In this document: positions 1 through 29,450 of the stretch, one piece after another
Layout of the letters: each line of letters opens with the position of its first letter
Numbering within the stretch: position 1 is the first letter of the stretch
Origin: a virus
IMG/VR virus record: IMGVR_UViG_3300007777_000032
Coordinates: 1 to 29,450 of that record
DNA length: 29,450 nt
Direction: 5' to 3' (one strand)
The notes under the pieces: model-generated
Database searches by the model: none
What the model saw: only the letters and a program-made list of their open reading frames with translations
Told to the model about the DNA's origin: nothing
Position numbers and translations under genes: made by a program

Positions 1-39
1 CATCTTAATGTACCTTTTATTCTTGATTATTGTTTCCAT
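1..39 (-). CDS. 5' end of an unidentified gene, truncated by the window edge
   Basis: On the complement an ATG at 39-37 opens the frame METIIKNKRYIKM, which leaves the window at base 1. A second in-frame ATG lies at 3-1, exactly 12 codons later. Both ATGs are preceded by the same copy of a 22-base repeat containing AAAAGG, so both look like valid ribosome binding sites and the true start cannot be decided here. The gene sits downstream of a leader that is nearly the same as the one before the gene starting at 2471. Function is unknown because almost all of the protein is outside the window. Confidence 0.4.
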   Translation of the reverse strand, partial: METIIKNKRYIKM

Positions 40-58
40 CTTAATGTACCTTTTATTC
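1..58. repeat. 22-base direct repeat duplicating a ribosome binding site and start codon
   Basis: Bases 1-22 and 37-58 are identical (complement reads GAATAAAAGGTACATTAAG then ATG). The 36-base period is a multiple of three, so the two start codons are in the same frame. It looks like a tandem duplication of a translation start region. Confidence 0.85.
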
Positions 59-144
59 CTTTATTTATGAAGCTTCTTTATTGCTTCTGGTATGTATGAT
101 AACACACTAACATTAATTTAACATTAACGCAACATTAACGTTTA
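49..144. repeat. Left copy of a duplicated promoter-leader block (second copy at 2481-2575)
   Basis: Bases 49-89 match 2481-2520 almost perfectly (one indel, one substitution). The next 50 bases are also clearly related, including a shared ACATTAATTTAACATTAA stretch and three AACATTAA boxes. On the complement the order is TTAATGTT boxes, -10 element, a GAAGC/GCTTC hairpin, an AAAGGAATAAA ribosome binding region, then the gene. Two genes therefore share one style of promoter and leader. Confidence 0.8.
96..124 (-). promoter_or_regulatory. Putative promoter of the gene at the left edge (ATGTTA-N17-TATCAT)
   Basis: The complement reads ATGTTA (124-119), 17 bases, TATCAT (101-96). The -35 match to sigma70 is poor, but the element aligns base for base with the promoter at 2555-2527, which has the same ATGTTA and a TATACT. 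TTAATGTT boxes overlap and precede the -35, so an activator may take the place of a good -35. A GAAGC/GCTTC hairpin starts about seven bases after the -10. Confidence 0.45.
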
Positions 145-182
145 TTAATAAAGGGGTACCTAAACACCCCTTACATAATTCA

Positions 183-1328
183 TCAGTCTGCGAAAACCTC
201 CATTTTGTATGTGATTGTACCGTTCGGCTGAACAATCCACATCGCTTGCTGAGGTCTCTCAAATTCGAAGTTCATTGAGAAGCACCATTCATCCATGCCT
301 TTTGTACAACCGTTTGCAATCAAACCATTTTGAAACATAAGAGTATGAAAGTGACCGAAAATCATTGTATTAAACCCTTGACCAATAGCTTCATAGTTCT
401 TTTTCTTCTTGAGTTCATTGCGCTTCCAGGGCAAAAGTGGGCCGGAGACTCCGGAGCCTCCTTTGAACTGATTTCCGTGTGTTAACAAGAATTTATGACC
501 ATTGACATCAAAGCGTTTATCAAATCCATCTGAAACATCTATACTTACTTTATTATCTCCTGAAAATGCTTGCTCAAGAATTTTATAAAGAAGGTAGTCG
601 AAATTATCTTTTACGCCACCCTTTGCTCTTGGTTTTTTATCCAATCTTCCATGATTTCCAACAACGCAGGGTACATAGACTTTTCCAAATGTATCTCTTA
701 CTTTTACAATCTGTTCAGTAAGAATACGAGCTAAATCCAAAACAACATCAAGAATCAATGCTCCGTTAGTTTCACGCAACTCATCATGAATATTTCCTGA
801 AACCATATCTCCTCCAAGGGGCATAACAAAGCCGGTATACTGAGGATTTGCGAAATAATCATTCAAAAGAGAAATTCCATTATCTACAACATGATTTATT
901 CTTGCTTCGGAAATCTCCATATTGAATGTATTGACACCGCCAATTTCTGCAGGATTTACTACTTCGCCGTGATGAAGGTCACTCAAGAAAAGGCATGGAG
1001 TACCGGTTGTTGCATGCTTTCCTTTTGACTTCTTCGGCTTGCTTAAGAATGACGGAACTTTAATGTTATGCTTTGAAGCTATTTCGAATATATCATAAAC
1101 ACGCTCAAGTTCAAGTATTTCTTTATATGCCTCTTTAAGTTCTTTCTTAATTGCAGAAGAATTATCAGCCTGCTTTATTTTTTGCCTCAAGCTTACAGAA
1201 GCTTCTCCATTCCTGACAGCCTCTATGAAGTTTATTTCTTCTGTATTTAACGTTACTCTTCTATTACCTTCTTTTGAGTAATGTGTATTTCCAGTACTAT
1301 CGCTTCTTACCTTTGCTAATTTTCTCAT
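183..1328 (-). CDS. Calcineurin-like metallophosphoesterase
   Basis: A 381-residue protein with all motifs of the dinuclear metal phosphoesterase fold: DLHH (D117, H119), GGD (172-174), GNH (224-226), TH at 283-284, and GHFH (325-328). These bind two metal ions and hydrolyse phosphodiester or phosphomonoester bonds. Residues 1-110 are a separate basic, helical N-terminal part with no motif I recognise. It may contact DNA or a partner. The substrate is unknown; nuclease (SbcD/Mre11-like) or nucleotide phosphatase are both possible. The start follows AAAGGTGG by about nine bases and begins just after the stop of the preceding gene, so it is the last visible member of the 2471-183 operon. The family is common in phage early or replication regions. 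Confidence 0.88.
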   Translation of the reverse strand: MRKLAKVRSDSTGNTHYSKEGNRRVTLNTEEINFIEAVRNGEASVSLRQKIKQADNSSAIKKELKEAYKEILELERVYDIFEIASKHNIKVPSFLSKPKKSKGKHATTGTPCLFLSDLHHGEVVNPAEIGGVNTFNMEISEARINHVVDNGISLLNDYFANPQYTGFVMPLGGDMVSGNIHDELRETNGALILDVVLDLARILTEQIVKVRDTFGKVYVPCVVGNHGRLDKKPRAKGGVKDNFDYLLYKILEQAFSGDNKVSIDVSDGFDKRFDVNGHKFLLTHGNQFKGGSGVSGPLLPWKRNELKKKKNYEAIGQGFNTMIFGHFHTLMFQNGLIANGCTKGMDEWCFSMNFEFERPQQAMWIVQPNGTITYKMEVFAD

Positions 1329-1329
1329 G

Positions 1330-1788
1330 TTACTTTACCACCTTTCGTTTATTTAGTATTTTTTCCAAATCAAATATTAACTTAAGTTCGTTATCTGCTG
1401 CATTACCTTCGACTTTTATAAAGAATGCTGAATTAAAGAGATTGTCTTTTTCTTTTAATTCTTTGAAAAGTACAGGATACCCTGCTTCTCTATCAATTCC
1501 AACTTCATTATATTCTTCGTTAGTGTATACAGTAGCTCTTCTTTCAAACCACTGTTTTACAGTCTGTGGTGTCATACTTTTGACGCTATCAGTTTTTGAG
1601 TCGTAATAAGCATAGAACTTTTGAGATTCAATACTTATTTCGTAAATCCCTTCTCTATTTATTTCATACCAGAAATCTCCTTCAGATGCAACTTTTTTTA
1701 TGAACTCACGTTTGAATCCGAACTTTTTACAAAGAGCTGGTATCTCTGCACACCAGCTCTTATCTTTTCCTTGAGCTTTTATTCTCAT
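1330..1788 (-). CDS. Unidentified 152-residue phage protein
   Basis: Not recognised. It is a soluble, lysine-rich protein with no membrane segment. The first 50 residues (around CKKFGFKREFIKKV) look helical and could be a winged-helix or adapter-like fold, but I see no diagnostic motif. The start codon overlaps the stop of the gene at 2471-1788 by one base (TAATG), so translation is probably coupled. It ends one base before the metallophosphoesterase gene. Operon placement suggests an early or accessory role; function is not assigned. Confidence 0.75.
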   Translation of the reverse strand: MRIKAQGKDKSWCAEIPALCKKFGFKREFIKKVASEGDFWYEINREGIYEISIESQKFYAYYDSKTDSVKSMTPQTVKQWFERRATVYTNEEYNEVGIDREAGYPVLFKELKEKDNLFNSAFFIKVEGNAADNELKLIFDLEKILNKRKVVK

Positions 1789-2471
1789 TATAGACTCAAT
1801 GCTTCATGCACTATAGCCTTATCCATTAGAGAGCCTGTTCTAGCCATTTCAACAATCTCGTACATAAAGCCAAGATGTTCATTTTCATTCTTTGAGAGAT
1901 ATGACTCAATGCGCTTATAATCCTCTTCTATTTCATTCTTTAATTCAGCGTATGTTATAATTAAAATCATAACAGTTTGACGCATAGCTTCGTTGTATGT
2001 GCATTCACATGAAGTTTCGAAGAAGTATACTGCACTTGAAAGATAATCCAATAGATTTTCCATATCATGTTCTTCTTTCATAAACTCTGCTACTTCACTG
2101 AATGCTTCAATAGCTAACGTATCGCTTGTTGCTTCTATTGTTTTTGAGTATTCTTTTAGAGACTCAAGCGAAACGACATGCTTGCCAATTGAATTGCTTA
2201 CTTCAATACGTCCAGACAAATTAACAAGAAAATCAGTCTGAGCAGTATAATGATTAACTTCAACTTCATATGCTGTTCCATCAATAGCACCATCTTCATT
2301 AAAGAATGCTGCAGAAGATTTACACGTTAAGTCAGAAGCATTGAATCCATCAACTGTCAGATTGTTAACTTCATACTTTGTTCCATTTTCGTTTACAGCT
2401 TCGATATCGAACTCTGTAAATTCATGTGTTCCAATTCTTTTGTTTCTTTTGTTTACAATTGCGATTTTCAT
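1788..2471 (-). CDS. Unidentified acidic 227-residue phage protein
   Basis: Not recognised. The N-terminal 110 residues look like mixed beta structure (MKIAIVNKRNKRIG start), and the C-terminal half is helical and acidic with cysteines in SCECTYNEA. No membrane segment or catalytic motif is visible. It is the first gene after the promoter and leader at 2555-2472. Translation starts after AAAGGAATAAAGGTA. Its stop overlaps the next start (TAATG). Acidic small proteins of this kind are common among phage early proteins that act on host functions, but that is inference only. Confidence 0.75.
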   Translation of the reverse strand: MKIAIVNKRNKRIGTHEFTEFDIEAVNENGTKYEVNNLTVDGFNASDLTCKSSAAFFNEDGAIDGTAYEVEVNHYTAQTDFLVNLSGRIEVSNSIGKHVVSLESLKEYSKTIEATSDTLAIEAFSEVAEFMKEEHDMENLLDYLSSAVYFFETSCECTYNEAMRQTVMILIITYAELKNEIEEDYKRIESYLSKNENEHLGFMYEIVEMARTGSLMDKAIVHEALSL

Positions 2472-2480
2472 TTTGATATA

Positions 2481-2575
2481 CCTTTATTCCTTTATCTATG
2501 AAGCTTCTTTATTGCTTCTGTTGGTAAGTATACACTACTTACATTAATTTAACATTAATGTAACATTAAATACTC
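2481..2575. repeat. Right copy of the duplicated promoter-leader block
   Basis: Partner of 49-144. It includes the hairpin arms GAAGC and GCTTC (complement, around 2500-2519), the -10 TATACT, and four TTAATGTTA-type boxes at 2538-2588, one of them inverted. The noncoding gap 2472-2616 is almost entirely made of this leader and its boxes. Confidence 0.8.
2527..2555 (-). promoter_or_regulatory. Putative promoter of the 2471-183 operon (ATGTTA-N17-TATACT)
   Basis: The complement has TATACT at 2532-2527 and ATGTTA 17 bases upstream. TTAATGTTA boxes at 2538-2588 cover and precede the -35. The predicted transcript starts right at the AGAAGC hairpin. Spacing and -35 are identical to the sister element at 124-96, which strengthens both. 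Confidence 0.5.
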
Positions 2576-2616
2576 TTAATGTTACTTAATATACTATTAA
2601 GATAATATTTATTCAC

Positions 2617-2910
2617 TTAATCTAAGAGACCTTCAGCCCAATCAAGCCCGTCAAGCAGGCTATCAGAGCCAAGAAGCGAGTTGCCAACGTCATATGCGAT
2701 GTCAACTACAACAGCAGAGTCATTAACGCCAATAACATCATCAAACATATTTTCAATGTCAAATGTATCGATTGTAACCATTAATTCTTTTGCTGCAGTC
2801 TTGATTAAATTTTCAACATCTTGGTCATCAAGAGGTTCACCTAAAATACCTTCAGCTTCCAGATTTTCTTTAATTCTCAACATGATTTGTTCTTTTGAAT
2901 GAATATCCAT
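2617..2910 (-). CDS. Unidentified strongly acidic 97-residue protein
   Basis: Not recognised. Very rich in Asp and Glu, and leucine-rich near the C-terminus (GNSLLGSDSLLDGLDWAEGLLD), with no Cys and no membrane segment. It starts after AAAGGAATAAAGGTA, the same ribosome binding leader used by the genes at 2471 and at the left edge. A small acidic protein of this sort could be a DNA mimic or a host-protein binder, but nothing proves it. Confidence 0.7.
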   Translation of the reverse strand: MDIHSKEQIMLRIKENLEAEGILGEPLDDQDVENLIKTAAKELMVTIDTFDIENMFDDVIGVNDSAVVVDIAYDVGNSLLGSDSLLDGLDWAEGLLD

Positions 2911-2948
2911 TTTACTATTACCTTTATTCCTTTAATTGTTTTTTTGGT

Positions 2949-2969
2949 GCGGGTTATAAAGCGACCCGT
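2949..2969. other. GC-rich hairpin in the leader of the 2910-2617 gene
   Basis: CGGGT (2950-2954) pairs with ACCCG (2964-2968) around a nine-base AT-rich loop, inside a GC-rich patch (2948-2981) surrounded by AT-rich DNA. It begins just after the stop of the upstream gene. On the transcribed strand it is followed by an A-run, not a T-run, so it is not an intrinsic terminator. It could be an RNA processing or regulatory structure. Confidence 0.45.
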
Positions 2970-2982
2970 GGCGCTGACCGGC

Positions 2983-3366
2983 TTATTGTACTATTTCGAA
3001 AATGTCGTAATGAGTTTCTAATGCACATGAAAGGACTTCTTCAACTGCTTTATAGATATTTACTTTATTTTGTTCTGAAATCTCAATTATAACTCTTTTA
3101 ATGAATTCTTCACTATTTGTGCATTCAAAACCTTCTCTTTCAGATAAGTTACTTTCTACCTCTGAGCATTCAGTACAAATTATTTCAGAAAGTAAAACAT
3201 TATTGATGTATTCAGAGATATTGCATTTATCGATTTCTGAAGTCACTTCTTCGTAGAATGAAGTTACAATATCCAAAGACTTTTCTGAGTCAATTCCATT
3301 AGCTTCTAAGAAATTAATTTCGTTCTGTGCTACTGCTTTGATTGCTACTTTATTAAGTGTGTTCAT
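2983..3366 (-). CDS. Unidentified acidic 127-residue protein
   Basis: Not recognised. Helical, Glu-rich, with four cysteines (IICTECSEVES, FECTNSEE, LSCALETH). The CTEC pair could bind metal with a partner, but spacing does not match a known zinc finger. It starts after AAAGGCGG and is the first gene downstream of the 237-base regulatory gap at 3367-3603. No membrane segment. Likely early or accessory. Confidence 0.7.
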   Translation of the reverse strand: MNTLNKVAIKAVAQNEINFLEANGIDSEKSLDIVTSFYEEVTSEIDKCNISEYINNVLLSEIICTECSEVESNLSEREGFECTNSEEFIKRVIIEISEQNKVNIYKAVEEVLSCALETHYDIFEIVQ

Positions 3367-3420
3367 TTTGATACCGCCTTTAGTTTTTTTATCAGCATAC
3401 TTTCTTCGTCTGATATGTCT

Positions 3421-3449
3421 ATATTAATCTTTTTGAAAATCTTTGTCAA
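3421..3449 (-). promoter_or_regulatory. Putative sigma70 promoter (TTGACA-N17-TAATAT)
   Basis: The -35 is perfect (3449-3444) and the -10 is weak. The 18 bases over and upstream of the -35 (complement GAAAGAAAAAGCTTGACA) are identical to those at 29013-29030, so a recurring upstream element supports it. It would drive the genes from 3366 leftward. Confidence 0.5.
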
Positions 3450-3521
3450 GCTTTTTCTTTCTTTTATCTTAAGTGACGAGCGAATTTGCTAATGCAATAA
3501 CTACTCGTTTTCGATATTGTT

Positions 3522-3550
3522 ATTCTCTCATGAATGAAGTATTAAGTCAA
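3522..3550 (-). promoter_or_regulatory. Putative sigma70 promoter (TTGACT-N17-GAGAAT)
   Basis: TTGACT at 3550-3545 with GAGAAT 17 bases on, in the gap after the holin gene. TTAATGTT boxes at 3573-3598 lie just upstream, as in the other left-module promoters. Together with 3421-3449 this gives tandem promoters for the 3366 gene. The rest of the 3367-3603 gap holds nothing else I can name. Confidence 0.4.
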
Positions 3551-3603
3551 GCGATTAATGCATGTTTTTTTAATTATTAACAAACATTAACATACCGTTT
3601 ATG

Positions 3604-4119
3604 TTATTTTAATTTATCTGTCTTGTGCTTCGATCCTGCACTTGAACCGAGCCAGAAATTCATAATCTGAACTTGAGCTGCTGTCATAACGCCCAACAAA
3701 ATATTAAATTCAGACTTAATACTTTGTGCAATCTCAACGTTTCCACTTAAAAACATGTACATTGTAACGAAATATCCAATTATATATAGTGTAGAAAGTG
3801 TAACTTGAGGAATTATAGAAGTTGACTTAGCCAAGTCTCGTGCCGAATCCCTATCTTTAGAATGCAAGTCCTCCTCTTTAAGCTCAAGCTCTCTCATTGT
3901 TTTCAAGAACTCTTTTTCAGCAAGTTTTAATTTAATAGCTTGCTCGGGAGTCATTGACTTCATTGCTTCTTGAAGCTGGGACTCTTCGTTGCCCTTCTCA
4001 GGCTCTACGCCAAGCAACTTTAATGCAGCAGACGCTGCCATGCCTCCAAATGGCCCACCCACTGCTGTAGCAAGCATTGGAGCTACTGACGACAGTGCTG
4101 ATTTCCAATTAAAACTCAT
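3604..4119 (-). CDS. Holin of the three-transmembrane-segment family
   Basis: A 171-residue protein with an N-terminal small-residue hydrophobic stretch (12-37, Ala/Gly rich), a charged coiled-coil middle (45-98), and two clear membrane segments (103-125 and 138-158). It ends in WLGSSAGSKHK, the terminal signature of 3TM holins known from gene transfer agents and siphophages. It would open the inner membrane so that lysozyme reaches peptidoglycan. Its ATG overlaps the stop of the small membrane protein upstream (ATGA), and the lysozyme gene comes just before that, so the lysis genes form one coupled cassette. Confidence 0.85.
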   Translation of the reverse strand: MSFNWKSALSSVAPMLATAVGGPFGGMAASAALKLLGVEPEKGNEESQLQEAMKSMTPEQAIKLKLAEKEFLKTMRELELKEEDLHSKDRDSARDLAKSTSIIPQVTLSTLYIIGYFVTMYMFLSGNVEIAQSIKSEFNILLGVMTAAQVQIMNFWLGSSAGSKHKTDKLK

Positions 4120-4325
4120 GATATGGCGCTCCTTCCAAATATTTCAAACCATGCAACTATTGACAATGCAGAGAATGCTGATACAATACCAAGAACTTTC
4201 CAGCTATTTTTATAGAATTTATTATAAGCTTCATACTTATATATGCAGTAGTGAATTATTGCAGTTATTGAGGACGTTATAAATATTAATACAAGAAAGG
4301 TTACAATGCTCAATGATTCCATCAT
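4116..4325 (-). CDS. Small two-transmembrane protein of the lysis cassette, possible second holin or antiholin
   Basis: 69 residues with two hydrophobic segments (about 6-27 and 43-63) joined by a basic, tyrosine-rich loop. It overlaps the lysozyme stop (ATGATG at 4325-4320; either ATG could start) and the next gene (ATGA). Size and position between lysozyme and a 3TM holin suggest a holin partner or antiholin, or an accessory lysis protein. No sequence signature settles this. Confidence 0.7.
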   Translation of the reverse strand: MMESLSIVTFLVLIFITSSITAIIHYCIYKYEAYNKFYKNSWKVLGIVSAFSALSIVAWFEIFGRSAIS

Positions 4326-4798
4326 GAGTATTTGCCGGTTTCCATCATTTTAGAAAGCTCATTGGCTCTTCTGTGTACTTGTTTAGCCCATTTACTACAT
4401 AGCATTTCAACAGAAGCATCGTCAAACCTTCTCTCTTTAATATACTGAAGTGTTCTTTTGAACTTGCTCAGCCTGCCAAAACCAAGGTTAAACATCATAT
4501 CAATTAGAACGTCCTTTCTAACATTGTCAAGAGTTTCAAAGTCAACATCAAGAACTCTGCATCCTTTTATGGCATTTCCGATATCATTGTCAAGTAATAC
4601 TCCTGCCTCATATTCTGAAACACCAATTGCCTTGGCAACTTCTATGCTGTCAACACCTAAAAACACCATCTCTGCCTCTGAAAGTCCAACATCGTCAAGG
4701 TTTCTTCCATATCCGATAGTCACTTTCCCAGCAGTGCATTTGTAAGGCATTCCTCTGAATCCCTCGTGTTTCATTAACATCTTTCTTAATTCGTTCAT
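4322..4798 (-). CDS. Endolysin, T4-type lysozyme (glycoside hydrolase family 24)
   Basis: A 158-residue muramidase that cleaves the MurNAc-GlcNAc bond. With the start at 4798, E12 in KHEGF, C21 in YKCTAGKVTIGYGR and T27 align with T4 lysozyme E11, D20 and T26, so the usual aspartate is a cysteine. T4 D20C is known to keep activity, so it is probably active. The longer frame from 4876 is unlikely, because its start lies within the promoter at 4860-4889. The ATG at 4798 has AAAGGCGGG upstream. There is no signal peptide, so release should need the holin. It is the first gene of a lysis unit with its own promoter. Confidence 0.92.
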   Translation of the reverse strand: MNELRKMLMKHEGFRGMPYKCTAGKVTIGYGRNLDDVGLSEAEMVFLGVDSIEVAKAIGVSEYEAGVLLDNDIGNAIKGCRVLDVDFETLDNVRKDVLIDMMFNLGFGRLSKFKRTLQYIKERRFDDASVEMLCSKWAKQVHRRANELSKMMETGKYS

Positions 4799-4807
4799 TT
4801 TAATTCC

Positions 4808-4856
4808 CGCCTTTGATTCTTTAATATTATTGCTTCTTACTTTATTGAAGCATTTG
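4808..4856 (-). other. 5' leader hairpin of the lysozyme transcript
   Basis: On the complement TGCTTC and GAAGCA form an inverted repeat around AATAAAGTAA, beginning a few bases after the -10 of the 4860-4889 promoter. It resembles the GAAGC/GCTTC hairpins in the leaders at 70-90 and 2500-2520 and may protect the 5' end of the mRNA. Confidence 0.5.
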
Positions 4857-4859
4857 CTA

Positions 4860-4889
4860 AGTATAAATGAAAACATATGATCGTGTCAA
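4860..4889 (-). promoter_or_regulatory. Sigma70 promoter of the lysis cassette (TTGACA-N18-TATACT)
   Basis: Perfect -35 at 4889-4884 and TATACT at 4865-4860 with an 18-base spacer. The upstream AAAAAAGCTTGACA matches the element at 3449 and 29018. It sits directly after the stop of the gene at 5213-4896. Confidence 0.75.
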
Positions 4890-4895
4890 GCTTTT

Positions 4896-5213
4896 TTATT
4901 TCATTATTCCAAACTTACTTAAAGCCAATGCTCCGATAAGTGCGAAAACTAACACAACGACACCTTGTCCCACCTTTCCCCAAAAACCATTTGAAAGTTG
5001 GTCTGACTTCTTCATCCAAGAATGCAAAAATTCACGCTCTGTATCGTAGCTTTCGCCAATCTCTTCTTTTATAACTTCACGCATTAATTCTTTTATTTCA
5101 GATTTGAGTATTTTGTTTGAAAGGATACTTTCTTCTTTTGCTATTTCACGAGCAATCTCACGTACTTCAGCATGAGAGAAGTGGAGATCATCGCCTGATG
5201 CTCTGCGTGGCAT
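4896..5213 (-). CDS. Membrane-anchored coiled-coil protein, possibly XhlA-like lysis protein
   Basis: 105 residues: a charged amphipathic helical region (12-70, AEVREIAREIAKEE) and one C-terminal membrane segment (about 78-99) with a short basic tail. This layout is like XhlA-type or DUF-type single-pass lysis helpers next to endolysins, but no diagnostic motif is present. It follows the 95-residue structural gene by a TAATG overlap and precedes the lysozyme promoter. It could also be a virion or tail-associated membrane protein. Confidence 0.7.
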   Translation of the reverse strand: MPRRASGDDLHFSHAEVREIAREIAKEESILSNKILKSEIKELMREVIKEEIGESYDTEREFLHSWMKKSDQLSNGFWGKVGQGVVVLVFALIGALALSKFGIMK

Positions 5214-5500
5214 TACTCGAAAAGCTCTCTAATATTAAGCACAGCAGTTTCTCCACGAATTCCATCTGCAAGGCTCTGAAGCTTATAAATACCTGCAACA
5301 GGAAAGGTTCCGGAACCTGACGTGAATTCGATTTGAGTGTTGTTTGTGCCGTTTATTGCGCATGCTACATTAGTTACAGAAGAGTCCGGTGATTGTATTG
5401 CACACTCAAGCGTGCCGAATATGCTCATGTCTTGAAACGTTTCTAAGTTAATTAGAACGCCTGACGTTGAACGATAAATTATCACATCTTGAAATGCCAT
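5213..5500 (-). CDS. Small beta-rich virion protein (Ig-like)
   Basis: 95 residues, predicted all-beta: repeated short strands ending in a SGTFPVAGIYKLQSLADGIRG segment, which is like the final strands of Ig-like or BppU-like phage modules. It overlaps genes on both sides by one base (TAATG), so it is translated as part of a chain of small structural genes. It has its own promoter at 5563-5591. Probably a tail or fibre accessory; exact place in the virion is unknown. Confidence 0.65.
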   Translation of the reverse strand: MAFQDVIIYRSTSGVLINLETFQDMSIFGTLECAIQSPDSSVTNVACAINGTNNTQIEFTSGSGTFPVAGIYKLQSLADGIRGETAVLNIRELFE

Positions 5501-5670
5501 TATAAAATCCTCGGCTCTTGCCTTGAAGTAAGGCTAAGCTCTATACCAATTGTAGATTTCACATTATAGCGTACTTCCACCCTGCTGTCAATATTTAATA
5601 ACGAATATATACTTGACTTTATAAATGCAAAGGCTGTTATTCTTGATTTAATATTGCACTGAATAGCCAT
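5500..5670 (-). CDS. Small 56-residue protein, coupled to both neighbours
   Basis: The frame MAIQCNIKSRITAF... ends QEPRIL. Its ATG overlaps the TAA of the 47-residue gene, and its TAA overlaps the ATG at 5500, both as TAATG. Two such junctions in a row leave no gap and would be unlikely by chance. A strong promoter (5563-5591) lies within it. No homologue is recognised. The frame is basic and has beta-like segments, consistent with a tail accessory peptide. Confidence 0.6.
   Translation of the reverse strand: MAIQCNIKSRITAFAFIKSSIYSLLNIDSRVEVRYNVKSTIGIELSLTSRQEPRIL
5563..5591 (-). promoter_or_regulatory. Consensus sigma70 promoter inside a small gene (TTGACA-N17-TATAAT)
   Basis: Both hexamers are perfect, with a 17-base spacer and a GC base pair before TATAAT as in most late promoters here. 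The predicted transcript starts about 55 bases before the ATG at 5500 and carries a GCCTT/AAGGC hairpin. Confidence 0.85.
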
Positions 5671-5813
5671 TAGCACATTCTACTTATAGCATTGATAATC
5701 GGGTAGAGCGGGCTTTTTAGAAATATAGCAATGATTTGATCACGAATACTTTGTGCAGTAAACCCTCTAGTTGCAACTGTATTATTCTTAAATCCTCTGA
5801 GTACCAAGCTCAT
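5670..5813 (-). CDS. Small 47-residue protein, coupled to both neighbours
   Basis: The frame MSLVLRGFKNNTVATRGF... ends AISRMC. Its start overlaps the stop of the gene at 6262-5813 and its stop overlaps the start of the 56-residue gene, both by TAATG. It begins with a short basic strand and then a hydrophobic helix-like segment (QIIAIFLKSPLYPIINAI). Not recognised. Together with the next small frame it fills a gap that otherwise looks noncoding for over 300 bases. Confidence 0.6.
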   Translation of the reverse strand: MSLVLRGFKNNTVATRGFTAQSIRDQIIAIFLKSPLYPIINAISRMC

Positions 5814-6262
5814 TACACACGCTCACGTTTATAAACTTGTGTCTCTGAAGGGATTCCTGCAGCATCAAACAAATTAAATCTTGCAACTTCTGTAAGTCCA
5901 TCCGGCGTATGGAAAATCATCTGATTATTCAGTATTTCCCATTTACCACCTTCAATTTGAGATGCAAATTCTGCATTTGAAGCAACTGAAATGAATTCAG
6001 CACGGCCAAAAATAGTGTCTGCGATTTCTTCAGAAATTTCATTGTAAGGCAGTCTGAATATAAACTGAATGTTATTTAATGCAGAGCTTACAACTCCCCA
6101 CTCCATTGCTGTAGTTAGATTTACATCAGCACGATAAACACCTGAGACAGAAGTCTCAGGCATTACCGCAGATGTTACGATTATATCATTGATATCATAG
6201 AAGTCAATAGTTAAATCGGTTATACCTGAATCAGAACCATATCGAAATGGTCTAACAGCCAT
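5813..6262 (-). CDS. Tail or fibre-associated structural protein with conserved phage C-terminal motif
   Basis: 149 residues. An N-terminal beta part (ITDLTIDFYD..., Ig-like) is followed by a C-terminal segment (about 110-149) of the form GGKWEILNNQMIFHTPDGLTE...FNLFDAAG. Comparable GGKW-NQMIF-DG-TE segments recur in phage tail and fibre proteins. The gene starts one base after the stop of the Ig-like protein upstream and ends in a TAATG overlap. Likely virion, receptor-binding apparatus or its assembly. Confidence 0.7.
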   Translation of the reverse strand: MAVRPFRYGSDSGITDLTIDFYDINDIIVTSAVMPETSVSGVYRADVNLTTAMEWGVVSSALNNIQFIFRLPYNEISEEIADTIFGRAEFISVASNAEFASQIEGGKWEILNNQMIFHTPDGLTEVARFNLFDAAGIPSETQVYKRERV

Positions 6263-6263
6263 T

Positions 6264-6665
6264 TTAGATTAAGCCGCCTCTTGCAGACGGTGCGTTCTGC
6301 GCTGCAAGAACTGAATCCAACTTGTTAGAAAGAGCCTCGTTTGAATCTGTTGAAGAAACAAAACCAGCGCCGACAATATCTGCCTGAGCGTAACTCAGAA
6401 CGTCAATTGCCATAGCCTTATCAGCGATTGCAGGATTTGAAGCTGCTGAATTAGCAATTAGAACATGAACGCCGGTAACTGTAGGAGTCCAAGGAGCCGT
6501 ATAGACACCGGTTGTTCCAACTTCAGTTAGTACAAAATCATTGGCAGGAACATTTGTTCCGGTTGGGTCATATGCCGAAATTGTCAAATCAACAAGTCCG
6601 CTCTGTGTGCCTTCAGTGTCATATACGACCTCAAAAACATCATTTATTACTGCATTTCTACTCAT
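6264..6665 (-). CDS. Ig-like domain virion protein
   Basis: 133 residues. Residues 1-90 look like a single Ig-like or BppU-type beta sandwich (VFEVVYDTEGTQSGLVDLTISAYDPTG ... GVYTAPWTPTVTGVHVLIANS). The C-terminus is helical and Ala/Ser-rich. Phages use such domains for weak binding to cell surface sugars or for fibre assembly. It is led by its own promoter (6705-6733) and an AGAGGT ribosome binding site. Confidence 0.7.
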   Translation of the reverse strand: MSRNAVINDVFEVVYDTEGTQSGLVDLTISAYDPTGTNVPANDFVLTEVGTTGVYTAPWTPTVTGVHVLIANSAASNPAIADKAMAIDVLSYAQADIVGAGFVSSTDSNEALSNKLDSVLAAQNAPSARGGLI

Positions 6666-6704
6666 TTTTAATTTACCTCTTTTTATATTTGTTGTACGTT
6701 GCGT

Positions 6705-6733
6705 ATTATAGCATTATACTGAATGCAAAGCAA
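6705..6733 (-). promoter_or_regulatory. Sigma70 promoter (TTGCTT-N17-TATAAT)
   Basis: TATAAT at 6710-6705 is perfect; the -35 TTGCTT at 6733-6728 is partial. The 17-base spacer and TGC before the -10 match the other late promoters. It overlaps the 5' boundary of the Ig-like gene cluster. Confidence 0.65.
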
Positions 6734-6736
6734 GGA

Positions 6737-7123
6737 TTACCTAAATCCACCATTTGCTGTTGAACCTGCAGGAGCTGCCTGAGTAATTTCAACAACTCTT
6801 GAATCCCCCTCTTGTCCAACCGAAACAACAATCAAGTGGTTTCCGGCAGTTAAACCATGAAGTGTTTTCAATATTAAGTATGAAATAGAGAATACATACA
6901 TTCCATTTTTAATTTCGTTTGCAGTATAATCATTTCCAACTTGAATTCCCTGCATATTATAAACTTTCAGTATTGGATACTGAGCTTCTGCATTCAAGAA
7001 TAAAACGCTGGACTCCGTTTGGAATATCGATTCGTTTACATCAATTTGCTTTATGCCATAATTAGAACCCGCTGGATAAACCGGCGGGTCTAAAAGTATT
7101 GACAAATCTTCGAATAATAGCAT
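6737..7123 (-). CDS. Beta-rich virion protein of unknown role
   Basis: 128 residues, alternating short strands (YPILKVYNMQGIQVGNDYTANEIKNGMYVFSISYLIL ... HLIVVSVGQEGDSRVVEI), consistent with a beta-sandwich structural module. The C-terminus is small-residue rich (APAGSTANGG). Lies between the 452-residue structural protein and the Ig-like protein, 12 bases after the former. No named family recognised. Confidence 0.65.
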   Translation of the reverse strand: MLLFEDLSILLDPPVYPAGSNYGIKQIDVNESIFQTESSVLFLNAEAQYPILKVYNMQGIQVGNDYTANEIKNGMYVFSISYLILKTLHGLTAGNHLIVVSVGQEGDSRVVEITQAAPAGSTANGGFR

Positions 7124-7135
7124 TATGTGCTACTA

Positions 7136-8494
7136 TTAGTAACTTTCTGAGAAGTTGATTGCAGCGTATACGTTACCAGCATTTGCCTGAATATCAACAA
7201 CGTTAAGTGTTAAAATGTCCGAGGTCAGATGCGCAGCATCTGCAGTCATAGCCAGTTTTTGCAATGGAAGTGCGAACCCTGCAGAACCTTTTCGTTCAGA
7301 ATATCCTGAAAGTAAAACGCTTCCTCCGACAGCGGCTGTCGCAGAAATGTCATGCTCAGTAGCCGACTCGACATCTGCGGAAGTCCATACAGCACCTGTC
7401 AATACAGGATTCAATACAACTTCCCAATAAATATTTGTTGAATCAGCAAGCAACTGAATGTCATTTACAATTATTGTTCCGTGATAATCAGAACCTTTGA
7501 AGAAAAGATTTGGACGTATTGAAATCAATGGAGTTAACACAGCCGGAACAATTTTACCAACAGCGCCAGTATTTACAGAAAAAATCATGCCAGCATCTTC
7601 GGCAATACTGCGCCCACCTTCTGTTATAACAGAGGTATCGTACTGCTCAAGTGTGCCAGCGCCAGTGGTAGAATCAATCTTATAACAAACAGGAAGTGAG
7701 GCACTCTGGAGTAAAATATGCGAATCAATGTTTGCTGAATGGAATTCATGGCAATAAGTTGTGTGCGCATCGATATTGAATCCAACGCGAATCTCGCCAG
7801 CGCCTAAGCCTTGAACTTCAATTACAACAATTTGAACTTTAGAAAGGTCAAGGATAAATCCAGAATCTCCGTTTCCGTCAAGCCTATCAGCATTCCACAG
7901 GCTCTGTGGAACAACAGTATCAACAACAGCTCCAGAAACGCTTGAGCGGATTACAAACGAATTTTCTATCCCGTCATTCATAAAGAAAATTCCGTTTTTG
8001 TCATCAAAGTAACCAACACGCCTTGTAGTTCCTACAGAAGTGCCAATATTTGCTGTTAAATACGAAATATTAGGCTTGCCTGCTTGGCATTTAAAATGTT
8101 CGTGAGAGATTCTTGTAGCACTTTGACCTGCCGCAACGGTAAGTGCAGCGGCTGACTCTGCTGGAAGGTGAGTAACTGTTCCAGTATTTGGAGTTTGACC
8201 ATCTCCCCACATCTGAAGTCTTAAGTCATATTCAAGCACTGACTCAAACATTGTGTGAGGTTCACTTGAGCGGGAACGCCCGAATAAATCTCGGTCAGAC
8301 TCGATTCTTCCGCCTACGGCAGTTTGATTTTCAACAGTTACAATTAAAGGATTAGTAACTCCGCCAACATGCTCTCCGGATTCTCCTAAAACAGCAACTC
8401 CCTGAGCATGTTCGCCAGTTCCCAACTGCTGTGTTGCCAAATCGTCACCAGTTAATACTACCGGTCTTTTTACTGAGCTTGGTGTTAATGCCAT
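7136..8494 (-). CDS. Large structural protein, probable tail fibre or adhesin component
   Basis: 452 residues, beta-rich and low in charge. The segment RRVGYFDDKNGIFFMNDG, then SLWNADRLDGNGDSGFILDLSK and AGEIRVGFNIDAHTTYCHEFHSAN, is a pattern I recognise from large phage tail or fibre structural proteins. The N-terminal MALTPSSVKRPVVLTGDD resembles fibre attachment segments. It has its own near-consensus promoter (8540-8568) and a CTGGAG ribosome binding site, suggesting high copy production. Receptor binding is inferred. Confidence 0.75.
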   Translation of the reverse strand: MALTPSSVKRPVVLTGDDLATQQLGTGEHAQGVAVLGESGEHVGGVTNPLIVTVENQTAVGGRIESDRDLFGRSRSSEPHTMFESVLEYDLRLQMWGDGQTPNTGTVTHLPAESAAALTVAAGQSATRISHEHFKCQAGKPNISYLTANIGTSVGTTRRVGYFDDKNGIFFMNDGIENSFVIRSSVSGAVVDTVVPQSLWNADRLDGNGDSGFILDLSKVQIVVIEVQGLGAGEIRVGFNIDAHTTYCHEFHSANIDSHILLQSASLPVCYKIDSTTGAGTLEQYDTSVITEGGRSIAEDAGMIFSVNTGAVGKIVPAVLTPLISIRPNLFFKGSDYHGTIIVNDIQLLADSTNIYWEVVLNPVLTGAVWTSADVESATEHDISATAAVGGSVLLSGYSERKGSAGFALPLQKLAMTADAAHLTSDILTLNVVDIQANAGNVYAAINFSESY

Positions 8495-8533
8495 TTTTAT
8501 TCTCCAGAAACTTTTCTTTTTAAAATGAGTGAA

Positions 8534-9013
8534 TTACGAATTATAGCTGTCTTTGCGCATAAAGTCAACAGGGTAACCAGAGAATAAAACTTCTTTATTA
8601 TGAAGCTTTATGCATTTTAATAAAGAGTTCGCGTTTGTTCTACAACTACTGCTTATTGACATTCCGGATGACTTTAGTATACTTGCAACAGCTTTGAAAC
8701 AGTATATATCACTCTCACTGTTTTTTATGTATGCTTTTATTGTACTATATGAAAACATCTTACATTCTTTTTTCATACGTTCTACTTCTTCAAGCGCAGC
8801 GCTTGGTGTTTTTGAGCATATCTCATAAATAGTGATTTTTCTGTTTTTATCCAAATCACATATACTTCCAATGCAATCAAAGTCACCGTCGATAGCGTCA
8901 TAAACTGCAGAATCACACATGATAGCAGCATGAGAGTATTTTGATAACGTGAAAATACTTATCAAAATGCTAACTATCGATCTGAAAGTCGTATGAAAAA
9001 ATATGACTTTCAT
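8534..9013 (-). CDS. Secreted eight-cysteine protein embedded in the tail operon
   Basis: 159 residues with a clear signal peptide: short basic start, hydrophobic core (about 8-24) and an AxA-like end at SHA-A (around residue 29). The mature part contains eight cysteines (33, 47, 52, 66, 84, 105, 124, 134), all after the cleavage site, which suggests four disulfides in the periplasm or outside. It is linked to the fibre gene upstream by a TAATG overlap and its end contains the next promoter. No family recognised. It may be a superinfection-exclusion factor, an envelope effector or a virion surface protein. Confidence 0.75.
   Translation of the reverse strand: MKVIFFHTTFRSIVSILISIFTLSKYSHAAIMCDSAVYDAIDGDFDCIGSICDLDKNRKITIYEICSKTPSAALEEVERMKKECKMFSYSTIKAYIKNSESDIYCFKAVASILKSSGMSISSSCRTNANSLLKCIKLHNKEVLFSGYPVDFMRKDSYNS
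8540..8568 (-). promoter_or_regulatory. Sigma70 promoter (TTGACT-N17-TATAAT)
   Basis: TTGACT at 8568-8563, AGC then TATAAT at 8545-8540, followed by TCG. It lies in the last codons of the cysteine-rich protein gene and would drive the 452-residue structural gene. Confidence 0.82.
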
Positions 9014-9522
9014 TAAATTCCGAGGCTAAATACTCTGACAGTTGCAGCAGGATTTACACCGTCAAAATTCTTGATAGTCGCATCATTAAGCGTCTCTGTA
9101 GTTGCTTGTACAACAACATTATTTAAATCAACAACTGAAATAAACGAGCCAAGATTTATGGACGCAAATGGTTTTGAATGGGTTAATGTTACACTTGCGA
9201 GAGCAGCAAGCGCTGTTGTAGTCTGCCAGTTCAAGGTAAGACCATTACTTAAAAGAATATGACCGCTTTGTGTTGCTGAAGCATCCGAAGAGTCCAATGA
9301 ATCGCTTGTGACAGTTGCAAAAACAGGAGAACCTGCAACAACCTTTAATAACTGACCCGCAGCCCCAATCGGCACCTCAACAGCATCACCGTTTGCATCT
9401 ATTTTAAGCAATGATTCTTGATTCAGAAGTAGATTATCACCCTGAATTAAATATCTATCAAATTCAGTGCCGGATACTGGATTTCCGTCAATTTCTTTCT
9501 GTGAGAATGAGATTCTTGGCAT
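9013..9522 (-). CDS. Probable tail fibre protein
   Basis: 169 residues, low in charge and rich in Ser, Thr, Ala and Asn. Contains fibre-like phrases (GAAGQLLKVVAGSPVFATV, then SSDASATQSGHILLSNGLTLNW), the kind seen in shafts and collars of phage tail fibres. The C-terminus is beta-rich. It has its own promoter and an AGAGGAAT ribosome binding site, and overlaps the cysteine-rich gene by one base. Receptor role is inferred from position after the tail tip. Confidence 0.65.
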   Translation of the reverse strand: MPRISFSQKEIDGNPVSGTEFDRYLIQGDNLLLNQESLLKIDANGDAVEVPIGAAGQLLKVVAGSPVFATVTSDSLDSSDASATQSGHILLSNGLTLNWQTTTALAALASVTLTHSKPFASINLGSFISVVDLNNVVVQATTETLNDATIKNFDGVNPAATVRVFSLGI

Positions 9523-9565
9523 TTTATTATTCCTCTACTTTAATTAGACTTTCTTGGATTCCTGA

Positions 9566-9593
9566 ATTATACAGGAATCTCAAGAATAGTCAA
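9566..9593 (-). promoter_or_regulatory. Sigma70 promoter (TTGACT-N16-TATAAT)
   Basis: TATAAT at 9571-9566 contains the TAA stop of the tail tip gene (9569-9567). The -35 TTGACT lies within its last codons, with a 16-base spacer. It would drive the fibre gene at 9522. Confidence 0.75.
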
Positions 9594-11669
9594 TGATATT
9601 TTCTGATTTAGCCAATCCAAGTCTTTTGAAACAACTATACCTGTCTTTTTGTAATCAGTGAATTTAGGTAGCTGCTCAGAATTTATTGAAACGATATCAA
9701 GAACTTCAATTCCAAGATTTGATATGTCAGTGTTGAACTTTACTGTTCCTCTGCCTCTTTTCCATTTTCCAACAAAATTACTTGCTCTTACCTGAAGCTC
9801 AGAAGAGCCTATGTTGAACTTGTCTTTGAAAACATCAGTTGATACGGTATCAAATTCTGTAACAGAGTCTGCGTCAACAACAACCTCTCCACCACCAAAA
9901 CTTTCTTTATTGTCTGAGGTTGAATTGTCATAAGCACTTAGGATTATGCACTGATTCTTAATTTCTTCCCATCCGGCTTTATAGCTAAGTGAATTTTCGA
10001 GGATGTCCTCTCTTTTTAGTTCTTTAGCATCAACGCCATCAGTCAATGAAGGCTCTTTAAGTAATGTTATTTTGCCATTAACAGTTACAACATGGCTCTC
10101 AAGCAACCACGACGCTTCATTTACAACAGAGCTTGCTTTGACGGGTTTAATGAGGTGCAATGTTCCTATTCTGTCAGGTAGCCGTGTTTTTACTAACTCA
10201 AACGAGTCAAAATCAATCTCATTTGAATGTATATTGATATGATTTTTAATCAAGTCAAGAAGTATATCGACAAGATGCCATTTGCTACCTTGTAGATGAG
10301 TTGTCTCATCATATATGATATCAGACCATGCTCCGCCAACCGCATTCCAATCCAATGGGTTTGTGTCAGGCTGAGAACCTACGTTTGTCTGTATAGCTGA
10401 ATATAATGAGGCAAAAAACACAACTTTGTCACCTGAATTATATGTTAGTGAACCATCCCAAGAAGCAGATGATTTATCCGCAGGAATCATTGTTCCAAAT
10501 TCAGTAAAGTTATCAGATGCCATCAGAGTAAATGAGCCTTTTCTATATGATGCATCTTTTATGCGAGCTTTGTATAGTTCTATTGTAGAATCTACGTTCC
10601 TGTACCCGACACGAATTCTGCATTCTTTTGCAGAAAGGTTCTTTGCGAAAACGCTATTTGAATAATCATCTTCTGCAACAACAGCAGAGAAGCCACCATT
10701 TATTGTGCTTTGAAATCTCGGATTAACTTTTGTTGACTGAAGATTCACTGAACTTAAATTTTTCTCTCCCGAAGTCCTTATTCTCATAGAACTTTGTGCA
10801 ATCATTGGAATGACAGCTTTGATAAAAAATCCTGTCTTTACAGTTTTATTTGTATCAACAACAGTTCCGAAAGTTTTAGGTTCTGGTCTGTATTCAATTG
10901 AAAAATCTGCAACTTCAGGTGAGAAGTCACGAGAAGTGTTACTATTCATTGTAGTAACTACTCTCCAATATCTGTGCCTTGGAAGGCTGATGCCGTCTTC
11001 TGCATTTGATATGAAGAAATCCCAATTTAAAAGGCTCGCCTCTTCAGAAATAACATCGCTGTCAGTGAAGTATAAATCTATTGACATTGAAGTTCCAACA
11101 GGAACAATGTCAGATATAAGGAATATACCATCTTGTCCTAAATTTGAAGAAACAGTACCCATGTCGAGCGTTCTTGTGAACGTTCCAGTTGACTTGTAGC
11201 TCTGCCATCCGCCGATGCTATAGTAGCTTCCGTTTCCAAGAGGTATGCGCCACACAGGGTCTGTAGCAGAATATCCTGTGAATGTCAAATTATTTGAGAA
11301 CACCTTCTTCTCAGTTCTTCCGACTGTCATTGTACTAATATCGAAGTCTTTATGACTGAATACTATTTTATATTTCCTTCCACGGAATAGAGAGGCAAAG
11401 AAACCTGTTAATAGATTGGTTCCTGTGATATTTTGAGGTGCATTGTAATACACCTTTTTACCAACTTGTGCATTTGCTGAGAAGTCAAAAATAGATACTT
11501 CAGTTTCCGTATGGAAATTACCCATACTTGCTGAACGAACATTTAGCTCGTTTACAAGCATATTTGCTGCAGCAGTGAACTCAAATTCAACCGGAGCTGA
11601 GTCTGAAAGCACTTTGCTTGTGTAGCCTGAATGACGGTATGAACCGCCTCCTCCGCCGCCGATTGACAT
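9567..11669 (-). CDS. Tail tip / host specificity protein with a chitin-binding-like insertion
   Basis: 700 residues, beginning with a run of six glycines. Residues 250-395 and 450-700 look like the beta-rich hub of siphophage tail tips (LLDLIKNH..., WEEIKNQCIIL..., LGIEVLDIVSIN, KDLDWLNQKISLTILEI). Residues 403-444 form a CBM5/12-like module: W404, Y410, G413-D414, Y423, P438, W441. Such modules bind chitin or related glycans. It is the third gene after the tape measure and overlaps its predecessor by TAATG, which fits a tail tip placement. Contact with the cell surface is inferred. Confidence 0.75.
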   Translation of the reverse strand: MSIGGGGGGSYRHSGYTSKVLSDSAPVEFEFTAAANMLVNELNVRSASMGNFHTETEVSIFDFSANAQVGKKVYYNAPQNITGTNLLTGFFASLFRGRKYKIVFSHKDFDISTMTVGRTEKKVFSNNLTFTGYSATDPVWRIPLGNGSYYSIGGWQSYKSTGTFTRTLDMGTVSSNLGQDGIFLISDIVPVGTSMSIDLYFTDSDVISEEASLLNWDFFISNAEDGISLPRHRYWRVVTTMNSNTSRDFSPEVADFSIEYRPEPKTFGTVVDTNKTVKTGFFIKAVIPMIAQSSMRIRTSGEKNLSSVNLQSTKVNPRFQSTINGGFSAVVAEDDYSNSVFAKNLSAKECRIRVGYRNVDSTIELYKARIKDASYRKGSFTLMASDNFTEFGTMIPADKSSASWDGSLTYNSGDKVVFFASLYSAIQTNVGSQPDTNPLDWNAVGGAWSDIIYDETTHLQGSKWHLVDILLDLIKNHINIHSNEIDFDSFELVKTRLPDRIGTLHLIKPVKASSVVNEASWLLESHVVTVNGKITLLKEPSLTDGVDAKELKREDILENSLSYKAGWEEIKNQCIILSAYDNSTSDNKESFGGGEVVVDADSVTEFDTVSTDVFKDKFNIGSSELQVRASNFVGKWKRGRGTVKFNTDISNLGIEVLDIVSINSEQLPKFTDYKKTGIVVSKDLDWLNQKISLTILEIPV
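10338..10463 (-). other. CBM5/12-like carbohydrate-binding module within the tail tip protein
   Basis: Encodes residues 403-444 of the tail tip protein. The W-x5-Y-x2-GD-x8-Y-x14-P-x2-W spacing of aromatic residues is that of the small ChiC-type chitin-binding domain. It interrupts the hub sequence between ADKSSA and GAWSDIIYDETTH. Confidence 0.6.
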
Positions 11670-13096
11670 TATTTTTTACCTCTACCAGGGTCTATCATGT
11701 AATTATCTTCAACGAAGATATCGTACTTAAAATCTCCAGCATTTGTTACTGGAGGAGCAAATGAGCTTGCGTATGTCTTGTTGTATGCAGCAAGCACTGA
11801 AATATCCGCTGTTTCATCATAGAACGGTGTAGGCTCTCCTGAATTTGCTGAATTAACTATGCCTGAATGTTCAGTAGTCCAATTAATTCCATCAACAGTC
11901 TTTATAAACTCACCAGCAGCTTTTGAACTGCAAACAAGTGAGCCGTTATCGTAACCTGCTGTCTGAACGCGAGCGTATGAAATTGGTGTAGGGTGCATTG
12001 AGAAGCTAACGCCTAAATCTGTTGAAACAAGCACATTCGTTGGCTGAAATGCTTTGTTCCAGTTATCTGAAAACATAACAATTGAGCCGTTTACAAACCT
12101 CATTTTTGTCATAGGTTCTATTGCAGTGTTTGCAGGAGCAACTACAGTATTAATAAGTGTAAAGCTGTATGCTCCGATAATTGAAGCCTGACCTTTGTAA
12201 ATCTGAAAAACATCTCTTCCTCCGCTCTGCGGGTCAACTACACACACGAAAATATCATTCCCATTCTTATTTATACTTGAAATATACGCATAACCTGAGG
12301 GGCCGGTTCCTGCTCCAAACGAGTATTCCTGAACGCTACTGAATGCATTATCAGAAGCTATTTTTAGAAGAGCTTCGTTGCTTGAGATTCCTCCGCCCTT
12401 GTACCCAACAAAATATTGACCTCCGATTACTCCTGAAGCAAATCGCAAGTAGTTATATGACGCAGATGCATTGTCAACTATAGAAAAGCTAGATGCGAAT
12501 TCTGATGAGCCAACAAATTCAACAGATGGCCCCCAATCATCTCTGTATGACATTATTAGAGGATGGTCAAAGTTACTTATGCGGTCATATGCAACTGTTT
12601 CTCCAAGAGCATTTGACTGAGTTATTCCTGCAAGCGTGTCTATCTTATCTACTACAGAAAAGTTTTGTCCTTGGTCTGTTGACTTCAAAATAGCAAAAGT
12701 CCTCAAATATGCAGTGGTCTCTATGAATGGAACGAATATATAGTTACCGAGAGAACTTTTAAATGTAAGCAAAGGAAGTGTTTGGTTTATAGAAGGTATT
12801 CCTCCAAAAACCGCAGTCCAATCTGGAACTCTGAAGTCCCAAAAAAATCCTAGATCTGTAATCAGTTTAGCAAAAACACGCTTTCCTGCAGCCAGTACAG
12901 CGAAGCCAGGCTTTCTTTCAAAGTCAACGTCAACATCACTTGCTACTGCAGGGTCATTAAGCGCAATAAACTGATTTTGAGTATCTATAACGTCAAAGTC
13001 GCCTCTTTCTTCCCACACGTCAATAAAAGCAACAGGCTCGTGTCCAGCAGTGCTTTTTATTACTTCTTCGATGTCGGATGGTATCTTTAGTGCCAT
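11669..13096 (-). CDS. Tail tip-associated protein carrying a beta-propeller insertion
   Basis: 475 residues. The N-terminal 95 residues (MALKIPSDIEEVIKSTAGHE, then VAFIDVWEERGDFDVI) and C-terminal 30 residues (NAGDFKYDIFVEDNYMIDPGRGKK) look like a phage tail protein. The middle (about 100-430) looks like a propeller, with Asp-box-like repeats at S139-D141-G143-F146 and S358-D360-G362-F365 and a weaker one at 400-406. Asp boxes mark sialidase and glycan-binding propellers, so host glycan binding or cleavage is possible, but no catalytic residues are identified. It overlaps its successor by TAATG and starts one base after its predecessor. Confidence 0.7.
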   Translation of the reverse strand: MALKIPSDIEEVIKSTAGHEPVAFIDVWEERGDFDVIDTQNQFIALNDPAVASDVDVDFERKPGFAVLAAGKRVFAKLITDLGFFWDFRVPDWTAVFGGIPSINQTLPLLTFKSSLGNYIFVPFIETTAYLRTFAILKSTDQGQNFSVVDKIDTLAGITQSNALGETVAYDRISNFDHPLIMSYRDDWGPSVEFVGSSEFASSFSIVDNASASYNYLRFASGVIGGQYFVGYKGGGISSNEALLKIASDNAFSSVQEYSFGAGTGPSGYAYISSINKNGNDIFVCVVDPQSGGRDVFQIYKGQASIIGAYSFTLINTVVAPANTAIEPMTKMRFVNGSIVMFSDNWNKAFQPTNVLVSTDLGVSFSMHPTPISYARVQTAGYDNGSLVCSSKAAGEFIKTVDGINWTTEHSGIVNSANSGEPTPFYDETADISVLAAYNKTYASSFAPPVTNAGDFKYDIFVEDNYMIDPGRGKK

Positions 13097-13097
13097 T

Positions 13098-14678
13098 TTA
13101 TATGAACTCGATAAACTTTATTTTTGAACGCTTATGAACTGGACTTTGTATATTCAGGTCAATGTTGCTGTCTACTTTCATTAAATACGCTGTATATGCG
13201 TCAGAATCAGGTTGAAACATAAACCAAATTGGCTGGCGTGTATTATATATGAAATTTCTAAAATTGTCAATGTTTGATGCTGTTGCGTTGTCGATTACGC
13301 TTAATCCAAAGCTCAACTCTAGCCTTTTCCACATAACTGTCTCAAATACCCTTCCATTTTCGCTATTGAATTTCTTAATTCCAGACCTTAATGATTTTGG
13401 GTCTACTCCGTAATCCACATAACCAATTTCAAGGTAATTACCTATAAATATCTCAGGAACCAAAAAATGACTTTGTGAGGTTAGTCCAGATATGAATAAT
13501 CTGTATCTGAAGCTAAGAAAAAAGCTTTCAAGAGTTGTAGCTGTAGAGATATAAAAGTCAATACCATTACTTGCAAAGTCAATAGGCTGGCCTGATGCAG
13601 CGAATGGTATAGTAGACCATGTATCGCCATCATCCTCACTTTTCAACATGTTGCCTGAAATGTCTACAATTACAATCTCTTTATCTGTAACAACAATCGC
13701 CCTTTGGTCATTTATATTAGCTGAAATATCAGTGAATGATGAAAAGTCAACACTTTTAAGAACAGTTCCATCTCTTGCACATGCATAATACGTTCCATCT
13801 TTTGTAATTGAGTCAGAATATATACTTAGTGTTGCAGCAAGAACATTCCAAGTCAACCCGTCATCAAAGCTTGAATATATCTTTGAATCTGTTCTGATTA
13901 TGAATGAGAACTGTATATTGTCTATTGCGTTTATTACAGAGGCAACTGGAAATGGGCTTGTAACTGAGCTGAATGTTATCAAGTCGCTGCTCTGCCAAAT
14001 CTCATTATTGTCACCAACTACCATGAAGCTTTGGAAGTTAGTAGAAACGCCATTAAGGTTTGCAGCAGTCACTGTCTTAGCAGTCCAAGCAGAACCGTCA
14101 AAGTAAGAGAATATACCTGAATTGCCACATAGTACAAACTTATCTTCAAGACCTTTAACATCGTTGTAAGTACCAGCAGGAATTGTTAAATCTTGAGTCC
14201 ATGAGATTCCGTCAGTAGAAGTATAAAAGCCTGTTCCAGCAGAATCTATAGCAGCAAATCTGTCTCCTGTCCAAAAAACTTTCTTAAAGATAGGAGCGCC
14301 TGAAATAGTGTTTACTGCAGTTGACTGTGAAAGTGTATGCACTGGAAGTGAATTAAACATACTCTCATTCTGATGAACGAACGAGCCTGCTTTAATACTT
14401 GAGAACGATATTCCGTCATGAGCATGAAGGTCGAAAGTAAAGTCTATAGTTCTTCCTGACTCGTCATACCTGTGTTCTCCAAAGATTATACTCTGAGCAG
14501 AGCCTGCGTCTACCCTGAAATCGATTGTTGCATTGCCTGCAGCGTCTGCTTGAAGTATAAATCCATTTGCTGTGTCATTGTTGAATACTGAGCTGACATC
14601 GCCAATATCCCTTCCTTTTGTAAGGACTGCAGAATTTATGTGGTTATTGAATGCTACTTTTGGGATATCGATTGCCAT
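13098..14678 (-). CDS. Tail tip-associated protein with galactose-binding-like core and beta-propeller insertion
   Basis: 526 residues. Residues 1-108 and 389-526 (RYRLFISGLTSQSHFLVPEIFIGNYLEI, and WKRLELSFGLS at the end) look like one beta-sandwich tail protein. Residues 112-388 appear to be a propeller inserted into it, with two exact Asp boxes: S270-D272-G274-T276-W277 and S347-D349-G351-T353-W354, plus looser ones near 153-160 and 230-236. First gene after the tape measure and the repeat locus, with its own promoter. Dit- or baseplate-like position. Glycan binding is inferred. Confidence 0.7.
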   Translation of the reverse strand: MAIDIPKVAFNNHINSAVLTKGRDIGDVSSVFNNDTANGFILQADAAGNATIDFRVDAGSAQSIIFGEHRYDESGRTIDFTFDLHAHDGISFSSIKAGSFVHQNESMFNSLPVHTLSQSTAVNTISGAPIFKKVFWTGDRFAAIDSAGTGFYTSTDGISWTQDLTIPAGTYNDVKGLEDKFVLCGNSGIFSYFDGSAWTAKTVTAANLNGVSTNFQSFMVVGDNNEIWQSSDLITFSSVTSPFPVASVINAIDNIQFSFIIRTDSKIYSSFDDGLTWNVLAATLSIYSDSITKDGTYYACARDGTVLKSVDFSSFTDISANINDQRAIVVTDKEIVIVDISGNMLKSEDDGDTWSTIPFAASGQPIDFASNGIDFYISTATTLESFFLSFRYRLFISGLTSQSHFLVPEIFIGNYLEIGYVDYGVDPKSLRSGIKKFNSENGRVFETVMWKRLELSFGLSVIDNATASNIDNFRNFIYNTRQPIWFMFQPDSDAYTAYLMKVDSNIDLNIQSPVHKRSKIKFIEFI

Positions 14679-14705
14679 TTCTTTAATGCCTCTTTATTGC
14701 GTGTA

Positions 14706-14734
14706 AGTATAGCGTTTTTTATGCTATTTGTAAA
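14706..14734 (-). promoter_or_regulatory. Sigma70 promoter of the tail tip genes (TTTACA-N17-TATACT)
   Basis: TTTACA at 14734-14729 and TATACT at 14711-14706, 17 bases apart, with CGC before the -10. GTTAC boxes lie immediately upstream of the -35. It starts the 14678-9567 unit. Confidence 0.75.
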
Positions 14735-14863
14735 GGTGTTACTTTTTTAAAGGTAACAAATTAAAAAAGGTAACAAGAAAGGTAACGCCTGAAACTGTTT
14801 GATACCAACGCTTTACGTCATTTGTTACTTTTTTAACCGGTGTTACTGTAAAAACATAGGCAT

Positions 14864-14871
14864 GGTATAAT
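14864..14871 (+). promoter_or_regulatory. Possible rightward extended -10 promoter (TGgTATAAT)
   Basis: On the plus strand ATGGTATAAT at 14862-14871 has the TGn extension before a perfect -10. There is no good -35. Transcription would run into the 20-base repeats and be antisense to the end of the tape measure gene. It is the only rightward promoter I see. Confidence 0.35.
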
Positions 14872-14904
14872 ATTACAATATTCTTTAAAACATACTGAAT
14901 AGAA

Positions 14905-14970
14905 TCTATTATCCTATCTATTAATCTATTATCCTATCTATTAATCTATTATCCTATCTATTAATCTATT
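14905..14970. repeat. Three perfect 20-base tandem repeats plus a partial fourth
   Basis: TCTATTATCCTATCTATTAA occurs at 14905-14924, 14925-14944 and 14945-14964, followed by TCTATT. There are no intervening spacers. Iteron-like by structure. Confidence 0.95.
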
Positions 14971-15068
14971 TAGTAACATATATATTATAAAAGAGTCTTT
15001 TTTGAGGCTCTGTCTCATATTCAGCCGTTACTTATACGCTACTAAAGTGCAACTTATCCGTTACTAAA

Positions 15069-15105
15069 ATGACTATGTGCTACATAAAAGGTAACACATA
15101 GTCAT
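15069..15105 (-). terminator. Hairpin after the tape measure gene, possible weak terminator
   Basis: ATGACTATGTG (15069-15079) and CACATAGTCAT (15095-15105) are perfectly complementary over 11 bases, with a 15-base loop that holds a GTTACCTTTTA box on the complement. On the transcribed strand it follows the tape measure stop by eight bases and is followed by TTTTAG. The stem is AT-rich and the T-run short, so termination may be partial or regulated. Confidence 0.55.
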
Positions 15106-15113
15106 ATTCAGTA

Positions 15114-17990
15114 TCATACTACAGAGAAGTTCTGGCCGTTATCGAAGCTTTTCTGAAGCACCGGAGCCAACTTGTCACCTATTTGCTGCATAGCAGTTTC
15201 ATCGATAGCACTTGGGTCAAGAGCCTGAACAGTAAGGTTTACCTGCGATCCTGCTTGCTGAGCTGGCTGTGTTGACTCTTGTGTTAGTGAGGGCGATGCA
15301 GGTGTTGGTATTGATGGAGCAGATGCTGCAGACGGTTTTGCGCCCCCTCCAAATTTAGTGGATGCAATCTTAGATATGTTTGCAACACCCATTGCAGTTA
15401 CTACACCCGCCATTATTGGCCCAAGTATTGGCCCAAGACTTAATGCCTGAGTAGCACCCTGAATTGTTGATATTGTTGCATTTGCTATTGCCGCAACTTT
15501 ACCAGCTTCAAACATCTTCCTGTTTCCTGAATCCATCAGTCCAGATATAATTCCAAGGCCAGCCTGTGTTACTGCAACCTTACCTTTGAAACCTGAGTCC
15601 CAAAGCTTTTCGGAATCTTCCATGAAAGAATCAGTCTTTTTTAATAGAGCGCCAAAATTACCAGAAGTTATGTCTTCTTGAAGGGCAGCGAACTCTGATG
15701 CTATGTCAACTCCGCGCTGCCTAAATTCGTTCCTAATGTCCTCTTTTGACTTCTCAAATTCCCTTGTCTTTTCAAGCTCTATTAGGTTGTTTTCCTCTTT
15801 TAGTATCGCATACTCTTCGTCTCTAAGTAGCTGAGCTTCATTGAATACTGAGGTCATCTCAGCCTTTATAGATTCTTTGTTTACCTCATGCTCTGATATA
15901 GATTCAAGCTCTTTATTAAAGTCAGAACGCTTTCTATCCTGAGATAATTTGAAATTCTCATCTTCAATAGCTGTTTTTGTTGCAAAGAAAGCCTTTTGAG
16001 CATTAATTCTCTTGTCTATAGCAGCTAATGAGCCATCATCAACATCTGGAGATGCTTTTTTGAATTCAACTTCAGCCCTTGCTGTTTTTGTTGTCTGCTT
16101 TGTATCTTCTAGCTCCTGCTTCTGAGCCAAGGCAAACTCTTTTATTCTAAGTTGCTTCTGAGCTTCGATTTCGACTTCTCTTTCAGCCTTCTTGACAGCA
16201 GCAGCAACATCAGATGCCAATATAGCTCTTTTTTCAGTTGAAACAACCTTATCGAACTCTATTAATTTATCAGAGCCTTCTTTGTTAAACCTCAAAAGGT
16301 TATCTCTTTCCTTTTTAGCATCGATTGTGAACTTCTGAATTTTTGTCAGCCTGCTTTTTGTTATTCGATCTGTGAAAGCCTTGGATTTGGCATCTGCGTT
16401 TGATACTCCGATATTGAACTTGTCAAATTCAGCATTCAAGTCTGCAAGGCTCATGTTTGCTAACTTGCTTATTTCAATACCAACCGATTTAAGGGCTTCC
16501 TTATCTTGACCTAGCAAGAACGTGCGCTTCTCAAGTGCCTGTACATCATTTAATTTCTTGGTATAATCAACCATAGATGCAGTTATTTTCTTCTGTTCTT
16601 CAGCAGACGCTGTAACAAACTTCCTCAGATTGTCAAGTCCTGCAGCATGCTTCTTAGCTGCAATTGCAGAATCTATCTGCTTCTTTGTAAGATTTTCAAT
16701 ATTTGGTATCGTATTTCTTATTGCATCATCAAGATTTCTTGCGTTTGTCTTGAACAAATTAAATGTTTTTGCTGTCGCTTTGTCAAGTTTTTCAGCGTCT
16801 TTTGCTCCTTGTGAAAATAGAAAATCAAGCGACTCATAAGCTGCTACAGCAGCTATTGTAATCCAACCAATTGGGCCAAGTGCTGCACTTATTCCAATAC
16901 CCATCTTCTTGGCTGATGCTCCTGCTGTAGCCATTGCTACAGACAGCCCTTTTGTAGATGTTGTAGCTGCAACTGTTGATGCCGCCATCTTCTTAAGTGA
17001 TATGTCCTGAAGCCAGAATGACGCTGTGGCAGTCTTGGAGGCTGTAGCACCTGCAACAGTTGCTGCTTCAAGCAGCCCTGTCTGTAACGCAGCAGCTCCT
17101 GTGATTACTTTATAAGCAGCTAGTGCAATTATTATATCTTGAATGTTTGCAGTTACAAAGGTAATAGCCTTTGCAGAGCTAACAAAAACAGCCTGATTAT
17201 TCTGTATTGCCGATGATACATCTTGAATTGCAGGGGTAAGAGCCTGACCGAATGCTGCTGATGTCTCAAATATAACATTATTAACTTTATTGAGGCTACC
17301 CTGAAGCTGACCTGCAGCACTTATTGCTTTTGAGCCATAAAGATTTTCCATCTCCATAGCAAGCTTAGGCAGCAAGTCCTCTGCTGTAACCTTTCCAAGA
17401 GAAAGCATCTTATTAAGTTCAGATGTTGTAAGTTTCATCGCTTTTGCAGATAATGCAAATGCGCCAGGCAAACGCTCTCCGAGTTGCCCCCTAAGCTCCT
17501 CGGCCTGAACCGTTCCTTTACTTACCATCTGCTCTAGTGCTTTTAAGGCACCTTCAGTCTGGTCTGCAGACAAAGAAAGTGCTGAAGCAGCCGCTGCCAT
17601 TCCTTTAAATACAGCAATGGTCTGAGTTCCCTCAAGTGTAGTGCCTTTAGTAGCAGCGGCAAACGAAGCTATACTTCCCGCTGATTTCTCAAGATTAAGC
17701 CCATACCTATTTACAATTCCAGATATTTCTCTGAATGCTTTTGAGGCATCCCTTGTTCCAACTTCAAGCCTACGCATAATCCTGTCATAAGCAAGTGCAG
17801 AATTAACACTTTTATCAAATCCTGCCTTTATTACAGCGAACGAAACAGCAGCACCAGCAAGCCGTTTAAAGCCTGCCGATGCTGAATCAGCTTTCTCATT
17901 TAGTTTTCCGAGCTTGCCATTGATCTGGTCAATATTTAGCTTTAAATCCTTAGCATCGCCGGTAAATTTAACTTCTAGTTGATTTGCCAT
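15114..17990 (-). CDS. Tail tape measure protein
   Basis: 958 residues, the longest gene in the window. The N-terminal 250 residues are the tape-measure core (FKRLAGAAVSFAVIKAGFDKSV, and QMVSKGTVQAEELRGQLGERLPGAF). It continues into hydrophobic segments (about 270-400), a long charged coiled-coil (about 540-760) and a Gly/Ala-rich hydrophobic stretch (about 830-890), ending in a low-complexity tail. It sets tail length and helps DNA entry. It starts six bases after the chaperone frameshift extension, as expected for a siphophage. At roughly 0.15 nm per residue it predicts a tail near 140 nm. Confidence 0.95.
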   Translation of the reverse strand: MANQLEVKFTGDAKDLKLNIDQINGKLGKLNEKADSASAGFKRLAGAAVSFAVIKAGFDKSVNSALAYDRIMRRLEVGTRDASKAFREISGIVNRYGLNLEKSAGSIASFAAATKGTTLEGTQTIAVFKGMAAAASALSLSADQTEGALKALEQMVSKGTVQAEELRGQLGERLPGAFALSAKAMKLTTSELNKMLSLGKVTAEDLLPKLAMEMENLYGSKAISAAGQLQGSLNKVNNVIFETSAAFGQALTPAIQDVSSAIQNNQAVFVSSAKAITFVTANIQDIIIALAAYKVITGAAALQTGLLEAATVAGATASKTATASFWLQDISLKKMAASTVAATTSTKGLSVAMATAGASAKKMGIGISAALGPIGWITIAAVAAYESLDFLFSQGAKDAEKLDKATAKTFNLFKTNARNLDDAIRNTIPNIENLTKKQIDSAIAAKKHAAGLDNLRKFVTASAEEQKKITASMVDYTKKLNDVQALEKRTFLLGQDKEALKSVGIEISKLANMSLADLNAEFDKFNIGVSNADAKSKAFTDRITKSRLTKIQKFTIDAKKERDNLLRFNKEGSDKLIEFDKVVSTEKRAILASDVAAAVKKAEREVEIEAQKQLRIKEFALAQKQELEDTKQTTKTARAEVEFKKASPDVDDGSLAAIDKRINAQKAFFATKTAIEDENFKLSQDRKRSDFNKELESISEHEVNKESIKAEMTSVFNEAQLLRDEEYAILKEENNLIELEKTREFEKSKEDIRNEFRQRGVDIASEFAALQEDITSGNFGALLKKTDSFMEDSEKLWDSGFKGKVAVTQAGLGIISGLMDSGNRKMFEAGKVAAIANATISTIQGATQALSLGPILGPIMAGVVTAMGVANISKIASTKFGGGAKPSAASAPSIPTPASPSLTQESTQPAQQAGSQVNLTVQALDPSAIDETAMQQIGDKLAPVLQKSFDNGQNFSVV

Positions 17991-17995
17991 TTAGT

Positions 17996-18684
17996 TCATC
18001 CTCTACTCTCTGCTCTTCTGTCTGCCTGATGGTCTTGCCATACTTTTCCAACTATATCAATACCATTCATTAGAAGGCACGGCTGACTCATTCCTCCGCC
18101 GCCGTATGGCAATATATGTCTAAACTCATAATCATTGAAGCACTTGAATAACGTATTTATAGAATCATCCATCGACAATACGGGGCATTCTTTTGCCTGT
18201 ACGTTCTTAAGATTCCAATCAAATTCATATTCTCTTATGCATTTATGTTCAACAAGCTTGTCATCACTAGGCATTTTGCCGCAATCGCTATGAGGGCATC
18301 CTGAGCATGCTTTGCCCTCGACCCACGCTCTCGATGCGGCTGTTATTTTTTTTCATCAATCTCATCAAGCCTGTTTGCGATGGCACAAAGTTCACCAACA
18401 GCAATGTATACTTTAAGAGACGTATCGTCACTTATATCTGCATGTGTAGCGAATTTCTCATAATCAACAGAAGCGCCATCAACAGAAAGTGATGTTATGC
18501 AATTCTCAAGAGCGTATTTTCCAAGCTGCACACGGTCATCAAAGTCTTGGCTTGATAGCAAGCTGAGCATGTGGCTCTGCTGGCTTGTTGTAAACTGTTT
18601 GCACTTACCTTCAATCTTAAGTGCTTCATCTTCAATCTTGTACTCACTTTCCTTTAAAAACTTTACCATTTTGGTACTCTCCAC
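17996..18684 (-). CDS. Tail assembly chaperone, long form made by -1 frameshifting
   Basis: Ribosomes slipping -1 on A AAA AAA (18352-18346) just before the TAA at 18345-18343 continue in the frame that contains the 18274 ATG, with no stop between (18346-18274 is 72 bases). The product is about 229 residues: 113 shared, 24 linking and 92 more. The link encodes ACSGCPHSDC. The extension ends with LPYGGGGMSQP, a pattern found in small proteins after tail chaperones. The ATG at 18274 has no ribosome binding site, which favours the fusion. It corresponds to lambda gpGT. It binds the tape measure before tube assembly. Confidence 0.82.
18292..18353 (-). promoter_or_regulatory. Programmed -1 ribosomal frameshift site with downstream stem-loop
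   Basis: On the complement eight A (18353-18346) precede TAA. The heptamer A AAA AAA is in the correct register for tandem slippage of two Lys codons. A seven-base-pair stem GAGGGCA / TGCCCTC (18319-18313 with 18298-18292, 14-base loop) lies 26 bases downstream, farther than usual, so its role as a stimulator is uncertain. Confidence 0.78.
18343..18684 (-). CDS. Tail assembly chaperone, short form
   Basis: 113 residues, lambda gpG-like in position: after the tail tube gene and before the tape measure. It is helical, acidic, and starts MESTKMVKFLKESEYKIEDE. It ends in Asp-Glu-Lys-Lys-stop encoded by the slippery run. Sequence conservation of this family is low, so the call rests mainly on position, size and the frameshift. 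It is made in excess of the long form. Confidence 0.8.
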   Translation of the reverse strand: MESTKMVKFLKESEYKIEDEALKIEGKCKQFTTSQQSHMLSLLSSQDFDDRVQLGKYALENCITSLSVDGASVDYEKFATHADISDDTSLKVYIAVGELCAIANRLDEIDEKK

Positions 18685-18709
18685 TTTATTTTAGTTATTT
18701 TTTTGAACG

Positions 18710-18738
18710 AAAAAGGGGTTCCTCTTTCGAAGAACCCC
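18710..18738 (-). terminator. Intrinsic terminator after the tail tube gene
   Basis: On the complement GGGGTTC (18738-18732) and GAACCCC (18721-18715) form a seven-base-pair stem with a ten-base loop, followed by TTTTT. It lies between the stop of the tail tube gene and the chaperone start, and would leave the tube mRNA more abundant than downstream mRNA. Confidence 0.88.
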
Positions 18739-18769
18739 ATACTATCATCGTTTTGACATTAAGTCAAGA

Positions 18770-19675
18770 TTAAGCGAAGGTAAATGTGTACTGGTCATCA
18801 CCTGCTGACTCATAAAGCCTGTAAGAGGTTTCTAAGGTATCCCTTTCAGCTCTTTCAGCATAGCCCATGCTTTCCTTACGAGCAACAGGAAAATCAGCTA
18901 CAAACTGATTACCTACTGCGCCAAAAGTAAAGCTAATTGCAGCATCTAGTCCAGAAGCTAAACCGTCCCATTCAGCAGTTGAAGATACTGAATCTTTAGT
19001 TAATGAAGCAGTTGGCTGACGATTTGCAATCTGGAAGGAATGCTCACCGATAACGTAATGCTCCTGAAGGTCATTTCCATCATCGAATGATACAGTAGCA
19101 ACCTTTATTGCTCCAAGGTCTTCAGTAGCAACATCAACATTGTTTGCAATAATAGGCTGTGAAGACTGATAAACAGCTCCAGCAGGTAATGCAACAACAG
19201 TTGGCGGAGTATATAGAGCCATCATTGTGAACTTAACAGTTGTAATCTGACCGATAGTTGTTTCAAAAGTCATCTTACCTTTGCCGCCGAATAGTTTCCA
19301 AAGCTTGCCATCCATGTAAACATAAATAGTGCATGTTTCGCTTGCAGTAGTGCTTGGCTGATAAGACACGTCAACACCCGCATTTACAGTCTCAACAAGT
19401 CCACATGCTTTTAGCAATGGAGCCATTTCAGGTGCAGTTCCAGCAGCGCCTGAGCCTTTTAATTCAACTTCAATTTCAGCGGTAGCTGTCTTTTTACCAA
19501 TCATGTGAGGAAGGTTGCCCATTGTATTTTTCAATACAGCACGGTCAATTGCCTCAACATTTGGTGTTATTTTAGCTGTCTTAACACGGATTGCGTCAGT
19601 AGCTGGAGCAGGAACTGCATCAGTACCCGAAACCGCCTCAACCTTGGTCAATACCAGTCTGTCAAAAATACTCAT
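18770..19675 (-). CDS. Major tail tube protein
   Basis: 301 residues. The pattern MSIFDRLVLTKVEAVSGTDAVPAPATDAIRV, then ITPNVEAIDRAVLKNTMGNLPHMIGKKTATAEIEVELKGSG, and KGKMTFETTIGQITTVKFTMMALY is typical of siphophage tail tube subunits, which stack as hexamer rings around the tape measure. The start follows CTGAGGAG and overlaps the 42-residue gene (TAATG). A promoter at 19912-19940 and a strong terminator at 18710-18738 frame it, which suits a high-copy protein. Confidence 0.9.
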   Translation of the reverse strand: MSIFDRLVLTKVEAVSGTDAVPAPATDAIRVKTAKITPNVEAIDRAVLKNTMGNLPHMIGKKTATAEIEVELKGSGAAGTAPEMAPLLKACGLVETVNAGVDVSYQPSTTASETCTIYVYMDGKLWKLFGGKGKMTFETTIGQITTVKFTMMALYTPPTVVALPAGAVYQSSQPIIANNVDVATEDLGAIKVATVSFDDGNDLQEHYVIGEHSFQIANRQPTASLTKDSVSSTAEWDGLASGLDAAISFTFGAVGNQFVADFPVARKESMGYAERAERDTLETSYRLYESAGDDQYTFTFA

Positions 19676-19803
19676 TATACGTTCTCCTCAGTTTTAATTT
19701 CTTTCTTTACCTGTTCGTCCCTGCGTAGAAATGACTCTGTTCGAGTATTTACTTCTTTTGCAGGTACTGAATTAGATTTTGCTTTAGCTTTAGCTTTAGC
19801 CAT
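19675..19803 (-). CDS. Small 42-residue Lys/Ala-rich peptide before the tail tube gene
   Basis: The frame MAKAKAKAKSNSVPAKEV... ends TEENV. It has the best ribosome binding site in the area, AGGAGG with six bases to the ATG. It overlaps the tail completion gene (TGATG) and the tail tube gene (TAATG), each by one base. Repeated GCTAAA units encode AKAKAKAK. A short peptide of this type may help translate the tube gene by coupling, or be a virion or assembly peptide. No family recognised. Confidence 0.7.
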   Translation of the reverse strand: MAKAKAKAKSNSVPAKEVNTRTESFLRRDEQVKKEIKTEENV

Positions 19804-20240
19804 CACAAGCCTCCTGAAATATGACCCTCAAAGGTAATCCTTAGAGGTCTCTCAAAATAACCGTATGGTGCAAACTTACTACCACTACGGTCAGTGTACG
19901 GTAGAATACGAATTATAGCGACTTTGCCGCCGAGAGTCAAGTCTGAAGATATAATCTTCTTTATTTCAGAGTCCAGATTATTCAGTGCAGTAGATACTCC
20001 ACCTTGCTGATTCACATAACCGATTATATTGATATCGAATGAAACGTCAGCGAACCCGCCTGTCTTCCATGCGTAATCTTCTGCGCCATCATCTTCTATG
20101 ATAATAGCCGGAAACTGAGTCGTTGAAATATCGTCAATTGGGCGAAACTCCCGTGTCACTAATTTGACACCGGAGACACTGTTCATAAGAGCTTCAAGCA
20201 ATACAAGAATCTCTTCACGCACGGAACATTCTCCTGCCAT
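19803..20240 (-). CDS. Tail terminator or completion protein
   Basis: About 145 residues from the ATG at 20240 (AGGA six bases upstream). A GTG at 20222 has a better AGGAG and would give 139 residues, whereas the far upstream ATG at 20291 would overlap the connector gene by 77 bases and is unlikely. The alpha/beta pattern with EFRPIDDISTTQFPAIIIEDDG, then FDINIIGYVNQQG and FERPLRITFEGHI fits tail terminator proteins that cap the tube (lambda gpU-like role). It contains the promoter of the tube gene. Confidence 0.7.
   Translation of the reverse strand: MAGECSVREEILVLLEALMNSVSGVKLVTREFRPIDDISTTQFPAIIIEDDGAEDYAWKTGGFADVSFDINIIGYVNQQGGVSTALNNLDSEIKKIISSDLTLGGKVAIIRILPYTDRSGSKFAPYGYFERPLRITFEGHISGGL
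19912..19940 (-). promoter_or_regulatory. Sigma70 promoter inside the tail completion gene (TTGACT-N17-TATAAT)
   Basis: TTGACT at 19940-19935, CGC then TATAAT at 19917-19912, then TCG. It would give a transcript with a leader of about 230 bases that includes the small Lys/Ala peptide gene and the tail tube gene. Confidence 0.78.
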
Positions 20241-20676
20241 TATTTGTCCTGCGCTCCAAATCTGAGAAGTTACCATCTTCATCGAAGTCATAAAGAGGAA
20301 GGTGCTTAATTACATCCCATTCATCGTTATACATGCCTTTGTAGAAGTCTGCTTTACGAGAGAATGAATCTCCGTCAACGTCTTTCATTGTAGACATTTT
20401 TGGATAAATATATGCAGATGCTGCACGGTAAATTGTTATCTTTTTAAGAGCTGCTGAATTAAGAAGTGCCTCATCCAATGGGATAAAAGCAGAACCTGTC
20501 GCATCATAGTTTTCAGAGATAAAGGTAGACCTATATGCACTTGGATACCATGAAGATTTTATTAGATTAACTACATCTTCTTCAGCATTGGCTATATCAG
20601 CAGTGAAGTTGTTACTTCCATGCTGGAAAATGTCAGGTATGAAGTCCTGCAGGTCTGATTCTGTTGCGAATGCCAT
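20215..20676 (-). CDS. Head-tail connector (gp6-like) protein
   Basis: 153 residues. N-terminal helices with MAFATESDLQDFIPDIFQHG and a repeated pattern of acidic helices, then an ...YDFDEDGNFSDLERR tail, match the small helical adaptor proteins that sit on the portal ring. Position between the capsid gene and the tail completion gene supports the role. It overlaps the next gene by its last few codons. Confidence 0.7.
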   Translation of the reverse strand: MAFATESDLQDFIPDIFQHGSNNFTADIANAEEDVVNLIKSSWYPSAYRSTFISENYDATGSAFIPLDEALLNSAALKKITIYRAASAYIYPKMSTMKDVDGDSFSRKADFYKGMYNDEWDVIKHLPLYDFDEDGNFSDLERRTNNGRRMFRA

Positions 20677-20680
20677 TATA

Positions 20681-20911
20681 TTAGCTCTCGTTCTTTACTT
20701 TAGCTTTTGATGTGCGTGGTTTGCGAGCTTTTTTAACAGGCTTTATAGGCTCTACTATTGCAGCATACACTCTTTCAAACTGATATGTAACAAAGCTATC
20801 TTCTACCTCAGCAACAAGTTCATTATTAGAATCAGCAGTAAATTCAACTCTGCAACGAATAACTTTAGCGCCTTCATTAAATTTTTCACGAGGTATCCTG
20901 ATTCTTTTCAT
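20681..20911 (-). CDS. Small 76-residue protein between capsid and connector
   Basis: Not recognised. The first 55 residues are beta-like (VIRCRVEFTADSNNELVAEVEDSFVTYQFERVY), and the last 20 are very basic (KKARKPRTSKAKVK), which could bind DNA or RNA. It starts after AAAGGAGC and follows the capsid terminator. Could be a minor head or head decoration protein. Confidence 0.65.
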   Translation of the reverse strand: MKRIRIPREKFNEGAKVIRCRVEFTADSNNELVAEVEDSFVTYQFERVYAAIVEPIKPVKKARKPRTSKAKVKNES

Positions 20912-20971
20912 ACTCTTGCTCCTTTTATAAATAGGTAGTCCTTAATTAAAAGTTCCATAATCTTAAACACT

Positions 20972-20998
20972 TAAATAAGAAAGGGAGCCGAAGCTCCC
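20972..20998 (-). terminator. Intrinsic terminator after the major capsid gene
   Basis: On the complement GGGAGC, TTCG and GCTCCC make a six-base-pair stem with the stable UUCG tetraloop, followed by TTTCTTATTT. It lies 20 bases after the capsid stop. Confidence 0.92.
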
Positions 20999-21017
20999 TC
21001 CCTATTTCTTGTATTAC

Positions 21018-21932
21018 TTAAGCAATTACGCCAGTAAGTTTTGCAAGGCCACGTCTGTTGAAGTTAGCCATGTTTGCGTACCATTTGATACGAGTGATTT
21101 CTTCGTCTTTGGTCTCTGAAGCACCAATTGACTGTACTTGAATACCCATGTTGGCTTCTGGAGCAATACCAGCGATACCAATTTTACGAGTACCATCATC
21201 GAAACAACCAGCGAATACTTCAGTCTCGTTAGTACCAGCGCCAAGGTTAGTTGGAAGAAAGTCATTACGGAAGATTGGAGTACCATTGAAGCCGATAATC
21301 TGCTTACCAGAAGCAAGAGTAACTCTTTCGCTTGTTTCACCACCGAGTCCACGCAAGTAAGACCTGTACAGACGAATAACTGCTGGAGATGCTGCAATGA
21401 AATCAACTTCGCCGTCTTTTGCAAGAACCAAGTCCATCAATGCATCAAGGTCGTCAACAAGAGCTGCGCCACCAAGAGCTGAAGATGCAAGAGACTGCTG
21501 AGCATCGAAGTTAAGTACGCTTAATGAACTCATGTTGTTACCAACACCATCACCAAGAGCCATGCCAGACTGAAACTGACGAGAAACGTTTTTCGCTTTA
21601 GAGCGAATTTCAGTAACCATTGTATCTTCACCAGCGGAACCAGAAGTTGCCTGAACCAAACCATCAACTTCGGCATCACCGATAATTTTGGTAGGGAAGA
21701 AAGTTACTGGAGTAACCTGTGAAGCAGCTTTTGATGTAATAGTGTCACCAACGCCGTAAAACGCAGCATCACCAAGTACAGCTTCGTGATTTACAGTAAC
21801 TGACTGACCGGTAAAGCCGTCAAAAGGAAGTACGCCCATGATAGGGTTTACAGAGATAATATCTTCAGCAACGCCTACTACAAGGTCGTCCTGAAAATGC
21901 TTCTTTGCTTCTACTAAAGTTTGTGTTGCCAT
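21018..21932 (-). CDS. Major capsid protein, HK97-like fold
   Basis: 304 residues. MATQTLVEAKKHFQDDLVVGVAEDIISVNPIMGVLPFDG, then SVTVNHE... and a C-terminus of EEITRIKWYANMANFNRRGLAKLTGVIA are typical of phage major capsid proteins of HK97 type. It follows a scaffold gene, and has a TAGGAG ribosome binding site. The gene is isolated between a terminator-promoter pair upstream and a terminator downstream, so it is its own transcription unit. Confidence 0.9.
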   Translation of the reverse strand: MATQTLVEAKKHFQDDLVVGVAEDIISVNPIMGVLPFDGFTGQSVTVNHEAVLGDAAFYGVGDTITSKAASQVTPVTFFPTKIIGDAEVDGLVQATSGSAGEDTMVTEIRSKAKNVSRQFQSGMALGDGVGNNMSSLSVLNFDAQQSLASSALGGAALVDDLDALMDLVLAKDGEVDFIAASPAVIRLYRSYLRGLGGETSERVTLASGKQIIGFNGTPIFRNDFLPTNLGAGTNETEVFAGCFDDGTRKIGIAGIAPEANMGIQVQSIGASETKDEEITRIKWYANMANFNRRGLAKLTGVIA

Positions 21933-22067
21933 TTTATATTCTCCTAAGAATAAGTTTATTTATTTTCGTTTTCTTATTATAAGGTCGGCCTCACACCAAA
22001 CTTAATGTTATTTGAGCATCAAGCTCGTTTAAGTATTTTGATTATATTGTGCTACTCCACACAATTA

Positions 22068-22082
22068 TTGTTTTCGAAACAA
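22068..22082 (-). other. 5'-end hairpin of the capsid transcript
   Basis: TTGTTT, CGA and AAACAA on the complement form a six-base-pair stem starting a few bases after the predicted transcription start (around 22085). The leader from there to the capsid ATG is about 150 bases, long and A-rich, which would suit a stable mRNA. Confidence 0.55.
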
Positions 22083-22091
22083 GTTAGGCGA

Positions 22092-22120
22092 ATTATAGCT
22101 ACTTATGTTCGTGTTGTCAA
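22092..22120 (-). promoter_or_regulatory. Perfect consensus sigma70 promoter of the capsid gene (TTGACA-N17-TATAAT)
   Basis: Both hexamers match consensus exactly, with the optimal 17-base spacer, AGC before and TCG after the -10. It begins 16 bases beyond the upstream terminator, so it restarts transcription for the capsid gene. Confidence 0.93.
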
Positions 22121-22135
22121 GTCTCTTTTATGCAT

Positions 22136-22164
22136 AAAAAAAGGACGGCCTATATGACCGTCCT
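22136..22164 (-). terminator. Intrinsic terminator after the scaffold gene
   Basis: On the complement GGACGG (22163-22158) pairs with CCGTCC (22148-22143), nine-base loop, followed by seven T. It separates head genes from the capsid promoter. Confidence 0.92.
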
Positions 22165-22189
22165 CTTATGGAGTAAAATGAGTGAGATT

Positions 22190-22921
22190 TTACCTGCCTT
22201 TAAGACCTTTTTTAATCTTCTCTGCAGTAGTAAGCTCAGGCTTAGCGCCTTTACCTGTTCCGCTTGTTGCACCAGCGCCAGCATCTGCAGACTTAATAAG
22301 ATGAGGTCTTGCATCAAGAATGCCTTTTACAGCATCGTAAATACTTAATGGATTGCCGGAACCATCTGTTGCCAGTTCTTTTCCTGACATAATCTTTGTC
22401 GCACCGGTATCGTCAACGGAGATGCTGTACTTAGACTTGACGATTGTAAGAACATCACTACTATCAACAGCATTGTTAGCCTTAGCGAGTGCTGTAACCT
22501 TCTCATCGACAACCTTAGTCTCATACATACCCTTCCATTTTTCTGTCTCAGCCTTGCCTGTTGCAATCTGTTCATTCAGTGATGAAGTCTTTTCGCCAAG
22601 AAGCTTGTCGTAATCACCACGAGCCAACGCAGCCTTCTCTTCAGCAGTCTTAGCACCTTCTTTGAGTGTTTTATACTCATCGAAGTCAACATCCTTTGAC
22701 TTTTCCTGAAGCTCTCTCAACTGAGTGCGATACTTTGCAGCATCTTCACGAGCCTCTTTTAATTTTGATTCAGATTCTGAAGGTGTGCCTTCATTATTAC
22801 CTGTTGAACCATTGTCGCCGTCAGTTGTTGAACCTCCTGCGATATAAGGTACATGAGAGCCGTCAGGCATTAACCAGTGCCTTCTTGCGTTATGAATTAC
22901 GATCTCTGGCTTATTTGACAT
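22190..22921 (-). CDS. Capsid scaffolding protein
   Basis: 243 residues. A Gly/Ser/Asn-rich linker (about 28-50) is followed by a charged helical coiled coil (52-140, KLKEAREDAAKYRTQLRELQEK) and a basic C-terminal helix (TTAEKIKKGLKGR), the part that in scaffolds contacts the capsid. The position just before the capsid gene is the usual one. It is driven by a near-consensus promoter at 22977-23005. Confidence 0.85.
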   Translation of the reverse strand: MSNKPEIVIHNARRHWLMPDGSHVPYIAGGSTTDGDNGSTGNNEGTPSESESKLKEAREDAAKYRTQLRELQEKSKDVDFDEYKTLKEGAKTAEEKAALARGDYDKLLGEKTSSLNEQIATGKAETEKWKGMYETKVVDEKVTALAKANNAVDSSDVLTIVKSKYSISVDDTGATKIMSGKELATDGSGNPLSIYDAVKGILDARPHLIKSADAGAGATSGTGKGAKPELTTAEKIKKGLKGR

Positions 22922-22976
22922 TTACTTTCTCCGAGTTACTTTATTATTCAGCAATACTTTTTTAGCTGATTTTCGA

Positions 22977-23005
22977 ATTATAGTTGAACGTGATTGATAA
23001 GTCAA
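22977..23005 (-). promoter_or_regulatory. Sigma70 promoter of the scaffold gene (TTGACT-N17-TATAAT)
   Basis: TTGACT at 23005-23000, TATAAT at 22982-22977, then TCG. A TCAGC/GCTGA hairpin follows at about +1. It starts just after the stop of the minor head gene. Confidence 0.85.
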
Positions 23006-23009
23006 CTAT

Positions 23010-23726
23010 TTATTCATCAATGACAGGGCTGAAGTGATGTCTGCATCTCCAGCCACCTCTAACAATAAAAGGGTCTCCTGATTTCTTACCCTGCCATGAG
23101 CTACCTGCCCATGTAGCAATCTGCTCACGAGTAAATACCTTTCCTACATGACGAACGCACCAAGGTCGAGAGTCACCTATAAGGTTGCCAATATACTTAT
23201 ACTTATCGATACCAGCCTCATCGCCTTTCTTAAGCATCAAAGTCGCATCAACTTCCATTGTGAATGTATCAATCTCAGTGTCTAACACTGAAAGCATTGA
23301 GCGTCCAACTACGTTAGTGTCTGGTAATATAAGTGCGCTTAATTGAGCAGGCAACAGTTTGTTCTCAATGCTTTTTGAGCTATATAGTAGCTGAGTGATT
23401 TGATGCTCATATGAGGCTCTTACGCCTTGGATATTACTAAGAGATGCCTGCTGCATAGCGAATATTAGATCGTTGTCAGAAGCATCGTATAATAAAGGTA
23501 TCCCTTTTGAGTCGAATTCAGTCTTTACACGCTGTCCGATGTCAGTAAAGTTAGTTACCTGCTGATCAACTGCAAGCATGCCGCTCATAGTGCCTTTTAC
23601 AAGCAGAAGGATGTCTGAGTATGACAGGCTGCTTAGGTCAAGCGTTGAAAGTGTAACAACGGCCTTCTCAACTGAAACAAGCTCTTCTCCGACAAGTGAC
23701 AATCTTCTTTCAACAATATCAGTCAT
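23010..23726 (-). CDS. MuF-like minor head protein
   Basis: 238 residues. The helical N-terminal part is followed by the MuF C-terminal signature: RPWC at 187-190, then GKVFTREQIATW, SSWQGKKSGDP and GGWRCRHHFSPV (224-235) with C228 and H230-H231. MuF proteins are minor head components injected or used in head assembly. The N-terminal half is unusually short and has no toxin fusion. Its start overlaps the stop of the upstream gene (ATGA). Confidence 0.8.
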   Translation of the reverse strand: MTDIVERRLSLVGEELVSVEKAVVTLSTLDLSSLSYSDILLLVKGTMSGMLAVDQQVTNFTDIGQRVKTEFDSKGIPLLYDASDNDLIFAMQQASLSNIQGVRASYEHQITQLLYSSKSIENKLLPAQLSALILPDTNVVGRSMLSVLDTEIDTFTMEVDATLMLKKGDEAGIDKYKYIGNLIGDSRPWCVRHVGKVFTREQIATWAGSSWQGKKSGDPFIVRGGWRCRHHFSPVIDE

Positions 23727-24187
23727 CTTAATTCCTTTAGTATCCTTTTCTTGTACATGTTAAAGAATCTACTTTCATCTTGCTTACTAAGGCCAAAGAA
23801 TTCTCTCTTAGGTACACCTTTACCATTCATGTGCCTAGAAGCCTTGTCTTTTTCTGCAGAGCGTGTAAATCCAATAATGGCAGTGTTGCTAGACTTCGAA
23901 CGTGCTTGCATACTACTCAACATTCGCCCTTTGTCAACTAAGTCAACATTTCCGGTGAAATGACGGCCACCACGTTTTCTTTTATGCTCAATCGTTGCTT
24001 TTGAGTAAGAAGCGAACTCTTTACCTCGAACATCTTTTCCAGAAAGTGTTCTTTCTTTTATGAATGTGGTAGCAGCAAGTGCAATGGCAAGGACGGCCTT
24101 ATCATTTGCACTAACAAGCTGCCTACTCTTCTTACTAAGCCTAGCCTGAAGAATTTCAGCATTTGTCTTTATTTTGAACTTAGCCAT
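23723..24187 (-). CDS. Gp10-like virion morphogenesis protein
   Basis: 154 residues, basic. KRGGRHFTGNVDLVDKGRMLSSMQARSKSSNTAIIGF and GVPKREFFGLS are patterns of the HK97 gp10 and Mu gpG-type head-tail joining families. In most siphophages this gene lies near the connectors after the capsid, but here it lies between portal and MuF. It overlaps the portal end by eight bases. Confidence 0.75.
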   Translation of the reverse strand: MAKFKIKTNAEILQARLSKKSRQLVSANDKAVLAIALAATTFIKERTLSGKDVRGKEFASYSKATIEHKRKRGGRHFTGNVDLVDKGRMLSSMQARSKSSNTAIIGFTRSAEKDKASRHMNGKGVPKREFFGLSKQDESRFFNMYKKRILKELR

Positions 24188-25610
24188 TGTCAGTATTGAG
24201 ACCGGTCAAGTCAGTTGCATTACCAGACTCTGGTGAGCCTGAGTCTTTAACCATACCCTCAACCTCTTCAACGGTTGCAGATTCACCAAGAACCCTTGAG
24301 ATAATCTTTCGAGAAGCCTCTTCTTTGAATTTAGCACTACTAACAAATGAGTCAGCTTTCATAATTACGTCAAGCTCCATGCCTAAGTCACGAACGCCAA
24401 ACCTACGAGTGTACTCAACAGAGCCTTCGTAGTTCATTGCATTCCACATAGCCACAAGGTTGAATATAGCTGTCTCAGTATTCTCCATTGCCTCAGCTTT
24501 CTCAGAAAGAACAGCATTGAGTTGCTGGAAGCGAAGCTCAAGGGTTACACCTGATTCTGCATTACCGCCGGTCTTAGTGGAATCAGTTCCACCAATCTTT
24601 GAGTGATACCTTATATCTTCAAGCGTCTGGTTTCTCCAATTAAGAATGGCATCAAGCGAATCGCCTGAAGGTTCAACATATTTATGACGACCATCTTGAG
24701 CATCAGCATCGAATTCAAGAACGTTAGTAGTTCCAATTTCGATATCTCCGGAATCACCACCAACATTCGGCATGCGTGGAACTTCAAGGAATGGGAATGA
24801 TGTGTTCTCTATGATTTCAAGAGCTGCTGAATCGAACTGGTAAACGCGCTTGTTTAATTCAGCAATATCCACAACGTCAGAAACGCCGGTATCACCAAGC
24901 ATTCCGTCTTTGTTCTTATGGAATATAAATGGAACAAGGCCAAGGCTATGTTCGCCTTGAGATATTAGTTCAGGCTGACCTCTTGACTTCTTCTTGAACC
25001 TAAAGAATTCATTGGTTGTGTATATAACGTAATGCTCATATGCACCTCCGTTAAAATCCTCATGCAATACGACAATATCCAATACAGGACGGCCTGTGCT
25101 GTAGTCATAAATCATATTGATTATGTTCTCAAGAGTGTACAGCTTCGTGTATGTGTGAAGACCTTTTGCAAGGTCTGAGCCAAGGTTTCCTGTAAGATTG
25201 GCCGGTGAATCAACAAGGATTCCGATAGAACCAAACAATGAAGCCAAGCGAGAAACCTCACGCATTACTTTTGCATGGCTTCTACCCTCAAGGTCAGCAT
25301 CATCAGAGTAAGCCTCGTACAATGCTTGATTAATACCTTCGTTCTTACGAGTGACCTTGTCTTTATGCAGGTATGAGTTATATATATCGATTACAGGGGA
25401 AACATAGTTAGTAAATACTGCCTGAGCCAAACGTCTAACAAAAGACTTTTTAGCCTCACGCACATGACGAATAAGATATTCACCTTCACGATATTCAGCG
25501 CCGCCGACATAAGACCTTTTAAGGAATTCCTGTTCTGCGTCATGCTCAGAAAGCTCTTTGTCTTTCTTGAGCAGGTCTTTAACTTCAATTCCGTTAATCT
25601 TAAATGACAT
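24180..25610 (-). CDS. Portal protein (DUF4055-like)
   Basis: 476 residues, following the large terminase, and rich in helix. It has the pattern of a portal: an N-terminal region (RRLAQAVFTNYVSPVIDIYN), a central beta/alpha part with LVPFIFHKN, and a long helix with NWRNQTLEDIRYHSKIGG and LELRFQQLNAVLSEKAEAMENTE. Forms the dodecameric ring through which DNA enters and leaves and on which the terminase docks. Family assignment to DUF4055 is from recall, so it should be checked. Confidence 0.85.
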   Translation of the reverse strand: MSFKINGIEVKDLLKKDKELSEHDAEQEFLKRSYVGGAEYREGEYLIRHVREAKKSFVRRLAQAVFTNYVSPVIDIYNSYLHKDKVTRKNEGINQALYEAYSDDADLEGRSHAKVMREVSRLASLFGSIGILVDSPANLTGNLGSDLAKGLHTYTKLYTLENIINMIYDYSTGRPVLDIVVLHEDFNGGAYEHYVIYTTNEFFRFKKKSRGQPELISQGEHSLGLVPFIFHKNKDGMLGDTGVSDVVDIAELNKRVYQFDSAALEIIENTSFPFLEVPRMPNVGGDSGDIEIGTTNVLEFDADAQDGRHKYVEPSGDSLDAILNWRNQTLEDIRYHSKIGGTDSTKTGGNAESGVTLELRFQQLNAVLSEKAEAMENTETAIFNLVAMWNAMNYEGSVEYTRRFGVRDLGMELDVIMKADSFVSSAKFKEEASRKIISRVLGESATVEEVEGMVKDSGSPESGNATDLTGLNTDNG

Positions 25611-25625
25611 TATGATTCTCCATTT

Positions 25626-26939
25626 CTATTGTAGCCAAACTTTTCTTTTTGTCAAGATGCGCCCAATTGGGAATATGTATTCAACCGGATATCCGAACGC
25701 ATCAATCATATGTGTAAGGTTTCCCTTAACAGCTCTTTCCTGCTTAGCTAAGTCCTCATGATTCATCTGCTCTAATCCCTTTATGAGCATCTTACAGCTC
25801 TCATCAATGTAAATATCCATTGAGTCGAACTTACTATTTACTGCATTGTATCTATCACGCTTCGTCGGATGCGATCTTCTGCATACAGCTTCGAATCCTG
25901 CAGATTCTATCAACTTCTTATCTGTTTGTCCAGCTTTAGCTGAGGTTCGTCTTTGAATACATGCCGGATCGGGAAATATTATCTTGCATCTGTCACCGAA
26001 CTCATCTATTATCATATTACATGCTTCAGTCGTATCAGAGTTGCTCAAGGCGTATTCTTTAAAGAAGAATAGTTTATCACCTCTCCTGACGAACGCAACG
26101 AAGCTCATGGGATTTACGTTAAAATCCATGCCAATGTAAATAGTTTCATCCTTTCCTACTTCAACTTTTGTAACATGCTTAGAGCGTTCAAATGCATAGT
26201 AAATCATGCCCGACGAAAGGTTGACAAACTCGCCTTTTTCGTAGGCTTCCCTCATCTTAGGGTCAACACCAGCGAACATTGTCTTAAGTGCTTCTTTGGG
26301 TAATGATTTATTGGCGAATGTTGGGGCTTGTATGATCTCTATGTCATACATGTGCTTCTTGTCACCAGCGCATATGTCATATCCCCAATTAAGCTGTTCA
26401 GGCGTGCCAGTCAGTACAATCTCTCTATATTTAGCTTTCGGATCACGTACACGGGCCTGCATTTGAGTAAAAACGCTTTCGTCTTGTATAAATGGCTCAT
26501 CTATGATTGCCGCTGAAATATTTGGCCCTTTTAGTGAATCAGGATTATCTCCTGAACAAATCCAAATCTTTCCATGTCTTCCATTGTGCATTATGTTAAA
26601 TTCAAACTCTGACTTGTTATATGTATATTTTATTTTTCTAGCATTTAGTATCTGCTGAATAGTAATGATAGTCGTTCCACGAGCCTGCTTATATGACGGG
26701 CTTACTATCATGACCGGAGAAGGCGCATTATGCAATGCAAGGGCAATGCCCCTCTTTGCAGCGTAAAGAGTCTTACCGGCTCCATATCCACCAACGAGAG
26801 CCTTTATATTTGCATCTGAAAGCCACATCTGTCTCTGATGAGGAAACATGCCACCCTTGATGACAGCCCCTGTTTCTTCACATATCACTGGGTCTTCTAG
26901 TCTAAAGAACTTACTCTGCTTATTTGAATTACTTGACAT
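25626..26939 (-). CDS. terL: Large terminase subunit (ATPase and nuclease)
   Basis: 437 residues. Walker A GGYGAGKT (50-57), Walker B AAIIDE (143-148), coupling motif TGTP (177-180), then the RNase H-like nuclease with D272 in GMDFN, D324 in FPDPA and an Asp near the C-terminus (HMIDAFGY). It cuts concatemers and pumps DNA into the procapsid. It pairs with the small subunit just upstream. Confidence 0.95.
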   Translation of the reverse strand: MSSNSNKQSKFFRLEDPVICEETGAVIKGGMFPHQRQMWLSDANIKALVGGYGAGKTLYAAKRGIALALHNAPSPVMIVSPSYKQARGTTIITIQQILNARKIKYTYNKSEFEFNIMHNGRHGKIWICSGDNPDSLKGPNISAAIIDEPFIQDESVFTQMQARVRDPKAKYREIVLTGTPEQLNWGYDICAGDKKHMYDIEIIQAPTFANKSLPKEALKTMFAGVDPKMREAYEKGEFVNLSSGMIYYAFERSKHVTKVEVGKDETIYIGMDFNVNPMSFVAFVRRGDKLFFFKEYALSNSDTTEACNMIIDEFGDRCKIIFPDPACIQRRTSAKAGQTDKKLIESAGFEAVCRRSHPTKRDRYNAVNSKFDSMDIYIDESCKMLIKGLEQMNHEDLAKQERAVKGNLTHMIDAFGYPVEYIFPIGRILTKRKVWLQ

Positions 26940-26956
26940 TATAAAAGGATTCCCTA

Positions 26957-27355
26957 TTATAGATATGCTTCATCGATTTCTTCGTCGTCATTAAACGAGT
27001 CGTTAATTAATGTTAAGCCAGTTAGTTTAGAGCGTGCTTCTATCGTCTTTATGAGCCTGTCTGAGGCTGCCAAGCGTGTCATTTCCTTATGTGATGTACG
27101 CATGATCTTACCACACTCAAGAAGGATTTCATCAAGCCTATGAAGCTCAAGTTCACGCAAGTTATCACCCATGATCGAACGTTTGACACGGGATTCTTCA
27201 AGAGCGTCTGTTACATACTTATGAGCTGTTGTATGAGTTACTCCAATTGCTTTGCCAATAGCACGGAAATTAAGCCCTTGAGTGCGTAACTCAAGGGCTT
27301 TTTCTCTCTTCTCTGCTATGCTAACTCCTTTTTTGGAGTTCGGCTTTACTGCCAT
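26957..27355 (-). CDS. terS: Small terminase subunit
   Basis: 132 residues. An N-terminal helix-turn-helix (about 14-50, EKREKALELRTQGLNFRAIGKAIGVTHTTAHKYV) is followed by helical oligomerisation segments. It recognises the packaging site and recruits the large subunit. The AGGAA ribosome binding site and short leader come directly after a near-consensus promoter. The call rests on the motif and the adjacent terL. Confidence 0.85.
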   Translation of the reverse strand: MAVKPNSKKGVSIAEKREKALELRTQGLNFRAIGKAIGVTHTTAHKYVTDALEESRVKRSIMGDNLRELELHRLDEILLECGKIMRTSHKEMTRLAASDRLIKTIEARSKLTGLTLINDSFNDDEEIDEAYL

Positions 27356-27387
27356 ACTGTAAGATTCCTATGTGTAAGTTTCGCTGA

Positions 27388-27416
27388 AGTATAGCGCTAT
27401 TATTGCTTTTTGTCAA
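27388..27416 (-). promoter_or_regulatory. Sigma70 promoter of the terminase and head genes (TTGACA-N17-TATACT)
   Basis: TTGACA at 27416-27411 and TATACT at 27393-27388, with CGC before the -10. The stop of the upstream gene (27400-27402) lies in the spacer. It starts the packaging operon. Confidence 0.88.
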
Positions 27417-27966
27417 ACGAACTGTTCATAGCATTGCCTATCTTTTCGCCTACTTCACTTAGCATTTCTTCAGATATTGAATCAGGGTCAAGTGAATTAA
27501 GTGTTGTATTTATTGTATTTATTGAAGAATAGCCAGTCAAATGATGTTCTTCAGGGCTTCTTATTGATATATTTTCTATAAATATTTTATTTCCTTCAGC
27601 AATAGACTCTTTGTAAATTCTTATTGAATATTCTATATTATCAATGTCTTTACTTGTAAATGGAATAACAGATGTTCCGAAAATAATATCTGTTGATACA
27701 ATCTCTCCGGCACACTGACCATACTCGCCTATTAAGTGACATATAATAGCTTTTATAATACTTGTTTTACGAAAATAAAATAGCCTCTCGATGGGTAAGT
27801 ATTCTACTCCATACAGCTCATATTCATTTAATATATGCGCTCCAGAATTAAGCAGTTTAACCGATTCTTTTATGACAAATAATTCGTCTCTTTCTCCAAG
27901 CTCACAGTGTCTTACTATAAGTTCTGAAAACTCATTACTCTTTTCTTCATTTTTTTGAATTAACAC
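27400..27966 (-). CDS. Unidentified 188-residue protein upstream of terminase
   Basis: Not recognised. Mixed alpha/beta, with a central hydrophobic stretch (FRKTSIIKAIICHLIGEYGQCAGEIVSTDIIFG). No catalytic motif is evident. I choose the GTG at 27966 because GGGAG lies seven bases upstream. A TTG at 28014 would add 16 residues and overlap the 43-residue gene in another frame by 68 bases. The position just before the terminase suggests a DNA or packaging accessory, but this is unproven. Confidence 0.65.
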   Translation of the reverse strand: MLIQKNEEKSNEFSELIVRHCELGERDELFVIKESVKLLNSGAHILNEYELYGVEYLPIERLFYFRKTSIIKAIICHLIGEYGQCAGEIVSTDIIFGTSVIPFTSKDIDNIEYSIRIYKESIAEGNKIFIENISIRSPEEHHLTGYSSINTINTTLNSLDPDSISEEMLSEVGEKIGNAMNSSFDKKQ

Positions 27967-28078
27967 TTGACTCTCCCGCCATTTCTTCTTCAGGCTTTCC
28001 TTTCTTCTTGCCAAAAATCCTGTCGTAATTATTTATATACTCTTTTGATATTGGTTTTTGTTCTTCGCCTCGTGACAT
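27947..28078 (-). CDS. Small 43-residue hydrophilic protein
   Basis: The frame MSRGEEQKPISKEYINNYDRIFGKKKGKPEEEMAGE... ends NSKK. Its ATG overlaps the TAA of the nuclease gene (TAATG). Highly charged, with no membrane segment and no family recognised. Its end overlaps the start region of the 27966 gene, a further sign of tight packing. Confidence 0.6.
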   Translation of the reverse strand: MSRGEEQKPISKEYINNYDRIFGKKKGKPEEEMAGESSVNSKK

Positions 28079-28497
28079 TATAAAATCTCCTTTAAATTAT
28101 CTATTATTATTTGTTCGCTTGTACATGTTAAGCCACATTTTCGCAGCTCTTCATACACCATACCTTCATAAATCTCATCGACAATATCGTTATGATGAAG
28201 GAGGATTTCCTCATTGCCGAACTGGTCAATGCATAATGACAAAGTGAATACATCAACCTTGTCTTTACGCCTTTGCCTTGCCCATATGCGCTGCAGAGGA
28301 CGTAATCCTACCTTAACTATGGTGGTAGGTCGTTTAGGTAGCTTCTTGCATTTAAGCTCAATCCATACAGTTTTACCATTAATGAACAAGCAAAGGTCAG
28401 GTATCCCTTCTGATAAAGAATCCTCAAATCGTTGGAATCTTATGTGGTTTGACTTTAACACCTTTCTTAATCTGTGCCAGAATTTGGATTCATTCAT
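28078..28497 (-). CDS. PD-(D/E)xK nuclease, VRR-NUC-like
   Basis: 139 residues. GIPD (31-34), then WIELK (E47, K49), then LRPLQRIW (Q69, W72) form the motif order of VRR-NUC-type and other small PD-(D/E)xK nucleases. The E26 or E30 upstream helps form the metal site. Role is probably DNA processing or a host- or replication-related cut; a Holliday-junction or resolvase function is possible. It precedes the terminase genes. Confidence 0.8.
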   Translation of the reverse strand: MNESKFWHRLRKVLKSNHIRFQRFEDSLSEGIPDLCLFINGKTVWIELKCKKLPKRPTTIVKVGLRPLQRIWARQRRKDKVDVFTLSLCIDQFGNEEILLHHNDIVDEIYEGMVYEELRKCGLTCTSEQIIIDNLKEIL

Positions 28498-28520
28498 GTC
28501 TTAACTCTATAGTTATTTCA

Positions 28521-28646
28521 TTATGTGAATGTTTTACACTGACTGAAGGCTCGGGCTGAAGGCTCAGGCTGCATGCGAATATACAACGCAATACATAATA
28601 CTGTAGCTGCTAATAATATTGACGTAACCGATCCAATGACTATCAT
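28521..28646 (-). CDS. Small 41-residue membrane protein
   Basis: The frame MIVIGSVTSILLAATVLCIALYIRMQPEPSARAF... has a hydrophobic segment at about 2-23 and a short Pro-rich tail. The ATG overlaps the stop of the 75-residue gene (ATGA), with AAGGAG eight bases upstream. The tail is encoded by a 13-base imperfect repeat (GGCTGAAGGCTC). A holin, spanin or toxin-type peptide is possible. Confidence 0.6.
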   Translation of the reverse strand: MIVIGSVTSILLAATVLCIALYIRMQPEPSARAFSQCKTFT

Positions 28647-28870
28647 ACCACTAACTCCTTTCTTTTTGCTTTGTTTTTATTTATCCTTTGCTGCTTATAA
28701 AAGCGCTTTATCGCCTTTAAATCTTCCTTAGCATCATTGACTTCTCTGATAAATTCAGCATTATATATTTTATCTGTTTGATTGTTTATTATAGCCGACT
28801 GCATTAATAAACCTAATGCCAATAAGAATATACAAAGAAGCTTTGCATCTATACGTTTAAGTAAATCCAT
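28643..28870 (-). CDS. Small 75-residue single-pass membrane protein
   Basis: Membrane segment at about 9-27 (LLCIFLLALGLLMQSAII), then a highly charged helix (29-75) with no second membrane segment. Size and shape resemble spanin or Rz-like proteins, but it lies far from the lysozyme. Its ATG lies within the last codons of the 26-residue gene, in another frame. Confidence 0.65.
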   Translation of the reverse strand: MDLLKRIDAKLLCIFLLALGLLMQSAIINNQTDKIYNAEFIREVNDAKEDLKAIKRFYKQQRINKNKAKRKELVV

Positions 28871-28937
28871 TTACTTTTCCCGCAGAGTAAATTACCGCCT
28901 CTGCTACTAATGTGATTGCAATTATTGATAGTACCAT
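28857..28937 (-). CDS. Very small 26-residue membrane-type peptide
   Basis: The frame MVLSIIAITLVAEAVIYSAG... ends VNGFT, with a hydrophobic segment over most of its length. It has AAGGAG seven bases upstream of the ATG and ends overlapping the start of the 75-residue gene. First gene behind the promoter at 28990-29018. Small size makes this less certain. Confidence 0.45.
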   Translation of the reverse strand: MVLSIIAITLVAEAVIYSAGKVNGFT

Positions 28938-28989
28938 GATGTTTCTCCTTTATTTATCGTGCCATACTTTATTGACTTCCGATATGTGT

Positions 28990-29018
28990 ATTATTGCATA
29001 AAGTAATATGCGTGTCAA
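28990..29018 (-). promoter_or_regulatory. Sigma70 promoter (TTGACA-N17-AATAAT)
   Basis: TTGACA at 29018-29013, AATAAT at 28995-28990. The TGA stop of the upstream gene lies within the -35. The 18 bases up to the -35 are identical to those at 3444-3461. It drives the small membrane-protein genes. Confidence 0.72.
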
Positions 29019-29383
29019 GCTTTTTCTTTCACATTATGCAATAAATATCGATTTGCATCAGCAACACATCTACCAACTCTGTAATCATTAAATCCACCAG
29101 CCAATTGATTAGCTCCGTTTTCAACAATCATGCAATACTCTCTGACAATCTCAACAAAGTCAAGCCTTAATTCAAGAGCTTTTGTAATCTTACTTTTGAA
29201 AAACTCCCTATTACTCTTATTAAGTTGGTCAGAAAGCCCTGCCATTTCAGCGTCTCGGTATACCATGCAATACTCAAGAACACTATAATCAATAGGCTCT
29301 TCTGTTGCAATGTCCTCTGTAACCTCCTCTTTTTTAATTATAGCTTCAACTTCACTTTCTGTTCCGTTTATTACGTTTAACAT
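29015..29383 (-). CDS. Unidentified 122-residue protein
   Basis: Not recognised. It has an acidic N-terminal 35 residues (EVEAIIKKEEVTEDIATEEP) then helices with LEYCMVYRDAEMAGLSDQLNKSNREFFKSKITKALEL, and a C-terminal NDYRVGRCVADANRYLL. Start after AAAGGAG. No membrane segment. It lies behind three 19-base repeats that contain GTTACC boxes. Confidence 0.7.
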   Translation of the reverse strand: MLNVINGTESEVEAIIKKEEVTEDIATEEPIDYSVLEYCMVYRDAEMAGLSDQLNKSNREFFKSKITKALELRLDFVEIVREYCMIVENGANQLAGGFNDYRVGRCVADANRYLLHNVKEKA

Positions 29384-29401
29384 TGAATTCTCCTTTAATG
29401 T

Positions 29402-29450
29402 GTTACCTTTTTTATCGTTTGTTACCTTTTTTATCGTTTGTTACCTTTTT
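29402..29450. repeat. Tandem 19-base repeats containing GTTACC boxes
   Basis: GTTACCTTTTTTATCGTTT occurs at 29402-29420 and 29421-29439, with a truncated third copy running off the window at 29450. The boxes match those in the 14679-15113 locus, but here they lie in the leader of a gene, with AAGGTAAC on the transcribed strand. Confidence 0.9.

Follow-up and report, generated by a model that had tools for sequence, protein, structure and literature searches.

To our knowledge, only a minority of environmental phages have a known replication origin. In the phage-inducible islands of Staphylococcus and E. coli (PICI/SaPI), the origin is located immediately 3' of the initiator gene (PMC6092414, PMC7581432), and iterons of this kind are bound by the SaPI Rep helicases as well as by the SCCmec helicase Cch2 (PMC7581432). 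P4 carries type 1 repeats TGTTCACC of 8 bases, present in both orientations in ori and crr (NC_001609); crr follows the alpha gene directly, and ori precedes the late gene sid. Nothing direct on phage sites of the GTTACC/GGTAAC type or on VapE origins was found in the papers searched.

Here, we describe a box cluster in the window, i.e., the whole stretch of DNA analysed, which comprises the 29,450 bases of the IMG/VR record IMGVR_UViG_3300007777_000032. The record reveals no end repeats and is probably a fragment; its genes are on the minus strand and follow the order terminase, portal, capsid, tail. The gap between the tape measure gene and the next tail gene contains no open reading frame of 60 aa or more, and no RNA families were found in the whole window. 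As in a PICI/SaPI origin, its boxes surround an AT-rich core, here in a layout of three, one and six, and this arrangement is kept in the relative L005. The box sequence is also element-specific in both cases, but the PICI/SaPI origins adjoin an initiator gene, whereas the cluster of the window lies between tail genes, with the tape measure gene and a tail protein gene as flanks and no initiator gene immediately 5' of it. With ori and crr of P4 it shares repeats that occur in both orientations and are separated by AT-rich DNA, though the box of the window, TGTTACC, differs from TGTTCACC by one base. P4 has two separated clusters about 5 kb apart, one of them upstream of a late gene, compared with a distance of about 14 kb here if the box group at the end of the record is counted, and no alpha homologue is known for the window element. 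We do not class the gap as a PICI or P4 origin, because it lacks their position beside an initiator gene, although it probably works in the manner of one.

Box cluster and associated features of the gap

The original prediction had reported ten GTTAC/GTAAC boxes in the 435 bases of the gap, far above expectation, and this was borne out: dinucleotide shuffles of the gap (n = 2000) displayed 1.34 boxes on average and six at most, none reaching ten, and GTTACC occurred four times compared with 0.20 in the shuffles, again with 0 of 2000 having as many. GTTAC is mildly enriched over the whole window (71 versus 37.9 expected); in no other stretch of 435 bases does the number of boxes exceed five, and the other intergenic regions have zero to two each, with the exception of the last 67 bases of the record. 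When the 29.45 kb were scanned without bias for short words that recur in both orientations, the gap was the sole site. The ten boxes span 358 bases on both sides of the core, which reaches an A+T content of 90% over 30 bases and displays a pattern, TATATATAT..TAC.AAATAGAT, common to the window, L005 and a second relative, L009.

An inverted pair of boxes right above a promoter, likewise part of the prediction, was confirmed. On the minus strand it reads TGTTACC-TTTAAAAA-AGTAACA (14753-14757 and 14738-14742), and the sigma-70-like promoter TTTACA-17-TATACT begins 3 bases past its last box. The three predicted 20-base iterons are present, but as a working part of the locus they were rejected, having no counterpart in L005 or L009; probably, these repeats are a local expansion of the core flank. 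The hairpin exists as well, with its box forming the top of the stem and not, as had been proposed, the loop; it may be a local, weak terminator. Neither repeats nor hairpin were judged central, because they are missing from L005, and the working parts are probably the GTTACC boxes. GC skew, suggested as a check for an origin, showed no switch at the gap, which is uninformative, since all genes are on one strand.

Three further GTTACC boxes, which the prediction had not listed, precede gene 29015-29383 at the right end of the record, which cuts through their array.

Table 1. Coordinates of the gap, its flanking genes and associated sequence features.
Feature	Position	Strand	Remarks
Tape measure gene, upstream flank of the gap	15114..17990	-	phrog_2335, E 2e-48; TMP_3, E 1e-23
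Tail protein gene, downstream flank of the gap	13098..14678	-	no family match; 73% identity to L005 6001-7581
PD-(D/E)xK (VRR-NUC-like) nuclease gene	28078..28497	-	phrog_2165, E 2e-23; 53% identity to L009 1129-1632
Entire element, the non-coding gap separating the tape measure gene from the next tail gene	14679..15113	-	435 bases
Left box set	15027..15095	-	three GTTAC boxes: 15091-15095, 15060-15064, 15027-15031
AT-rich core, putative DNA unwinding element	14950..15026	-	one internal box, 14973-14977
Right box set	14738..14846	-	six boxes, spacings kept in L005: 14842-14846, 14824-14828, 14782-14786, 14770-14774, 14753-14757, 14738-14742
Sigma-70-like promoter of tail gene 13098-14678	14706..14734	-	TTTACA-17-TATACT; TTGACA-17-TACAAT at the same place in L005
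Three 20-base AT-rich direct repeats	14903..14970	.	without counterpart in L005, L009
Stable hairpin right after the tape measure stop codon	15066..15108	-	z = -6.7; missing in L005
Second box group	29402..29450	-	three GTTACC boxes (29402-29445); 19-base direct repeats GTTACCTTTTTTATCGTTT
Copy of CGTTGNTANYAAA in the window	14798..14810	-	one copy in whole window; also L005 5869-5881, L015 4864-4876 and 4962-4974

Conservation and joint change of the boxes in two relatives

The searched collections provided only two close relatives, L005 and L009, both of them fragments like the window itself. Named phages gave chance matches only when searched for similar DNA, a scan of 84,980 genomes for prophage or host relatives with the tail protein and the core pattern uncovered no true relative, and the downstream exonuclease did not lead to more complete relatives either. 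The terminase of L005 is 89% identical to that of the window and its tail protein 73%; the gap is kept at 5644-6000, also with ten boxes and in the same order, i.e., three boxes, the core with one box, six boxes and the promoter. For the right-hand six boxes the spacings are identical (18, 42, 12, 17, 15), and in the 109 bases concerned 30 of 30 box bases are identical compared with 52 of 79 others, while the three left-hand boxes are present with different spacings. Neither 20-base repeats nor a hairpin were found in the L005 gap. The two outcomes that the original prediction had named as speaking against it, loss of the boxes from related phages that keep the flanking gene order and their uniform spread over the genome, were not seen. 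That boxes and spacings stayed exactly the same while the DNA around them diverged makes it scarcely credible that neutral repeats merely accumulated in a non-coding gap, e.g., as a relic of a lost gene, even though the 20-base repeats and the hairpin do vary between relatives.

In L009, whose terminase is 69% identical to that of the window, the element is found at another place, directly preceding the homologue of the window's nuclease gene. It has the same AT-rich core, but its boxes read ACGGTAC instead of the GTTAC type. CGGTAC occurs ten times versus 0.3 expected and GTACC 16 times versus 1.7 expected, the palindrome GGTACC being counted twice, with 0 of 500 shuffles reaching as many in either case; GTTAC is not enriched in this element (2 versus 2.8 expected), and GTACC is absent from the gaps of both the window and L005. 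Even the core-internal box is altered, from GTTAC to GTACT. Because many sites changed together with the core unchanged, we propose that the boxes are recognized by a trans-acting, sequence-specific DNA-binding protein, to which the pattern points. The binding site cluster of the original prediction, with boxes and spacings kept in L005 and replaced together in L009, is therefore well supported. The L009 interval between the nuclease and small terminase genes also carries an EcoRI-type adenine methyltransferase gene (1713-2666; PF13651, E 7e-124), which is absent at the corresponding place of the window.

Similar clusters downstream of VapE genes

The array pattern GTTACC-N6-GTTACC-N11-GTTACC was searched for and matched 46 contigs, most of which belong to one group of GC-rich phages with GTTACCACC arrays before a ParB/methylase gene; these are not close relatives of the window. 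In this group (L087-L106, L108-L112 and others), the arrays are followed by a terminator-like hairpin and then by the ParB-domain/methylase gene, and one member, L102, has a D5_N primase gene about 1.5 kb from its array. Two unrelated contigs, L107 and L113, revealed dense GTTACC clusters immediately 3' of a gene for a VapE helicase-primase (PF05272, E 4e-74 and 3e-76), and therefore the sequence downstream of vapE was read in further loci. The sample (n = 18) comprised 13 named phages and plasmids, chosen for taxonomic spread before their sequence was seen, and five contigs, among them L107 and L113, which had been found through their own boxes and so provide no independent test of the hypothesis.

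In 15 of these 18 loci, a 6-base word occurred directly downstream of the VapE gene in both orientations beyond chance (p ~0.005), compared with 0 of 117 controls from the same loci (0/9 other gaps, 0/108 random stretches). The boxes are lineage-specific, have 6-8 bases, are present in both orientations and usually surround an AT-rich tract, and the loci belong to phages or plasmids from several bacterial phyla; the words include GTTGCA in Paenibacillus phage Logan, CGTTTA in Bacteroides phage Bacuni_F1, GTTACA in Enterobacter plasmid pE76_003 and GTCAAC in a Clostridioides phage. The annotations of Staphylococcus phage SAP8, Logan, Bacuni_F1 and a Corynebacterium plasmid place vapE first, followed by a gap of 245-285 bases, VRR-NUC and a helicase.

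The window resembles the clusters of SAP8, Logan, Bacuni_F1 and phage-like plasmids in its short boxes of two orientations, the AT-rich tract usual among them and a VRR-NUC gene nearby, but theirs are located between vapE and VRR-NUC and that of the window elsewhere. The nuclease product of the window carries the VRR-NUC-like motif GIPD...WIELK; it received no Pfam assignment and its direct match to the VRR-NUC protein of SAP8 is weak. Thus, of the features of VapE-linked phage origins, a grouping proposed here, the window displays the box cluster in both orientations with an AT-rich tract, whereas the gene directly upstream of its gap is the tape measure gene and not vapE. Searches of the window and its closest relatives, all of them fragments, revealed no initiator, whether VapE, D5 or another. 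Among the window relatives searched, the sole D5 gene is that of the distant terminase relative G014, whose own cluster (TGTTAG; L015 4901-5200) is located about 5 kb from it, and a detached cluster is therefore not unique to the window.

A candidate replication origin and competing explanations

Since the layout matches that of replication origins in other phages and in phage satellites, we consider the gap to be probably a phage replication origin, served by an initiator helicase whose gene lies beyond the fragment, and displaced to an unusual place, the tail operon. The observations behind this are the clustering of the boxes, the conservation of boxes and spacings, the conserved core, the joint box change and the like layout beside VapE genes. 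The origin would be of the iteron plus AT-rich type. Its phage-encoded initiator, for which a self-loading enzyme of the VapE/D5/P4-alpha kind (helicase or helicase-primase) is the likeliest candidate, would bind the TGTTACC boxes flanking the core, melt the core and start replication; protein binding, melting and initiation at the gap are what we infer from the layout. In this lineage, the origin would be embedded in the late operon, with the tape measure gene on one side and the tail tip genes on the other, and its boxes also abut the tail tip promoter. Several points count against an origin: the fragments searched revealed no initiator, the model origins adjoin a replication gene and this element does not, the boxes border on a strong promoter as operators would, and there are only two relatives, one of which (L009) has the element at another place.

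If this is true, an origin in the tail genes by a late promoter makes a coupling of replication and late transcription directly testable. The joint replacement of boxes between relatives would be expected if initiator and origin co-evolve. The comparison further suggests that full phages commonly have an origin layout that has been reported as unique to phage-inducible islands, and it provides a recipe for finding origins by sequence, namely a short, lineage-specific box that occurs in two orientations around an AT-rich core and often lies next to vapE.

The original prediction had left the choice between a transcription switch and an origin. The comparison with VapE phages, PICI origins and P4 favours the latter, and the switch stays the main rival, because the conserved promoter begins three bases past the last box; it is compatible with an origin and may coexist with it. 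Here the boxes would be operators through which a phage or host regulator represses or activates the promoter, turning the tail tip genes on late. The position of the boxes is compatible with such control of the adjacent promoter (TTTACA/TTGACA, 17-base spacer), the second box group also precedes a gene start, and the L009 boxes are upstream of a TATAAT-like site preceding the nuclease gene. Nevertheless, operators would hardly account for ten boxes over 358 bases flanking a core that is conserved despite its distance of about 230-300 bases from the promoter, for the absence of GTTACC from other intergenic regions except the right end of the record, or for the same layout downstream of VapE genes, and we regard them as rather unlikely. 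Similarly tentative is the idea of one cluster with two jobs, an origin and an initiator-bound promoter tying tail tip transcription to the onset of replication; this origin would have moved away from the initiator gene into the late operon and would act together with a second cluster near the right end, in the manner of ori and crr of P4.

Clustered short repeats are typical of packaging and partition sites, and the L009 cluster is also upstream of terminase genes. A pac/cos site or a partition site, recognized by the small terminase or by a protein like ParB, is nonetheless very improbable: more than 10 kb separate the element from the terminase genes in both the window and L005, and a box-flanked AT-rich core would have no obvious use there.

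Clusters in two orientations around TATATA tracts were also seen in the terminase relatives L063 (GGAACA, 4335-4515, after an 841-aa open reading frame) and L015 (CTAACA, 4901-5200). The box clusters of three phages, the window, L005 and L015, share the element CGTTGNTANYAAA.
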